A DNA stretch of 64,000 nucleotides from Myxococcus eversor (GTDB taxonomy: Bacteria > Myxococcota > Myxococcia > Myxococcales > Myxococcaceae), in the NCBI RefSeq assembly GCF_010894455.1, contig NZ_JAAIXY010000012.1:186001-250000 (forward strand). Reading direction: 5' to 3'. Positions 1 through 64,000 of the stretch are shown here, piece by piece. Within the stretch, counting starts at the first letter, position 1, and every line of letters starts with the position of its first letter. The notes below the pieces were generated by a model. That model worked only from the letters and a program-made list of their open reading frames with translations, made no database searches and was not told where the DNA came from. The position numbers and the translations under genes are program-made.

Positions 1-1964
1 ATGCGGAAGACGTCCACTCCCGCCTCGGCCGCCTCGTCGATGAATGCCTCCACCACGTTGTTCGGATAGCTGGTGTAGCCCACGGCGTTGGCGCCACGCA
101 GCAGCATCTGGAGCAGCAGGTTGGGCGCCGCGGCCTTCAGCGCGCGCAGCCGCGCCCACGGGTCCTCGTTGAGGAAGCGGTACGCGGTGTCGAACGTCGC
201 GCCGCCCCAGCTCTCCAGGCTGAACAGGTCCGACGCCAGGTGCGCCGTGGCCGGAGCCACCCGCAGCACGTCCCGGGTGCGCATGCGCGTCGCCAGGAGC
301 GACTGGTGCGCGTCCCGCATCGTCGTGTCCGTCAAGAGCACGCGCTTCTGCGCGAGCACCCACTCGGCCAGCCCACGAGGGCCCTTCTCCGCCAGGATTT
401 GCGCGGTGCCTCGGGGCGGGGGGCCGGGAGGCGCCACCGGCAGGCGCGGCTCCATGAACTGGGTGGGCTTGAGCCGCTGGTGGCTCTTGATGGTGGGATG
501 GCCGTTGACGATGACCTCGGCCAGATAGGTGAGCAGCTTGCTGGCGCGGTCTCTCCGGGGCACCAGGTGGAACAGCTCCGGCGTCTCGTCGATGAAGCGC
601 GTGTAGGTCTCTCCGGCCTGGAACGCGGGGTGGTGCAGCACGTTCTCCAGGAAGGGGAGGTTCGTCTTCACGCCTCGGATGCGGAACTCCCGCAGGGCGC
701 GCTGTCCCTTCATCACCGCGCCCTGGAACGTGGGCGCATAGGCGATGACCTTGACCAGCATGGAGTCGTAGAACGGGGAGATGTGCGCGTTGGTGTAGCC
801 GTTGGAGCCGTCCAGCCGGATGCCGAAGCCGGTGGCCGCGCGCCAGGCGGTGATGACGCCCGCGTCCGGCATGAAGTTGTTGGACGGGTCCTCGGTGGTG
901 ACGCGCAACTGCACCGCGAAGCCGCGCGGCTGGATGGACTCCTGCGAGGGGATGCCCACCTCGGGCGAGCCGAGCGCGTGGCCCTCCGCGATGCGAATCT
1001 GGCTCTGCACCAGGTCCACGCCCGTCACCTGCTCGGTGACGGTGTGCTCCACCTGGAGCCGCGCGTTGCACTCGATGAAGTAGAAGTGGTCGTCGGCGAC
1101 GAGGAACTCCGCCGTGCCGGCGCTGCTGTAGCCCGCCTCCTTCGCCAGCCGCACCGCCGCGTCGCAGATGGCGCGCTTGAGCGCCGGGGCCAGGTTGGGC
1201 GCGGGGGCGATTTCGATGACCTTCTGGTGCCGGCGCTGCACCGAGCAGTCGCGCTCGTGCAGGTGGACGAGCTGCCCGTGCAGGTCTCCCAGCAGCTGCA
1301 CCTCGATGTGTCGCACCCGCTCCAGGAACTTCTCCAGGAACACGGCCGAGGAGCCGAAGGCGCTCTTCGCCTCCGAGCGCGCCGAGTCGAGCGCCGCCGC
1401 CAGCTCCTTCTCCTCGCGCACCACGCGCATGCCGCGTCCGCCGCCGCCGTGGGCCGCCTTCACGAGCACCGGGCCGCCGTGCTCCGCGAAGAACTCCCGC
1501 GCGCGCTTCAGCACCTGGACGTCATCGCCCTCCAGCGTGGTCCCCGGCACGGTGGGCACGCCCACCTGCTTCGCCAGCGCCTTGGCGGCCACCTTGTCGC
1601 CCATGGTCCGCACGACGGCGGAGCGGGGGCCGATGAAGCGGATGCCCCGGCGCTCGCACGCCTCGGCGAAGTCCGCGTTCTCCGACAGGAAGCCGTAGCC
1701 GGGGTGGATGGCGTCCACGCCGGCCCGCTCCGCCACGTCGAGGATTTCGTCGATGCCCAGGTAGGCTTCCACGGGGCGCTTGCCATGGCCCACGCGGTAG
1801 GCCTCATCGGCCTTGTGACGGTGCTCGTGCGTCCGGTCCTCGTCGCTGTAGATGGCGACGGTGCGGATTCCAAGCTCGTTGCAGGCGCGAAACACGCGGA
1901 TGGCGATCTCACCGCGGTTGGCGCACAGCACCTTCTGGATGGGTCTTGGGTCGGTGGAGGCCAT
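1..1964 (-). CDS. pyc: Pyruvate carboxylase, 3' end cut by window edge
   Basis: This is an ATP- and biotin-dependent carboxylase that makes oxaloacetate from pyruvate (anaplerosis, cytoplasm). The visible 654 residues hold a complete biotin carboxylase module: the N-terminal ANRGEIAIR motif, the glycine-rich ATP-grasp loop KAAHGGGGRGMR, and the catalytic stretch FIECNARLQVEHTVTEQVTG. The start of the carboxyltransferase domain follows (LLTDTTMRDAHQSLLATRMR). Having both modules on one chain separates it from a stand-alone acetyl-CoA carboxylase AccC. The rest of the carboxyltransferase and the biotinyl domain would lie left of position 1. The start is the ATG at 1964 (MASTDPRPIQKVLC). The gene is divergent from the P450 gene, with about 120 bases between them. 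Confidence 0.95.
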   Translation of the reverse strand, partial: MASTDPRPIQKVLCANRGEIAIRVFRACNELGIRTVAIYSDEDRTHEHRHKADEAYRVGHGKRPVEAYLGIDEILDVAERAGVDAIHPGYGFLSENADFAEACERRGIRFIGPRSAVVRTMGDKVAAKALAKQVGVPTVPGTTLEGDDVQVLKRAREFFAEHGGPVLVKAAHGGGGRGMRVVREEKELAAALDSARSEAKSAFGSSAVFLEKFLERVRHIEVQLLGDLHGQLVHLHERDCSVQRRHQKVIEIAPAPNLAPALKRAICDAAVRLAKEAGYSSAGTAEFLVADDHFYFIECNARLQVEHTVTEQVTGVDLVQSQIRIAEGHALGSPEVGIPSQESIQPRGFAVQLRVTTEDPSNNFMPDAGVITAWRAATGFGIRLDGSNGYTNAHISPFYDSMLVKVIAYAPTFQGAVMKGQRALREFRIRGVKTNLPFLENVLHHPAFQAGETYTRFIDETPELFHLVPRRDRASKLLTYLAEVIVNGHPTIKSHQRLKPTQFMEPRLPVAPPGPPPRGTAQILAEKGPRGLAEWVLAQKRVLLTDTTMRDAHQSLLATRMRTRDVLRVAPATAHLASDLFSLESWGGATFDTAYRFLNEDPWARLRALKAAAPNLLLQMLLRGANAVGYTSYPNNVVEAFIDEAAEAGVDVFR

Positions 1965-2083
1965 GGCTTGGGGAAGGGGATAGGGCGCTTCCCCCTCCCG
2001 GCGCAACTGGCCCGTGGCGGGACGTCGGTTTCAAGTCACTGCCCGGGCTTGACGGTGGCAAGGCGACCGGAACAAATCGGGGT

Positions 2084-3454
2084 ATGGACACCTCTGTTCC
2101 CTCTCCCTCCGCGCGCCGCAAGGCCGGCCCTCGGGGATTGCCCGTGCTGGGAAGCTTCTTTCCCATGCTCCAGGAGCCGCTGGCCCTGGCCAACAAGCTC
2201 CACGCCGAATACGGCGACGTGTCCCTGGTTCGCGTCTACGGCTACCCGATTGCCTTCCTGCGAAACCCGGTGGACGTGAAGCGGGTGCTCATCGACGAGC
2301 CCCAGGCCTTCCCCAAGCCGCGCATCGTCAATCCCTTCAACGGCAACGGGCTCACCGTGAGCCAGGGGGAGCTGTGGAAGCGGCAGCGACACATGGTTCA
2401 GCCGATGTTTCACAAGGAGAAGGTCCGGCAATGGTCGGGCATCTTCAGTGAAGAGCTGGCCAAGGTGCTGCAACGGTGGACGGCCCTGGGCGCCAAGGGC
2501 GAGTCCTTCGACATGTACACGGAGGCCGCCCGCCTGATGTTCGCGGTGATGTGGCGCACGTGCTTCGACGAGGTCCCCCGCGAGGAGTTCTTCGCGGGCA
2601 TCATGGACGCCATCGACGTGTTCGGTCGTCGTCGCGGACCCTGGGGCACGCTGTACTACAAGGTGCTGCCCCGGTTGGACCCGAACATCGACCGGATCGG
2701 CATGGCGCTCTGGCTCGTCAATGGGTGGATCTACGCGCGGCTGGGACAGCGGCGCGAGCGCGGGACGCAGGACGGGGACATCACGCTCCTGTCCGCGCTG
2801 GTGGAGGCGAGGGCCCGGGACACGGGCGAGCCGATGGAGGACACGCAGGTGCGCGACGAAATCGTGAACCTCTTCGGCGCCAGCTTCGAGATGATCGCCA
2901 CCTCCCTGACGTGGGCCGTGCACGCGTGCACGCAACACCCGGAGGTGACGCGCGCCATCCGCGAGGAGGTGAGCGCCGTCTGTGGCAACGCGCCACCCAG
3001 GTACGAGGACGTGGCGAAGCTGCCGTACACGAACCGCGTCGTGCAGGAGATCAACCGGCTGAGCCCTCCCGCGTGGACCATCCTCCGGGAGACGGCGGAC
3101 GACGTGGAGGTGGGCGGTGTGCTCCTGCCCAAGGGCACCAACCTCCTCATGTGCCCGTACGCCATCCACCGGCACCCGGACCACTGGAAGGACGCCGACA
3201 CGTTCGACCCGGACCGCTTCCTGCCGGAGCGCCTGGCGGGCATGCACAAGTGCGCCTACGTGCCCTTCGGTGCGGGCCAGCGCATCTGCGTGGGCCAGCA
3301 CATGTCCCAGGTGGACACGGTGCAGACGCTGGCCACGCTGCTCCAGCAGTGCGACGTGGAGTACCTGGGGAAGAACCCCGTGGAGTGGCAGACGCGGCTG
3401 ACCTTCGTGCCCAAGCGGGGCATGCCCATGCGGGTGCGCGCTCGCAAGGGCTGA
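2084..3454 (+). CDS. Cytochrome P450
   Basis: This 456-residue haem monooxygenase has a normal bacterial P450 length. The haem loop FGAGQRICVG places the thiolate ligand at Cys402. The K-helix ExxR is EINR, and the meander motif is FDPDRF. In the I helix the usual (A/G)Gx(D/E)T reads as GASFEMIAT, so the acid is kept (Glu269) but the oxygen-activating Thr appears to be replaced by Met270. The start ATG at 2084 (MDTSVPSPSARRKAGPRGLP) leads directly into the proline-rich hinge; an upstream in-frame start at 1946 would add residues with no P450 character. No ferredoxin or ferredoxin reductase is adjacent, so redox partners must be encoded elsewhere. The substrate cannot be predicted. The gene is convergent with the MFS gene that follows. 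Confidence 0.93.
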   Translation: MDTSVPSPSARRKAGPRGLPVLGSFFPMLQEPLALANKLHAEYGDVSLVRVYGYPIAFLRNPVDVKRVLIDEPQAFPKPRIVNPFNGNGLTVSQGELWKRQRHMVQPMFHKEKVRQWSGIFSEELAKVLQRWTALGAKGESFDMYTEAARLMFAVMWRTCFDEVPREEFFAGIMDAIDVFGRRRGPWGTLYYKVLPRLDPNIDRIGMALWLVNGWIYARLGQRRERGTQDGDITLLSALVEARARDTGEPMEDTQVRDEIVNLFGASFEMIATSLTWAVHACTQHPEVTRAIREEVSAVCGNAPPRYEDVAKLPYTNRVVQEINRLSPPAWTILRETADDVEVGGVLLPKGTNLLMCPYAIHRHPDHWKDADTFDPDRFLPERLAGMHKCAYVPFGAGQRICVGQHMSQVDTVQTLATLLQQCDVEYLGKNPVEWQTRLTFVPKRGMPMRVRARKG

Positions 3455-3466
3455 GGGCCGGACACG

Positions 3467-4732
3467 TCAGGAGGGCTGGGAGCGCGCGCTGGCCTCGGTG
3501 GCCGTGTCCGGAGCGGTCTCCTCGAAGTCGAGGTCGCGGTGGAAGGTCTCCTCGATTCGCGTGAGCGCGAGCAGCGCGAGCCCGAAGCAGATGCTGCCCA
3601 CGGTGATGGCCGCCATGGGCACGGAGATGTAGCCCTTGAGGAGGGCGAACGCGCTGGCGGCGATGGCGGCGGAGCCTCGCACGAAGTTGGGCACCGTCGT
3701 CGCCACCGTGCCGCGGATGTTGGTGCCGAACTGCTCGGCCGCCATCGTCACCAGCACCGCCCAGTAGCCCACCATGATGCCGATGAAGAAGCTCAGGATG
3801 TACACCGTGGTGCTGGTGAGCCCGGGGACGAGCCCGTAGACGAGCATCAGCAGGAACCCGCCCACCAGGTTCAGCGCCACCGCGCGCTTGCGGCTCTTGA
3901 GCCACTGGCTGAACAGGCCCGCGAGCAGGTCGCCAATCGTCAGGCCGATGGAGCCATAGAGGATGGCGTTGCCCGCCGTCACCGTGCCCTGCACGTTGAG
4001 GCCCGCGGTCAGCTCCGGCGCGAAGGTGAAGAGGATGCCGGTGGTGAAGTAGATGGGGACGCCAATCAGGATGCAGCAGATGTACTTGAGGAACCGGCCC
4101 CCCTGGAGCAGCAGGAAGGGGTTGGCGCGCGACGGGTCCGTCTTCTTCTTGAAGAGCTCCGACTCGGACACCTTGAAGCGGGCGAACAGCAGCGCCAGGC
4201 CCATGATGCCGCCGGTGAAGTAGGCCGTCTTCCAGTGCAGGTGCTGACCCACGAAGGCCGCCGCCACGATTCCCAGCATGCCGAGCGTCGCGACGATGGT
4301 GGTGCCCAGGCCGCGCTTCTCCTTGGGGAGCGACTCGGCGACCAGGGTGATTGCCGCGCCCAGCTCGCCCGCCAGGCCCACGCCGCCCAGGAAGCGGAAC
4401 ACCGCGTAGCTCGTCACGTCCCAGGCGAACGCGTTGGCCAGGTTGGCGAACGAGTAGAGCAGGATGGAGCCGAACATCACCGACAGCCGGCCGCGCTTGT
4501 CGGCGAGCACGCCCCACAAGAGGCCGCCCACCATCATCCCCACCATCTGGCAGTTGTAGATGAGGATGCCCTTGGACAGCACCTCCTCCGGACTGGTGAT
4601 GCCGATGTCCCGGAGCGACGCGGCACGCACCACGCCGAACAGCGTGATGTCGAAGAGGTCGACGAAGTAGCCGAGCCCGGCCACCAGCACCGTCAGGTTC
4701 AGGACCGAGCGCAGCTCACGCAGGAATTTCAT
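3467..4732 (-). CDS. MFS transporter, metabolite:H+ symporter type
   Basis: This inner-membrane major facilitator protein has about 421 residues and roughly 12 hydrophobic segments. The loop 2-3 signature is GVLADKRGRLSVMFG, and the sugar/metabolite symporter motif region RFLGGVGLAGELGAAITLVAE follows. The pattern matches the family that carries sugars, aromatic acids or dicarboxylates, but the substrate cannot be read from sequence. The ATG at 4732 (MKFLRELRS) is preferred; a GTG two codons upstream at 4738 is possible. Neither has a convincing ribosome-binding site. Confidence 0.85.
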   Translation of the reverse strand: MKFLRELRSVLNLTVLVAGLGYFVDLFDITLFGVVRAASLRDIGITSPEEVLSKGILIYNCQMVGMMVGGLLWGVLADKRGRLSVMFGSILLYSFANLANAFAWDVTSYAVFRFLGGVGLAGELGAAITLVAESLPKEKRGLGTTIVATLGMLGIVAAAFVGQHLHWKTAYFTGGIMGLALLFARFKVSESELFKKKTDPSRANPFLLLQGGRFLKYICCILIGVPIYFTTGILFTFAPELTAGLNVQGTVTAGNAILYGSIGLTIGDLLAGLFSQWLKSRKRAVALNLVGGFLLMLVYGLVPGLTSTTVYILSFFIGIMVGYWAVLVTMAAEQFGTNIRGTVATTVPNFVRGSAAIAASAFALLKGYISVPMAAITVGSICFGLALLALTRIEETFHRDLDFEETAPDTATEASARSQPS

Positions 4733-5013
4733 GGGCACGATTCAATGGGTTTGGTTCGTCGCGAGCAAGACCGATTCTTTCGACGCAGCGCGTGCAAAAC
4801 AGGTCGGCTTGCAATGCGTCGGGAAATATGAACCGTGATTCAGGTCTCATCCCCGGGTGGGGCGGTTTCGTCCCTCGCCAGGGCGGTTTCGTCACATCCC
4901 TCGCCGGAGGTCGCCCCGGGCTCTGTATCTCCGTGTCCACCGGGGGCCTGGAGTCACGGGGCCGCCGGAAGGCCGCGCGCACTTCCGCGCTCGCGGCGCG
5001 AGGAGGAGACACC

Positions 5014-6861
5014 ATGAGATTCTTGAACGCGGTACGAGGGATGTTCCTGGCGAGCGCGCTGGCGCTCGTGGGCTGCCAGGGTGGGGAGCCGGGCGACGAC
5101 GGCCAGACGGAGGCGCCGGGGAGTCAGGAGCAGCGGATCTCCAACTGCGTCAGCCTGGTGCCGGTGATGACCAGCAACAACGCGCCGTCGGGCTTCGTCA
5201 CCAGCTCGGGCGTGTACGGCTCGAATCCGGCCGCCTACGAGCCCTGGAAGGCGTTCGACAACGCCACCACCTTCTGGCTCTCCACGGCCAACGTGACGCC
5301 CGCGTGGTTGGGCTACGAGTTCGGCGGGGGCGCGATGAAGACGGTGCGCCGCTACGCCGTCTCCTACTCCAACGGCTCCATCACCACGCGTGCCCCGAAG
5401 AACTGGACGCTGGAGGGCTCCAACGGCGGCGCCTGGGTGGTGGTGGACACGCGCACCAACGTGACGGGCTGGACCAACGAGCGGCGCGAGTACAACGTGG
5501 CCCACCCCGGGACGTACAAGAAGTACCGGCTGAATGTGTCGGACGACAATGACTCCCGCGCGGGCATCGTCGTCCTGTCTATTGGCCGGCTGGAGCTGTA
5601 CCAGTGTGACGCGTTCCCCACGGTGGCGGACGTGTGGACGAAGACGTCCGGCGCTCCGGGTGGCTTCACGCGCATCCATGACCTGGCGGGCGACCCGGCC
5701 GGCCGCACCTACTCCACGGGCATGACGACGGTGGGCGTGGAGGGCCAGCCCATGGCTGGATTGATGGACGGCTTCCTCACGGCGCGCGACTGGAACGGCA
5801 ACATCAACTTCCACAAGCAGCTCGGCGCGGCGGGCACCGTCACCCTGGGCTACGGCGTCGCGCGCAACCGGACGTTCGAGGAGATCTATGTCGCGGGCTT
5901 CACGGATGGCGCGCTGCCTGGCGCCACCAGCAGCGGGGGGCGTGATGCGTTCATCACCCGGTACCGCTACACCGGCGTGTTCGGCTGGACGCGGCAGATT
6001 GGCCTGGCAGGGGCGCAGACGGAGGGCTACGGCGTGTCCATCGACTCGTCGGACAACGCCTTCCTGGTGGGCTCCACCAACGGCAACCTGGACGGCAACG
6101 TGCGCACCGGCAACTACGATGCATTCGTCACCAAGTACAACGCCACGGGCGTGAAGCAGTGGACGCGACTGTTGGGCGTGGCGGGGAAGACGACCCACGC
6201 GCGGCGGGCCTCCGCCGACACCTCCGGCAACGTCTACGTCTCCGGCTGGACGGACGGCAACCTGGATGGCCAGACGCTCACGGGCCCGCAGGATGCGTTC
6301 ATCACCAAGTACGACGCGGATGGCGTGAAGCAGTGGACGCGGCTGGCGGGCGCTCCCGCCACGGCCGTGTGGCTCTACGGCTCCACGCTGGATGCGAGCG
6401 GCAACGTGTACCTGACGGGCTACAGCGGCGGCGGCATGGATGGCGTGCCCAACGTGACTCCCGCCATCGACGTCTTCATCGCGCGGTTCAACCCGGCGGG
6501 CGTCAAGCAGTGGGTGTGGGAGCTGGACTCGGGCTCGGGCTCGTGGGGCATGGGCATCTTCGCCCATGACGACGGAATCTACGTGACGGGCGGCGCGGTG
6601 GCGGACGTGACGCTGACGTCCGACACCTCGGGCGGCATGGTCCACAACTACGTGGCGAAGGTGAACTACTCCGGCGCGCTCCAGTGGATCAAGCAGCAGC
6701 CCACCGCGGTGCTCAATGGCGTGGAGAAGGACGTGCGCAGCATGGGTGTCGTGGTGGACCAGGACGACAACATGTACGTCGGCGGTTACCTGGACGGGAA
6801 CTTCGAGGGCAACACCCTGCAGGGTGCCCCCGACTCCTTCCTGACGAAGATCGCCCCGTAG
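5014..6861 (+). CDS. Lipoprotein with discoidin-like domain and SBBP beta-propeller
   Basis: This 615-residue exported protein has a signal peptide with lipobox ALVGC, so it is predicted to be lipidated. Residues about 40-185 look like an F5/8 type C (discoidin) carbohydrate-binding fold, with PWKAFDNATTFW followed by a YRLNVSDDND segment near its end. The remainder is an array of SBBP-type propeller blades with recurring DAFxTKY, GVKQWTR and GNVYVSGxTxGNLDG motifs. Such proteins are surface or secreted binding proteins; no catalytic motif is visible. The start is fixed by an AGGAGG-like site a few bases before the ATG. It ends beside a strong hairpin shared with the convergent gene. Confidence 0.85.
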   Translation: MRFLNAVRGMFLASALALVGCQGGEPGDDGQTEAPGSQEQRISNCVSLVPVMTSNNAPSGFVTSSGVYGSNPAAYEPWKAFDNATTFWLSTANVTPAWLGYEFGGGAMKTVRRYAVSYSNGSITTRAPKNWTLEGSNGGAWVVVDTRTNVTGWTNERREYNVAHPGTYKKYRLNVSDDNDSRAGIVVLSIGRLELYQCDAFPTVADVWTKTSGAPGGFTRIHDLAGDPAGRTYSTGMTTVGVEGQPMAGLMDGFLTARDWNGNINFHKQLGAAGTVTLGYGVARNRTFEEIYVAGFTDGALPGATSSGGRDAFITRYRYTGVFGWTRQIGLAGAQTEGYGVSIDSSDNAFLVGSTNGNLDGNVRTGNYDAFVTKYNATGVKQWTRLLGVAGKTTHARRASADTSGNVYVSGWTDGNLDGQTLTGPQDAFITKYDADGVKQWTRLAGAPATAVWLYGSTLDASGNVYLTGYSGGGMDGVPNVTPAIDVFIARFNPAGVKQWVWELDSGSGSWGMGIFAHDDGIYVTGGAVADVTLTSDTSGGMVHNYVAKVNYSGALQWIKQQPTAVLNGVEKDVRSMGVVVDQDDNMYVGGYLDGNFEGNTLQGAPDSFLTKIAP

Positions 6862-6873
6862 CGGGGATGCTGG

Positions 6874-6904
6874 AGGCGCGGCACGCGGGACAGGTGCCGC
6901 GCCT
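6874..6904. terminator. Bidirectional hairpin between convergent genes
   Basis: A perfect 11-bp inverted repeat, AGGCGCGGCAC and GTGCCGCGCCT, with a 9-base loop lies in the 46-base gap between two convergent genes. There is no long T tract, so it may be a weak intrinsic terminator or an mRNA-stabilising hairpin. Confidence 0.6.
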
Positions 6905-6907
6905 TCA

Positions 6908-8338
6908 TTACTCGTCGCTGGCGCGGATGTTGACGACGAGGACGCGCGCGACGCTGGCCTTCTCACCCTCGGGGTCGACGGCCTGGTAGGCGGTGAGTCG
7001 CTCTCGGGCTTCGTTGTAGAGGCGCAGGCGGACGAGGGCGACGATCTCCGATTCGCGCGCGTTCCGGGCGTAGGACTTCTCGACGGCGGAGGCACCGCTT
7101 CCCCAGGCCTCGTAGTAGGCGCGGCAGGCGAGCAGGGACTGGGCAAAGGCGTGATGGATGGCGGGCTCGGAGCAGCGGTTGTAGTCGCGCTCCATCCGCA
7201 CCGAGCCGGTGGGCTTTGCCTGCCGCTCCAACTCCTCGATGCGCTGGGCGAACTGGAGCTCCTCCGTCGCGAGCCTGTCGTTCATCGCCTTGGCGGATTG
7301 CTCGTCGGCGGCGCGGTCCAGGGCGGAGGCCCGCATCATGGCGTCGACGGCGTCGGCCAGCAGGCTCTGGGGATAGGTCCGCAGGAAGGTGTCTCCGGCG
7401 TCCCGCTCGGCTTCCCATTGCCCGAGCTTGCCGAGCGCGATGAAACGAAACCACGAGGCCGTCTCGGCTGGGAGGCGAAGTTGATACAGGGGAAGTCCCA
7501 TCGGGAGGACCCGCTCGGTGTCCTGGACCAGCGTGCGCCAGCGCCCCCGGACGTAGTTCGCGTCCAGCAGTCGCAGTGCGGCCGAGGCGCGCTCCTCGGA
7601 GGGGCGCTTGGGGTCCTGCATCGTGGCCCGCAGCTCCGCGTCGCCGGCCTCGCGCGCGGGTGTGGCGCGCAGGGCGTGCTCGGCGAGCCGCCTTTCCAGG
7701 CGGGAGAGCTCCTCACGGGCGTACTCGAAGCCCGGGGAGCCCGCCAGCGTCGCGCGCAGGAGCCAGGCGCGCTCGTCCTCGGTGGGGGCGGCGAGCGCCC
7801 GTCCATAGGTCTCCAGGGCGAGCACCGCTTCGCGCCCCGAGGGACGCTTCACGCGTGGCTTCACGGGCGTGCCGAGCAGCCGGCTCGCCACCTGATCTTG
7901 CAACGAGAAGATGCGGTCCATGGGACCGGTGACTTTCGCCGTGTCGAGCACGACGCCGGTCTCCACGTCGATGAAGCGCGCGTTGATGCGCACCTGTTGC
8001 TCCGCGCGCTGGATGCTGCCCAATACGACGGTGCGAGCGCCCACCAGACGGCCCACGCGGACCGCCGTCGACTCCGTGGATTGCTGTCGCTCCTGGAGGT
8101 CCAGCTCCGCGAGGGCGGCGTCGAGCTGCTCGCGCTCCACCAACTGGATGCGACCGCTGGCGCGCAGGTCGGAGATGAGCGTCTCCGTCATGCCGCGCGC
8201 GAGCCAGTCCAGCGAGGTGTCCGTGTTGAGGTTGCGGAACGGCATCACCGCGGCGGGCCCCGGTGGCGGCTTCGCGGGTTCCGCCGCGAGCGCCACGTGG
8301 GAGCACGCGAGGAGGAGCAGCAGCCAGCGGGGGGCCAT
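6908..8338 (-). CDS. TolB/CsgG-like exported protein, long form
   Basis: This 476-residue protein has an N-terminal signal sequence (MAPRWLLLLLACSHVALA). A TolB-N/CsgG/FlgO-like domain follows at about residues 25-175: AVMPFRNLNTDTSLDWLARGMTE, then ERxQLDAAL, LVGARTVVLGS and a RFIDVETGVVL strand. This fold assembles in the periplasm or outer membrane and often appears next to signalling or secretion loci. The C-terminal 300 residues are helical and TPR-like, with EAERDAGDTFLRTYPQSLLADAV as one example. The ATG at 8338 shares its A with the stop of the upstream paralog (TGATG), which implies translational coupling. The exact role is unknown. Confidence 0.75.
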   Translation of the reverse strand: MAPRWLLLLLACSHVALAAEPAKPPPGPAAVMPFRNLNTDTSLDWLARGMTETLISDLRASGRIQLVEREQLDAALAELDLQERQQSTESTAVRVGRLVGARTVVLGSIQRAEQQVRINARFIDVETGVVLDTAKVTGPMDRIFSLQDQVASRLLGTPVKPRVKRPSGREAVLALETYGRALAAPTEDERAWLLRATLAGSPGFEYAREELSRLERRLAEHALRATPAREAGDAELRATMQDPKRPSEERASAALRLLDANYVRGRWRTLVQDTERVLPMGLPLYQLRLPAETASWFRFIALGKLGQWEAERDAGDTFLRTYPQSLLADAVDAMMRASALDRAADEQSAKAMNDRLATEELQFAQRIEELERQAKPTGSVRMERDYNRCSEPAIHHAFAQSLLACRAYYEAWGSGASAVEKSYARNARESEIVALVRLRLYNEARERLTAYQAVDPEGEKASVARVLVVNIRASDE

Positions 8339-9072
8339 CAAGGTCTCAGCCTCTCGGGCAGGCGGGGCAGCAGCGCGCGCACCTCGGCGGTGAGCGCATC
8401 CTGGACCGCGAAGGAGTTGCTCGCGGGCCCTTCCACGCGCGCCGTGTCGAGCACCTCGCCGGTCTCCACGTGCACGAACCTCGCGGCGATGCGCAGCATG
8501 TCGCCCGCTTGCTGGAAGCTGCCGAGCACCACCACCTCGGCACCCACGATGCGACCGAGACGGGCCCGCGTCTCCGGGTCCACCCGCGCGCCCTGCGTGA
8601 AGTCCTGTTCCTCCAGCGGGAGGTCCAACTGTCCGCGCTCGATGAGCCGCATCCCGGGTTGGGCGCCTACGTCGGTGACCACCGCTTCGGACAGGGCCCA
8701 CTCCAAAGGCGTGAGCGAGGTGTCTCCACTCAGGTTCCGGAACTTCAGCACGCAGACCCGCACGGGGCCGGTGGGGGCGGGGGCCGCGGGAGTTGGCGCG
8801 GTGTGCTCGGTCGGCGCGGGCCGTGCGGAGGGGGCAGGTGCCGTGGGAGCGGGACGGAGCAGGAACGCGGCCACGCCGGGGACGGCGAGTCCCAGGGCCA
8901 CGAGCACGGCGGTGCCGACACCCGTGACACGGGCGCCTCGCGCGGTCTGGCTCGGAGGGGTGGTGTCGGGTGAGTCGTCCAAGGCGTACAGCGTGCCGGA
9001 GCGCACCTGGGACGAGGAGGGAGACGGCGGGCGGGGTTCATCGGGCTCGTGGCCCGGAGTGGTCCTGTTCAC
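8338..9072 (-). CDS. Membrane-anchored TolB/CsgG-like protein, short paralog
   Basis: This 244-residue protein has a charged N-terminus, one transmembrane segment near residues 50-72, a Pro/Ala/Thr-rich linker, and then the same CsgG/FlgO-like domain as the downstream gene. The shared elements are VCVLKFRNLSGDTSLTPLEWALSE, RLIERGQLDLPLEEQ, IVGAEVVVLGSFQQAG and RFVHVETGEVLDTARVEG. The two genes are tandem paralogs in one transcription unit joined by a TGATG overlap. The soluble domain faces the periplasm if the single segment is an uncleaved anchor. It is divergent from the LytS-type kinase gene, with about 100-120 bases between them. Confidence 0.75.
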   Translation of the reverse strand: MNRTTPGHEPDEPRPPSPSSSQVRSGTLYALDDSPDTTPPSQTARGARVTGVGTAVLVALGLAVPGVAAFLLRPAPTAPAPSARPAPTEHTAPTPAAPAPTGPVRVCVLKFRNLSGDTSLTPLEWALSEAVVTDVGAQPGMRLIERGQLDLPLEEQDFTQGARVDPETRARLGRIVGAEVVVLGSFQQAGDMLRIAARFVHVETGEVLDTARVEGPASNSFAVQDALTAEVRALLPRLPERLRP

Positions 9073-9192
9073 GGAGCGCGCGCAGCATAGCCGAAGGCGC
9101 TGTTTCGCTTCGTGGGGGGCTCTCGAAACCAGGCGCTTCCGCTACGCTGCTTCGCCGTGGCCGCGAGGGATGCCGTGAACCCGGGGGAGGTG

Positions 9193-10329
9193 ATGGCCGC
9201 GCGAGGCCCGGTGGGGGGCGCCACGCGTGCCCTGTCTCCCGGGCGCATGTGGCTGCTCGGCATGGCCGTGGGGCTGCTCGCCGCGCTGCCCAATGCGGTG
9301 GGCGCGTATGCCCGCGAGCCTCGGGCGTTCGGCTTCAAGCTGGCGCTGGCCATGGTGCCCTACAGCGTCTGGGCGCTGCTGGGGCCCTTGATGCTGGCCA
9401 CCTTCGGCCGGGTGACTCGGGATGCATCTCCCAGGGGCCGCGACCTGGGTCTGTTGGTGGCGCTAGGCAGTGGCTTCGTGCTGCTGCATGCGCTCCTGCT
9501 CGCGCTGGTGCGCTCGGGGTTGGAGCAGTGGGACGCGGGAGGTGTGTCGTTCAGCGAGGGGCTGCGAGGGCTCCTGCTGGAGCGCGGGGCGCTGGGGTCC
9601 TTCGAGTACCTGCTCTTTCTCGCGGCCTGGGCCGCGTTGAGCGCGGCGCGCCGGGCGCGGGAGCGGGAGCTGGCGGAGTCGCGGTTGGTGGCGCGGTTGG
9701 CCGAGTCGCGGCTCCAGGCCCTGCGTGCCCAGTTGGATCCGCACTTCCTCTTCAACACGTTGAACGCCGTGGTCGGACTGGTGCGCCAGTCGCGCAACCC
9801 GGAGGCGGTCGACGCGCTCGTGGAACTGGGGGACCTGCTGCGGGCCAGCCTGGAGGGCCGCGGGGACCACGAGGTGCCGCTGTCCGAGGAACTGGAGTTG
9901 GTTCGTCGCTACCTGGGCATCGAGAAGCTTCGGTTCGGAGGACGGCTGGAGTCTCACCTGGAGCCGGAGGCGGAGACGTTGATGGCTCGGGTTCCTTCGC
10001 TCGTGCTCCAGCCGCTCGTCGAGAATGCCATCAAGCATGGGACCTCGCGGCGTGCGTCTCGGGGGCACGTGTGGGTGCGAGCCATGCGCCGGGGGGATCG
10101 ACTGGTGCTGGAGGTGCGCGATGATGGGCCGGGGCTTCGAGCGGGCGGGGCAGGTGGCACGGGGATTGGCGTGGCCAACACCCGGGCACGTATCCACCAG
10201 CTCTATGGCGAGCGGTATGGCCTGACGCTGGAGGATGCGCCGGGTGGGGGCGTGATTGCCCGGGTGGAGTTGCCGTTCATGGTGTTCGAGCAGGATGTAA
10301 TGAAGCGGGCGGTGAAGGCCCGGGCTTGA
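9193..10329 (+). CDS. LytS-type sensor histidine kinase
   Basis: This inner-membrane kinase has about 378 residues. Four hydrophobic segments occupy the first 150 residues, followed by a coiled linker (RARERELAESRLVARLAES). The His_kinase domain carries the phosphoacceptor His184 in LDPHFLFNTLN, the N box LVENAIKHG, and a HATPase_c G box DDGPGLRAGGAGGTGIGVANTR. No extracellular sensor domain is evident, so the membrane bundle is probably the sensor. The ATG at 9193 follows GGGGGAGG at short spacing. An in-frame GTG at 9175 with a GAGGGA site is a real alternative and would add six residues. The partner regulator follows 10 bases downstream. Confidence 0.9.
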   Translation: MAARGPVGGATRALSPGRMWLLGMAVGLLAALPNAVGAYAREPRAFGFKLALAMVPYSVWALLGPLMLATFGRVTRDASPRGRDLGLLVALGSGFVLLHALLLALVRSGLEQWDAGGVSFSEGLRGLLLERGALGSFEYLLFLAAWAALSAARRARERELAESRLVARLAESRLQALRAQLDPHFLFNTLNAVVGLVRQSRNPEAVDALVELGDLLRASLEGRGDHEVPLSEELELVRRYLGIEKLRFGGRLESHLEPEAETLMARVPSLVLQPLVENAIKHGTSRRASRGHVWVRAMRRGDRLVLEVRDDGPGLRAGGAGGTGIGVANTRARIHQLYGERYGLTLEDAPGGGVIARVELPFMVFEQDVMKRAVKARA

Positions 10330-10339
10330 GGGGGCAATC

Positions 10340-11146
10340 GTGGAAGGTGGTTGGCGAGTGCTGGTGGTGGATGACGAGCCGCTGGCTCGGGACAACGTGC
10401 GGCACCTGCTCGCGCGGGCGCCCGACGTCACGTCCATCCGGGAGTGCGAGGGTGGGCAGGAAGCGGTGGAGGCGATTCTCCATGAGCGGCCGGACCTGGT
10501 CTTCCTCGACGTACAGATGCCGGAGGTGGACGGCTTCAAGGTGCTGCAAGAGGTGGGGCCGGATCGGATGCCACCCGTCATCTTCGTGACGGCGTTCGAC
10601 CGCTACGCGGTGCGGGCGTTCGAGGCGAATGCGCTCGACTATCTGCTCAAGCCCTTCAGTGACGTTCGCTTCAACGATGCGCTGGAGAAGGCGCGCAAGC
10701 AGCGGGCGACGGGCAGGGACAGGGCGCTGCTGGAGCGCCTGTCGGCGTTGCTGGAGACGTACCGGACGCCGGCTCCGTCGGGGCTGGAGACGTCTTCCGC
10801 CGAGGCGCCGTATCTGGAGCGCATCGCGGTGAAGACGGACGGCAAGGTGTTGCTCATGCCCGTCACGGAGCTGGACTGGTGCGAGGCGGAGGGCAACTAC
10901 GTGGTGCTGCACTCGGGAGGGCGCAGCCCCATGCTGCGCGAGACGCTCAACCGCGTGGAGCAGTTGCTGGATCCGAAGTGTTTCGTCCGCGTGCACAGGT
11001 CCACGCTGGTGAATGTGAATCGCATCCGGGAGCTGGAGCCGGACGTGGACAAGGGCTGGGTGGTGGTGCTGCGAGATGGGACACGGCTGCGCTTGAGCCC
11101 GGGGCGGAAGCCGGCGGTGGAGGCACTGCTGCGACAGTCGTTCTGA
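10340..11146 (+). CDS. LytTR-family response regulator
   Basis: This 268-residue DNA-binding regulator is paired with the upstream kinase. The receiver domain (about 5-120) carries the acidic pair Asp11/Asp12, the phosphoacceptor Asp57 in LVFLDVQMP, Thr84 and Lys104 (LLKPF). The LytTR domain (about 160-265) shows WCEAEGNYVVLH and the conserved VHRSTLVNVNRI helix, which binds direct repeats in target promoters. The start is a GTG with a GAGGGGG site six bases upstream. The two overlapped CsgG-like genes transcribed away from the kinase are natural candidate targets, but this is inference. Confidence 0.93.
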   Translation: MEGGWRVLVVDDEPLARDNVRHLLARAPDVTSIRECEGGQEAVEAILHERPDLVFLDVQMPEVDGFKVLQEVGPDRMPPVIFVTAFDRYAVRAFEANALDYLLKPFSDVRFNDALEKARKQRATGRDRALLERLSALLETYRTPAPSGLETSSAEAPYLERIAVKTDGKVLLMPVTELDWCEAEGNYVVLHSGGRSPMLRETLNRVEQLLDPKCFVRVHRSTLVNVNRIRELEPDVDKGWVVVLRDGTRLRLSPGRKPAVEALLRQSF

Positions 11147-11157
11147 GCCTCGCTGTT

Positions 11158-11190
11158 GGCCCGCCCGAGCCCCGGGCGAGAACACGGGCC
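11158..11190. terminator. Candidate hairpin between convergent genes
   Basis: Outer arms GGCCCG and CGGGCC enclose an inner GCCC/GGGC stem in the 53-base gap between the response regulator and a small convergent membrane protein gene. It is GC-rich with no clear T tract. Confidence 0.35.
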
Positions 11191-11199
11191 GGCAAGGTT

Positions 11200-11469
11200 T
11201 CAGTCGTCGGCCGTGTCCTCACACATGCTGGCTGAATGTTCCGAGCTGGATGCGCAGCCTTCACTGGCGTCCCCATCGATCAAATCCGCCAGCCAACCTC
11301 GAAAACCAGTCAGTCCGAGCTGGCCGCCCGCATAGATTTCAACGGCTGCGGATGCCGCGGCCTGTCGTTGGGCCTTTGCGTAGCGGTAACCGAGAACGAC
11401 TGCCCAGACCGCTCCGACGAGCGCCACCACGACGCCCAGCACGACCGCCGCTTGGAGCATCCACGTCAT
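11200..11469 (-). CDS. Small single-pass membrane protein, unknown function
   Basis: This 89-residue protein is not assigned to a family. Residues 5-30 form one transmembrane helix (MLQAAVVLGVVVALVGAVW). A basic stretch (YRYAKAQRQ) follows, which suggests an N-out or periplasmic N-terminus, and then a short acidic, Ser- and Cys-containing tail ending CEDTADD. The ATG at 11469 is chosen because it is preceded by a perfect AGGAGG at normal spacing; a longer frame reaching 11601 has no such signal. Confidence 0.6.
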   Translation of the reverse strand: MTWMLQAAVVLGVVVALVGAVWAVVLGYRYAKAQRQAAASAAVEIYAGGQLGLTGFRGWLADLIDGDASEGCASSSEHSASMCEDTADD

Positions 11470-11706
11470 GTCTACCTCCTGCTGGCCGCGACCATCTATA
11501 TCAGGTTCAACCCCTGCCGCGCCTCGAATCAACAGGCCATGCAGGAGCCCGTGTGCAACTCGATGCACATCTGATGTTGGGGAACCTGCTCGGGTGTGCA
11601 AGCCGTTGCTCCCTCACGTGGCGATGCTGCCCCGGGCCGTGATGGGTACACTGCATGCAATAGCCCTCGGGGGGCTGCTGTTGGCCCCTTCCTGGGAGGC
11701 CCGCAC

Positions 11707-12522
11707 ATGCGAATGGGTTTCAACGATATCGGTGCCTGGGTTCTCGGCGGGCTCCTCACCCTCGCGACCTTGCATGACGCTCAGGCCGCGCCGCCCACAG
11801 AGGCAGACAAGCCCGTGGCCGTGGTCCTGGGCCGCGAGATTCCCCGGGCGGCGCTCGTTTCGGACGACGAGACGCGACAGTCCCAGCGCGCGGCGCTGAA
11901 GCCGGAGGACTTTGCCCGCCGGGAATCCATGGAAGAGGTGCAGCGGCTCATGGAACTCGTGCTGGGCCCGCTCCTGAAGGACTACGCCCGACAGAAGAGC
12001 CTGGAGCCCACGAAGGAGGAGCTCCAGGCCTACATCGGTGCGACCTCCAAGTTCGAAAAGGAGGAGTTCATGCGGGCGAAGGAGGACAGCGAGCGACGGC
12101 GCAACGAACTCCGACGTGTGGACCTGCCGCCCGCGAGGCGCAAGGCGCTTCAGGTGGAGCTGGAGTCGGCGGAGCAGCTCGTGCAGTCCATGTCGCAGGA
12201 GAGGGCCGAGGCTGCCGCCATCGCCAAGCCGCCATCGGATAGGGTGGCCCGCGCCATGGTCCTCTCGTGGAAGCTCCAGCGCGCGCTGCACCGGCAGTAC
12301 GGAGGCGACATCATCTTCCAGCAGGCGGGTGACGAAGCGGTGGGGGCCTATCTGCCGTTTCTGGAAGAGCGCCAGAAGGTGGGGGACTTCAAGCTCCTCG
12401 ACGAGGAACTGGGTCGCCGCTTCTGGGATTACGTGCGCAGTGCGCCGGGCATCCGAACCGAGCCGGACGCGCTGGAGACGCCCTGGTGGCTGACGAAGTC
12501 GGACCAGAAGTCCATCAAGTAG
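11707..12522 (+). CDS. Exported helical protein, unknown function
   Basis: This 271-residue protein has an N-terminal signal sequence (GAWVLGGLLTLATLHDAQA). The mature part is highly charged and largely helical, and begins KPVAVVLGREIPRAAL. That opening resembles the N-terminal segment of SurA-type periplasmic chaperones, but no PpiC domain follows, so the match is weak. The start is supported by GGGAGG seven bases upstream of the ATG. The gap upstream (11470-11706) holds no gene; it must contain the divergent promoters for this gene and the small membrane protein gene. Confidence 0.6.
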   Translation: MRMGFNDIGAWVLGGLLTLATLHDAQAAPPTEADKPVAVVLGREIPRAALVSDDETRQSQRAALKPEDFARRESMEEVQRLMELVLGPLLKDYARQKSLEPTKEELQAYIGATSKFEKEEFMRAKEDSERRRNELRRVDLPPARRKALQVELESAEQLVQSMSQERAEAAAIAKPPSDRVARAMVLSWKLQRALHRQYGGDIIFQQAGDEAVGAYLPFLEERQKVGDFKLLDEELGRRFWDYVRSAPGIRTEPDALETPWWLTKSDQKSIK

Positions 12523-12627
12523 CGGCGTATTCTTCCGCCAATCCAAAACAAGTCAGGCCCAGGGTCATCCGTGTTTCCTTGGGTGTGATGGACTGCCACA
12601 CTTCCGGTGCGCTAGTGGCGTCAGTCC

Positions 12628-15600
12628 ATGACCCCAAGAATGAATGGCATGGCTGGATTGTGGGCGGCGATGCTCGCAATCGCTGGGTGTACGAAGGACG
12701 GTGCGCAGGAGCTTCGCACGGGGACCGTGCGGCAGGCGGTGACGTCGACGGTGTCCGTGTCCGAGGCGGTGGAGTTCACCAGCCAGGGCATCACGCCGAA
12801 CGGCGCGGCGTACCGCAACAGCCCGCTGATGGGCGTCTTCCAGACCGAGGACTATGAGATTCAAGCGCTGCTGCGCTTCCCTCAACTGAGCGTGCCCGCC
12901 AGGTCCGTGGTGCAGAGCGCGACGCTCCGGTTCGCCGTGGAGACCTATACCGACGACTTCGCGATTCGCGGCTCGTATGTCCAGACGCCCTGGAGCTATC
13001 TCGCCGCGGGCCTGGGTTGGCAGTTCCGTGATGATGGCCTCGAGTGGGATCGGCTGGGCGGAGTAGGGCAGGGGACGGACCTGGTCGCCGGCACTTCGTT
13101 CCAGCTCACCACGTTTCCGAGCATCGTCAGCGTGCATGACGTGCCGCTCGACGTGGCCGTGGTGCAGTCGTGGGTCGATGACCCCTCCACCAACCAGGGG
13201 GTGATGCTGGCGAACTCGAAGGTCGGCAAGGTGGCCAAGGTGTTCTCCAGCCTGGCGACCCAGCCCGAGCGCCGGCCGGTTCTCACCATCGAGTACACCG
13301 CGCCCACGCCGACCAGCGACACCACGGCACCCACCGTGGCCATCACTTCGCCCGTCGGAGGCACGACGGTGGACGGCGTGGTCGGAATCACCGTGACCTC
13401 CAGCGACAACGTCGGCGTGACGAACGTGCAGCTGCGCATCGACGGCCGCAACCTGTCCTCTTCGCAGCTCAACACCCCCCAGTTCCGCAACGGTGACCAC
13501 GTGCTGACCGCGCACGCTCGCGACGCCGCTGGCAACCTCACCACGTCGGCTCCCGTGCGAATCACCATCGACAACGAGCTCGTCGACACCGGCCCGCCCC
13601 AGGTCCAGGTCACCACGCCCATCGCCAACGAGACGGTGAGCGGGCCCTTCACGGTGCGGATGAGCGCGGTGGATGACATTGGCGTCACCCGGGTGCATGT
13701 CGAACTCGACGGCGTCCAGGTGGGCGACGCGGATCTGGCCGCGCCCTGGTCGGTGATGCTCGACACCGAGACGCTGCTGCCCTACGGCACCCGGCAGTTG
13801 ACCGCGGTGGCGCGTGACGCCGCTGGCAACGTCGCCGTCTCGACACCGGTCTCCATCACCGTGAGCGCGCCACCGCCCGACACCAGCCCGCCGCAGGTCC
13901 AGATTGTCTCGCCCGCGAGTGGTGTCTCGGTGGGTGGCACCATCCAGATCAAGATCGACGCGCAGGACAACGTGAGGGTCGCCGGCGTCCAGTTGAAGGT
14001 GAACGGCCAGAACGTCGGGAGCGAGGACCTCACCTATCCCTATTGGATCAGCGTCCACACCACGCAGGTCGGCGAAGGCACCTTCCCGGTGACGGCGGTG
14101 GCGAGGGATCGCGCCGGCAATCTCACCACGTCGGCGCCCATCACGCTCACCATCGCCAACGGGCCCCCGGTGGTGCTCCCCATTCCGGTGGCACACCCCC
14201 GCCTCTGGTTCACCGCCGCCCGGCTGGCTCGGGCCCAGGCGTACTTCGCGCAGAACCCATACACCCCGGTGACTGTCGTGCAGGGGCCCGAGGCGGCCAT
14301 CGACGCCGCGATGCACTCGCTCATCACCGGCACCCCGGCGTCGTGCCGCGCCGCGATTGACTGGGCGGTGGCCACCGAGATTCCCATCACCGAGAACACG
14401 GTGTCGAGTGACCCCGCTCGCTGGTTCGGCGAGGGCATCATCCTCACCTATGACTGGTGCTACGCCCACCTGCTGCCGGCGGAACGCACGACCTTGGAGA
14501 CCCGCTGGAACTTCGTGATTTCGGCGCTCAATGACAACCCGTGGGGCGGCATTGGCATGGAGGGCAACAACTACTACACGGGCTATTTCCGCAACTCGAT
14601 TCTGTGGGCCATCGCGAGCTGGCATGAGAACCAGCCGTACGCCAACAACCTCCTGCAGTACGCGATGAAGTCGCGTTGGCGGTTCTCGCTCCTGCCGTAC
14701 CTGGACGGAGGCGCCGCGGGCGGTGCCCCTCATGAGGGGTCGACGTATGGCCGCAGGACGTTCGGCTACATGACGGTGCCGTTCACGTCGCTCGGCCTGC
14801 ATGGACACGACATGTGGAATCAGACCGGTTACTTCATGGAGTCGGTCTTCTGGTCCATCTATTCGACGACGCCGGGGCTCAGCCGGATGGGCCAGTTCCA
14901 GCTGTTCGAGACGTTCCCGTTCAATGACGACGAGCGCTGGCTGGACCGGTGGGATACCAACAACACCTCTCAGACCACGCTGGGCAGCTACTTCGCGCCG
15001 TTGATTGAGGAGTGGTCGGACCAGCCCATCGCTGGCTATGCCAAGCGCTTCCTGGAGCTCACGGGCCATCCGATTGACGACCGGCTGGTCCGGTATGTCT
15101 ACAGCGACTCGGTGGCGGCGGTGACTTCGAGGGACCTCGCCGAGCTGCCGCTCGACTACCACGCGCGCGGTCTGGGCATGGTCTACGCCAAGACGTCATG
15201 GGCGTCCGATGCGACCATGATCAACCTGCAGTTCGGGCGGACCGCCAACGCGGGACATGCCCACCGCGACTCCGGCAACTTCCAGTTGTGGCGAGCCGGC
15301 GAGTTCCTGGCCCGGGAGACGGTGGGCTATGCGGACTCGATTGTCGGCTACGCGGGCGGCGCGGCGGTCGACACCGAGTCGCCGGTGGCACACAACACCC
15401 TCCTGTTCGAGGGGATGGGCACCGTCGGCTACTACCACCACGTGCCCCAGATGCTGCGGCTCTCATCGTCGGCGGTGGCCAACTACGCCGCGGTCGACCT
15501 CACGGGTGTGTATGACGTGAATGACGAGTGGGCCCACCGGGAGGCGGAGGTCGGCAACCCCTACGCTGGCCGGGTGGTGCGAGAGACGTTGTTCATCCGT

Positions 15601-16143
15601 CCGCTGGAGACCCTCGTCGTGTTCGACCGGGTGGAGAGCGGTCAGAATGACGCCTCGGTGGACAAGACCTTCTTGATCCACTTCCCGTCGAACCCCGTGC
15701 TCACGGGCAACACCTGGTCGGCGACCAGCGGCACCCAGGCACTGCGGGTCAGCACGTTGGTGCCGGCGAATCCGACCCGGAGGATCATCGATGAGCGCGG
15801 GCCGATTCGCCCGAATGGCACCTACCCGTACCGGGTCGGCCAGTTCCGAGGGGAGATTGAAACCAACGGACAGGTGGTGAGCCACTTCCTGAACGTGGTG
15901 CAGGCCAGGGCCGTGACGGGCGGCGCGGACCTTCAGCTCACCCTCAACGAGACGCCGACTTCGTACACGGTGACGATGGTCCAACCGACCCGAGGCAGCG
16001 CGGTGGTTACCTTCGAGAAGGGAATCGCGAGCTCGGGTGGCAGCTTCGGCTACGCCGCCAGCGGAACAGTGACGCAGACGCCGCTGCGCGCTGGGGTCCA
16101 GTCGATGGCCGTCACTCCGAGCGGGCCGGTGTGGGCGCCGTGA
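12628..16143 (+). CDS. Large lipoprotein: DNRLRE, three Ig-like repeats, heparinase II/III-like region
   Basis: This 1171-residue exported protein has lipobox LAIAGC with Cys21. Residues about 40-225 match a DNRLRE adhesin-like module (VVQSATLRFAVET, LDVAVVQSWVDDPSTNQGVML). Three Ig-like repeats of about 95 residues follow, each starting TxPPQVQ(I/V) or TAPTVAITSP and ending VARDxAGNLTTSAP. The C-terminal 640 residues resemble heparinase II/III-type polysaccharide lyases: an all-helical toroid (DWCYAHLLPAERTTLETRW, GNNYYTGYFRNS), then a beta region with HAHRDSGNFQLWRAGEFLARE and HNTLLF. The likely role is degradation of an anionic polysaccharide at the cell surface; the substrate is unknown. 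No strong ribosome-binding site is visible, and in-frame ATGs at 12640 and 12649 are alternatives. Confidence 0.75.
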   Translation: MTPRMNGMAGLWAAMLAIAGCTKDGAQELRTGTVRQAVTSTVSVSEAVEFTSQGITPNGAAYRNSPLMGVFQTEDYEIQALLRFPQLSVPARSVVQSATLRFAVETYTDDFAIRGSYVQTPWSYLAAGLGWQFRDDGLEWDRLGGVGQGTDLVAGTSFQLTTFPSIVSVHDVPLDVAVVQSWVDDPSTNQGVMLANSKVGKVAKVFSSLATQPERRPVLTIEYTAPTPTSDTTAPTVAITSPVGGTTVDGVVGITVTSSDNVGVTNVQLRIDGRNLSSSQLNTPQFRNGDHVLTAHARDAAGNLTTSAPVRITIDNELVDTGPPQVQVTTPIANETVSGPFTVRMSAVDDIGVTRVHVELDGVQVGDADLAAPWSVMLDTETLLPYGTRQLTAVARDAAGNVAVSTPVSITVSAPPPDTSPPQVQIVSPASGVSVGGTIQIKIDAQDNVRVAGVQLKVNGQNVGSEDLTYPYWISVHTTQVGEGTFPVTAVARDRAGNLTTSAPITLTIANGPPVVLPIPVAHPRLWFTAARLARAQAYFAQNPYTPVTVVQGPEAAIDAAMHSLITGTPASCRAAIDWAVATEIPITENTVSSDPARWFGEGIILTYDWCYAHLLPAERTTLETRWNFVISALNDNPWGGIGMEGNNYYTGYFRNSILWAIASWHENQPYANNLLQYAMKSRWRFSLLPYLDGGAAGGAPHEGSTYGRRTFGYMTVPFTSLGLHGHDMWNQTGYFMESVFWSIYSTTPGLSRMGQFQLFETFPFNDDERWLDRWDTNNTSQTTLGSYFAPLIEEWSDQPIAGYAKRFLELTGHPIDDRLVRYVYSDSVAAVTSRDLAELPLDYHARGLGMVYAKTSWASDATMINLQFGRTANAGHAHRDSGNFQLWRAGEFLARETVGYADSIVGYAGGAAVDTESPVAHNTLLFEGMGTVGYYHHVPQMLRLSSSAVANYAAVDLTGVYDVNDEWAHREAEVGNPYAGRVVRETLFIRPLETLVVFDRVESGQNDASVDKTFLIHFPSNPVLTGNTWSATSGTQALRVSTLVPANPTRRIIDERGPIRPNGTYPYRVGQFRGEIETNGQVVSHFLNVVQARAVTGGADLQLTLNETPTSYTVTMVQPTRGSAVVTFEKGIASSGGSFGYAASGTVTQTPLRAGVQSMAVTPSGPVWAP

Positions 16144-16169
16144 TTCGCTGATAGGCAAGGGTCGCCTCG

Positions 16170-16196
16170 TGCACGCCATCCCCGTGGAGGCGTGCA
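16170..16196. terminator. Candidate hairpin between convergent genes
   Basis: TGCACGCC and GGCGTGCA form an 8-bp stem with an 11-base loop, 27 bases after the stop of the heparinase-like gene and facing the convergent LysR gene. No T tract follows. Confidence 0.4.
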
Positions 16197-16304
16197 TGCG
16201 GCGCTCTCGTCGAAGGCGGAGGCCACGAGAACGGCCTTCTCCTTCCCGGCATTCGAGTCCGCGCGCTGGAGCGAGCTCTCGCGAGGGGCCCGGCATGGGT
16301 CGGC

Positions 16305-17285
16305 TCACACGCCGTGCGTCGCCTCCGCGAGGGCCGCCGGAATCGTCTCTCGCATCAGCTCCACGAACCTGCGCAGTCGCGCGGGATGGAAGCGCGCATA
16401 CGGATAGAGCAGGTACATGGGCAGCGGCGCAGCCCGCCAGCGAGGTACCAGATGCACGAGCCGGCCACTCACGATGTCCTCGCGGAGCACCCAGGCGGAG
16501 GCCACGCCGACACCGAGCCCGTTCACCGCGGCGCTCCGGAGTGCGTAGAGGCTGTCCGTGCTGAGGCGGGGATTGAAGGCAATGGATTGGACCTCGCCGG
16601 TCTCCACCTGCGTCAGTGAGAGTTCGCCGCGATAGAACGTGCGGAGGGAGAGCCACGGCAGTCTTGCCAGCTCGTCGGGATGGGTCGGCGCGGGGATGTT
16701 CGCGAGCACCGACGGCGCGGCCACGACGATGCGCGGCACCTCCGCCACCCGGATGGCCACCACGCTGGGGTCATGCACCTCGCCGACGTGGATCGCGCAG
16801 TCGATACCATCCGCGATGAAGTCCACCGCCCGGTCATGCAGCAGCCACTCGACCGACACTCGCGCGTGGCGGTTCAGGTACTGCGTCAGCGGCTCCACCA
16901 GCAGTTGTTGCCCGAACGCATGCGGCACGACGACGCGCAGCGTGCCCTCGGGTTCGTCGCTCGCGCCCCGCAGGTCGGCCTCGAACATCTCCCAGTTGGC
17001 CAGCAGCTCCTTCGCGCGCTCGTAGCAGCGTGCGCCGTCCTCGGTGAGCTTCATCGCATGCGTGGAGCGTTGAAGCAGCCGCAGCCCCAGCGAGCGTTCG
17101 AGCGCCTGGAGCCGACGGCTCACCGTGGGCTGCGTGGTGCCCAACTGCGCCGCGGCGGAGGACAGGCTCCCGGCGTCGACGATGCGGAGGAAGGTCTGCA
17201 TCAGCTCGAGCCGGTCGGCGGTGGGCTGTGCGCTCCGACTTGGGGACCTGCTCGGTCGACCAGGGCTGGTAGGGCGGGGCTTCAT
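16305..17285 (-). CDS. LysR-family transcriptional regulator
   Basis: This 326-residue regulator has a winged helix-turn-helix at about residues 26-85: LELMQTFLRIVDAGSLSSAAAQLG, then TQPTVSRRLQALERSLGLRLLQRS. A LysR substrate-binding domain follows (EGTLRVVVPHAFGQQLLVEPLTQYL to the C-terminus). The short basic, Ser/Pro-rich leader before the helix-turn-helix is unusual, and the true start may be nearer MQTFLRI. It is divergent from an MFS transporter gene about 95 bases away, so the usual LysR arrangement suggests it controls that transporter. Confidence 0.9.
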   Translation of the reverse strand: MKPRPTSPGRPSRSPSRSAQPTADRLELMQTFLRIVDAGSLSSAAAQLGTTQPTVSRRLQALERSLGLRLLQRSTHAMKLTEDGARCYERAKELLANWEMFEADLRGASDEPEGTLRVVVPHAFGQQLLVEPLTQYLNRHARVSVEWLLHDRAVDFIADGIDCAIHVGEVHDPSVVAIRVAEVPRIVVAAPSVLANIPAPTHPDELARLPWLSLRTFYRGELSLTQVETGEVQSIAFNPRLSTDSLYALRSAAVNGLGVGVASAWVLREDIVSGRLVHLVPRWRAAPLPMYLLYPYARFHPARLRRFVELMRETIPAALAEATHGV

Positions 17286-17381
17286 GCACGGAACGTATAG
17301 CCGCTGTGCGGAGCGCGCTACTACCGACCCTCTTCCCTCGGGGACACACTCATCTCGACTCGCACCGCTGGGGTGAACACC

Positions 17382-18674
17382 ATGTCCTTCATTCGTTCCG
17401 TACATGCAACCGCTGGAGACGCGCCGATGCCCGAAGGGGCCTCCCATTCCATGGCCCTTCCGCCCCAGGCCCAGGCCACGAGCAGCGGCGACACCGCGCC
17501 CCTGTCGCGCCGCCTGCGCCTGCTGCTGGCCGCGAGCGCCGGACTGCCGGTGGCCGCGCTCTACTACGCGCAGCCGATGCTGGGAGTGATGGGGGCCTCC
17601 ATCGGCGCCTCGGACACCGCGGTGGGGCTGCTCCCCACGCTCACCCAACTCGGGTATGCGCTGGGCATCCTGCTGCTGACGCCCCTGGGAGATCGTTTCG
17701 ACCGGCGCCGCATCATCCTCATCAAGGCGGCCCTGCTGAGCGTGGCGCTGCTGCTCAGCGGCCTGGCCCCCAGCATCGGCCTGCTGCTGGTGGTGAGCTT
17801 CGCCGTCGGCCTGACGGCGACCATGGCTCAGGACATCGTTCCGGCCGCGGCGGCCCTGGCTCCCGAGCGTGAGCGCGGCAAGACGGTGGGCACGGTGATG
17901 ACCGGCCTGCTGCTGGGCATCCTTTTGTCGCGAGTCGTCAGCGGGGTGGTCGCCGAGCACTTCGGCTGGCGCGCCATGTATCTGATTGCCGCCGCCAGCG
18001 TGGCGCTGAGCGGCCTGGTCGCCTGGCGGGGACTGCCGCGCTTCCGTCCGACCAGCACGCTCTCATATGGCGCACTGCTCGGTTCGCTCGCCAGCCTGTG
18101 GCGAAGGTACGGCGCCTTGCGCAGGGCCGCGCTGGCACAGGGCCTGCTCTCGGTGGGCTTCAGCGCGTTCTGGTCCACCCTCGCGGTGATGCTGCATGGC
18201 GCGCCATTCCACCTGGGGAGCGCGGCCGCTGGTGCCTTCGGCCTGGCGGGCGCGGCGGGGGCGTTGGGCGCGCCGGTGGCGGGTCGCCTCTCGGACCGCT
18301 TCGGTCCCGAAGTGGTGACGCGCCTGGGAGCGGGGCTGACCGCGATCGCGTTCGCCACCCTGTTCGCGACGCCGTGGCTGGAGCCGGATGCGCGACTGTG
18401 GTTGCTCGCCGGCAGTGCGATCGGGTTCGACCTGGGCGTCCAGATGACGCTCGTGGCGCACCAGACGATTGTGTTCGGCATCGACCCCGCCGCGCGCAGC
18501 CGCCTCAACGCGGTGCTGTTCGTCACCATGTTCATCGGCATGGCCGTCGGCGCGGCGAGCGGCAGCCTGGTGCTGGCCCGGTGGGGATGGGGGGCGGTGA
18601 CGGTGCTCGCGACCACCTCGGCGGTGGCGGCCTTGCTGGTCCGACTGGCTCCGGGCGCACGCACGGCTCGCTGA
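17382..18674 (+). CDS. MFS transporter, drug-efflux type
   Basis: This inner-membrane protein has about 430 residues and 12 predicted helices. The loop 2-3 motif is LGDRFDRRRIILIK, and the region around SRVVSGVVAEHFGWRAMY resembles motif C/antiporter features. The second half repeats the loop motif as GRLSDRFGPEV. These traits fit drug:H+ antiporters of the YnfM/Bcr-like group, but the substrate is unknown. It is divergent from a LysR gene that probably regulates it. A GTG at 17373 is three codons upstream of the ATG chosen here. Confidence 0.85.
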   Translation: MSFIRSVHATAGDAPMPEGASHSMALPPQAQATSSGDTAPLSRRLRLLLAASAGLPVAALYYAQPMLGVMGASIGASDTAVGLLPTLTQLGYALGILLLTPLGDRFDRRRIILIKAALLSVALLLSGLAPSIGLLLVVSFAVGLTATMAQDIVPAAAALAPERERGKTVGTVMTGLLLGILLSRVVSGVVAEHFGWRAMYLIAAASVALSGLVAWRGLPRFRPTSTLSYGALLGSLASLWRRYGALRRAALAQGLLSVGFSAFWSTLAVMLHGAPFHLGSAAAGAFGLAGAAGALGAPVAGRLSDRFGPEVVTRLGAGLTAIAFATLFATPWLEPDARLWLLAGSAIGFDLGVQMTLVAHQTIVFGIDPAARSRLNAVLFVTMFIGMAVGAASGSLVLARWGWGAVTVLATTSAVAALLVRLAPGARTAR

Positions 18675-18784
18675 GCCACGGATGCATGGCCATTACGACG
18701 CTCCCGCACCCTCGAATGATATGGCTGCATCCCTGGTCCGTTCATTCGAACTCAGAGGTGCAACCCTCACCTCGAGGAGCGTGA

Positions 18785-19191
18785 ATGAACCCATCAAGAG
18801 GTGCTGGCGTTTCCCGTGCGGTGTGTCTGCTGCCGGTTGCCCTGCTGTTGCATGCCTGCGGTGGAGCCGAGGTGGCGGAGGTCGATTCCCTTTCCGCGCA
18901 GCGGTCCGTCGCCAGGGTGAACGGATGCTTTTCCTCTATGGGGAAAACGACCCCTGGTCCGCTGGCCCCTTCGAGGTGCGGGAGCGCAACGACTCGTTCC
19001 GCTTCTACGTTCCGGACTCCAATCACATCAACGCGAGCATCACCCGTCTGCCCGAGGCGGAGCGCACGCTGGCCCTGTCACGGCTCTCCACCTGGATGGG
19101 CGTCACCCCGCCAGCCGTCGGTGCTCAGGGCCTGGCGGTTGAATCTCCGGCAGACGTCGCGCCCCTGGTGGAGGCGCGCTCCCGGCTGTAG
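18785..19191 (+). pseudogene. Remnant of a secreted S37 (PS-10) peptidase gene
   Basis: The first 45 codons encode a convincing lipoprotein signal (SRAVCLLPVALLLHACGG, ending near 18905). A second reading frame, open from before 18900 to 19191, encodes a segment typical of the extreme C-terminus of S37-family tripeptidyl aminopeptidases: RMLFLYGENDPWSAGPFEV, followed by DSNHINASITRLPEAERTLAL. The catalytic core of roughly 350 residues that should lie between them is absent, and the two ends are in different frames. The simplest reading is a gene with a large internal deletion. A short functional product from the second frame alone is possible but would lack a start signal. Confidence 0.65.
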
Positions 19192-19214
19192 TGCGGGGGA
19201 CGTGAGGTCCGGTG

Positions 19215-19246
19215 CTCCCGCATGCCCTTGAGCTGGCATGCGGGAG
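19215..19246. terminator. Strong hairpin between convergent units
   Basis: A perfect 12-bp inverted repeat, CTCCCGCATGCC and GGCATGCGGGAG, with an 8-base loop lies between the peptidase remnant and the sulfatase stop. It could end transcription from both sides. Confidence 0.6.
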
Positions 19247-19261
19247 GGCACTGCCCGCCTC

Positions 19262-21664
19262 CTACTGCCGGGCCATCGCGATCTTGAAGAGCTCCTCGCG
19301 CGAGACGAAGTGGTCGAAGTCTTCCTTGCCCTTGTCGAGCTGCACCCACTTCACGCGGCCGGTGAACTTGCTGTCGCCGTTGTGGAAGCCCTCGGCCACG
19401 GACGTGCCCAGGTCAATGCCCACGTCGGTCGTCTCGTCGCCAGAGAACACCATGGCCTGGGTGGTCTCCACCCGGCCACGGCCCACCGGCTTGCCGTCGA
19501 CGTACAGGGTGACATCACCTCCCTTGCCGATGCCGCCGCCGTCGTACTTGAACTCCATGCGGACCTGGTGCGTGCCAGGAGGCAGCTCGCGGTCGGCTTC
19601 GACGTAGAACCGACGCAGTCCGCAGTAGTTGTAACAGTAGGAGAGTCGGCCCCCACGCACGAAGAGGCACCAGCCGCCGAAGCTGCCACCCTGCGCGACG
19701 ATGATGCCGCTCGCTCCGCCGTCCGGTATCTCCAGCTCCGCGGTGACGGAGTGCGACTTGTTCTTGATGTTCAGCACGGAGTTCTCGGTGAGCCGTTGCA
19801 TGGAACCCGAGAGAAGCTGTGTGTCTCCCTTGATGAGTTCGGGCCGTCCGGCCAGCTCCGAGTTGAAGCGCTCGATGCTTCGGTCATCTAGTGGCAGCGC
19901 GTAGTACTTGGTGGCCTCGATGATGAAGAGCTGCTGCAGCTCGTGCAGCTTCTCCGGTTGCTCGGCGGCGAGGTCGCGCGCCTGCGTCCAGTCCTGGGTC
20001 GTGTCGTAGAGTTCCCAGACATCGTCCTCGAGGCTCGTTGGCGACGTGGAATCCCACGGAGTGCGATGCTTCGTCACCGCCGTCCACCCCTGGTGGTAGA
20101 TGCCCCGGTTGCCGAACATCTCGAAGTACTGCGTCTCATGCCGCTCCGGCGCCTTCGCGTCGTCGAAGCCGTAGCGCATGCTCACGCCCTGAATCGGGGT
20201 CTGCTGCACGCCGTGGACAATCACCGGCTGGGGCAGGGTGGCGGCTTCCAGAATGGTGGGCGCCACGTCGATGACATGGGCGAACTGCGAGCGGACCTCG
20301 CCCTTCGCGGAGATGCCCTTGGGCCAGTGGACGATGCAGCCGTTGCGGGTGCCGCCGTAGTGCGAGGCCACCTGCTTGGTCCACTGGTAGGGCGTGTCCA
20401 TCGCATGCGCCCAGCCCACCGCGTAGTGGTTGTACGCGTCCGGGGTTCCGAGCTTGTGCATGTTCTGGATGAGGTACTCGGGCGTCTCCACGCCCATCAC
20501 GTTGTTGAAGAGGAGGTTTTCGTTGAGCGTGCCGTTGAGGGTGCCCTCGGCGGAGGCGCCGTTGTCGCCGATGATGTAGTAGACGAGCGTGTCCTCCAGC
20601 ACGCCCATCTTCTCCAGCGAGTCGATGAGCCGTCCCACGTGGAAGTCCGCGTACTCGAGGAAGCCCGCGTACACCTCCATCTGTCGCGCGAGCACCGGCC
20701 GCAGCTTCTCCGGCATGTCCTCCCAGGAGGGGATCTCCTTGGGGCGTGGAGTGAGGGTGGCATCCTTGGGGATGACGCCGAGCTTCTTCTGCCGCGCGAA
20801 GATCTCCTCGCGCAGCCCGTCCCAGCCGCCGTCGAAGCGGCCCTTGTACTTGTCTGCCCACTCCTGAGGCACGTGGTGTGGTGCGTGGGTGGCGCCCGGG
20901 GCGAAGTAGACGAAGAAGGGCTTGTCCGGCACGAGCGCCTTCTGCTGGCGCACCCAGCCAACGGCCCTGTCCGTCATGTCCTCCATGAAGTGGTAGCTCT
21001 GGTCTGGCTTGTGCTCCGGCTCGATGGGCACCGTGTTCTCGTAGAGGGCCGGGTGCCACTGGTTCGTCTCCCCTCCGAGGAAGCCGAAGAAGTACTCGAA
21101 GCCGGAGCCCGTGGGCCACCGCTCGAAGGGGCCTACCGGGCTCGTCTCCCAGACGGGCACCTCGTGGCACTTGCCGAACTGCGCAGTGCTGTAGCCGTTG
21201 AGCTTGAGGACCTCCGCCACCGGCGCGCAGTGGTTGGGGCGCACGCAGCTGTAGCCCGGCGAGGAGGTGGCGGTTTCGGTGATGCCGCCGAAGCCCACCG
21301 CATGGTGGTTGCGGCCCGTCAGGAGCGCGGCGCGCGTGGGTGAACAGAGCGCCGTGGTGTGGAAGCGGTTGTAGCGCAGGCCCTGGGCAGCCAGACGCTC
21401 CGCGGTGGGGGTGTTGATGACGCCGCCGAAGGCGCTGGACGCCGCGAAGCCCACATCGTCCAGGAGGATGACGAGGACGTTGGGCGCGCCCTTGGGAGGC
21501 CGAAGCTGGACGATGGGCGGGAACTTCGCGCTCGGGTCCCTGGCGCTGAATGGACGCACGCCCTGATAGGGCTGATCCGGGATGGGGAGGACCTCTCGCT
21601 GAACAGATTCATTCGGAGACGGAGTCTTCCCATTGCCCGTCGGATGCTTGCCGTTCTTCTTCAT
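19262..21664 (-). CDS. Arylsulfatase
   Basis: This 800-residue sulfatase hydrolyses sulfate esters after conversion of Cys107 to formylglycine; the modification motif is CSPTRAALLTGR (CxPxR). Other metal and catalytic elements are VLVILLDDVGF, GKCHEVP and a later IGDNGASAEGT. The C-terminal 180 residues look like a beta-sandwich (KNKSHSVTAELEIPDGG, VTLYVDGKPVGRG), as in long bacterial arylsulfatases. There is no obvious signal peptide at the N-terminus, which is polar (MKKNGKHPTGNGKTPSPNES), so cytoplasmic action is likely unless export is unconventional. The ATG at 21664 has a GGGGGAA ribosome-binding site. Formylglycine-generating enzyme is not seen in the window. Confidence 0.93.
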   Translation of the reverse strand: MKKNGKHPTGNGKTPSPNESVQREVLPIPDQPYQGVRPFSARDPSAKFPPIVQLRPPKGAPNVLVILLDDVGFAASSAFGGVINTPTAERLAAQGLRYNRFHTTALCSPTRAALLTGRNHHAVGFGGITETATSSPGYSCVRPNHCAPVAEVLKLNGYSTAQFGKCHEVPVWETSPVGPFERWPTGSGFEYFFGFLGGETNQWHPALYENTVPIEPEHKPDQSYHFMEDMTDRAVGWVRQQKALVPDKPFFVYFAPGATHAPHHVPQEWADKYKGRFDGGWDGLREEIFARQKKLGVIPKDATLTPRPKEIPSWEDMPEKLRPVLARQMEVYAGFLEYADFHVGRLIDSLEKMGVLEDTLVYYIIGDNGASAEGTLNGTLNENLLFNNVMGVETPEYLIQNMHKLGTPDAYNHYAVGWAHAMDTPYQWTKQVASHYGGTRNGCIVHWPKGISAKGEVRSQFAHVIDVAPTILEAATLPQPVIVHGVQQTPIQGVSMRYGFDDAKAPERHETQYFEMFGNRGIYHQGWTAVTKHRTPWDSTSPTSLEDDVWELYDTTQDWTQARDLAAEQPEKLHELQQLFIIEATKYYALPLDDRSIERFNSELAGRPELIKGDTQLLSGSMQRLTENSVLNIKNKSHSVTAELEIPDGGASGIIVAQGGSFGGWCLFVRGGRLSYCYNYCGLRRFYVEADRELPPGTHQVRMEFKYDGGGIGKGGDVTLYVDGKPVGRGRVETTQAMVFSGDETTDVGIDLGTSVAEGFHNGDSKFTGRVKWVQLDKGKEDFDHFVSREELFKIAMARQ

Positions 21665-21891
21665 GTGTTCCCCCTGTCGCCGACCCCGCAACCCTGAACC
21701 GCCTGAAAATATGAATGGCGGCCTTCAGGCCCATCAGCCCTTGAGGCGGGGCAGGTAGGTCATTCCGGACGTGGCATCGGAGGGGAGGGCTCGCGCGGCC
21801 GGGCCGTAACCGTTTCCCCGCTCCGTCGGAAATGAGGCACCTGTACGGATTTTCAGATGTTTTCCGAGGCTCGCCCGGACCCCAGAAAGAC

Positions 21892-22083
21892 GCAGTGCCT
21901 ACATGTTCGTACGTACAGTGGAGAGACTCGTGCCAAAAGCCGAGACAATGCGTCGCAATTGCCTGAGACAGAAAGTGCAATGCCTACATGAACGCGTCTT
22001 CAGGCATTTCCGACCCCACTTTCAGGAAGTCTCACCTGTCCTGGCGTGCAATGCCTACATGAACGCATCTTCAGGCATTTCCG
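21892..22083. repeat. Direct repeats with internal dyad, CRISPR-like spacing
   Basis: Two 38-base copies at 21975-22012 and 22046-22083 differ at a single base (position 22 of the repeat) and are separated by 33 non-repeated bases. Each contains the inverted pair AATGCCT and AGGCATT, 16 bases apart. A degenerate third copy of the left half (TGCCTACATG, at 21896-21905) lies 85 bases upstream, with a poor match to the right half near 21852-21866. The size resembles a CRISPR repeat-spacer-repeat, but only two good units exist and no cas gene is in the window. An operator pair or decayed mobile repeat is equally possible. Confidence 0.6.
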
Positions 22084-22185
22084 GCACCCACGTCGCGCGG
22101 GGCATGGGGCCGGGACACGACCGCTCAACGGGAGCACGGAACCACCGCGCTCCCGAAGCAATCACTATCAAGATGGGAATTGTCT

Positions 22186-22211
22186 CGTCTGTGATTGGTC
22201 AATGACAGACG
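22186..22211. terminator. Hairpin downstream of the 2OG oxygenase gene
   Basis: CGTCTGT and ACAGACG form a 7-bp inverted repeat with a 12-base loop, starting seven bases after the minus-strand stop codon. The sequence beyond it on that strand is AT-rich (AGACAATT). Confidence 0.4.
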
Positions 22212-22217
22212 TGAAAT

Positions 22218-23324
22218 CTACTCGCCCGACCGCTGGCGATTGAGCCGGTCGTAGTGCCGGTAGCCCAGCTTGTCGAGCGCGTGCGACGGCGCGAGGCCGA
22301 TGTCGACCAGCGTCTTGATGTCATACGTGCCCGTGAGGACAGGGGGCGCGTAGCTCCGGATCGCCGTGGGCGTGCGGAACTTCTCCAGCGGGTAGAGGAC
22401 CTTGCTGGTGTGGACGTGGATGAAGTGCGCGGCGGACTGGCGCTGCCAGCCGGAGACGCCCGGCGCGGTGATGACGTGGGGCGTGGCGAGGAACGTGCCG
22501 CCCGTGAGGATCTCCAACTGCTGGCCCACCTGCGCCACGATGCAGCCCGCGGGCGCGGTGCCTCGCACCTTGCGGCCCTGCGGCTCCTCGGGCGTCGCGC
22601 GCGTGCGCAGATACAGGCCGCTCTTGTCATCGGGGCTCGGGGCCGGCTTCCCGTCGGGGCCGAGGAACCGCCCACCGGGCAGCAGCGTCAGGAGGTTGAA
22701 GTCCGTGTGCTCCTCGCCCCAGACGATGTCCGTGTTCACCTGCTCCGGCTTGAGCGACAGGTACTGGAGCGCGCGGGTGATGTGAGGGGCCTTCTCGCAG
22801 AGGGACGTGAAGGTGTCCTCCGCGAGCCCCAGCGCCATGGCCGAGCCGCGCAGCAACTGGAGGCCCGCCTCGTGGAGCGAGCGGCCCAGCGTCATCAGGC
22901 CTTCCTGGAAGTACGGCGGCGCATCCGGCGGCCACACGTTCTCCGGATACAGCTCCGGGAACTCCATCGCCGCCACCTCGTCGTTGGGGTAGGGCGCGAC
23001 GAAGTAGCACTCCTTGAAGTCCGGCTGGCCGTTGCCGGCGACGGCGACCTCCGTGTTCGGCGGCGTCCAGCCGCGCTGGTACCAGAGGTCGGCGCGGCCG
23101 TAGGGCTTCTTCGCCTCGGCGGGACGCGCGATGAAGGCGGCGAAGGCGTCGTAGTAGCGGTGGAGCGCCTGCGTGTCGACACCGTGGTTCTTGATGTAGA
23201 CGAGACCGAAGACACCAAATGCCTCGCGCAGCGCAGTCGCGGCGCGCTCGATGCGAGTGGCATCTCCCGAGGCGAGGTCCGCGAGGTCGACAGTCGGAAT
23301 ATTCAGGGAAGAGGTCTCGGCCAT
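22218..23324 (-). CDS. 2-oxoglutarate/Fe(II)-dependent oxygenase, isopenicillin N synthase-like
   Basis: This 368-residue protein belongs to the isopenicillin N synthase/DIOX superfamily. The N-terminal DIOX_N region has NIPTVDLADLAS and the typical REAFGVFGLVYIKNHGV. The Fe(II) facial triad is supplied by HTD in EEHTDFNLLT and a distal His in FLATPHVI. The co-substrate motif RxS is RQSAAHF. The substrate is unknown; bacterial members hydroxylate or oxidise small molecules. The start ATG at 23324 has an AGGGGAA site. It lies downstream of, and on the same strand as, the formate dehydrogenase operon, but 125 bases separate them, so cotranscription is uncertain. Confidence 0.88.
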   Translation of the reverse strand: MAETSSLNIPTVDLADLASGDATRIERAATALREAFGVFGLVYIKNHGVDTQALHRYYDAFAAFIARPAEAKKPYGRADLWYQRGWTPPNTEVAVAGNGQPDFKECYFVAPYPNDEVAAMEFPELYPENVWPPDAPPYFQEGLMTLGRSLHEAGLQLLRGSAMALGLAEDTFTSLCEKAPHITRALQYLSLKPEQVNTDIVWGEEHTDFNLLTLLPGGRFLGPDGKPAPSPDDKSGLYLRTRATPEEPQGRKVRGTAPAGCIVAQVGQQLEILTGGTFLATPHVITAPGVSGWQRQSAAHFIHVHTSKVLYPLEKFRTPTAIRSYAPPVLTGTYDIKTLVDIGLAPSHALDKLGYRHYDRLNRQRSGE

Positions 23325-23449
23325 GGTTCCCCTAGGTGTATCGCTCCTCGCGCCCAAAGGGGAAGGCCTCGTGGGCCCCCTCCCTGAGTGCAAATCCCGC
23401 GTTCCTTCCCAGGGGCGGGGCACTCCCGGAGTCGGGCCGGGTGGGCCGT

Positions 23450-24610
23450 TCAGCGCACCACGGGCAGGGGGAAGCTGAACGGCTTGCCGTCCGACGCCAC
23501 GGCATGCCCGGGCACCACCTCGGCGGCGCCGTGGCCCCGGCGCTGGGGCCTGAAGGTGGCCTGCGGGTCTCGGGCGGACGCCTTGCCCCCATGGAAGACG
23601 GCGAAGCGGGCCGTCACCGCGCCCACCGTGGTCAGCAGGTCCGCCGCCACCTGCTTCCAGCGCCGCCGCCCCGGGAGCGCATCCACCAGCAACCCCGCGA
23701 CGGAACAGGCGCGAGAGGCCTTCCACAGTGTCCCCGACACGCCCTCGTCCAGGGGCCGGGCGACCTCTGGAGCGCGTCGGGCGTCGTGCTCCATCGCATA
23801 CCCCATGGCCAGCTCCGCCACCTTGCCCGCCAGCCGGTAGGGGCGCAGCACCCCCGCCTCACGCGGTGTGTGGGGGAGGAGCGACAGCAGGCTGCCCGCG
23901 CTCGCGGTCGCCGAGGCCATGAAGAACAGGGGCAGGGTGCGCCGGGTCGCCTGCCACAGCGGCACCGCCGTGTTGTTCAACAGCACGGCCGTGTAGCCCG
24001 CGAGCGGCATCCCCAGCAGCGCTGCCGAGCAACCCGACACCTTCCCCACCGCGCCGAGCACCCCGTGCGAACGTCCCAGCACCAGGCCCACCGTGTTCAG
24101 CCCGCCCGACAGCGCCAGCACCCAGGAGCCGATGCTCATGGGCGAGGTGGGTCGGAACACGCGCAGCATGTTGAGGAAGCGCTCGGGTCGCCCGAGGTCG
24201 GCGATCAACAAGCCCGCGCTCAGCATGTCGCCCACCGTCCCGAGCTGACGGCACCGCCTCGCGAGCGGATTCAACTCCTTCTCGCCGAGCACATCGATGA
24301 CCAGCCCCATGAGGCTCGCGGCGCCCGCCACTCCTCCCACGAAGAGATAGGTGGGGATGGTGGCAATCCAGACCGGCTGCTTGATGGCGGGGAGCCCGTG
24401 GTAGCTGGGTGAGTCGGCCGAAGCCACTCCGGAGCGAGAGGGAATCGACGACGACACCGTGTGCGCGGGGTTCGCCCCGTCCAGGTCCGTCACGCGCTGC
24501 TGCGCGCCCTCGCCCAGCAGTGTCCCCAGCGCTGGGTTCACGTTGCGCCCATCGCCGCGCTGCTGGAGCTTGTCGAGGAACGAAGGCTCATCCTTCCCGG
24601 ACGAACTCAT
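23450..24610 (-). CDS. NrfD/PsrC-type membrane subunit of formate dehydrogenase
   Basis: This 386-residue polytopic protein has eight or nine hydrophobic helices beginning at residue 83 (IPTYLFVGGVAGAASLMGLVIDV), after a polar N-terminal arm of about 80 residues. The helix 1 sequence and the loop LLIADLGRPERFLNMLRVFRPTSPMSIGSWVL are hallmarks of the NrfD/PsrC family, which exchanges electrons with the quinone pool without haem b. It is the third gene of the formate dehydrogenase operon. Its ATG overlaps the stop of the Fe-S subunit gene by four bases (ATGA), which indicates translational coupling. It replaces the cytochrome b subunit (FdnI) found in E. coli. Confidence 0.9.
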   Translation of the reverse strand: MSSSGKDEPSFLDKLQQRGDGRNVNPALGTLLGEGAQQRVTDLDGANPAHTVSSSIPSRSGVASADSPSYHGLPAIKQPVWIATIPTYLFVGGVAGAASLMGLVIDVLGEKELNPLARRCRQLGTVGDMLSAGLLIADLGRPERFLNMLRVFRPTSPMSIGSWVLALSGGLNTVGLVLGRSHGVLGAVGKVSGCSAALLGMPLAGYTAVLLNNTAVPLWQATRRTLPLFFMASATASAGSLLSLLPHTPREAGVLRPYRLAGKVAELAMGYAMEHDARRAPEVARPLDEGVSGTLWKASRACSVAGLLVDALPGRRRWKQVAADLLTTVGAVTARFAVFHGGKASARDPQATFRPQRRGHGAAEVVPGHAVASDGKPFSFPLPVVR

Positions 24611-25404
24611 GGGCTCCCCCGTCGACCGAACAGCACCGCGCCCACGGCCACCGCGGCCATGCCGAGCGCGCCCAGGGCCACGGCGCTCCAGGCCTCCTTC
24701 GCCTTCATCGTCGGAACGACGGGGTCGGGCGGCAGGTTGTAGACCTCCGGCTTGTCCACCAGCAGGAAGAAGGCGTTGAGCCCGCCCGTCCCGGGTTGGT
24801 TCGCCGCGTCCTTGCCGTAGAGATACGCGCTGATGATGCCCTGGTCGTGCAGCTCGCGGACCCGGTTCTCCGCGCGCTCATGCAGCACGTCCAGGTCCCC
24901 GTAGGCGATGGACTCCGTGGGACACGCCTTCGCGCACGCGGGAGTCATGCCGTCGCCCAACCGGTCGTAGCAGAGCGTGCACTTCCAGGCGCGCCCGTCA
25001 TCCGGACGTCGGTCGATGACTCCGAAGGGACACGCCGTCACGCAGTAGCCGCAGCCGTTGCAGACATCCGGCTGCACGTAGACGGTATCGAACTCGGTGC
25101 GGACGATGGCGCCCGTGGGACAGGCCTCCAGGCACCCGGCCCGCTGACAGTGCTTGCAGACGTCCGACACCATCAACCAGGAGAAGTCCCCCACGCCCGT
25201 GGCGTGTCCCGGCAGGGGCACCGGCCGCTCCACGAAGGCCACGTGTCGCCACGTCGAGCAGCCGAGGTCCCCAGTCTGGTCATAGGACATCCCCGTGAAG
25301 TGGAAGCCGTCGTCGGGGAGCTGGTTCCATTGCTTGCAAGCCACCTCGCACGCCTTGCAGCCGATGCACGTCGTCGAGTCGGTGAAGAAACCCTTGCGGC
25401 TCAT
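24607..25404 (-). CDS. Formate dehydrogenase Fe-S subunit (four 4Fe-4S, C-terminal anchor)
   Basis: This 265-residue ferredoxin-like electron-transfer subunit has four cysteine clusters: CIGCKACEVAC, CKHCQRAGCLEACP, CNGCGYCVTACPFG, and CTLCYDR with CAKACP. They form the wire between the molybdopterin subunit and the membrane protein. A single hydrophobic helix near the C-terminus (WSAVALGALGMAAVAVGAVLFG) anchors it, as in FdnH. The gene starts three bases after the catalytic subunit stop and overlaps the next gene by four bases, so the three genes are one operon. Confidence 0.94.
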   Translation of the reverse strand: MSRKGFFTDSTTCIGCKACEVACKQWNQLPDDGFHFTGMSYDQTGDLGCSTWRHVAFVERPVPLPGHATGVGDFSWLMVSDVCKHCQRAGCLEACPTGAIVRTEFDTVYVQPDVCNGCGYCVTACPFGVIDRRPDDGRAWKCTLCYDRLGDGMTPACAKACPTESIAYGDLDVLHERAENRVRELHDQGIISAYLYGKDAANQPGTGGLNAFFLLVDKPEVYNLPPDPVVPTMKAKEAWSAVALGALGMAAVAVGAVLFGRRGSP

Positions 25405-25407
25405 GGG

Positions 25408-28400
25408 CTATCGCTCCTCGTCCTTTTTCTTCTCCTGCCACGGCACATGGTCGACCTCACCCGCGCGCGAGCTGTCGCGTCGGTGGAGCTCCAGCCCCTC
25501 GGGCAGCGCGGCTTGGGTGGCGCCCGAGGCGGCGCGCGCGCGGGTGGCCTGACGTCCCTCGACGACGTCGCAGGTGAGGGCCTTGGACTCCTGGATGTCC
25601 ACGTTGGGGTCGGCGACCAGCGGGAGCAGCTCGTTCGCGCCGTCTCCTCGGATGCGCCCCGTCACGCCCCAATGGTAGGGGATGCCCACCTGATGCACGG
25701 ACGTGCCGTTGAGCTTCAGCGGCCTCAGGCGCTCGGTGACGAGCACCCGGCACTCCAGGTCTCCTCGCGCGGTGCGCAGCGTCGCCCAGCCGCCGTTGCT
25801 CAGGCCTCGCTCGCGGGCCAGCTCCGGTGACACCTCGCAGAACTGCTCCGGTTGCAGCTCGCTCAGCCACGACAACCAGCGGCTCATGCCTCCCGCCGTG
25901 TGGTGCTCCGTGAGGCGGTAGGTGGTGAGGATGAACGGATAGCGCGGGTCTCCCCAGGCGCGGTGATAGGGGTTGCCTCGCCGTGGCCACTCCAGGCGCG
26001 TCGGGTTGCACTGCTGCCCGTAGAGCGCGTTCTTCACGGGCGACTCCATGGGCTCGTAGTGAGCGGGCAGCGGACCATCCATCATCCCGCCAGGCGCGTA
26101 GAGCCACGCCTTGCCGTCGGCCTGCATGATGAACGGGTTGTCGCCCGCGAGCGCCTCCACGCCCGAGGCACCCGGAGGAGGGCGGTAGTCCGGTGGCAGG
26201 TCCACGATGAAGTCCGGCACGTCCTCGCCAGTCCACCGGCGCCGGGCATCGTCCCACCAGACGTACTTCTTGCGCTCACCCCAGGGCCGTCCCTCTGGGT
26301 CCGCCGACGCGCGGTTGTAGAGGATGCGTCGGTTGGCGGGCCAGGCCCAGCCCCACTCGGGCGCCACCCAGGTCTGCTCGTGTCCGGGCTTGCGACGCGC
26401 GGCCTGGTTGACGCCGTCCGCGTAGGCCCCGGAGTAGATCCAACAGCCGCTCGCGGTGGTGCCGTCGTCCTTCAAGGCGGTGAAGCCGCTCACGGGCTTC
26501 CCATCCGCGACGGTGTAGCCGTTGATCTCCCGGAGGACGGCCTCGGCGCTCGGCTCGTCGTGCATGCCCTTCGTGGGGTAGTCCCACGTCAGCTCGCGGA
26601 GGGCCTGGTCCTTCGTCTCGCGCGAGTCGGCGTACAGCGCCTTCAGCCGGCGGCCCAGGTGGAACATGAAGTGGAGCTCGCTGCGCACGTCCTCGCGCGG
26701 CTCCACCGCGGCGTGGTGCCACTGGAGCATCCGCTGCGTGTTGGTGAAGGAGCCGTCCTTCTCCGTGTGCGCGGCGGCGGGGAAGAAGAAGACCTCCGTG
26801 CGGATGTCTTCGGTCTTCACGTCACCGCGCTGGATTTCGGGGGCGGTGCGCCAGAACTCCGCCGTCTCGATGAGCGTGAAGTCGCGCACCACCAGCCAGT
26901 CGAGCTGACGCAAGCCCTTGCGCTGGAGCGCTCCATTCATGGAGCCCACCGCCGGGTTCTCACCCATGACGAAGTAGCCCCGCACGCGGCCGTCGGCCAT
27001 GTCCGCCACCGTCTGCATGTGCGAGTGGTTGCCGGTGAGGCGGGGCAGGTGACGGAAGCCGTACTCGTTCTCCCGCGTCGCCGCGTCACCGAACCACGCC
27101 TTCAACAGCGAGACGACGTACTTGGGGAAGTTGCTCCACCAGCCCGTGCCGGAGGTGTGGGCCTTCAGGTAGTCGTCCAGGCTCGAGGACGGCCGGGCGC
27201 TCGGCATCGGCAGATAGCCGGGCAGCAGGTTGAAGAGGGTGGGGATGTCCGTGGAGCCCTGGATGGACGAGTGCCCGCGCAGCGCGAGGATGCCGCCCCC
27301 CGGCCTCCCGATGTTGCCGAGCAGGAGCTGGAGGATGGTCGCGGTGCGGATGTACTGCACGCCCACCGAGTGCTGCGTCCACCCCACCGCGTAACAGAGC
27401 GCCGTGGTGCGCTCTCGTCCGGAGTTCGCGCAGAGCGCCTCCGCGACCTTCAGGAACTGCTCCTCGGGAACACCGCACACCTTCGCGACGATGGCGGGCG
27501 TGTAGCGCTGGAAGTGGCGACGAAGGACCTGGAAGACGCAGTGCGGATGCTGGAGCGTGAAATCCTTGGGGGCCTCGGTGATTCGCGCGGAATGGGACTC
27601 GCCCTCACCGGCGCCTGGCTCCGCGAACAGCTCCTTGTGGCCCGCGGCGGGCGTGGGGCCCTGGATGCCCTCGTAACCCCACGAGGTGACGTCGTACTTG
27701 TTCTCCTCGGGCAGGAAGCCGCTGAAGAGGCCGTCCAGGTCCTCGGTGTCCTGGAAGTCCTCCCGGAGGAGGTTGGCCGCGTTGGTGTAGTGGGTGACGT
27801 ATTCCTTGAAGTAGCGCTCGTGCTCCAGGACGTAGCGCACCAGCCCACCCAGGAACGCGATGTCCGAGCCGACGCGGATGGGAACGTGCTGGTTCGCCAT
27901 CGCGCTCGTGCGCGTGAAGCGCGGGTCCACGTGGATGATGGTCGCACCCCGGGCCTTGGCCTCCATCACCCACTGGAAACCCACCGGGTGACACTCGGCC
28001 ATGTTGGAACCCTGGATGAGGATGCAGTCAGAGTTCCGCAGGTCCTGCTGAAAGGTCGTGGCCCCGCCACGCCCGAGCGTGATGCCCAGACCGGGCACCG
28101 TGGACGAATGTCATATTCGAGCCTGGTTCTCCACCTGGATGATTCCCAGCGAGGTGAAGAGCTTCTTGATGAGGTAGTTCTCCTCGTTGTCGAGCGTCGC
28201 GCCGCCCAGGTGGGCGATGCCCAGCGTGCGCTGGACGCTCAGCCCGTTGACGTCGGTGTCCTCCCACGTCGTGTCGCGCGTGTGCTTCACGCGCTCGGCC
28301 ACCATCTCCATGGCCCGCTCGAGCGGGAGGCGCTCCCACTCCGTGCCTCCCGGTCGACGATAGAGGACGTGCTGGACGCGGTGGGTGCCGGTGACGAGCT

Positions 28401-28680
28401 GGAACGTCGCGGAGCCCTTGGGGCACAGCCGTCCGCGTGACACCGGCGAGTCCGTGTCGCCCTCGATGTCGATGATGCGCTCGTCCTTGACGTAGATGTC
28501 CTGGCCGCAGCCGACGGCGCAGTAGGGACAGACGGATTTGACGACGCGGTCCGCGCGGGCCGTGCGCGACTGAAGCCCGCGGCTGCGCTCGGTCATCGCC
28601 GTCTCGCCCAGCGCGGTGAGGTCCCCGCGCAGGAGCTGCCGGAGGACGGGCCAGCGCGACAGCAGGTCGAGGACTCCCAC
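25408..28680 (-). CDS. Selenocysteine-containing formate dehydrogenase catalytic subunit
   Basis: This is a molybdopterin (bis-MGD) formate dehydrogenase of 1090 residues if the UGA at 28113-28111 is read as selenocysteine (residue 190). The context is NQARI-U-HSSTVPGLG, and family members carry Sec or Cys exactly there. The frame is continuous on both sides, so this is recoding, not a frameshift. An N-terminal 4Fe-4S motif is CPYCAVGCGQ, with RLCPKGS after it. The molybdopterin regions include GSNMAECHPVGFQWVMEAK, and a C-terminal MGD-binding domain contains LTTYRLTEHHTAGGMSRW. No twin-arginine signal is seen, which suggests a cytoplasmic active site. The GTG at 28680 is chosen for its GGGAGGT site five bases upstream. 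Confidence 0.9.
28083..28113 (-). promoter_or_regulatory. Selenocysteine UGA and bacterial SECIS hairpin
   Basis: On the minus strand the UGA (28113-28111) is followed 13 bases later by the hairpin UGCCC-GGUCU-GGGCA (28097-28083), a perfect 5-bp stem with a five-base loop. The apical GGUCU matches the SelB-binding loop of the E. coli fdhF element, and the loop lies 18 bases after the UGA, within the working range for bacterial SECIS elements. Confidence 0.88.
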
Positions 28681-28871
28681 GGTGGACCTCCCGAATCGGC
28701 GCCGCGAGGTGGCGCGGCTCACCGAGGATGGTGGAGGTCGAGGCTGCCCGACGCAGCGCTCCACGGGGGGACCGTGAGAGGGCGCCGTCGGGCTCCGGAC
28801 GATTGCCGGCGCGGGATGTCGCGTGGTGGATGGGTGGGGCGCATGGCCTCACCCTGGAGGGAGGTGTCCGC

Positions 28872-29654
28872 TCAGGGGGCGCGCGTGAGGGTGATGGGGT
28901 AGGTCCGCGTGTCGCGGCGGATGAGGAGCGTGGCGGGACTGCCCGGTGCACCCAGCTCGCGCTCACGGGCCTCTCCGGCCGTGAGCACCGTGGCCCCGTC
29001 GATGGACTTCACCACGTCTCCGGCTCGAATGGCGTCACCGTGCAGTCCGCCCGTGACACCTCGCACGAGGACTTCGTCTCCATCCATGCTGAAGAAGACG
29101 CCGAGACGCCCAGGCTCGACTCGGGGCGGCCCGAGATTCCAGTCGCCCACGTCCTTCGTCTTGCCCGCGGCCAGCTCCAGCGTCTTCTCCGCGCGCTCCG
29201 TCTTCTGGCTCCACGCGATGAGCTTGTGCGGACCGGGCGCGACGTCCTCCACGCGGAAACGGCCGTCCGCTCCCGTGGGGGGCGAGGTGAGCCCGTCCAC
29301 GTCCACGAACGCGTCGGGGAGGGGAGCGCCCGTCGCATCGACCAGTCGTCCGGAGATGACGCCTCCGGCCTCGACGACGACGTCGGCCTGGGTCGTCTTC
29401 CCCGCGACGCTTTCGGCCACCACCTTGCCGGCCCGCCCGTCCGGCAGCGTCACCGAGACGGCCACCTGGATGAGGAGAAGCTCCAGCGCTTCATGCGCGC
29501 CGTGGGGACCGCCGAAGGCTGACGGGCGTGCGAGTCCAGGGCCCACCGCTGGACAGCGGACCTGGGCCCGAGGGCGATTCTGGAAGGGAGGGCTCGTGCC
29601 TATCTCCTCCCGTTGATGCGTGAGCGCGGGCTTCCCCGCGCGGCTCGTGCTCAC
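28872..29654 (-). CDS. Carboxypeptidase-regulatory-like plus PDZ protein, probably 5' truncated
   Basis: The C-terminal 195 residues are clear. A CarboxypepD_reg-like beta-sandwich (GGVISGRLVDATGAPLPDAFVDVDG, GRFRVEDVAPGPHKLIAW) is followed by a PDZ-like domain (RGVTGGLHGDAIRAGDVVKSIDGATVL). Long myxobacterial surface proteins often carry such modules in series. The first 60 codons of the maximal frame (GTG at 29654) show no domain, no signal peptide and no ribosome-binding site, and they end 18 bases from the divergent patatin gene. A GTG at 29465 would give only the recognisable part. This looks like the 3' end of a larger gene that lost its beginning. Confidence 0.5.
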   Translation of the reverse strand: MSTSRAGKPALTHQREEIGTSPPFQNRPRAQVRCPAVGPGLARPSAFGGPHGAHEALELLLIQVAVSVTLPDGRAGKVVAESVAGKTTQADVVVEAGGVISGRLVDATGAPLPDAFVDVDGLTSPPTGADGRFRVEDVAPGPHKLIAWSQKTERAEKTLELAAGKTKDVGDWNLGPPRVEPGRLGVFFSMDGDEVLVRGVTGGLHGDAIRAGDVVKSIDGATVLTAGEARERELGAPGSPATLLIRRDTRTYPITLTRAP

Positions 29655-29672
29655 CCCCCAACGAGGTATGCC

Positions 29673-30617
29673 ATGACGGACCGTCCCGCGACGCTCGTGC
29701 TCTCAGGTGGTGGTGGCAAGGGCGCCTTCCAGGTGGGCGCCGAGAAGATCCTCCGCGAGGTGCACGGCTTCCGCTGGGAGCGCGTCTTCGGCGTGTCGGT
29801 GGGAGCGCTGAACGCCGCCGTCATCGCCCAGCACGAGTACGAGCGACTCACGAGCCTCTGGATGAACCTGCGCGAGTCGGACGTCTATCGGAAGTTCCCG
29901 TGGCTCGTCGTCGCGCTCCGGATAGGACTGCTCAACAAGCTGGGGTTCTATGACAACACGCCCCTGAGAGACCTCGTGGAGCGGAACCTCTCCGGCCGGC
30001 CCTTCGCCATTCCCGCGCACGTGGGCCGGGTGTCGCTCACCTCGGGGCAGTATGAAGTGGTGTCGAGCGACGCGAGCGACTTCACCGCGGCCGTCTGGCA
30101 GAGCGCGACGATGCCCGTCATCTGGGAGCCCATCGGTCCGCACGCCATCGTCGACGGTGGGCTGCGCAACGTCACGCCGCTCGGCGACGCGCTCGCCTAT
30201 GCACCCACGGAGATTGTCGTCATCTCCTGCTCGTCGTCCCGCATCGAGCCGATGCGCTATCCCTCCAGCATCCTGGACGTGGCCCGGCGCAGCCTCACCG
30301 ACATCACCCTCAACGAAATCCTGATGAACGACGTGGACGTGTTCGTCCGCATCAACGACATGGTGAGGCAGGCCCACGAGCAGGGCACCTCGCTCCTCGC
30401 TCCCGAGGGGAAGCCGTACGTCTATTGCCGCATCACCGTCATCGAGCCGACGGCGCCCATGGGCGACACGCTCGACTTCTCACCGGAGATGACGCGCATG
30501 CGCATGCGCCACGGCGAGGACCGCGCGCGCGCCCTCATGCGGCCCACCGGCGTGGGGCCCGGGGAGCGGGTGCCCCCGCGCATCGCGGCGCAGTTGGAGC
30601 CCGTGCTCCATTCGTGA
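29673..30617 (+). CDS. Patatin-like phospholipase
   Basis: This 314-residue lipid acyl hydrolase has a Ser/Asp dyad. The oxyanion loop is LVLSGGGGKGAFQVG, the nucleophile elbow is GVSVGALNA, and the catalytic Asp lies in AIVDGGLRNVTPL. There is no signal peptide, so it is probably cytoplasmic or membrane-associated. The ATG at 29673 is chosen because family members begin within ten residues of the glycine-rich loop; CGAGGT lies six bases upstream. Confidence 0.92.
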   Translation: MTDRPATLVLSGGGGKGAFQVGAEKILREVHGFRWERVFGVSVGALNAAVIAQHEYERLTSLWMNLRESDVYRKFPWLVVALRIGLLNKLGFYDNTPLRDLVERNLSGRPFAIPAHVGRVSLTSGQYEVVSSDASDFTAAVWQSATMPVIWEPIGPHAIVDGGLRNVTPLGDALAYAPTEIVVISCSSSRIEPMRYPSSILDVARRSLTDITLNEILMNDVDVFVRINDMVRQAHEQGTSLLAPEGKPYVYCRITVIEPTAPMGDTLDFSPEMTRMRMRHGEDRARALMRPTGVGPGERVPPRIAAQLEPVLHS

Positions 30618-30712
30618 AGAAGCGTGTCGTCGCCGTCCGGCTGTGACGAGCGGGGTGCACCTCGTTACGATGGGCTGGCGCGCCGTGCAGTCCGGGGCGC
30701 GGGAGGCACACG

Positions 30713-31519
30713 GTGGGCGAGCTTCAGCGGACGGTACAGGCGCCTCATGGCGCGGAGGACGCTTCGTCCATCGGGCGCGAGGACGCCGCGTCCATCGGGC
30801 GCATCGAGGCGCTGATTCCCCGGGTCCTGTCCGCGTCCGAAGAGGAGCGCGCACGGCTGGGCGAGGAGCTCAATGTGCTTTTGCTTCGACTTCCCTCGGA
30901 GCCTCAGCGCGAGGCGAGCGCCGCGCTGCTGCGCAGGCTCGTGGATGAACGCGCGTTGGAGGGGCTGGGCACGGAGAAGATGCCCGCGAGCATCGCCGCC
31001 ACGAAGGCCTTGCTGGACCTGGGCTATCCGAGCGCACTCGAGGTCGATCCCCAGCAACTGGACGCCCTGCGCCGCTGGGAACGCGAGCGCACCCGGGTGC
31101 CGTGGTTCCCCATCCTGATGACGCTGTTCGTGGTGGCCATCGCGCAGATCGCGGTCATCACCTTGGGGTCTCCAGGCGCTCCGCCTCACGACATGACGTC
31201 GCTTCCCCTGGATGTCCTCGCCGGAGTGGAGCCACTGCCGCCAAGCTGGTTGATTCGCTATGTGAGCTTCTTGGAGGACTCGGCCCTCACGGTGCTGGGC
31301 TATCAGTTCCTCGCGGGAGCCGCCGCGTTCCTCTTCACCGGGGCGTTCGCTCGTTGGCCCACGGGCCGGGTGCTGGCTCGCCTCACCTTTCTTCTGCTCT
31401 TCGGGCTCGGGACGCTGGTGTCCGTCCTTCAGCTCCCGGCGAGTCTCTGGATGGCCGGCGCCACGTTTCTCCCCGCCGTGGGGGCCTTCATTTCGGCCAC
31501 CCTGCTGAAATCCCGCTGA
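30713..31519 (+). CDS. Membrane protein of unknown function
   Basis: This 268-residue protein is not recognised. The N-terminal 125 residues are soluble and charged, with a helical segment (ASEEERARLGEELNVLLLRLPSEPQREASAALLRRL). They are followed by four hydrophobic segments near residues 130-150, 190-210, 215-230 and 240-265. The GTG start has GGGAGG seven bases upstream, which makes it a real gene despite the unusual codon. The soluble domain would face the cytoplasm. Confidence 0.65.
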   Translation: MGELQRTVQAPHGAEDASSIGREDAASIGRIEALIPRVLSASEEERARLGEELNVLLLRLPSEPQREASAALLRRLVDERALEGLGTEKMPASIAATKALLDLGYPSALEVDPQQLDALRRWERERTRVPWFPILMTLFVVAIAQIAVITLGSPGAPPHDMTSLPLDVLAGVEPLPPSWLIRYVSFLEDSALTVLGYQFLAGAAAFLFTGAFARWPTGRVLARLTFLLLFGLGTLVSVLQLPASLWMAGATFLPAVGAFISATLLKSR

Positions 31520-31592
31520 AAAACACCCCGGACGGCCCGGTTGTGACGTCTCTGTTGGACACAGTGTCGGAGTCCTGGAGTACAGGGGGCTC

Positions 31593-32804
31593 ATGACCTC
31601 CAACTTGATGCGGTATCTACCGCTTTCCCTTCTTCCCCTGATGTTGAGCTGTGGTGTTGCTTCCGAGGAGACCGCGCCCGCCGCCGTGATGACGACGCAG
31701 GCGCAGGCCCTCGCGACGGGCACCCCCGCGTCCACCGGCGTGCTGGCGTTCCTCAACAGCCGCTCCACGACGCTGGCGGTGTTGGACTTCGAGGTTCCGC
31801 TCAACGCGCTCACCGCGCAGGCCATCATCGCGGACCGCAACGGGCCGGATGGCGTGGAGTTCACGGCGGATGACCGGCACTACGTCTCCATCGACCAGGT
31901 GGATGCGATTCCCCAGGTGGGGCCGGCCGCTCTGGCCACGCTGGAGGGGTATGTCCGGGCGACGGGCCGCGTGGAGATGCCCCTGGACGAGCAGGTGGGC
32001 ACCTTCCACGGCGTGGCCTTCAACCTCGCCGAGGCCCGGCGCGTCGTGGCCGCCGCGAACACGGTGAGCCAGGCCGCCCTCCAGAGCACCGTGGGGCTGA
32101 GCGCGAACCAGGCGCAGGCCATCGTCGCCGCCCGTCGCATCGACCACATCGTGGAGCTGTCGCGGCTGGCGGTCATGAATGGCGCCGCGCTCCAGGCGCT
32201 CAAGAACCATGTGGCCCTGGCTCCCGACGGGGACCCGTGCACGGGTCCGGCGACGTGTCAGGCCGGCCTGTCGTGTGAGGGCCGGGCGTTCGGGGGCCCC
32301 ATCGCCTACGGCCGCTGCCGCAGCAACCTGCCCATCCCGGGTGACAGCGACAGCTGCTCCGTGATGCGTCCGTGCCAGACGGGCCTGGTGTGCTCGGGCT
32401 CCGAGTCCGGCTCGCCCGAGGGCATCTGCCGTCCGGCCTGGATGGCGGGCACCTTCACGAACTACTCGGACCTGGCGCTGCCTGGCTCGACGGCGCAGCT
32501 GGTGTCCGTGGTCGGCGTGGTGGGCCTCGCCACCGTGCCCGAGGACATCACCGTGGTGATCGATCTGCTGCACTCCTCGTCATCCAACCTCGTGCTGACG
32601 CTGGAGGACCCGGGTGGTGAGACGGCCCTCCTGTGGAACGGGCCCACCGAGGGCAGGCCTCCGTCCCGCATCCCGGTGACGCGTGGAATCCCGCGCGATG
32701 GCACCATCAACGGCAAGTGGAAGCTGCACATCTCCAACCCCGCGGGGATTGGAAGCGGCACGCTGCGAGAGTGGTCCGTGAAGCTCACCAGCCGCTGGGA
32801 CTGA
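31593..32804 (+). CDS. Lipoprotein with C-terminal proprotein-convertase P-like domain
   Basis: This 403-residue exported protein has lipobox PLMLSC with Cys20. The middle contains helix-hairpin-helix-like segments (QVDAIPQVGPAALATLEGYV, LSANQAQAIVAARRIDHIVELS). A Cys-rich stretch follows (CTGPATCQAGLSCEG, CSVMRPCQTGLVCSG), of the kind that forms disulfides. The last 115 residues resemble the P domain of proprotein convertases: DITVVIDLLHSSSSNLVLTLEDPGG, NGKWKLHISNPAGIGSGTLREWSV. No protease domain is present, so it is a binding or targeting module here. An AGGGGG site precedes the ATG. Confidence 0.75.
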   Translation: MTSNLMRYLPLSLLPLMLSCGVASEETAPAAVMTTQAQALATGTPASTGVLAFLNSRSTTLAVLDFEVPLNALTAQAIIADRNGPDGVEFTADDRHYVSIDQVDAIPQVGPAALATLEGYVRATGRVEMPLDEQVGTFHGVAFNLAEARRVVAAANTVSQAALQSTVGLSANQAQAIVAARRIDHIVELSRLAVMNGAALQALKNHVALAPDGDPCTGPATCQAGLSCEGRAFGGPIAYGRCRSNLPIPGDSDSCSVMRPCQTGLVCSGSESGSPEGICRPAWMAGTFTNYSDLALPGSTAQLVSVVGVVGLATVPEDITVVIDLLHSSSSNLVLTLEDPGGETALLWNGPTEGRPPSRIPVTRGIPRDGTINGKWKLHISNPAGIGSGTLREWSVKLTSRWD

Positions 32805-32821
32805 CGTCCGCGTCGTCGCCA

Positions 32822-32856
32822 CCGGGAGGCCGTGAAGAAGCAGCGCGGCCTCCCGG
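32822..32856. terminator. Bidirectional terminator hairpin
   Basis: A perfect 11-bp inverted repeat, CCGGGAGGCCG and CGGCCTCCCGG, with a 13-base loop sits in the 67-base gap between two convergent genes. Confidence 0.6.
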
Positions 32857-32871
32857 CCGTCGCCACGCGAC

Positions 32872-33522
32872 TCACTTGCGGACGACATGGAGGTTGAAGT
32901 CGAAGTCGCCGAACGACTGGTAGAGCCGGAGGACGAGCGGAAGCAATCCCTCCAGGCCCCGGGACGCGGTGATGTCGCCCACGTCGAGCACCCGCTTCCA
33001 GCCGAACCCCTCGGTGAGCAGCGACGTCACCTGCTTCTTCGCGCCCGCGTCATCGCCGCAGACGAAGACGTCGTGAGCCGTGGGCAGGCTCGACGGGGAG
33101 ACCATGATGCTGGCCGTCATGGTGTTGAGGGCCTTCACCACCTTCAGCTCCGGCACCGCGCGCTGGAGTTGCTCGCCTAGCGAGTCCGTGTTGGTGACGG
33201 AGAGGGTGGGGGGAAACCCCTTCGAGAAGTCGAGAGGATTGGAGACATCCACCAGCACCTTGCCGCGCAGGTTCTCCACGCCGGCGGACTTCACCGCGTC
33301 GACCGAGGCCGTGCCCAGCGTGCAGTTGAAGAGCAGCTCCGCGAAGGCCGCGGCGTCGGCGAACGTGCCCTGGGACGCGAGTGCTCCGGCCTTCCGCGTC
33401 CAGGCCACCGCCTTCTCGTGGTTCGCGGTGCGCGAGCCCATGCGCACCTCATGGCCCAGGCTCACCAGCTTGGAGCCCAGCGTCTCGCCCACCACTCCCG
33501 TGCCGAGGATTGCGATTCTCAT
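32872..33522 (-). CDS. NADPH-dependent F420 reductase-like / NAD(P)-binding protein
   Basis: This 216-residue Rossmann-fold protein begins with MRIAILGTGVVGETLGSKLVSLGHEVRMGSR, a GxGxxG dinucleotide site followed by the GSR motif that favours NADP(H). Further family features are LVDVSNPLDFSKG and VKALNTMTASIMV, as in the F420_oxidored family. Whether it uses F420 or another hydride acceptor cannot be told. It is divergent from a LysR gene with an operator-like region between them, which suggests control by that regulator. Confidence 0.85.
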   Translation of the reverse strand: MRIAILGTGVVGETLGSKLVSLGHEVRMGSRTANHEKAVAWTRKAGALASQGTFADAAAFAELLFNCTLGTASVDAVKSAGVENLRGKVLVDVSNPLDFSKGFPPTLSVTNTDSLGEQLQRAVPELKVVKALNTMTASIMVSPSSLPTAHDVFVCGDDAGAKKQVTSLLTEGFGWKRVLDVGDITASRGLEGLLPLVLRLYQSFGDFDFNLHVVRK

Positions 33523-33561
33523 GACGACCTTTCGTCCTTCGTGGATGGCGCAACCCTAACC

Positions 33562-33619
33562 GTCAACCCAGGGCGCATCGAGCACGTGGAGGTTGAACCA
33601 TCATCAACTCCAGGTTGAC
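33562..33619. promoter_or_regulatory. Operator-like TCAACC / GGTTGA cluster
   Basis: GTCAACC (33562-33568), GGTTGAACC (33591-33599) and GGTTGAC (33613-33619) repeat the same half-site in both orientations in the 100-base divergent promoter region of a LysR regulator and its neighbour. The outer two form a perfect 7-bp inverted repeat. This is the expected arrangement for LysR autoregulation. Confidence 0.5.
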
Positions 33620-33629
33620 AATGGGGCCC

Positions 33630-34532
33630 ATGGACCTGTTCGCGGGGGTGCTTCCCTTCGTGCACGTGGCGGAGGAGCGCAGCTTCCGGAAGGCGGCGGA
33701 GCGGCTCGGTGTCACCACGGCGGCGGTGAGCAAGGCGGTGCGCAAGCTGGAGGAGGACGTGGGCGCGCGGTTGCTGGAGCGCACCTCGCGGCAGGTGGCG
33801 CTGACGTCCGAGGGCGTCGCCTTCCTGGAGCGGGCCCGCGAGGCGGTGGCGCAAATGAAGGCCGCGCGGGAGACGGTGTCCCAGGCGCAGCGCGCGCCCA
33901 AGGGCCCGCTCACCGTGACGCTGCCCTACATCCTGGGGCCCGTCATCCTGCCGCCCCTGGCTCGCCTGCAGACGCGCTACCCGCAGCTCACGGTGCATGC
34001 GCGGCTGAGTGATCGCTTCAGCCGCATGGTGGACGAGAACATCGACGTCGCCCTGCGCGTGGGCGTGTTGGAGGACTCCAGCCTCGTGGCGCGGCGGCTC
34101 TTGAGCACGCGTTGGGTGACGCTGGGCTCACCCGCGTACCTGGCGCGCCATGGCACTCCCACGCGTCCGGCCGACCTGGAGCGTCATGCCTGTCTGAAGT
34201 TCGTGGATCCTCGGGGCCTCGCGCGAACGTGGATGTTCCGGCGAGAGCCCGGTGGCGCGGCCGAGTCGCTGCGGACCACTCCCGCGATGGACGTGGATCA
34301 CGGCCCCTCGCTGCTGGAGTTGGCCGCGGCGGGCGCGGGGTTGTGCCAGGTGCTCGACTTCATGCTCGATGCGCGCGTGCGGGAAGGGCGGCTGGTGGAG
34401 GTGCTCGCGGACCACGCGGCGGAAGGTCCACCGGTCCATGCGCTGTGCCTTCCGGGACGCCAGTCCGTGCCCCGCGTCCGCGCCCTGCTGCGGCTCTTGT
34501 CCGACGAGCTGCGGGCAGGTGAGCCGACGTAA
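33630..34532 (+). CDS. LysR-family transcriptional regulator
   Basis: This 300-residue regulator has the normal family length with this start. The helix-turn-helix covers FVHVAEERSFRKAAERLGVTTAAVSKAVRKLEEDVGARLLERTSR, and the effector-binding domain starts at about residue 90 (GPLTVTLPYILGPVILPPL), with LALRVG-type DVALRVGVLEDSSLVARRL inside. In-frame starts at 33621 (ATG) and 33615 (TTG) are possible but would overlap the operator-like sites. It probably represses or activates the divergent NADP-binding protein gene. Confidence 0.9.
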   Translation: MDLFAGVLPFVHVAEERSFRKAAERLGVTTAAVSKAVRKLEEDVGARLLERTSRQVALTSEGVAFLERAREAVAQMKAARETVSQAQRAPKGPLTVTLPYILGPVILPPLARLQTRYPQLTVHARLSDRFSRMVDENIDVALRVGVLEDSSLVARRLLSTRWVTLGSPAYLARHGTPTRPADLERHACLKFVDPRGLARTWMFRREPGGAAESLRTTPAMDVDHGPSLLELAAAGAGLCQVLDFMLDARVREGRLVEVLADHAAEGPPVHALCLPGRQSVPRVRALLRLLSDELRAGEPT

Positions 34533-34574
34533 CGGGGAACCTTGGATGCCTGGCGGGTGTCCGCGTCGCGGGCC

Positions 34575-35348
34575 TCACCAGGTGGCGGGAACCCCGTCCC
34601 TCTTGGGAGGCCTGGATGGCATCGCCGAGCCCGCGAGGTTGGGAACCGTTGTGTCGTCCCGCGCATCTGATTCAGGTGACGAGGGCTCCGGTTCCTCGGT
34701 GAGCTCCTTGTAGAAACGACGACCGATGATGACGCCCAGCACCAGCGAGACGACGAGACCGGCGGCGGACACCGCGGTCATCACCGTGCGCCCCTGGGCC
34801 AGCCCACTGCCGAACTGCGCGGTGAGAAAGGTTCCTGGAATGGTGCCCAACATCACGCCCGCGACAGTGGGCCAGAAGCGCGCGCCGCTCGCCGCGGCCG
34901 CCACCAGCATGACGTCGGTGGGACACAGCGGGTTGATGCACGCCATGAATGAGAAGAGGAAGTCGTGGCGCTTGGCCGCGCGCACCAGCGCCGGATATTT
35001 GCCTCCAGCCAGGCGCTTCATCGGCCGAGTCCCCAGCTTGCGTGCCAGCGCGAAGAGCAACATGGCAGACAGGAAGCTGCCCGTTAGTGAATAGAGGGTC
35101 GCTGCGAGCGTTCCGAACATCATTCCGCCCACGGCGGTCAACAACTGGCCGGGCAACAACGTCAAGGGCCGCACGGTCAGGAACGCGATGTAGGCCAGAG
35201 GCGCTGCTTTACCGAGAGGGGACAGCAGATCCGCGATGTAGCGCTGATCAATGAAGTCCGGTCCGAGCAGCCGGAGCATCAGCAGTCCACCGACGGACAC
35301 AAGCATCGGTGCCAGGACTCGGAGCCATGTCTTCGCCACCTGCGCCAC
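34575..35348 (-). CDS. TVP38/TMEM64 (VTT/DedA-type) membrane protein
   Basis: This 257-residue inner-membrane protein has about six hydrophobic segments. The family signature region is LTLLPGQLLTAVGGMMFGTLAATLYSLTGSFLSAMLLFALARKLG, followed by FMACINPLCPTDVMLVAAAASG and GTIPGTFLTAQFG. VTT proteins are linked to membrane homeostasis and lipid scrambling or transport in other organisms. The C-terminal 45 residues are polar and disordered (EEPEPSSPESDARDD). The GTG start has GGGAGG six bases upstream. Confidence 0.85.
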   Translation of the reverse strand: MAQVAKTWLRVLAPMLVSVGGLLMLRLLGPDFIDQRYIADLLSPLGKAAPLAYIAFLTVRPLTLLPGQLLTAVGGMMFGTLAATLYSLTGSFLSAMLLFALARKLGTRPMKRLAGGKYPALVRAAKRHDFLFSFMACINPLCPTDVMLVAAAASGARFWPTVAGVMLGTIPGTFLTAQFGSGLAQGRTVMTAVSAAGLVVSLVLGVIIGRRFYKELTEEPEPSSPESDARDDTTVPNLAGSAMPSRPPKRDGVPATW

Positions 35349-35662
35349 GCAAGGCCTCCCTCGGGCGCCATTGAGCGCGCGCCGCGGGCATGAAGGTGAG
35401 TGCCGGTCCGGGAATCGGCAATGCAGAGGGAATTGTTTTCAACAAGAGAGCGTCCTGCCGGGCATGCCTCCGCACGGAAAGTAAGCAGGGCGAGCTTGAG
35501 CAACCGCACGGAATCATTGGGGTTTTGGTGTGGTGGGTCAGGCGAGAACGGCTGGCGGTGTACGGAGCTTGCTTGCATCGGGGCGCTTCCGTCCCAAGGT
35601 TTCAGGCAAGGGGCATCGAGGCGCGGGATGGGGGCAGGCAGCCATAGAGAGGAGAGGGCGCA
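35349..35662. other. 314-base divergent promoter region
   Basis: No gene is supported here: short open frames on the plus strand lack ribosome-binding sites and any recognisable protein features. It must contain the promoters for the divergent TVP38 and KGG genes, but no clear -10/-35 or sigma-54 site was found by eye. Confidence 0.5.
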
Positions 35663-36133
35663 ATGTCGGACAAAGACAACAAGGGCAGCATGACGGTGGC
35701 CGAGGCGGGACGTAAGGGTGGCGAGACGGTCCGAAACGAGCGGGGTCGCGAGTTCTACGAGACCATCGGTCGCAAGGGCGGAGCCACGGTGAAGGCCGAG
35801 CGGGGTCGCTCCTTCTACGAGGAGATCGGCCGCAAGGGCGGCGAGACGGTGAAGGCCGAGCGCGGCGCGAAGTTCTACGAGGAGATCGGCAAGAAGGGGG
35901 GTGACCGAGTCAAGGCCACCCGCGGGCCGAACTTCTACGAGGAGATTGGCCGCAAGGGTGGGCAGAAGGTGAAGAAGCTCATCGAAGAGGGCAAGCGCGC
36001 GGCTCGTGCCGCGATGGAGGCCCAGGCTGGCACGGCGCCGGCGCAAGAGGGAGCGGCTCCGTCGACCCCGACGGCTCCGACGACACCGGCGGCTCCTTCC
36101 GGCGAGACGGCGGGCCCCGGCCAGAACGAGTAG
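35663..36133 (+). CDS. KGG-repeat general stress protein
   Basis: This 156-residue hydrophilic protein contains five KGG motifs in consecutive repeats of about 20 residues. The unit is approximately E(E/T)IGRKGGxTVKAERGxxFY, the Pfam KGG family known from GsiB-type stress-induced hydrophilins. The last 50 residues are a Pro/Ala/Thr-rich disordered tail. It is expected to be a soluble desiccation, osmotic or starvation protectant in the cytoplasm. A GGAGAGG site precedes the ATG. It is 37 bases upstream of the PII-like gene, which suggests shared expression with the antiporters. Confidence 0.88.
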   Translation: MSDKDNKGSMTVAEAGRKGGETVRNERGREFYETIGRKGGATVKAERGRSFYEEIGRKGGETVKAERGAKFYEEIGKKGGDRVKATRGPNFYEEIGRKGGQKVKKLIEEGKRAARAAMEAQAGTAPAQEGAAPSTPTAPTTPAAPSGETAGPGQNE

Positions 36134-36170
36134 CGTGGCGCCTGGCGCGCGGACCCGGTAAGACGGCCGC

Positions 36171-36509
36171 GTGTACCTGGTCATCACGTTCCTCGAGCAG
36201 ATGGAAGGGACCGAGCGAGCCATCCGTCGGCTCCGGGAGTTTGGCATCCCGGAGCCGCTGGTGGTCCGAGCTCGGAGCGCGGCCGCGGCGTTGTCCGCCG
36301 AGGTGCCCGTGTTCGCGGGGCTCAGAAGCCTGGCCCTGGGCGCGGACGAAGACCGCGTGTTGTTGGTGAGCATGTTGCCCGCCGTCTCCGCCGAGGAGAT
36401 GGAGCGGATGATTCAACGGGTGCAGTTGGAGATGGATGCGGACGATCCACCCATGGGCCGGCTGGTCGCCCTGCCGGTGATCGCCGCGCCGACGCACCGC
36501 CGCTCGTGA
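36171..36509 (+). CDS. Small PII-like (ferredoxin-fold) protein
   Basis: This 112-residue protein of unknown family shows the beta-alpha-beta-beta-alpha-beta order of PII-like proteins. The elements are strand YLVITFLE, helix EGTERAIRRLREFG, strand EPLVVRARS, a loop, strand EDRVLLVSML, helix SAEEMERMIQRVQLEM and strand GRLVALPV. PII-like sensors often sit beside membrane transporters and gate them in response to nucleotides. The two antiporter genes start 33 bases downstream, so a regulatory role is plausible. The fold assignment is by pattern only. The start is a GTG with no strong ribosome-binding site, and there is no other start upstream in frame. Confidence 0.6.
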   Translation: MYLVITFLEQMEGTERAIRRLREFGIPEPLVVRARSAAAALSAEVPVFAGLRSLALGADEDRVLLVSMLPAVSAEEMERMIQRVQLEMDADDPPMGRLVALPVIAAPTHRRS

Positions 36510-36541
36510 CGCGAGGGGCGGGGCCGGTGTAAGCAACCCTC

Positions 36542-37762
36542 GTGCAAGCGCTGCTCGTCTTCCTCGCCATCGCGGCGCTGTCCCTGCTCGCCTCGAGTCC
36601 GGCGTTGGATCCGGTGCGCTTCCCGGCGCTGGCCCGGCTGGCGGCGGGGGGCTTCTTGTTCCTGCTCTTCGGCGTGGTGCTGGGCCCGTCGGTGGTGGGG
36701 GTGTTGTCCGAGGAGGACCTGTACCTCCTGCGGCCGGTGATGGCGCTGGGGCTGGGCACCGCGGGCGTCATCCTGGGATTGAACCTGGAGCCCCGGCTGC
36801 TGCGGCTGTTGCCCCGGCCGGTGTATTCGGCGGCCCTGGCGCACGCGGGGACGGCGTTCCTCTTCGTCACGGTGCCGTTGTTCGTCCCGCTGCTGTTGAC
36901 GGCGCGGCCGTCGCTGCATGCGGCCGTGGGGGCCGCGTCGCTCCTGGGCGCGGCGGCGAGCCTGTCCTCGGGACACTTCGCGGTGCTGGCGTACCGGAGC
37001 GGGCGGATGGACCGCGCGCGAGGCCTGGGCGTGGCGCTGTTGACGATGCTGGATGACGCGGTGGGGCTGGTGGTGCTGGCCGTGGCGCTGCTCCTGGGCG
37101 CGGCGCCCACGGCGGGCGAGGGCCTGGGGCTGGTGTGTCTGGCGGTGTTGCTGGGCATCCTGTGTGGCGCGCTGCTGGCGTTCCTCACCCACGCGCTGAA
37201 GGACCCCGCGGAGCTGGCGACGGTGACGCTGGGGATGGTGGCGCTGGTGGGCGGCGCGGCGGCGTACCTGAGGGTGTCCGCGCTCCTGGCGGGCGTGGCG
37301 TGTGGGGCGACGCTGGCGCTGGTGGGAGGGCGCACCACGGAGCGGGTGGCGCGGGCGCTGGGACGGGTGGAGCGGCCGGTGTTCCTGGTGCTGGTGTTCC
37401 TGGTCGGCTGCGGCGTGTACACGCGCGACTGGGCGGCGTGGGCGCTGGTGCCGGGCTTCGTGGGACTGCGCTTTTTGGGGAAGGTGGTGGGCGGCACGCT
37501 GGCGCAGCGCTTCGCCCGGGGCGTGCTGGAGCTGCCGCCTCGCGTGGGCTACGCGCTGATCGCCCAGGGGGGCCTCGCGCTGTGTCTGGTCGCCGAGTAC
37601 CAGCTCCTGGTTCCGGGCGGACTGTCCCGCCGCGTGCTGGACGTGGTGGTGGTGGGCGCGGTGGTGAACGAGCTCTTGGCGGGGCAGGCCTTCCGTCAGG
37701 TCACCACACCTTTGGCCCGCATGAAGCCCGTGCCTCCTCCGGACGTGGGGGTGGCGACATGA
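36542..37762 (+). CDS. CPA2-family cation:proton antiporter, first of a pair
   Basis: This 406-residue protein has about 12 hydrophobic helices and matches the Na+/H+ exchanger (Kef/NapA-like) fold. It has FGVVLGPSVVGVL in helix 1-2, SGHFAVLAYRSGRMDRARG, and the paired acidic residues in LLTMLDDAVGLVVLA at the expected ion-binding helix. No C-terminal TrkA-N/RCK domain is present, so gating must come from elsewhere, perhaps the PII-like protein upstream. The start is a GTG at 36542. Its stop overlaps the start of the second antiporter by four bases (ATGA). Confidence 0.85.
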   Translation: MQALLVFLAIAALSLLASSPALDPVRFPALARLAAGGFLFLLFGVVLGPSVVGVLSEEDLYLLRPVMALGLGTAGVILGLNLEPRLLRLLPRPVYSAALAHAGTAFLFVTVPLFVPLLLTARPSLHAAVGAASLLGAAASLSSGHFAVLAYRSGRMDRARGLGVALLTMLDDAVGLVVLAVALLLGAAPTAGEGLGLVCLAVLLGILCGALLAFLTHALKDPAELATVTLGMVALVGGAAAYLRVSALLAGVACGATLALVGGRTTERVARALGRVERPVFLVLVFLVGCGVYTRDWAAWALVPGFVGLRFLGKVVGGTLAQRFARGVLELPPRVGYALIAQGGLALCLVAEYQLLVPGGLSRRVLDVVVVGAVVNELLAGQAFRQVTTPLARMKPVPPPDVGVAT

Positions 37763-39057
37763 AGGGCGCGGTGGCCCGGCTGCTGTTGGTGATGGGGCTC
37801 TTGGCCATCATCAGCCGCGCCCAGGTGCTGCGCGTGGACTCGGGCACTCCGGTGACGCTGGCGGCCGGGGCGCTGCTGTTGTGCGGCCTGTTCGCGGGCA
37901 AGGTGGCCAAGGGGATGGGGCTGCCCCGGCTCACGGGATATCTCCTGGTGGGCGTGGCCGTGGGCCCGTACGTGCTGGGCTTCATCCCGGGCGAGGGCGT
38001 GAAGGGGTTGGACCTGGTGAAGGGGCTGGCGGTGAGCCTCATCGCGCTGGTGGCGGGCACGGAGCTGCGCCTGGGGCTCATCCGCCGCGTGGGCGCGCGG
38101 GTGGCGCTCTTGTGCGCGGCCGTGTGCGGCGTGACGTTCATCGTGTGCTTCGCGGCGACCGTCGCGCTCAAGCCGCTCCTGCCGTTCCTGGCGACCCTGA
38201 CCTTGCCTCAGGTATTGGCGGTCAGCGCGCTGTTGTCCACGGTGGTGGTGTCGTTCTCTCCCACGGTGACCATCGCCATCGTCCAGGAGACGAGCGCGCG
38301 AGGCTCGTTCACCGAGTTCCTGATGGCGCTGGTCATCATCGGCGACCTGTTCGTGATGGTGGCCTTCGCGCTGGCCGCGGGCCTGACGCGAGCGACCTTC
38401 GGTGGCGGACTGGACGTGGCGGGGTTGTTGAGTGGGGTGGGGTGGGAGCTGTTCGGCTCGGTGGCGGTGGGCGGCCTGCTCGCGGTGGCGATGCTCGTCT
38501 ACATGCGGGGCGTGAAGCAGGAGCTGCCGCTGTTCCTGGTGGGACTGTCCTTCGCGGCGGCGGAAGGGGGCACGCGCCTTCACCTGTCCCCGCTGCTGGT
38601 GTCGCTGGCGGCCGGGGCGCTCATCGCCAACCTGGACGAGCGCGAGGGCGAGCGCATCCACCACGCGATCCAGCGGGCGGGCCTGCCGGTGTTCGCGCTC
38701 TTCTTCGCGGCGGCGGGCGCGGGGTTGAAGCTGGACGCGCTGGTGACGGTGGGGCCGGCGGCGCTGCTGCTGGTGGTGCTGCGGGGAGGGGCCATCTGGT
38801 TCTCCTGCCGACGCTTCGCCCCCGCGGACGACCCGCGTTTGAAGAGCCACCTGTGGATGGGACTCATCTCCCAGGCGGGGGTGACGTTTGGCCTGGCGGC
38901 GCTGGTGTCGAGGACGTTCCCCTCGTTCGGCCCCCAGGTGGAGGTGCTCATCGTGGCGATGATCACCGCGCACGAGCTGGTGGGTCCGGTGCTGACCAGA
39001 CGTGCACTGACGGCCAGTGGCGAAGTCAGGACGGACGAGGCGCCGGGAACCGCGTAG
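37759..39057 (+). CDS. CPA2-family cation:proton antiporter, second of a pair
   Basis: This 432-residue protein has 12-13 hydrophobic helices: MGLPRLTGYLLVGVAVGPYVLGFIPGEGVKGLDLVKGLAVSLIALVAGTELRL is the classic N-terminal Kef-like hairpin. The ion-binding helix reads LMALVIIGDLFVMVAF, with a single Asp where the upstream protein has an Asp pair. Translation is coupled to the upstream antiporter through ATGA. Two unlike antiporters in one operon suggest a hetero-oligomer or two different ion specificities. No RCK domain is present. Confidence 0.87.
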   Translation: MKGAVARLLLVMGLLAIISRAQVLRVDSGTPVTLAAGALLLCGLFAGKVAKGMGLPRLTGYLLVGVAVGPYVLGFIPGEGVKGLDLVKGLAVSLIALVAGTELRLGLIRRVGARVALLCAAVCGVTFIVCFAATVALKPLLPFLATLTLPQVLAVSALLSTVVVSFSPTVTIAIVQETSARGSFTEFLMALVIIGDLFVMVAFALAAGLTRATFGGGLDVAGLLSGVGWELFGSVAVGGLLAVAMLVYMRGVKQELPLFLVGLSFAAAEGGTRLHLSPLLVSLAAGALIANLDEREGERIHHAIQRAGLPVFALFFAAAGAGLKLDALVTVGPAALLLVVLRGGAIWFSCRRFAPADDPRLKSHLWMGLISQAGVTFGLAALVSRTFPSFGPQVEVLIVAMITAHELVGPVLTRRALTASGEVRTDEAPGTA

Positions 39058-39091
39058 GCTGCCTCCCCTCGCAGGAGGCAAGAAAGACATC

Positions 39092-39703
39092 ATGGCCGCA
39101 CCCATCCTCGAGGTGGACATGGAGCACCCCTCCCCGCGCCACATCCAGCGCGCCGTGGAGGTGCTCGAGCGCGGCGGGCTCATCGCCTATCCGACGGACA
39201 CGTACTACGGCATGGGCTGTGATTTGGGCTCGAAGCGGGCCATCGAACGGCTCTACCAGCTCAAGGGCCGCGACAAGAAGAAGCCCCTGTCCTTCCTGTG
39301 TCCGGACCTGTCGGACGTCGCTCGCTACGCTCACGTCAGCAATTTCGCGTACCGAACAATGAAGGGTCTCACCCCTGGCGCGTTTACCTTCATCCTCGAG
39401 GCGACGCGATTGGTGCCTGATTTGATGATGACCCGGCAGAAGCAGGTGGGTATCCGGGTCCCGGATGCCCCCCTGGCCCGCGAGCTGGCTCGCGCGCTGG
39501 GGCGTCCTCTCGTGACGACGTCGGTGAGCAACACCCAGGGTGAGCCGCTCACGGACGCGCGGGAGATAAAGGAGGAGTTCGGCCATGGGCTGGAGCTCAT
39601 CCTTGACGGGGGTGTGACGTTGAACGAACCGTCGACAGTGGTTTCACTCATTGGCGATACGCTTGAAATCCTCCGGCAGGGCAAGGGTAGGCTGGAGGAC
39701 TGA
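39092..39703 (+). CDS. L-threonylcarbamoyladenylate synthase-like (YrdC/Sua5 family)
   Basis: This 203-residue single-domain protein of the YrdC fold makes the activated threonylcarbamoyl-AMP used for the t6A37 tRNA modification. Supporting elements are GGLIAYPTDTYYGMGCD, the substrate-site IxxxKGRDKKKPLSFL and SVSNTQGEP. It is close to the YciO branch, whose exact function is less certain. AGGAGG lies 13 bases before the ATG, which is longer than usual but there is no closer start in frame. Confidence 0.87.
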   Translation: MAAPILEVDMEHPSPRHIQRAVEVLERGGLIAYPTDTYYGMGCDLGSKRAIERLYQLKGRDKKKPLSFLCPDLSDVARYAHVSNFAYRTMKGLTPGAFTFILEATRLVPDLMMTRQKQVGIRVPDAPLARELARALGRPLVTTSVSNTQGEPLTDAREIKEEFGHGLELILDGGVTLNEPSTVVSLIGDTLEILRQGKGRLED

Positions 39704-39730
39704 AACTCGAACAAGAAGAGGGGGGCCACC

Positions 39731-40711
39731 GTGGAATCAGGGGCCGCGGAGCCAGTGCGAACGGACATGCCACAGCACGTCCCATCGCCAGTCAGGTTGC
39801 TATTGCTGCTGTTGTTTCGCCCGGTGGACCTGCACTACAGGCTCCGGGCGGCGGGAATCCTCGCGCCAGGGGGGCGCATCGGCCAGTTGTGGCGGGAGCA
39901 GGGTGAGGGTGGACGCGCCGCGGGGCTCTATGTCCGGCGGATGTTGCTCTTGCTGGTGGTGGGTTCGCCCCTGGTGACGGGGCTGTTGGGATTGGGGCTC
40001 TACTGCGCGGGCATTCCACTTCGCGGCGGCTGGGCGGTGTCCGCGTTGTGTTGTTCGGCCGCGGGGCTGGCGCTCGCACAGGTGTCAGGACTGGCGGCCG
40101 GGGTGATGCTGGGCTCGCTGGCCAGTCTGTCCATGCTGGTGGGTTTGCATGCCACCGCGGCGGGGGCCTTCGGGCCGGTGCTCGGCGGTGGAGCGGGAGT
40201 CGCCGTGGGGGTGTGTCTGGGCATGGTGTCCGGGCTGTCGGTGGGGAGCATCGCGAGCATCTCCGGCGGGAGAGGTCCTTCCGTGTGGCGGGTGCAGACG
40301 GCGGCCATCATCACCAGCGTGGTGCCCATGGTGGTGTGGAGCCGTCAGGCCAATGTGTCCTTCGCGGGCGCGGTGGCGGCGGCGGCGCTGGTGGCCTTCC
40401 TGGTGAGTGCGTTCAGGCTGCCGCTGTATGCGCTGGAGGTGCTGGCGTCGGCGACGGCGTATGCCGTGGAGCGGTGGACGGGACGTCCGACGCTGCAGTG
40501 GGTGCCCGTGCGCCACCACAACCTGAGCTATCTGCCACACCCGTTCCTGGGCAGGCACCTGGCGCTGGCGGTGCGATCGCGGCCCGCGGAGGTGCTCGCG
40601 GTGGCGGATGCGTGCCTGCGCTCGCCGGGGAACATCCTGGTGGGCTGGCCGTGGGTGGTGCAGGCGCTGGAGCAGGCCTCCACGGAGGGCGCGGGTGGGC
40701 CGCGTCCCTGA
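39731..40711 (+). CDS. Orphan polytopic membrane protein
   Basis: This 326-residue protein belongs to no family I recognise. After a polar N-terminus and the segment RLLLLLLFRPVDLHYRLRAAG, it has about seven hydrophobic helices between residues 65 and 245. Several are very rich in Gly/Ala/Val (GPVLGGGAGVAVGVCLGMVSGLSVGSIASISGG), as in channel- or transporter-like bundles. A soluble C-terminal segment starts WVPVRHHNLSYLPHPFLGRHLALAVR. The GTG start has GAGGGGGG upstream. It follows the YrdC gene by 27 bases and may be cotranscribed. Confidence 0.6.
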   Translation: MESGAAEPVRTDMPQHVPSPVRLLLLLLFRPVDLHYRLRAAGILAPGGRIGQLWREQGEGGRAAGLYVRRMLLLLVVGSPLVTGLLGLGLYCAGIPLRGGWAVSALCCSAAGLALAQVSGLAAGVMLGSLASLSMLVGLHATAAGAFGPVLGGGAGVAVGVCLGMVSGLSVGSIASISGGRGPSVWRVQTAAIITSVVPMVVWSRQANVSFAGAVAAAALVAFLVSAFRLPLYALEVLASATAYAVERWTGRPTLQWVPVRHHNLSYLPHPFLGRHLALAVRSRPAEVLAVADACLRSPGNILVGWPWVVQALEQASTEGAGGPRP

Positions 40712-40775
40712 GTCCGGGGGCGTGGCGCGCGGGTCGACAGATTGCCTCCGGGCGGGGCTCCGCTAGCCTGGGGGC

Positions 40776-41705
40776 ATGGAAGGATTGCTCGACGCGTTCA
40801 TCGCCTTCATCCGCGCGGAGCGTGGGCTGTCCGGCAAGACGGTGGATGCCTATGCCGCGGACCTGACCTCCTACTTCGAGGACCTGCGCGCGCGGGGCGT
40901 GGAGGACGCGACGCGCGTCCGTCAGGAGGACGTGACGGCGCACCTGTCGTCGCTGTCCCGGGGCGGGCTGGGCAAGCGCAGTCAGGCGAGGCACCTGGCC
41001 GCGCTCCGGGGCTTCCACCGCTTCCTGGTCGCCGAGCGACTGGCGGACAAGGACCCGACGGAGGACGTGGACACGCCGCGCTCGGCGAAGAAGCTGCCAT
41101 CGTTCCTGACGTTGGACGAGGTGGAGCAGTTGCTGGCCGCGCCGGACGAGCGGACGCCGGCGGGGCTGCGCGACAAGGCGATGCTGGAGGTGCTCTACGC
41201 CACGGGCCTGCGCGTCAGCGAGCTGTGTGGGCTGGGCGTCAACGACGTGCAGTTGAGCGCGGGCTACCTGGTGGCGAAGGGCAAGGGCGCCAAGGAGCGC
41301 GTGGTGCCGTTGGGGCGCGTGGCGGTGGAGAAGACTCAGGAGTACCTGGGCAACTCCCGCCCGGCGATGCTCGGTCGGCGCGAGTCGCGGGCCCTGTTCG
41401 TGACGCCTCGGGGGTCGGGCTTCACGAGGCAGGGGTTCTGGAAGCTGATCAAGCGGTATGCGCTGAAGGCGGGCATCCTCAAGCCCATTTCTCCCCACAA
41501 GCTGCGGCACTCCTTCGCTACACACTTGGTGGAGCGGGGGGCGGACTTGAGGGCCGTGCAGCAGATGCTCGGGCACGCGGACCTGGCCACGACGCAGATC
41601 TACACCCACGTCAACAGCGCCCGCCTGCGCTCCGTCTACGACGAGTTCCATCCGCGCAGTGACGTGTTCGTCCCCAAGCCGAAGAAGCGGAAGTCGGCGT
41701 CGTAG
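40776..41705 (+). CDS. Tyrosine recombinase XerC/XerD
   Basis: This 309-residue recombinase resolves chromosome dimers at dif with a partner Xer protein. The N-terminal SAM-like domain spans about residues 4-90 (FIAFIRAERGLSGKTVDAYAADL). The catalytic domain carries Arg146 (GLRVSELCGL), Lys in VAKGKGAKERVVPLG, the HxLRHSFATH box, the second His in LGHADLATTQIYTHV, and nucleophile Tyr276. Size and sequence fit a housekeeping Xer protein better than a phage integrase; XerD is more likely than XerC but not certain. Confidence 0.93.
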   Translation: MEGLLDAFIAFIRAERGLSGKTVDAYAADLTSYFEDLRARGVEDATRVRQEDVTAHLSSLSRGGLGKRSQARHLAALRGFHRFLVAERLADKDPTEDVDTPRSAKKLPSFLTLDEVEQLLAAPDERTPAGLRDKAMLEVLYATGLRVSELCGLGVNDVQLSAGYLVAKGKGAKERVVPLGRVAVEKTQEYLGNSRPAMLGRRESRALFVTPRGSGFTRQGFWKLIKRYALKAGILKPISPHKLRHSFATHLVERGADLRAVQQMLGHADLATTQIYTHVNSARLRSVYDEFHPRSDVFVPKPKKRKSAS

Positions 41706-41844
41706 ATTCACGTGTTCCGGGGTCTGGCGGTGGGTGGATTCGACATGTCAGACCGGGCACTAGACTGCCTACGTACCAGGTGGACACCCTTGAAGGTGGG
41801 GTGTTACGGATGGGACCTCTGAGGTTCCATCGACGGAGGTGGGC

Positions 41845-42459
41845 GTGGGGCGGAACAAGGGCAAGAAGCCGGCGACGTACGAGGACATCGAAGCGCTTCC
41901 GGTGGGGTGGGTGGGGGAGATTGTCGAAGGGTTGTTGTATGCGTCGCCGCGCCCGGCGATGGCGCATCTGCATGTGGCGTCGCGGCTCGGGGCGTTGCTC
42001 ATGCAGCCCTTCGATTGGGCACGGGGTGGTCCCGGAGGCTGGTGGTTGCTGAACGAGCCGGAGCTTCATCTGGGGGAGAACGTCGTGGTGCCGGACCTCG
42101 CGGCCTGGCGCCGCGAGCGGGTTCCGGAGCCACCGGACCCGGAGACTCCGTGGCTCTCGCTGGCTCCCGACTGGGTTTGCGAGGTGCTGTCACCTTCGAC
42201 GCGAAGCACGGACCGCGTCCGCAAGCTGCCGCTGTACCACCGAAGCGACGTGCGACATGCGTGGCTCATCGACCCGTTGCGGTGTTCCCTCGAAAGCTAT
42301 CGGAGTGGGAACCGAGGCTGGGAGCGCGTGGGCCTTCATGAGGGGCCCGCCGTGATTCGCGAGGAGCCCTTCGAGGCGGTGCCGCTCGACCTGGGGCTGA
42401 TCTGGCTGCCACGTCGTGGCGGCAAGGGACACAAGGTGGACGCTGTCATTCTCCCTTGA
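41845..42459 (+). CDS. Uma2-family protein, copy 1
   Basis: This 204-residue protein of the Uma2/DUF820 family adopts a PD-(D/E)xK nuclease-like fold. The family pattern is YEDIEALPVGWVGEIVEGLLYASPRP, PELHLGENVVVPDLAAWRRER, and WVCEVLSPSTRSTDRVRKLPLYHRSDVRHAWLIDP. The putative catalytic acid-lysine residues fall in PDLAAW and EVLSPST...K. Its function in any bacterium is unsettled. The GTG at 41845 is chosen over the GTG at 41839 because it aligns with the ATG of copy 2 and has GGAGG five bases upstream. Confidence 0.88.
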   Translation: MGRNKGKKPATYEDIEALPVGWVGEIVEGLLYASPRPAMAHLHVASRLGALLMQPFDWARGGPGGWWLLNEPELHLGENVVVPDLAAWRRERVPEPPDPETPWLSLAPDWVCEVLSPSTRSTDRVRKLPLYHRSDVRHAWLIDPLRCSLESYRSGNRGWERVGLHEGPAVIREEPFEAVPLDLGLIWLPRRGGKGHKVDAVILP

Positions 42460-42510
42460 GGATGCGGTGTTGCGGAGAGGACCTCGGAGGTTCCATCGAA
42501 GGAGGTGGGT

Positions 42511-43122
42511 ATGGGGCAGGGCAAGGGTAGAAAGCCAGCGACGTACGAGGACATCGAAGCGCTTCCGGTCGGTTGGGTGGGGGAGATTGTCGAGGACTTG
42601 CTGTATGCGTCGCCGCGTCCGGCGGTGAGGCATCTGCATGTGGCATCACGACTCGGAATCCTGCTGGGGATGCCCTTCGAGCTGGGCCCGGGTGGACCGG
42701 GCGGCTGGTGGTTTCTGGATGAGCCGGAGCTGCACTTCGGGCGTGATGTCCTCGTCCCGGATCTGGCGGGTTGGCGTCGGGAGCGTGTCCCGGAGCCACC
42801 GCATGATGTGCCCTGGCTGACGCAGGCGCCGGATTGGGTCTGTGAGGTGCTGTCTCCCTCGACGGAGACAAAAGACCGGCTCCGCAAGCTGCCCGTCTAT
42901 CACCGTGAAGGCGTGCGGCATGTGTGGCTCATCGACCCCGCGCGGCGCTCGCTGGAGGTGTATCGCCATGGCTCCGGGGGCTGGGCGCCGGGAGAGCGCT
43001 ATTCGGGGGACATCATCGCTCGCGTGGAGCCGTTCGAGGCCGCGGTCCTGGCGCTCGACTTGCTCTGGTTGCCCCGGCCGGAAGCGGAGCGCGGCGAGCG
43101 CACTCCGTCGTCCTCACGTTGA
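42511..43122 (+). CDS. Uma2-family protein, copy 2
   Basis: This 203-residue paralog of the preceding gene has the same motifs (YEDIEALPVGWVGEIVEDLLYASPRP, VLVPDLAGWRRERVPEPP, VCEVLSPSTETKDRLRKLPVYHREGVRHVWLIDP). The duplication includes the leader: a nearly identical stretch of about 30 bases ending GGAGGTGGG precedes both starts (41815-41844 and 42480-42510). The copies have diverged moderately in the middle and at the C-terminus, so the event is not recent and both look intact. Confidence 0.88.
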   Translation: MGQGKGRKPATYEDIEALPVGWVGEIVEDLLYASPRPAVRHLHVASRLGILLGMPFELGPGGPGGWWFLDEPELHFGRDVLVPDLAGWRRERVPEPPHDVPWLTQAPDWVCEVLSPSTETKDRLRKLPVYHREGVRHVWLIDPARRSLEVYRHGSGGWAPGERYSGDIIARVEPFEAAVLALDLLWLPRPEAERGERTPSSSR

Positions 43123-43133
43123 ATCGGCGCGGC

Positions 43134-44318
43134 TCAGGGGGCCACGTTGACGACGGGGATTCCGAACGGGTCCGTGCTCGTGCGCCTCGCTTCGGTGGAC
43201 GACTCGGCTTCGGGCAGGGGGGCGACATGAATCAGCCCGCTCGCCATCAGCCGGTGCACCGAGCGCGACGCCGCCAGCTCTCCCATGGCCGCGGTGCGCA
43301 GGGCCTGACGGATGCTCCGGCTGCCGCGCAGCTTCGAGTACAGGTAGAGGTCGTCCGCCGTGAGCTGCGATGGGGTAGGGCGGGGGATGGGCTCGAACAC
43401 GAGCCGGCCGTCCAGCGCGAACAGCTCGTCGCTCAGGGCCAGCGTCAGGCGCACCTCCGCCTCGCGATAAAGCGCGTGGGCCTCGGGCACGGAGCCGCGC
43501 TCGAGAATCTGCGCGGCCAGCGCCACCGCGTGGTCGTACTTCCCCGTCTCCAGGAATCGCTTCACCAGGGTCAGGAGCTCGGCCAGCTCAGCGGCTTCGC
43601 CGACCTTCGGACCCTTGGCCATCCGGGGAGACAGCGCGCCCCGGCGATACAGGTGGAGGATCCACCGCGCCGCGAACAGCGGGGCCTCCTTCGCCGTGGC
43701 CAGCATCTCGCTCAGGGTGGCGCCGCCCGCCGCCAGCTCCAGCAGCTTGTCCTCCTCCTCGGAGAACGTCTCCACGGCGAACTCGCGGAACACCCTGAAC
43801 GTGGCGTCCAGGTGCGGGAAGACGTCGCGGAACATCGTCCACTCGCGCAGCCGTGTCACCGCGTCCCGGTGGAGGCCGTTCAGCGAGAGCTTCAGTCCCA
43901 CGGCGCGGGAGGCGGGGGGCAGCTTCGGCGTGAACTCCACCTCTCCCGACTCCCAGCCGTAGCAGTCGAAGAGGGCCTCGCGTGCCTTGTGCTCCATCGC
44001 CTCGATGAGGCGCGGCAGCTCCACGAAGCAGCGCTGCACCAGGAAGGTGCCGTACGGCGTGCCCGCTCCTTCCGCCGCCTCGAAGGCCGCCGCGGCCCGG
44101 GGCGCGTCCAGGATGCGCAGGTTCACCAGCACCTGGGCCAGGTGCTCCCGGGGGTCATTCGAGCTCTCACCGACGAGGAAGCCGTCCTTCACCTGGAAAC
44201 AGCGTTGGATGGCGCCGCGCTCCACCCTCAGCGTGCCCTCCACTCCGGCACCCGAGAACAGCGGCGGCATCACCATCTGCAGGCGATAGCTGGCGAGACT
44301 TCCCTTGAATGACTCCAT
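43134..44318 (-). CDS. DUF4388 domain protein
   Basis: This 394-residue protein begins MESFKGSLASYRLQMVMPPLFSGAGVEGTLRVERGAIQRCFQVKDGFLVGESSNDPREHLAQVLV. That is the DUF4388 (PATAN-like) module, abundant in myxobacteria and found in signalling proteins. The remaining 320 residues are mainly helical with no recognised enzyme motif. It is cytoplasmic. The precise role is unknown; related domains act as adaptors for two-component and gliding signalling. It is divergent from trpS. Confidence 0.8.
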   Translation of the reverse strand: MESFKGSLASYRLQMVMPPLFSGAGVEGTLRVERGAIQRCFQVKDGFLVGESSNDPREHLAQVLVNLRILDAPRAAAAFEAAEGAGTPYGTFLVQRCFVELPRLIEAMEHKAREALFDCYGWESGEVEFTPKLPPASRAVGLKLSLNGLHRDAVTRLREWTMFRDVFPHLDATFRVFREFAVETFSEEEDKLLELAAGGATLSEMLATAKEAPLFAARWILHLYRRGALSPRMAKGPKVGEAAELAELLTLVKRFLETGKYDHAVALAAQILERGSVPEAHALYREAEVRLTLALSDELFALDGRLVFEPIPRPTPSQLTADDLYLYSKLRGSRSIRQALRTAAMGELAASRSVHRLMASGLIHVAPLPEAESSTEARRTSTDPFGIPVVNVAP

Positions 44319-44543
44319 GCCGGTTCATCCTCCCGAGGTGAGGTTGCTCGCAGGTGAGGCGATCAGGGTACCGCTCCACCCACCACCGCTCAACCACAAG
44401 CCCTTGGAATCCCTCAGGATTTACGTGCGGGTCGGAATTTTTCAGGCAGGGACGCGGCGGGCATTCAGCAGGCAACGGATGCCAGCAGGGCTGAACGGAA
44501 GGTTGCAGGGGCACGGCGGGTATGCGACCACCCGCGCTCACAA

Positions 44544-44587
44544 GTCAGATTCGGAACTCGAATCTGACCCTTTTGACTCGCGATTCG
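44544..44587 (+). promoter_or_regulatory. Terminator-like hairpin in trpS leader with alternative pairing
   Basis: GTCAGATTCG (44544-44553) and CGAATCTGAC (44559-44568) form a perfect 10-bp stem with loop GAACT, followed by CCTTTT. It ends 29 bases before the trpS ATG. A copy of GATTCG at 44582-44587 can pair instead with CGAATC of the 3' arm, so a mutually exclusive structure is possible. No tandem Trp codons or T-box sequence was found. Confidence 0.5.
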
Positions 44588-44597
44588 GAACCCAGAC

Positions 44598-45641
44598 ATG
44601 CGGACCCTCTCAGGCGTGCAGTCCTCCGGAAAGCTGCACATCGGCAACTACTACGGCGCCATCCGCCAGTTCGTGCAGATGCAGGACGAGGGCGAGGCGT
44701 ACTACTTCATCGCCAACCTGCACGCGCTCACCACGGTGAGGGACCCGAAGCTCGCGCTGGAGCTCACGCGAGACGCCGCCGTCTCGTACCTGGCGCTCGG
44801 GCTGGACCCGAAGAAGGCCGTGCTCTTCCGCCAGAGCGACGTGCGCGAGGTGCTGGAGCTCAACTGGATTCTCGGCACCGTGGTGCCGCACGCGCACCTG
44901 GAGCGGGCCCACAGCTACAAGGACAAGGTCGCCAAGGGCATCTCCCCGGACTTCGGCCTCTTCGCCTACCCCGTGCTGATGGCGGCGGATATCCTGCTCT
45001 ACAGCGCGGACGCCGTCCCCGTGGGCAAGGACCAGATTCAGCACGTCGAGTTCGCCCGCGACTGGGCCGTGAAGTTCAACACCGAGTACGTGAAGGGCTA
45101 TGACCCGGCGGACCCGGACGGCAAGGAGCGCGGGCATACGCCCGGCATCCTCAAGCTGCCCACGGCCCGCATCCAGGAGTCCACCCAGACGGTGCCCGGT
45201 ATCGACGGCAAGAAGATGTCCAAGTCGTACGGCAACACCATCGAGCTGTTCGGCGAAGAGAAGGACATCAAGAAGCGCATCATGTCCATCAAGACGGACT
45301 CGACTCCCGTGGAGGCGCCCAAGCCGGTGCCTGGCGCGGAGCGTCCGGCGGACGTCGTCAGCGAGGTGCCGCTCTACGACCTGCTCAAGCTGATGCTCCC
45401 CGAGTCCGAGTTCGCCGAAGTGGACGCGTCGTGGAGGGCGGGAGGGAAGGGCTACGGGGACTACAAGAAGAAGCTCCTGGAGGCCTACCTGACGACCTTT
45501 GGCCCGGCCCGTCGGCGGTACGCCGAGCTGGTAAGCGACCCCGCCGAACTGGAGCGCATCCTCCAGGACGGCGCGAATCGCGCCCGCCAGGAAGCCTCCG
45601 TGTTGATGGACAAGGTGCGGCGCGCGGTGGGTATCCCGTGA
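44598..45641 (+). CDS. trpS: Tryptophanyl-tRNA synthetase
   Basis: This 347-residue class Ic aminoacyl-tRNA synthetase charges tRNA-Trp in the cytoplasm. The HIGH-type motif is GKLHIGNYYGA near residues 12-20, and the KMSKS loop is exact at residues 206-210 (KKMSKSYGN). Further TrpRS features are YFIANLHALT, QSDVREVLELNWIL and PVGKDQIQHVEFARD. The length fits the standard bacterial enzyme. The leader has no clear Shine-Dalgarno sequence and carries the hairpin described separately. Confidence 0.97.
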   Translation: MRTLSGVQSSGKLHIGNYYGAIRQFVQMQDEGEAYYFIANLHALTTVRDPKLALELTRDAAVSYLALGLDPKKAVLFRQSDVREVLELNWILGTVVPHAHLERAHSYKDKVAKGISPDFGLFAYPVLMAADILLYSADAVPVGKDQIQHVEFARDWAVKFNTEYVKGYDPADPDGKERGHTPGILKLPTARIQESTQTVPGIDGKKMSKSYGNTIELFGEEKDIKKRIMSIKTDSTPVEAPKPVPGAERPADVVSEVPLYDLLKLMLPESEFAEVDASWRAGGKGYGDYKKKLLEAYLTTFGPARRRYAELVSDPAELERILQDGANRARQEASVLMDKVRRAVGIP

Positions 45642-45654
45642 GGTCCTGGGCCTG

Positions 45655-45674
45655 AACGGGTGTTTACCGCCGTT
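45655..45674 (+). terminator. Weak terminator candidate after trpS
   Basis: AACGG and CCGTT form a 5-bp stem with a 10-base loop 14 bases after the trpS stop, followed by TTGTTTG. The stem is short, so this is tentative. Confidence 0.3.
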
Positions 45675-45803
45675 TGTTTGACCCACCTAAAAGCCACTGT
45701 TAAGGAGGTGTGTCCCCCGGCTCGCGCTCGAGGCCGGCGGATTTGAGCCCTTGCGTGATGACGAGCCGCCACCGAAAGCCAGAAGGACAGCCAGGTTCCG
45801 CCG

Positions 45804-46673
45804 GTGAGTAACGGCCGTCCCACTTCGGCCGACGAGGGCCACCGCGACGGCGAATTGCCCCTCACCCCGGGCGACGCCTTCCGCGTCGCGCTGCCCAATT
45901 TCGAAGGGCCGCTGGACCTGTTGCTCCATCTCATCAAGGAGCATCGGCTCGACATCTTCGACATCCCGCTGGCGCTCATCACCGAGAAGTACCTGGAGCA
46001 CCTGGAGCGGATGCGGGAGATCAACCTGGACATCGCCGGGGAGTTCCTGGTGATGGCGTCCACGTTGGCCCACTTGAAGAGCCGCATGCTGCTGCCGCGA
46101 CAGGACGCGGTGGCGGTGCCCGAGGGCGGCGAGGCCCTGGCCGCGGTGGAGGAGCCAGAAGACCCCCGCGCGGAGCTGGTGCGGCGGCTGCTCGAGTACC
46201 AGAAGTACAAGGACGCCGCCGAGCACATGGCCATGCAGGACATCCTCGGCCGCGACGTCTTCGCGCGCAGCGTGCCGGTGGAGGCCGTGCCCATCCCCGA
46301 GGAGGAGGTGGGCCTCCAGGAGTTCAGCGTCCTCAAGCTCATCGAGGCGTTGGACCGGGTGCTGGAGCGCCTGCAGCCCAAGGTGCAGCACGAGGTGGTG
46401 CGCGAGCGGGTGACGCTCTCCGAGGCCATCCTCCGCATCGCCCAGCGCCTGCACCCCCATGGACAGGTCCTCTTCGAGAGCCTGTTCACCGAGGAAACGA
46501 CGCCGACGCGCCAGGAAATCGTCATCACCTTCCTGGCCATCCTGGAGATGGTCAAACGCCGGCTCATCCGTGTGGTACAGGACGAGCCGCTCGGCCCCAT
46601 CCTGTTGTTGCCCAACGGGGACGCCCTGGAGCGCTTGGTCCCCACGGAGGTCGACGAGAGTGACTACCGGTAG
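45804..46673 (+). CDS. scpA: Segregation and condensation protein A
   Basis: This 289-residue kleisin bridges the SMC heads in the SMC-ScpAB condensin. The N-terminal kleisin signature is FEGPLDLLLHLIKEHRLDIFDIPLALITEKYLEHL, and the C-terminal winged-helix region is TRQEIVITFLAILEMVKRRLIRVVQ. The start is a GTG. The scpB start lies within its last 14 bases, which indicates translational coupling. The smc gene is not in the window. Confidence 0.95.
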   Translation: MSNGRPTSADEGHRDGELPLTPGDAFRVALPNFEGPLDLLLHLIKEHRLDIFDIPLALITEKYLEHLERMREINLDIAGEFLVMASTLAHLKSRMLLPRQDAVAVPEGGEALAAVEEPEDPRAELVRRLLEYQKYKDAAEHMAMQDILGRDVFARSVPVEAVPIPEEEVGLQEFSVLKLIEALDRVLERLQPKVQHEVVRERVTLSEAILRIAQRLHPHGQVLFESLFTEETTPTRQEIVITFLAILEMVKRRLIRVVQDEPLGPILLLPNGDALERLVPTEVDESDYR

Positions 46674-47646
46674 GAAAGGCCCCCGTGACTCGGACGAGGA
46701 GGTCCCAGTCGCGTCCGGAGGTCCCAGTCCGTTCTCCGAGGAAGAGCTGGCCGCCGTCACCGGGCCCGGACTGGCGGACGAGCTGGACGAAGTCGAACCC
46801 GCAGCCATCGAAGAGGACCAGGACGGCGTCATGCCGGACCTGGAGTCGTCCTTCGAGAAGCTCGTCTCCAAGAGCCGCAAGCTGTCCACGGACCGCATCC
46901 GCACCGTGGTGGAGAGCGTGCTCTTCGTCGCGGAGCGGCCCCTGTCCGTGGACGAGCTGTGGCAGGCCACCGGCATCGAGCGGGAGCTCATCGCCGAGGC
47001 CCTCAACCAGATCTCCGGCGTCCACCGGGACGGCATCAGCGGCATCGTCCTGTACGAAGTCGCCGGGGGGTGGCAGTTCCGCACGGACCCGCACTCGGGC
47101 GAGTACGTCCGGCGCTACCTGCGGGTGAAGCCCCAGCGACTCACCCGCGCGGCCGTGGAGACCCTGGCCATCATCGCCTACCGGCAGCCAGTCACCCGAC
47201 CGGAGCTGGAGGATATCCGCGGGGTGGATTGCGGCGCCGTCCTCAAGGCGTTGATCGATCGCAAGCTGGTGAAAATCCTGGGCAAACGCGAAGAGGTGGG
47301 GCGCCCCATCCTCTATGGGACTACTCGCGAATTCCTGGAGTTCTTCGCCTTGAAGGACCTGTCAGCGCTGCCGACGCTGCGGGAATTCCACGAACTCACG
47401 CAGGAGCATCGCGAAATCGTGGAGAAAGAAGTACGACCGGCGCCGGTGGCAGCGGGAACGGTGGAAGCGCTATCGGACCCGGGATTCACGAAGCGGATGG
47501 AGAAGAACGCGGCGGCCAGCGAGGCGGCGCTTGAGGACCTGGAACACGCCATCGAGGCGGCTGAGCGGACACAGAAGGCCAGCTCCAGCGTCCTGGACAC
47601 GCCCCCGAAGCCCGAGACGGGCGCCGAGGGGCCGAAGCCCGAGTGA
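46660..47646 (+). CDS. scpB: Segregation and condensation protein B
   Basis: This 328-residue ScpB has two winged helices (RIRTVVESVLFVAERPLSVDELWQATGI; RLTRAAVETLAIIAYRQPVTRPELEDIRGVDCGAVLKALIDRKLVKILGKREEVGRPILYGTT), the latter typical of the family. It is longer than most ScpB proteins because of an acidic N-terminal arm of about 65 residues and an Ala/Glu-rich C-terminal tail. GTG 46660 is chosen; GGAGG lies nine bases upstream inside scpA. Confidence 0.95.
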   Translation: MTTGRKGPRDSDEEVPVASGGPSPFSEEELAAVTGPGLADELDEVEPAAIEEDQDGVMPDLESSFEKLVSKSRKLSTDRIRTVVESVLFVAERPLSVDELWQATGIERELIAEALNQISGVHRDGISGIVLYEVAGGWQFRTDPHSGEYVRRYLRVKPQRLTRAAVETLAIIAYRQPVTRPELEDIRGVDCGAVLKALIDRKLVKILGKREEVGRPILYGTTREFLEFFALKDLSALPTLREFHELTQEHREIVEKEVRPAPVAAGTVEALSDPGFTKRMEKNAAASEAALEDLEHAIEAAERTQKASSSVLDTPPKPETGAEGPKPE

Positions 47647-47673
47647 CGGGCAGCAATGGAAGAAGGGGAAGTA

Positions 47674-50214
47674 ATGTCGGCAGAACGACTACAGAAGTAC
47701 CTGGCCCGCGCGGGAGTTGCTTCGCGCCGGCACGCAGAAGAGCTGATCACCGCGGGCCGAGTGGCCGTGAACAACACGACGGTGACGGAGCTGGGGAGCC
47801 GAGTGGAGCCGGGCACGGACCTGGTCTCGGTGGACGGAAAGCTCGTCACTCCCCCTGATGAATCCTCTTACTTCCTGCTCTACAAGCCCGTGGGTGTGGT
47901 GACGACCCTGTCGGATCCTCAGGGTCGGCCGACGGTGGCCAACTATCTGGAGGAGACGGGCAAGCGCCTGTTCCCGGTGGGCCGCCTGGACTACGACGCC
48001 GAGGGAGCGCTGCTCTTCACGGACGATGGCGCGCTGGCGCACAAGCTGACGCACCCGAGCTTCCAGGTGCCTCGCACGTATCTGGCGAAGGTGAAGGGCG
48101 AGCCGGACATCCTGACGCTCGACAAGCTGCGCGGTGGCGTGCGGCTGGAAGACGGCATGGCCACGCCGGTGTCGGTGGGCGTGTTCGAGTCCGCCGAGAA
48201 GAACACGTGGTTGAAGATTGTCGTGGCGGAGGGCCGTCCGCACCTCATCAAGCGGCTGTGCGCCGCGGTGGGGCACCCGGTGGTGCGCCTGTTCCGTCCG
48301 GCGTACGCGGGCATTGGCGTGGAAGGCTTGCGGCCGGGAGAGCTGCGTCCGCTGAAGAAGATTGAGGTCGAGCTGCTGAACGACGTGGCAGAGGGCCGTG
48401 TCGCGCCTCCGACGGCGGAGCTGCGGCTGCCGCCTCGGCGCCATGGGCGTGCGGCGCCGGGCTTCAACGAGGCGGACGAGGACGAGCTGTCCATGGATGA
48501 TGATGCTCCGGCGCCTCGGAAGGCGGCGGGTGAGCGTGCGGCTCGCAAGGCTCCGGCGCGTGGAGCTGGAGGCTCGGCGGGGAGCGCGTGGAAGCCCGTC
48601 GTGGATGGTGGCGCCAAGCTCGCTCGCTTCGGGCGTGGGGCCGCCGCCGAGGGCCGTGGCGCGCGACGCACGGGTGGCGACGAGGATCGCCCGGCGCGTG
48701 GCGCGGGTCGGCCGGCTCGCAAGGAGTGGGGCGCGGGTGGCGCGGATTCGCCGCGCTCGCGTGGGCCTCGCGCCGAGGGTGACGCGGGTCGCGGTCCGCC
48801 GCGTCGGGCACCGGCGGCTGGGGGCGCTTCGCGCTTCGGTCGTTCGGCCGAGGGCGGCGCGGGTCGTCCCGCACGCAAGGAGTGGAGCGCGGGTGGTGAG
48901 GACAGCCCGCGTCCTCGTCGGAGCGCTGGCGATGGTGAAGGCCGGCCGGCTCGCAAGGAATGGAGCGCGGAAGGGGCGTCGCCTCGTGGAGCCGCGCGCC
49001 GTGACGCGGGCGGTGATTCGAAGCCGCGTTTCGGTGGCGACTCGAAGCCCCGGTTTGGTGGCGAGGGCAAGCCTCGTTTCGGTGATTCGAAGCCGCGCTT
49101 CGGTGGCGAGGGAAAGCCTCGCTTCGGCGGTGATTCGAAGCCGCGTTTCGGTGGCGAGGGAAAGCCTCGCTTCGGCGGTGATTCGAAGCCGCGTTTCGGC
49201 GGTGAGGGCAAGCCTCGCTTCGGTGATTCGAAGCCGCGCTTCGGTGGCGAGAGCAAGCCTCGCTTCGGCGGTGATTCGAAGCCGCGCTTCGGTGGCGAGA
49301 GCAAGCCTCGCTTCGGCGGTGCGGGTCGTGGTGATGCCGACGGTGAGAGCCGTCCTCGCTTCGGCGCTGGTGCGGCTCGTGGAGCGGCTCGTCCGGCCCG
49401 TGGTGATGCCGACGGTGAGAGCCGTCCTCGCTTCGGTGCTGGTGCGGCTCGCGGAGCGGCTCGTCCGGCGCGCGGTGATGCCGACGGCGAGAGCCGTCCT
49501 CGCTTCGGCGCTGGTGCGGCTCGCGGAGCGGCTCGTCCGGCGCGCGGCGATGCCGACGGCGAGAGCCGTCCTCGCTTCGGTGGCGCTGCCTCGCGCGGCG
49601 CGGGCCGTGGTGAGTCCGCTGGTGAGGGTCGTCCTCGTTTCGGTGGCGCCGCCTCACGTGGCGCGGGTGCCGGTGAGGGCAAGCCTCGCTTCGGTGGCGC
49701 CGCCTCACGTGGCGCGGGTGCCGGCGAGGGTCGTCCTCGTTTCGGTGGCGCGTCTCGTGGCGCGGGTGCCGGTGAAGGCCGTCCTCGCTTCGGCGCGGGT
49801 GCTTCGCGTGGCGCGGGCGCCGGTGAAGGCCGTCCTCGCTTCGGTGCGGGAGCCTCGCGTGGCGCGGGCCGTCCCGCCTCGGGCGGTGAGGGTCGTCCTG
49901 CTCGCCGCGAGTGGAGCGGGGGAGACAAGGGCGCCCCGCGGGGTCGCTTCGACCGCAAGCCTCGCGATTCGGAAGGCGGCGCGCCTCGGGGTCGCAGCGG
50001 TGGCTTCGGCGCGAAGCCGGGCGGCAAGGGTCCTCGGGGAGCGGGCGGCCGGTCGGAAGAGCGCGCCTGGAAGCCCTACGACGCCAAGGGTGCCCCCCGT
50101 GAGCGGGTCGTCCGTGGCGGCTCCCGGGGCCTCGCCCCCGAAGGCGCCCGCAAGTCCGAGGGTTTCAAGGGCCGGGCGGGCTCGCCTTCCAAGGGTCCTC
50201 GTAGGCCTTACTGA
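47674..50214 (+). CDS. RluB/RsuA-type pseudouridine synthase with giant PRFG-repeat tail
   Basis: The first 235 residues are a complete rRNA pseudouridine synthase: an S4 domain (ERLQKYLARAGVASRRHAEELI), then LFPVGRLDYDAEGALLFTDDG with the catalytic Asp, and RPHLIKRLCAAVGHPVVRLFR. This group modifies 23S or 16S rRNA. The remaining roughly 600 residues are low-complexity Gly/Arg/Ala/Lys/Ser sequence with 22 copies of (K/R)PRFG. They look disordered and RNA-binding, like RGG-box proteins. The usual family length is 240-300 residues, so the tail is exceptional. ATG 47674 has an AAGGGGA site; an in-frame ATG at 47656 is an alternative. It lies 27 bases after scpB. Confidence 0.92.
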   Translation: MSAERLQKYLARAGVASRRHAEELITAGRVAVNNTTVTELGSRVEPGTDLVSVDGKLVTPPDESSYFLLYKPVGVVTTLSDPQGRPTVANYLEETGKRLFPVGRLDYDAEGALLFTDDGALAHKLTHPSFQVPRTYLAKVKGEPDILTLDKLRGGVRLEDGMATPVSVGVFESAEKNTWLKIVVAEGRPHLIKRLCAAVGHPVVRLFRPAYAGIGVEGLRPGELRPLKKIEVELLNDVAEGRVAPPTAELRLPPRRHGRAAPGFNEADEDELSMDDDAPAPRKAAGERAARKAPARGAGGSAGSAWKPVVDGGAKLARFGRGAAAEGRGARRTGGDEDRPARGAGRPARKEWGAGGADSPRSRGPRAEGDAGRGPPRRAPAAGGASRFGRSAEGGAGRPARKEWSAGGEDSPRPRRSAGDGEGRPARKEWSAEGASPRGAARRDAGGDSKPRFGGDSKPRFGGEGKPRFGDSKPRFGGEGKPRFGGDSKPRFGGEGKPRFGGDSKPRFGGEGKPRFGDSKPRFGGESKPRFGGDSKPRFGGESKPRFGGAGRGDADGESRPRFGAGAARGAARPARGDADGESRPRFGAGAARGAARPARGDADGESRPRFGAGAARGAARPARGDADGESRPRFGGAASRGAGRGESAGEGRPRFGGAASRGAGAGEGKPRFGGAASRGAGAGEGRPRFGGASRGAGAGEGRPRFGAGASRGAGAGEGRPRFGAGASRGAGRPASGGEGRPARREWSGGDKGAPRGRFDRKPRDSEGGAPRGRSGGFGAKPGGKGPRGAGGRSEERAWKPYDAKGAPRERVVRGGSRGLAPEGARKSEGFKGRAGSPSKGPRRPY
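49015..49869 (+). repeat. Coding tandem repeats in the pseudouridine synthase tail
   Basis: Three repeat families follow one another: 13 copies of a 7-8 residue unit (D/E)(S/G)KPRFGG, four copies of a 24-residue unit (72 bases) RGDADGESRPRFGAGAARGAARPA with the last copy altered, then five copies of a 13-16 residue AGEG(R/K)PRFGGAASRG unit. Near-identity at the nucleotide level suggests recent expansion by slippage or unequal exchange. Confidence 0.85.
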
Positions 50215-50237
50215 CACACACCACAGCGGATTGGGCG

Positions 50238-50266
50238 GCAGGGGGGTCGTTGATATAACCCCCTGC
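50238..50266 (+). terminator. Intrinsic terminator after the pseudouridine synthase
   Basis: GCAGGGGG and CCCCCTGC form a perfect 8-bp stem with a 13-base loop, followed by GACTTTT. It lies 23 bases after the stop and 32 bases before the next start. Confidence 0.6.
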
Positions 50267-50298
50267 GACTTTTCCACCGTTCGCCTTACCGGAGACCG

Positions 50299-52422
50299 AT
50301 GCGAACCGGCACGCGCCCCTTCCTCCTCATGCTGGTCCTGGTCCTCGGCTGCAATGGCAGCCGGGACCAGCTCCTCGCGGATCTCCAGAGTCCTCGCCCG
50401 GAGGTCCGCGCCCTGGCGGTGAAGAAGCTCGCCGGGCAAGGCAATCCGGACGACCTCGTCCTCTTCACTCGAGCGGCCAAGGACCTGGCCGCCATCGTCC
50501 GCGCCGAGGCCGCCGTCGCGCTGGGGGAGAGTCAGGACCCCCGCGTGGTGGACCTGCTCGGCGAGCTCCTGGAGGACTCCGACGAGGAGGTCCAGGGCCG
50601 CGCCGCGATGGCGCTCTCCAAGGTCAAGAACGACAAGGCCAAGGCCTACCTCACGCTCCAATACGGGCGCCGAGGCCGCGCCACCCGTCAGGTCATCGTC
50701 CAGGCCCTGAAGAACGCCAACGTCCCGGGCGCCATGGCGGAAGTCGTCGCCGCCGAGGCCAAGGGGCAGTGGGATCGCAACCTGCTCACCCTCACCGAGG
50801 GAGCCCTGCCCGAGCGGGTGGGCGCCGCCGAGGAGCTTGGCAAGAGCGGTCGTCCCGAGGCCGTCAATCGCCTGTTGCCCCTGGTCCGCGACAGTCAGGT
50901 CATCCTCGCCGCCGCGGCGGTGCGGGGCCTGGGTGATGCCGGTGACAAGCGCGCGGTGGGAGCCATCGCCCTGCTGCTGGACGAGAGCTTCCCCGAGCTG
51001 CGCGAGTCCGCGATCATCGCCCTGATGAAGTTGCAGGACCCCGCCGCCGCGCCTCGTCTGCAGGCCGTGGCGGTGGAGAAGAGCGCCGTGAGCCCCATGG
51101 CCATGGACGCCATCCTGTCCTTCCCGCGCACCCCGGAGACGGACACCGCGTTGTGCGCCGTCACCCTTGATGGCGCGCCGGCCGAGGCGCTCGCCGCGGG
51201 TCAGGCGATGCGCTCACGCGGTGGCTGTCCACTGGACCCCATCGGCGAGCGCCTGTCGCGTCCCGCCACCGCCGCGAGCGGCCTGCAGGCCGTCCTCGGA
51301 TTGGGCCCCACGGCGCTGCCGCTGCTGCCGAAGGTGACGCCGTGGCTCAACCAGAACGACGCCACGCTGCGCCTGCTCGCGGTGGAGGCCGTCACCGTCG
51401 TGGGCGATGCGTCCGTGGTGCCGCAGCTCCAGAAGCTCTACGAGCAGGAGGCCAAGGGGCTGGAGGAGCTGCGCACCGACTGGGTCAGCCAGAAGCTGCC
51501 GGAGAACTACTCGGCGGAGTTCGACCCGTCGGCTCCGTCCACTTCTCCTCATGTGCATGGGCAGGCGGGGGACGAGCGGGTGGCTCGCCACGCTTCGCTC
51601 TTCGAGCGCGTGAAGGCGCTCAACGCGCAGCGGGCTCGTGCGTCGGGTCGTCCAGTGGTCAAGCCTCGCGTGCCCACGGAGCTGTTCGATGACGTGGAGC
51701 CGGAGCGTCTGGTGCCGCTCGCGACGCTGCTGCGCTCCTTGGGAACGCTTCGGGCGCCGGGCGCGCTGGAGCTGCTCAAGGGGTTCAGCCAGGACTCAAG
51801 CATTCCCTTGCGCACCGCCGCGCTGGTGGGCCTGACGCACCTGGGCGCCGAGGGCGTGGCCATCGCGCGCGAGGGGATGCTGGAGCCCGAGAGAGATCTC
51901 CAGAAGGCGCTGGCGCAGGCCCTCGCCGAGTCGGGGCCCGAAGGACAGGCCGCGCTGGTGGAGCTGCTCCCGAAGATGGGCGGAGAGAAGCTGCTGGTGC
52001 TGGATGCGCTGACGCGGGGCTCGGGTGCGCCCGCTTCGGCGTCCGCGGTCCTCCAGACGGTGGTGACGGAAGGGGGCCCGGAGGCCGCGCTCGCGGCGGG
52101 GCTGCTCGGGCGCATCCAGTCGAAGGAGGCAGTGCCCACGCTCATCAAGGCCCTGGACGAGACGAACAGCGTCGCGCGCAGGGATGTGCTGCTGGCGCTC
52201 GGGACGCTCGGTGATGCGCAGGCGGCGGAGGTGGTGTCGCGAGACTTGTTCCACGACCTGCCGGAGATTCGCGCGGCGGCGGCCACGGCGCTCAAGCGCA
52301 TGGGGGCGACGAACCAGGGCGAGTCGCTGGATGCGCTCAAGAGCGACTACTTCCGCACCGTGCGGGACGCGGCGGGAGCGGCACTGGCGAAGGGTGGCAC
52401 CGCCGCCGAGGGAGCCAGGTGA
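50299..52422 (+). CDS. HEAT-repeat lipoprotein
   Basis: This 707-residue exported protein has a signal peptide and lipobox LVLGC (Cys18). The mature part is a chain of HEAT/PBS-like repeats. Examples are SPRPEVRALAVKKLAGQGNPDDLVLF, DSQVILAAAAVRGLGDAGDKRAV and TNSVARRDVLLALGTLGDAQAAEVV. They are interrupted by a disordered linker near residues 410-440. It is a protein-binding scaffold, probably on the periplasmic side of a membrane. Its stop overlaps the next gene's start (TGATG), so the two are coupled. Confidence 0.82.
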   Translation: MRTGTRPFLLMLVLVLGCNGSRDQLLADLQSPRPEVRALAVKKLAGQGNPDDLVLFTRAAKDLAAIVRAEAAVALGESQDPRVVDLLGELLEDSDEEVQGRAAMALSKVKNDKAKAYLTLQYGRRGRATRQVIVQALKNANVPGAMAEVVAAEAKGQWDRNLLTLTEGALPERVGAAEELGKSGRPEAVNRLLPLVRDSQVILAAAAVRGLGDAGDKRAVGAIALLLDESFPELRESAIIALMKLQDPAAAPRLQAVAVEKSAVSPMAMDAILSFPRTPETDTALCAVTLDGAPAEALAAGQAMRSRGGCPLDPIGERLSRPATAASGLQAVLGLGPTALPLLPKVTPWLNQNDATLRLLAVEAVTVVGDASVVPQLQKLYEQEAKGLEELRTDWVSQKLPENYSAEFDPSAPSTSPHVHGQAGDERVARHASLFERVKALNAQRARASGRPVVKPRVPTELFDDVEPERLVPLATLLRSLGTLRAPGALELLKGFSQDSSIPLRTAALVGLTHLGAEGVAIAREGMLEPERDLQKALAQALAESGPEGQAALVELLPKMGGEKLLVLDALTRGSGAPASASAVLQTVVTEGGPEAALAAGLLGRIQSKEAVPTLIKALDETNSVARRDVLLALGTLGDAQAAEVVSRDLFHDLPEIRAAAATALKRMGATNQGESLDALKSDYFRTVRDAAGAALAKGGTAAEGAR

Positions 52423-54710
52423 TGGAGGCGCGCAAGCTCAAGGACAGGGCCGCTGAAGCCTTCACCAAGGGCCGCTTCTCCAAAGCCGCGGAGCTGTACG
52501 AGGACTTCTGCAAGCTGGACCCGAAGGACCACCAGTCGCGGCTGCGCACGGGGGATGCCTGGGCCAAGGCGGGTGAGCGCGAGCGCGCCATCGCCGCGTA
52601 CCATTCCGCCGCCGAGGGCTTCGCGAAGGAGGGCTTCCTCCCGCGCGCCATCGCCGCGAGCAAGCTCATCCTGGAGCTGGACCCCAGCCACCAGGGCGTC
52701 CAGCAGATGCTGGCGAACCTGTACGCACGTCGGGGGACGCCAGCGGGTGCACGGGCTCGCGGGCCGATGACGAGCGCGCTCTCCGCGCCGCCGCCCCCCG
52801 AGCGCCCCGCTCCCGTAGCCGCCGGGCCCGTGCCAGGGCGTGCCGATACCCCGACGGCGCTGTCGGCGGGGGAGGGCACCATCAACCTCTCCGCCGAGCT
52901 CCCCGCGGAGCTGGCGCTGTCCGTGGACGACGCACCTTCTCCGGGCTCCGTCGAGACATCGGAAGAGGTCGTCCACTCCGTGAGCATGGGGCTCTCGGAC
53001 GCCGAGACCTCCACCTCGTCGGCCGAGGAGCACGAGGGCTTCGATATCGCGCTGGGCGAGTCGGAGTCGTCACCGTCCACGAGTGTCGCGGCGGCTCCCG
53101 CCAGCGCTCCCGTCACGAGTGCGGGGAGGCAAGGCTCGACCGCGAGTGTCGGCACGGGTCCTGCCGGGACTCTCGTCACGAGTGCGGGTGCACCCGGCAC
53201 GTCAGCGAGTGTCAGCACAGGTCTCGTTGGGACTCCTGTCACGCGTGCCGATGCACCCGGTACGGCCGCGGCTCCCGCCACTCCCTCGCTCGGTGCGCTC
53301 GAGTCGCTTCCCGTCGCGAGTGGCAGCCCCGTTCCCACGGGGACCACCGTCATCAGCGCGCGTGAAGGCAATGGCACCTCGTTGCCGCCGGGACTCGCGC
53401 CACGGGGGGCCACGCAGCGGGTTCGTCCTGCCGTGCCGGAGACGCCCGCCGCCTCGGACGTGGACGCGTTGACCCCGCGCTCTCCGAGCGGCAAGTGGAA
53501 GGCGCTGTCTTCACCCATCGGAGAGCAGGGCTCGGCCGAGACGCCTCGGACGCCGATGGTCATCGACCCGCCCTCCGCGCCCCCGGGCTTGCGCCCACGC
53601 CGCGCGGAAGCCACCCCTCACGCGGGCGCCACGGCCGTGCCCTTCCGGGAAGTGTCGCGGGAGCTCGGTGCCTCGCTGCGCGCGGTGCCGCCGAGCCCGT
53701 CGTCCTTCACCGAACTGGAAATGGAAGCAGACTCCCTGCTCCATGCCGTCGAACTGGCGGCCCAGTCAGGGCTGAACCAGCGCGCCGAGGTCATCGCGGG
53801 CGGAGACGAGGAAGAGGTCTTCAGTCTCACCGAGGAAGTCGTCACCGACGTGCCCTCGCTGGACGCGCTTCCCAGCATCCCGCTGTTCTCGGACCTGCCT
53901 CGCGACGCCTTCATCGAGCTGTTCGAGCGCTGCCCCTTGCGCCGCTTCACCCTCGGAGAGCGCATCATCGACCAGGGCAGCCACGGCGACGCCTTCTACG
54001 TCATCTGCGAAGGACAGGCGCGCGTCTTCCGGACCGAGTCTGGCCGCCGCGTCGACCTGGCCACGCTGGAGGGCGGGGCGTTCTTCGGCGAGATGGCCAT
54101 CCTGTCCGGAGCCCCGCGCACCGCGTCCGTCGAGGCCGGCACCGAGGACACGCAGCTGCTCGAAATCTCCGCCACCGTGCTCACCTCGCTCTCGCGGAGC
54201 CACCCCCAGGTGGCGGCGGCCCTGAAGAAGTTCGTGCGGCAGCGCCTGCTCACCAACGTGATGAACACCTCGGCGCTGTTCCGCCCCTTCAACCGGAAGG
54301 ACCGGCGCACGCTGGTGGAGCGCTTCCGCGCCCGTGACATCGAGCGCGGTGAGGTCATCATCCGGGATGGCGACCAGACCGACGGCCTCTACGTCCTGCT
54401 CTCGGGCGAGGTCGAGGTGCACAAGGATGGGCACCTGCTGACGCGGCTGAAAGAGGGGGACCTGTTCGGTGAAATCTCCCTCCTCCAGAAGACGCCGGCC
54501 ACCGCGACGGTGACGGCCGCGCGCCACACCACGCTGCTGCGGCTGCCGCGCGAGGACTTCGACGCGCTCATCTCCAGCCACCCGCAGATCCTCGTGCTCA
54601 TCTCCGAGCTGAGCGACGAGCGCCTTCGCCGCACGGAGCAGGTGCTCGGCAGTCATCTCTCCGGCACCTTGAGCTCGCTGGACGGCGAAGAGGAGCTCAT
54701 CCTGGTCTGA
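52422..54710 (+). CDS. TPR protein with two cyclic-nucleotide-binding domains
   Basis: This 762-residue cytoplasmic protein has an N-terminal TPR-like segment (AAEAFTKGRFSKAAELYEDFCKLDPKDHQSRLRTGDAWAKAGERERAIAAYHSAA), then a disordered Ser/Thr/Pro/Ala linker of about 330 residues with internal 21-residue repeats. Two cNMP-binding/Crp-like domains follow (IPLFSDLPRDAFIELFERCPLRRFTLGERIIDQGSHGDAFYVICEGQARV and ALFRPFNRKDRRTLVERFRARDIERGEVIIRDGDQTDGLYVLLSGEVEV). No helix-turn-helix is seen, so it is a sensor or adaptor, not a transcription factor. ATG 52422 is in TGATG with the upstream stop. Confidence 0.85.
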   Translation: MEARKLKDRAAEAFTKGRFSKAAELYEDFCKLDPKDHQSRLRTGDAWAKAGERERAIAAYHSAAEGFAKEGFLPRAIAASKLILELDPSHQGVQQMLANLYARRGTPAGARARGPMTSALSAPPPPERPAPVAAGPVPGRADTPTALSAGEGTINLSAELPAELALSVDDAPSPGSVETSEEVVHSVSMGLSDAETSTSSAEEHEGFDIALGESESSPSTSVAAAPASAPVTSAGRQGSTASVGTGPAGTLVTSAGAPGTSASVSTGLVGTPVTRADAPGTAAAPATPSLGALESLPVASGSPVPTGTTVISAREGNGTSLPPGLAPRGATQRVRPAVPETPAASDVDALTPRSPSGKWKALSSPIGEQGSAETPRTPMVIDPPSAPPGLRPRRAEATPHAGATAVPFREVSRELGASLRAVPPSPSSFTELEMEADSLLHAVELAAQSGLNQRAEVIAGGDEEEVFSLTEEVVTDVPSLDALPSIPLFSDLPRDAFIELFERCPLRRFTLGERIIDQGSHGDAFYVICEGQARVFRTESGRRVDLATLEGGAFFGEMAILSGAPRTASVEAGTEDTQLLEISATVLTSLSRSHPQVAAALKKFVRQRLLTNVMNTSALFRPFNRKDRRTLVERFRARDIERGEVIIRDGDQTDGLYVLLSGEVEVHKDGHLLTRLKEGDLFGEISLLQKTPATATVTAARHTTLLRLPREDFDALISSHPQILVLISELSDERLRRTEQVLGSHLSGTLSSLDGEEELILV

Positions 54711-54722
54711 GGTGCGCGGGCT

Positions 54723-55502
54723 TCAGCGCACCTTCGCCAGGTAGTCGTCGCGGGTGACCAGTCCCCGCGTCTCCAAAAGCTCCAGCATGGCTCGCAGCGA
54801 GCGCGCCTGCTGCGCCACCATGCGCTCCAGGTCGGAGACCTGCTGCGTGAGGATGTCCACGCGCTGCGCCAGCTCGCTCTCCCTCACGGGCGCGGGAGTC
54901 TGGCTGACCGACGGGCGAGAGGGCGCTGTCGTCTCCTGTGGCTCGGAGGGCGGAGCCAGCTCGAAGGTCTGCTCGTCGATGTTGAACGACAGCGGCGAGG
55001 CCGTCGTGGACGTGAATTCGCCATGGTAGTGGCGACGGATGGCGCGCTCGATGGACGACGCGGCGGCCACCACCACCTGGATGCGCTGGCCCGTGTGGAA
55101 GGCCAACTCCTGGAGCGACTCCACATTGGTGGGGTCCGCCGTGGCCACGGTCAGCAGCTTGTTGGCCGGGTCCGCCGCGGTGGGGAAGACGGTGTAGCGC
55201 TCGGCGATGTCCGGGCGCAGCGCCTGGAGCGCCACGGCCGAGGGAGTGATTCCATCCAACTCCACCGTCGGAATGGAGAGCTGGCGAGACAGCGCGTGGA
55301 CCATGGAGCTCTCATCCACGAAGCGCATCTGCACCAGCGTCAGGCCCAGACGGCCGCCCCACTTGCGCTGCTCGGCGAGCGCGGAGCGCAACTGGGTCTC
55401 CGTCAGGAGACCGGCATCCATGAGGATTTCCCCGAGTCGGCGCTTGCGGCCGGGGGGCGAAGAAGGGGGTGGCACGGAAGAAGGATTCACGCCCCCCAGC
55501 AT
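54723..55502 (-). CDS. MshEN (GspE/PilB N-terminal) domain protein without ATPase
   Basis: This 259-residue protein consists of one GspE/PilB N-terminal MshEN-like domain (residues about 20-160). The pattern includes LGEILMDAGLLTETQLRSALAEQRKWGGRLG and LQELAFHTGQRIQVVVAAASSIERAIRRHYHG, with variants of the RLG/G-x-L motifs that bind c-di-GMP in MshE. A polar linker and a C-terminal coiled coil follow (ESELAQRVDILTQQVSDLERMVAQQARSLRAMLELLETRG). No Walker A or B motif is present, so it cannot be a secretion ATPase; it may be a c-di-GMP receptor or adaptor. A GTG at 55490 is an alternative start. Confidence 0.78.
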   Translation of the reverse strand: MLGGVNPSSVPPPSSPPGRKRRLGEILMDAGLLTETQLRSALAEQRKWGGRLGLTLVQMRFVDESSMVHALSRQLSIPTVELDGITPSAVALQALRPDIAERYTVFPTAADPANKLLTVATADPTNVESLQELAFHTGQRIQVVVAAASSIERAIRRHYHGEFTSTTASPLSFNIDEQTFELAPPSEPQETTAPSRPSVSQTPAPVRESELAQRVDILTQQVSDLERMVAQQARSLRAMLELLETRGLVTRDDYLAKVR

Positions 55503-55590
55503 ACCAGCGGCCGGGTCGACCGGTCCCCTGGGAGCCAGCCCGCCGGTGGGGAAGGGGCGAGCCCCCCCGCAATGGGGTAAATGTCAGGAC

Positions 55591-56418
55591 ATGACGCGAA
55601 GCCTCCTCCCGTTTCTCACGCTGGCGCTCTGCGCCGGCTGTGCGTCGCAACGGCTGGCCGGCGCGGACCTGGACCGCGTGCGCCGCCCCGCCTTCATCTC
55701 CCGCATCGAAGATGGCGCCGGCCCTCGCAGCTTCGTATTCCGCGAAGACGAGGCCTACGGAGACAAGCTCAAGAAGCTCGAGCCCGTGGAAGCGGACCGG
55801 CGGCTCACGGTGAAGCTCCAGCAGGCGGTGACGCGCTTCGAAGTCTCGGAGCGGCTGCGCGTCAACACGCTGACGCAGCTTCCCCGCGAGGCGCCGTGGA
55901 CGGCGACGGTGGACCCGGCGCGCGTGGCCTCCGTGCTGGAGAGCTTCCTCGTGGAGGAGGTCCCCGCGAATGCTCCGGACTACGACCTGGTGATGCCGCT
56001 GGGCGCGGACACCGTCGTCGAGTTCGTCGTGCAGGAGTTCGGCATGCGCAGCAAGAAGGGCCACGCGGGCGCCTTCCTGCGCGGGTATGGGCGGATGTTC
56101 ACGCTGGATGGGCGCTCGGAGGTCTGGCGGCATCCATTCGAGATCAACCAGGCGGAGACCGACGCCGCGCACCTGGACCCGTTCAAGGTGGGCAAGGACC
56201 CCGACCTCTTCCGTCAGGCCATGACGACCATGCTGGACCAGGTGGCGCTCGACTTCGTGAAGGACCTCACGCCGAGGGACAGGCGCGGGGGGCCCTCGCT
56301 TCCGGCCCACCCCATCACCTCCTCGCCGGACACTGTCGTGCCGACGGTGGTGGAGCCCCCGAAGACGCCCGAGTCGGAGCTGGCCCCGGGCGAGTTGCCG
56401 GACCCGGACCCGTCCTGA
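55591..56418 (+). CDS. Lipoprotein of unknown function
   Basis: This 275-residue exported protein has lipobox LCAGC (Cys17). The mature region has mixed alpha/beta character (RVNTLTQLPREAPWTATVDPARVASVLESFLVEEVP, DYDLVMPLGADTVVEFVVQEFGMRSKKGHAGAFLRGYGRMFTLDG). A Pro/Ser/Thr-rich tail follows. No family is recognised. It is presumably outer-membrane or periplasm associated, and divergent from the MshEN gene by 88 bases. Confidence 0.65.
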   Translation: MTRSLLPFLTLALCAGCASQRLAGADLDRVRRPAFISRIEDGAGPRSFVFREDEAYGDKLKKLEPVEADRRLTVKLQQAVTRFEVSERLRVNTLTQLPREAPWTATVDPARVASVLESFLVEEVPANAPDYDLVMPLGADTVVEFVVQEFGMRSKKGHAGAFLRGYGRMFTLDGRSEVWRHPFEINQAETDAAHLDPFKVGKDPDLFRQAMTTMLDQVALDFVKDLTPRDRRGGPSLPAHPITSSPDTVVPTVVEPPKTPESELAPGELPDPDPS

Positions 56419-56442
56419 CGTCGAAGGACTCCGGGCCGGGCG

Positions 56443-57690
56443 CTAGAAGAGGGCGTGCTCCGCGAGGAGCACCGCGAGCCCCACCACGAAGCTGACGAGG
56501 GTGACGGGCAGGCCCACGCGCAGGTAGCGCAGGAAGCTCATGTCCACCTTCTCGCGCGCCGCCTCGAAGACGATGAGGTTGGCGACGCTGCCCACCAGCG
56601 TGAGGTTGCCCGCCAGCGTGGAGCCCAGCGCCAGCACGTGCCAGCCCAGCTCCACGTTCTGGAGCGCGGGCACCCACGAGCGCGCGAGCATGACGAAGGG
56701 CACGTTGCTGAAGATGTTGGACGCCACCAGCGTCAGCCCCGCGAAGCCCAGCGTCTCGCGCCACGCCGGCCCCGTCATCAGCGGCGCGAACAGCAGGCGG
56801 ATGTCCTCCGCCCAGCCGTGCTTGTTCACGCCGTAGACGACGACGAAGAGGCTGGAGAAGAACAGCAGCAACACCCAGTCCACGCGCTCCAGCGCCTCGC
56901 GAGGCTCCCGTCGGGACAGCGCCATGACCAGCGCGGCGCCCGCGAGCGCGCTCCAGCTCATGGGCAGGCCCGCGAAGAAGGCCACGACGACGCCCGTCAT
57001 CACGACGAGGGTCAGCGTGAGCAGCACCCGGTCCACGGGCGGGGGAGGGGGACGGGGCTCGAAGCGCGTGGACGTCAGCTCCTTGCGGAAGATGTACACG
57101 AGCGCGCCCGCGACGATGGCCGTGGACAGCAGCGCGGGCAGGGCCATGTACGCGGCGAAGCTCGCGTAGGAGATTCCCGAAGCGCCCTGGATGAGCATGT
57201 TCTGCGGGTTGCCGGTGAAGGTGGCCACCGAGCCGCTGTTGCTGCCCATGCAGACGGCGAGCAGGTACGGCACGGGCGGCAGGCGCGCGTCCTCCACCGT
57301 GGCGAGGACGAGGGGCGTGAGCATCAAGCACACGGTGTCGTTGACGAGGAACGCGGACAGCAACCCGGAGATGAACGTCACCGCCACCAGCAGCAGTCGG
57401 GGCGTGCGCGCTCGCCGCACCGCCCAGGCCCCCGCCGTGCGGAAGAAGGCCGCCTGCGAGAGATAGGCCGCCAGCAGCATCATCCCCAGCAAGAGGACGA
57501 TGGTGTCCGCGTCGATGGCGTGCTTGGACGGGTCCTCGCTGTGGTTGAAGACCTCGGCGGGAGTGACGACGCCGAGCACCACCATCAGCACTGCGCCCAG
57601 CAGCGCGCCGCCAGGACGGTCCAGCTTGATGAAGGGGAGCCGGGCGCCAGCGATGAAGACGTACGTGAACAGGAAGATGGCGAGGGCCAC
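56443..57690 (-). CDS. SLC13/ArsB/CitMHS-type anion permease
   Basis: This 415-residue inner-membrane protein has about 11-12 hydrophobic helices of the ion transporter (IT) superfamily. Family motifs are GLLSAFLVNDTVCLMLTPLVL, the SNSGSVATFTGNPQNMLIQGASG hairpin with its NPQN substrate signature, and a second hairpin SNIFSNVPFVML with GSTLAGNLTLVGSVANLIV. Members move arsenite, citrate, dicarboxylates or sulfate; substrate cannot be chosen here. The start is a GTG with AGGGTG about ten bases upstream. Confidence 0.88.
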   Translation of the reverse strand: MALAIFLFTYVFIAGARLPFIKLDRPGGALLGAVLMVVLGVVTPAEVFNHSEDPSKHAIDADTIVLLLGMMLLAAYLSQAAFFRTAGAWAVRRARTPRLLLVAVTFISGLLSAFLVNDTVCLMLTPLVLATVEDARLPPVPYLLAVCMGSNSGSVATFTGNPQNMLIQGASGISYASFAAYMALPALLSTAIVAGALVYIFRKELTSTRFEPRPPPPPVDRVLLTLTLVVMTGVVVAFFAGLPMSWSALAGAALVMALSRREPREALERVDWVLLLFFSSLFVVVYGVNKHGWAEDIRLLFAPLMTGPAWRETLGFAGLTLVASNIFSNVPFVMLARSWVPALQNVELGWHVLALGSTLAGNLTLVGSVANLIVFEAAREKVDMSFLRYLRVGLPVTLVSFVVGLAVLLAEHALF

Positions 57691-57780
57691 GGGCGGCGCA
57701 CCCTAGCCGAGCGCCGTTCCACGCGCGCTGGCCGCGTTCGCGTTGTCCGGCCGGGTACACGCCTGTACAGTGCCCGACCC

Positions 57781-60198
<2,418 letters not shown>

Positions 60199-60213
60199 GC
60201 GGAGGCTCGGCGC

Positions 60214-61758
60214 GTGGACCTCAAGCGAAAGCTGGCGCGACTGACAGGCGTGGGCCCGGGAGGCAAGCCCGCGACGAATCGCGTGGCCACGCTGCCCGAG
60301 CCCTCGTCGGAGCCTCGCGCCGAATCCACTCCGCGAGCCGAGGCCTCGTACCCGTCATCCGTCGACGCCCATCCGGCGGAGGTGTCGCACGAAGATGTCG
60401 CGGCCACGCCATCGCCGTCCCAGGCGCTGATGGCTTCGTCGGGCGCCGCGTCAGCGCTGTCCCAGACGACGGGTGCCGAGCCCGTGGCCCCGAAGGACCC
60501 GCGCATCGAGGCCCTCCGGCGGATGCTCGCGGACTGGTCCGAGCGCCAGGGCCAGACGGCCGCGCGTCGGGGGACAATTCCCGCCAAGCCTCGCCCGGGT
60601 CCGCTCCCGGTGGTGCCCCAGGAGACACCTTACGGGACGGTCCACGTGTCGGAGACGCTGCTGTCCCCCGAGCACCGGCACGGCTCCGCGCCCGTGGCGG
60701 GGGCGCTGGACGTCGAAGGAGACCTGGTCGCCCGCCTCGCGCTGCACGAAGAACTGGCGGGCGTGGACTTCCAGCGGATGCTCTTCCTGGACACGGAGAC
60801 GACGGGGCTCGCGGGCGGCACCGGCACCGTGCCCTTCCTCGTGGGGCTCGCGTGGTTCGAGGGCCGCTCGCTTCGCGTCCACCAGCTCTTCCTGCGCAAG
60901 CTGGGCGAGGAGGCTCCCATGCTGCGGGTGCTCGCCGCGCGCATGGCCACGTCCTCGTGCCTGGTGACGTTCAACGGCAAGAGCTTCGACTGGCCGCTCC
61001 TGCGCACGCGCTTCGTGCTCAACCGCGTCGCCACACCGCCGGAGCTGCCCCACCTGGACCTGCTCCACTGCGCGCGCCGCGTCTTCAAACACCGGGGCGC
61101 GGGCACGCGACTGGTGCACGTGGAGGAGCAGGTGCTCGGCCACCGCCGCGTCGACGACGTGGATGGCTCGCTGATTCCGGAGCTGTACTTCCGCTACCTG
61201 CGCGGCGGGGACGGCTCCGCGCTGACGCCGGTGCTGGAGCACAACGCCAATGACCTGCTCCTGCTGGCCGCGCTCCTGGGTGAACTCGTGCGCAAGTTCA
61301 GGGCAGGGGACGGCACCGCGGTGCCTTCGGGTGAGGACCCGAGAGATCTGCTCGGCTTCGCCGGAGTCGCGCTCCGGGCCGGAGACCTCGCCCGGGCACG
61401 GGCCTTCGCCCGGGCGGCGACGGGCGGCGCGGGCACGGTGGGCGTGGAGGCTCATGCCCTGGCGTCACGGCTGGCCCGCATGGCCGGCGAGTCCCAGGTC
61501 GCCGTCGAACACCTGCTCCAGGGGCTGGCCTCGGCCCGGGGCCTCCAGGCGGCGACGCTCCACCTGGAGCTGACCAAGCTCTACGAGCACTCCCTCAAGG
61601 ACCTCGCGAGCGCGCTGCGCCACGCGCGCCTGTCGGCGGCGGCGGAGTTGCCGGATGACCATCGGCGCCGCATCGTTCGCCTGGAGGGCCGCATCGACCG
61701 GAGCACGCGAGGCCGCGCGTTGGAGTCAGGCGCCCGGCCCCCGCGCCCTGGCGTCTGA
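60214..61758 (+). CDS. mrfB: MrfB-like RNase H-fold exonuclease (YprB family)
   Basis: This 514-residue protein has an exonuclease domain at residues about 180-365 of the DEDDh type. Motif ExoI is LDTETTG (Asp193, Glu195), ExoII lies in FNGKSFDWPLL, and ExoIII in EHNANDLLLLAAL. That is the YprB/MrfB family, the nuclease of the mitomycin repair pair. A disordered N-terminal arm of about 150 residues and a helical, TPR-like C-terminus (ASRLARMAGESQVAVEHLLQGLA) flank it. The GTG start has GGAGG eight bases upstream, and it is clearly in an operon with the helicase. Confidence 0.85.
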   Translation: MDLKRKLARLTGVGPGGKPATNRVATLPEPSSEPRAESTPRAEASYPSSVDAHPAEVSHEDVAATPSPSQALMASSGAASALSQTTGAEPVAPKDPRIEALRRMLADWSERQGQTAARRGTIPAKPRPGPLPVVPQETPYGTVHVSETLLSPEHRHGSAPVAGALDVEGDLVARLALHEELAGVDFQRMLFLDTETTGLAGGTGTVPFLVGLAWFEGRSLRVHQLFLRKLGEEAPMLRVLAARMATSSCLVTFNGKSFDWPLLRTRFVLNRVATPPELPHLDLLHCARRVFKHRGAGTRLVHVEEQVLGHRRVDDVDGSLIPELYFRYLRGGDGSALTPVLEHNANDLLLLAALLGELVRKFRAGDGTAVPSGEDPRDLLGFAGVALRAGDLARARAFARAATGGAGTVGVEAHALASRLARMAGESQVAVEHLLQGLASARGLQAATLHLELTKLYEHSLKDLASALRHARLSAAAELPDDHRRRIVRLEGRIDRSTRGRALESGARPPRPGV

Positions 61759-61868
61759 AAGCCCTTGCGTCCGGTTTCGGGCGGGCCGGCTCGCTCCCAT
61801 GCCCACCCGCAGGTCGACCGAGCACATGATGGGAGCGTTGGACCCCGGCCTGCGCTAAGAGAGGCGCC

Positions 61869-62351
61869 ATGAAAATCACGAAGGACAGTGTCGTCTCCAT
61901 CGACTTCCGGCTCCACCTTGGCGATGGGAAGATGGTGGACGAGAGCGAGCCTGGAGATCCGCTCGTCTATCTGCAGGGCCACGAGGAGGTCGTCCCCGGT
62001 CTGGAGAAGGCCCTGGAGGGCAAGGCCAAGGGGGACTCCCTGTCAGTGGTCATCCCCCCCGAGGACGGCTACGGGCCGCATGACCCGGAAGGCATCGAGG
62101 AAGTTCCCAAGAGCGAGTTCCCGGAGGGCCTGGAGCTGACCGAGGGAGGCATCCTCACCGCCACGGACCCGGATGGGGACGAGGTGGACTTCCTCATCAA
62201 GGAGATCAAGGGCGACCTCGTGGTGGTGGACTACAACCACCCGCTCGCCGGCAAGACGCTGCACTTCGACGTCACCGTCAGTGACGTCCGCGCCGCGACG
62301 GCCGAGGAGCTGGAGCACGGCCACGCGCACGGTCCGGACGACGCGCACTGA
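61869..62351 (+). CDS. SlyD-like FKBP-type peptidyl-prolyl isomerase
   Basis: This 160-residue cytoplasmic PPIase and chaperone has the FKBP core MKITKDSVVSIDFRLHLGDGKMVDESEPGDPLVYLQGHEEVVPGLEKALEGKAKGD. The insert-in-flap domain follows (YGPHDPEGIEEVPKSEFPEGLELTEGG) and the core returns in NHPLAGKTLHFDVTVSDV. The C-terminal tail is short and carries only a few His (HGHAHGPDDAH), far fewer than the metal-binding tail of E. coli SlyD. Confidence 0.93.
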   Translation: MKITKDSVVSIDFRLHLGDGKMVDESEPGDPLVYLQGHEEVVPGLEKALEGKAKGDSLSVVIPPEDGYGPHDPEGIEEVPKSEFPEGLELTEGGILTATDPDGDEVDFLIKEIKGDLVVVDYNHPLAGKTLHFDVTVSDVRAATAEELEHGHAHGPDDAH

Positions 62352-62364
62352 GTCCGCCCGGTGC

Positions 62365-62396
62365 GGGAGGGAGGGCCCAGGAAGCCCTCCCTTCCC
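62365..62396. terminator. Terminator hairpin between convergent genes
   Basis: GGGAGGGAGGGC pairs with GCCCTCCCTTCCC (one-base bulge) around a 7-base loop in the 57-base gap between the SlyD-like gene and the convergent outer-membrane protein gene. Confidence 0.55.
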
Positions 62397-62408
62397 ATCC
62401 ATCCCGAC

Positions 62409-63413
62409 TCAGCGACCGCCCATCAGGTCCGAGTTGAACGAGAAGCCGATGAGCATGTACGGCATGGGCTCCTGCCGGCTCGGGTGCTTCACGTACCAGG
62501 CCACCATGCCGAGCACCGTGGGACGGTTGAACAGCGTCCCCTCGTCCGTGTTGAACGCGTACGAGGCGACCGGACCCACGCGCATGTGGCTGTTGTCGAC
62601 CGTGGTGCTTCCGGAGACGCCCTGGTCCTCGTTGTAGCGGGGCCACACGGCGCTGAAGCGCGCGCCCAGCATCCAGCGGCCGGACAGGTAGACGACGTCC
62701 GAGTCGTTGGTGAAGACCCATCCCTTGCCCGCGAGAATCGAGTCGAGCATCGGGTCATAGAACGTCGTCGCGCCGTCGCGCAGCGTCAGGTTCCAGTACT
62801 CCAGGCTGAACTTGGCGCGCACCGCGATGGGGCCCACCTTCGCCTGGAGCGTCGGCTCCACGATGAAGTGGTGGCCGCTGGTGCTGTAGGCGTTGTCCTC
62901 GCCCAGGTCCAACGCGTCATCCGAGAAGTCCTGCAGCGGGTTCGGATACGACTGGAGGAAGCCCATGGTGCCCAGGAAGCGCGTGTACTCGTAGCTGGCG
63001 CGTACGTTGAACAGGGCGATGGGCTGGATTTCGAACTGGGGGCCCACCTTGAGCGAGGCGGGGTTGGCCTTGATGAGGGCCGCGGCGTTGACGAACGTGT
63101 CGCGGAACAGCACCGACTCGCTGTCGAGCAGCCGCTTCTGGATGACCAGGCGGTTCTGCGTCTCCAGGCCGATGGGGTTGACCCGGAACAGGTTGAAGCT
63201 CGTCATGTACAGCCGGACGTTCGGGATGGGCCGGGGTGGGAGCGCCGGCGACGGCTCGTTGGCCGGGGTGACTTCCGGTGGCTGGGGCGCCCCGGTCGTC
63301 GGAACATCCGACGGCTGGGCGGCGGTGGTGGACTGCTGCGCGGCCGCGGGAGACACCAGACCCAGGCTCAGGCAGAGCGTGCAAATGGACAGCGATAGAC
63401 GCTTGAGCATCAT
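62409..63413 (-). CDS. Outer-membrane-type protein of unknown function
   Basis: This 334-residue exported protein has a clear signal peptide ending SPAAAQQ. A Pro/Thr-rich stretch of about 40 residues is followed by alternating amphipathic strands (VRLYMTSFNLFRV, FEIQPIALFNVRASYEY, KVGPIAVRAKFSLEYWNLTL, WMLGARFSAVWPRY), as in a beta-barrel. The chain ends in IGFSFNSDLMGGR, without a terminal Phe. It is likely outer membrane; function unknown. AGGAAG precedes the ATG. Confidence 0.65.
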   Translation of the reverse strand: MMLKRLSLSICTLCLSLGLVSPAAAQQSTTAAQPSDVPTTGAPQPPEVTPANEPSPALPPRPIPNVRLYMTSFNLFRVNPIGLETQNRLVIQKRLLDSESVLFRDTFVNAAALIKANPASLKVGPQFEIQPIALFNVRASYEYTRFLGTMGFLQSYPNPLQDFSDDALDLGEDNAYSTSGHHFIVEPTLQAKVGPIAVRAKFSLEYWNLTLRDGATTFYDPMLDSILAGKGWVFTNDSDVVYLSGRWMLGARFSAVWPRYNEDQGVSGSTTVDNSHMRVGPVASYAFNTDEGTLFNRPTVLGMVAWYVKHPSRQEPMPYMLIGFSFNSDLMGGR

Positions 63414-63472
63414 CTCGACACTTCCTCGGGTGTGAGGGGGGACCGCGGCGAGGCAGACCGCGGCTCAGGCCT

Positions 63473-64000
63473 TCAGGAACGACTGGGAGAAACCGCGGGG
63501 CTCGTCTGTTCGTCTGAGTGGCGGCGCGTCACCGCGTAGCCGAAGATGGCCGCCGTGAAGTACATGACGATGCTGTAGATGGCGGGAGGAATGGCCATGG
63601 TCGCGTTGTTGAGCAGCAGCGGGCTCATGGCGATGGTCATCGCGAGGATGCCGTTGTGGATGCCGATCTCCATGCCGATGGCCACCGCCTGGCGTCGTGG
63701 CAGACGGAACACCAGCGGGGTGACGAATCCAATGGCCATGCTCAGCAGGTTGAAGCTCAGCGCCGCCAGCCCCACCTGCTTGAAGTACACGCCGATGTTC
63801 ACCCGCTCCTGGTAGACGGCGGCGGCGATGACGAAGATGAGGAACGCGACGGACATCAGCCGGATGGGCTTGTCCAGCGCCTGGGCGATGCCCGGCTTGC
63901 GTGAGCGGATGAGCATCCCGATGCTCACCGGGCCCAGCACGATGACGAAGACCTGCAGCACCTTGGAGAACTGCATGGGGACCGCGCGGTCCTCTCCCAT
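63473..64000 (-). CDS. Bile acid:sodium symporter-family protein, 5' end outside window
   Basis: This is the C-terminal 175 residues of a BASS-type membrane transporter, with hydrophobic helices LQVFVIVLGPVSIGMLIR, LMSVAFLIFVIAAAV and SFNLLSMAIGFVTPLVF. The conserved EIGIHNGILAMTIAMSPLLLNNATMAIPPAIYSIVMYFTAAIFG contains the family's ExGxxN site. Full-length members have about 300 residues, so roughly 120 residues lie beyond position 64000; the ATG at the window edge is therefore probably internal. Confidence 0.85.
   Translation of the reverse strand: MGEDRAVPMQFSKVLQVFVIVLGPVSIGMLIRSRKPGIAQALDKPIRLMSVAFLIFVIAAAVYQERVNIGVYFKQVGLAALSFNLLSMAIGFVTPLVFRLPRRQAVAIGMEIGIHNGILAMTIAMSPLLLNNATMAIPPAIYSIVMYFTAAIFGYAVTRRHSDEQTSPAVSPSRS

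Follow-up and report, generated by a model that had tools for sequence, protein, structure and literature searches.

An in-frame UGA codon in a formate dehydrogenase gene of Myxococcus is almost certainly read as selenocysteine

A formate dehydrogenase frame interrupted by a single UGA

The 64,000-nucleotide stretch of Myxococcus eversor DNA analysed here (the window) carries on its minus strand a formate dehydrogenase (FDH) frame that is interrupted by a UGA codon; is this codon a stop, or is it read as selenocysteine (Sec)? Knowledge of Sec formate dehydrogenases goes back to the 1980s, and as these enzymes are textbook material, the novelty of a further one is low. Anaeromyxobacter dehalogenans is a myxobacterium. 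Three FdhA selenoproteins are tabulated for this species in PMC1794560, and Zinoni 1986 stands in the reference list of PMC13188914; our literature search on myxobacterial selenoproteins returned nothing on the subject, its sole match concerning Aneurinibacillus.

Translation of the minus-strand frame from 28680 to 25408 gave one internal stop, a TGA at codon 190 (28113–28111) in the motif NQARI-U-H, in agreement with the original prediction that UGA alone interrupts this frame. Read through, the gene (fdhA, the putative alpha subunit) encodes 1090 residues including Sec190, starts with GTG after GGGAGG, and stops with TAG. It had also been predicted that the gene would be split into pieces of 189 and 897 residues; the first figure holds when counted from the GTG at 28680 (the ORF list gives 217 aa from an earlier GTG), and the second does not, as the ORF list has 896 aa for the downstream piece, counted from its first start codon. 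A plain ORF caller thus splits one enzyme into two, and the annotation is corrected here.

The protein scores over the curated cut-offs of NCBIfam NF041513 (formate_DH_Act; 1870.7 bits, cut-off 1400), which covers residues 7–1050 in one stretch across the UGA, and of TIGR01553 (995.1 bits, cut-off 814.2), and it matches the Pfam families Molybdopterin, Molybdop_Fe4S4, and Molydop_binding. The name of NF041513 suggests an actinobacterial type, yet the host is a myxobacterium. The best solved matches are the formate dehydrogenase chains 1h0h and 1kqf. PDB 1h0h, which we take to be the alpha subunit of a Desulfovibrio-type formate dehydrogenase, is the closest (E 1.4e-236) and has its X aligned with U190, but the match omits residues 343–371, and its partner subunits presumably differ from those encoded beside the Myxococcus gene. 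The UGA was claimed to lie where FdnG/FdhF-type enzymes carry Sec, and the comparison bears this out: in E. coli, UGA is likewise followed by H, after NQARV in fdnG, the same motif, or CCARV in fdhF. Both the profile scores across the UGA and the place of this codon at the active-site Sec position (1h0h, E. coli fdnG) put fdhA among the Sec formate dehydrogenase alpha subunits. By eye, no twin-arginine motif was seen in the N-terminus of fdhA, and the enzyme may lie on the cytoplasmic side. ARAGORN also called a tRNA-Pro at window positions 27630–27720 (plus strand), antisense within fdhA, which is probably a false positive.

fdhA heads a gene row with a beta and an NrfD-like subunit

Downstream of fdhA on the same strand are fdhB (24607–25404, 265 residues), encoding an iron-sulphur beta subunit whose start lies 3 bases past the alpha stop, and a gene for an NrfD-like membrane subunit (23450–24610, 386 residues) that overlaps the beta stop (ATGA). 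The ferredoxin-like FdhB matches Fer4_11 in Pfam and TIGR01582 at E 1.2e-53 (182 bits, under the cut-off of 334.7), and the third gene matches only the NrfD families PF03916 and PF14589 (Pfam, E <= 0.001). Among the matches listed, and with six loci counted twice as second copies of the same record, an fdhB relative was found in 87 of the 100 long-enough loci (downstream in 12/12 with position given) and an NrfD-like relative in 55 of 66 (downstream in 11/11). The FDH-N complex is defined by a cytochrome b gamma subunit of the FdnI type, FdnI of E. coli being a cytochrome b; the Myxococcus row differs from it in that its third gene is NrfD-like in Pfam rather than FdnI-like. We also asked whether a dioxygenase-like ORF farther downstream (22218–23726) belongs to the operon and decided against it, as it has matches in just 4 of the 110 loci listed (4/63 long enough): it is whole and in place in L026, partial in L027, where it lies 7.2 kb from the Sec codon and is cut by the locus end, and represented by short weak matches in L029 and L030.

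The UGA codon is conserved in relatives

The Sec codon was read in 110 loci, comprising 30 whole-genome loci of the host's family and the best 80 of 592 matches; the relatives are therefore unevenly sampled. A raw motif scan gave 146 rows (TGA 95, TAG 41, TGC 9, and TGT 1), unrelated matches included, from which we kept 110 with ENQAR, one per locus and with every locus represented. Six of these loci duplicate a record already counted, leaving 104 distinct loci, in which the codon is UGA in 88, UAG in nine, and UGC in seven (80 of the 110 loci being the best of 592). Every one of the 110 loci, with the same sampling, has a stop or a Cys codon at the position of residue 190. All 30 whole-genome family loci, the window's own included, hold UGA, which answers in favour of the proposed reading the call to compare this codon in sister species. 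The closest named relative among the matches listed is Myxococcus llanfair... AM401 (94% identity).

FDH was found at E <= 1e-50 in 41 of the 96 genomes of the host's family. Residue 190 is covered by 43 of the 46 family match rows, and TGA occurs in every one of these; of the three rows that do not cover it, two are without a stop and one has a TAG. Forty-two of the 43 hold a single TGA, and an FDH relative at G035:C1:865511-868762 has two in-frame TGA codons. A quick-method tree was built from 102 of the 110 rows, leaving aside the short L037 and L082 and the six copies. A single branch of this tree sets the TGC rows apart, and two changes are required to account for the TAG rows. One locus from a record titled Comamonas sp. 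KCTC 72670 (L028) falls inside the Myxococcus rows of this tree; its stretch is identical to L114 in a genome placed in the window's genus (G066), and the organism name in the record title looks wrong.

A hairpin past the UGA co-varies at synonymous sites

A predicted bacterial SECIS hairpin occupies 28081–28099 on the minus strand. Its core, UGCCC-GGUCU-GGGCA, was located at 28097–28083, 13 bases past the UGA, exactly where it had been described, and the predicted fold has 7 pairs over 28099–28081 and a 5-base apical loop, GGUCU, starting 18 bases past the UGA. In E. coli, AGUCU (fdnG) or GGUCU (fdhF) starts at the same distance, but the stems predicted for E. coli contain a one-base bulge and close on loops of 3 or 4 bases, whereas the 7 pairs in Myxococcus are unbroken. 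Criteria given in PMC13188914 for bacterial SECIS elements include a loop of 3–9 nt with G in its first two positions, a stem of 4–16 bp, a distance of 16–37 nt from the UGA, and an MFE of at most −7.5 kcal/mol; the hairpin falls within all of them, with its 5-nt GGUCU loop, 7 pairs, 18 nt, and −13.6 kcal/mol (42-nt stretch).

Folding of the single sequence was dropped as proof of a SECIS, since its energy is no better than that of shuffles (MFE z −0.32; 66 of 200 shuffles fold equally well). Among 2,000 synonymous versions, 12.6% fold equally well, and when 100,000 synonymous resamplings were drawn, 1,328 combined the 7 pairs with the GGUCU loop. A search of the window at Rfam gathering scores reached no family. 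The whole model of SECIS_3 (RF01989) is matched at 28116–28055 with E 0.0011, but its 24.5 bits fall short of the 63-bit gathering score; it is the sole Rfam family at E <= 1 within the 141 bases from 28020 to 28160. The evidence for a SECIS from this one sequence is moderate; the comparison across relatives, described below, we regard as decisive for the predicted element.

In the 97 distinct stop-codon rows among the matches listed, the stem keeps all 7 pairs in 60 and 6 of them in 37, whereas in the seven TGC (Cys) rows listed it is broken, with 3 to 6 of 7 pairs left. The co-varying pair joins the third base of codon +5 (Val) to that of codon +9 (Gly), both synonymous sites, and it is kept in 96 of the 97 rows (CG 37, GC 32, TA 18, TG 9; the remaining row has GG). 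Such compensatory change in stop-codon relatives is a mark of a bacterial SECIS. We used as controls third-base pairs in the gene that lie 2 to 6 codons apart and vary on both sides. The pairing excess over independence is 0.52 for the hairpin (103 stop-codon rows listed, six copies included); the largest among 303 control pairs is 0.166, and none of them paired as often (0/303). With the rows reduced to 71 unique 45-base stretches, 70 are paired, the excess is 0.456, and none of 410 controls reaches it (largest 0.193). T is the last base of the loop codon in all 103 stop-codon rows listed and in two of the seven Cys rows, whereas the other Gly codons of the stop-codon genes end in T in 6.9% of cases. 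These loop-codon, 0.52-excess, and 303-control figures count the six duplicate loci twice, and the 97-row figures count each locus once. In this clean example, synonymous-site co-variation verifies the SECIS, and the UAG and Cys versions serve as natural controls.

UAG and Cys versions of the codon

The nine TAG loci among the matches listed (L068, L069, L077, L081, L084, L090, L093, L095, and L099) are all labelled Geodermatophilaceae, a family for which UAG at the Sec codon of FDH has been reported earlier (PMC5330540). Each of the nine genomes has a match to the tRNA-Sec family with anticodon CTA, which ARAGORN labels Pyl. The genome of L099 (G104, Geodermatophilus sp. LHW52908) has two tRNA-Sec matches (L137 and L149), one UCA and one CUA; transposase-like ORFs were seen by eye near the UCA copy, which may stem from contamination or be mobile. 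Three Cys-type genomes were examined, from the seven loci; two are without an over-cut-off tRNA-Sec, and the genome of L078 has one with anticodon TCA.

The host genome encodes the Sec machinery

The host genome (11.4 Mb, 124 contigs) was searched for the genes of Sec decoding. Matches over cut-off were found for selA (563.9 bits, contig C48), selD (389.9 bits, C10), and tRNA-Sec (65.5 bits, gathering score 47, C80; anticodon TCA by ARAGORN). The selB match on C124 reaches 301.9 bits, and a C-terminal piece of the same 675-codon frame raises the total to 325 bits (cut-off 242.25). With selA, selB, selD, and tRNA-Sec(UCA) in one genome, the host carries the Sec-decoding trait; the absence of selB and tRNA-Sec was the main ground on which the original prediction was to be abandoned, and the prediction has therefore passed this test. 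Weaker selB, selD, and tRNA-Sec matches occur in all 14 control genomes, and we therefore counted only matches over cut-off, which number two for selB, one for selA, two for selD, and five for tRNA-Sec among the 14. In the 41 FDH-bearing genomes of the host's family, selA was found in all 41 and selB in 40 (E <= 1e-60); the one with FDH and no selB match (G082) is 82% complete.

We weighed three other accounts of the UGA. In the first, near-cognate suppression would place another amino acid at the UGA, and the hairpin would merely slow the ribosome. This is very improbable, as every part of Sec insertion is present in the genome, all nine UAG genomes have a CUA match to the tRNA-Sec family (one also a UCA match), and all 110 loci listed keep a stop or Cys at the site. 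The second takes the UGA as a true stop, in a pseudogene or between two separate proteins, as the two ORFs of the plain ORF list might be read. It is less probable again: both sides of the UGA are conserved at full length in relatives, NF041513 runs across the codon, the stem co-varies at synonymous positions, and the sel genes are present. A sequencing or assembly error for UGC is the least probable, to the point of being negligible, because UGA is conserved in relatives (88 of the 104 distinct loci listed, the 30 whole-genome family loci among them) and the hairpin is kept alongside UGA but decays in the UGC versions; Cys homologues do occur (UGC in seven of those 104).

The internal UGA with its hairpin is almost certainly read as Sec, judging from sequence comparison, and the predicted decoding is supported by the sel genes, the UGA in relatives, the co-variation of the hairpin, and GGUCU 18 bases past the UGA. 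With very high confidence, we propose that fdhA specifies the catalytic subunit of a formate dehydrogenase that is linked to the membrane and contains molybdenum or tungsten, with Sec inserted at UGA190 through a SelB-binding hairpin. In this proposal, SelA would produce Sec-tRNA-Sec using selenophosphate that SelD supplies, and because the predicted hairpin 13 bases past UGA190 would bind SelB carrying Sec-tRNA-Sec, the ribosome would put Sec at the active-site position rather than terminate. The enzyme would oxidise formate to CO2, and the electrons would pass through the iron-sulphur clusters of FdhB to the NrfD-like membrane subunit and probably on to the quinone pool. The locus as a whole is well supported as a real, ordinary Sec formate dehydrogenase.

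Other selenoprotein genes in the host's family

Contig C58 of the host genome carries a SelW-like (Rdx) gene (L153, 441563–441769, minus strand) whose motif CNSUGY contains an in-frame UGA; it is likely a second selenoprotein gene of this genome. A SelW-like match holding TGA was found in 74 of the 96 family genomes (the TGA position was read in four). At E <= 1e-60, 88 of the 96 have selA and 85 have selB, both commoner than FDH (41); selD is present in 91, with a TGA anywhere within the match in 29 (the G027 match is partial).

We then counted three clients of the Sec machinery, namely FDH at E <= 1e-50, a SelW-like UGA match, and TGA in the selD match. The 84 family genomes with both selA and selB divide into 40 with FDH, 10 with no FDH and TGA in selD, 28 with the SelW-like UGA match only, and six with none of the three; because of these six, further clients probably exist. 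Six genomes (G008, G009, G047, G082, G083, and G093) have one of the three clients and are missing a selA or selB match. According to a 2006 paper (PMC1794560), every selenoproteome includes FdhA or Sec-SelD, and the 28 of 84 genomes with the SelW-like match only go against this rule as worded there. On the three client types counted, the data suggest that clients other than FDH hold the Sec trait. Tentatively, and with some doubt on our part, it may be mainly the small SelW-like selenoprotein, and not formate dehydrogenase, that maintains the Sec machinery in the host's family; if so, the window's FDH would use, as an optional client, a trait that something else maintains.
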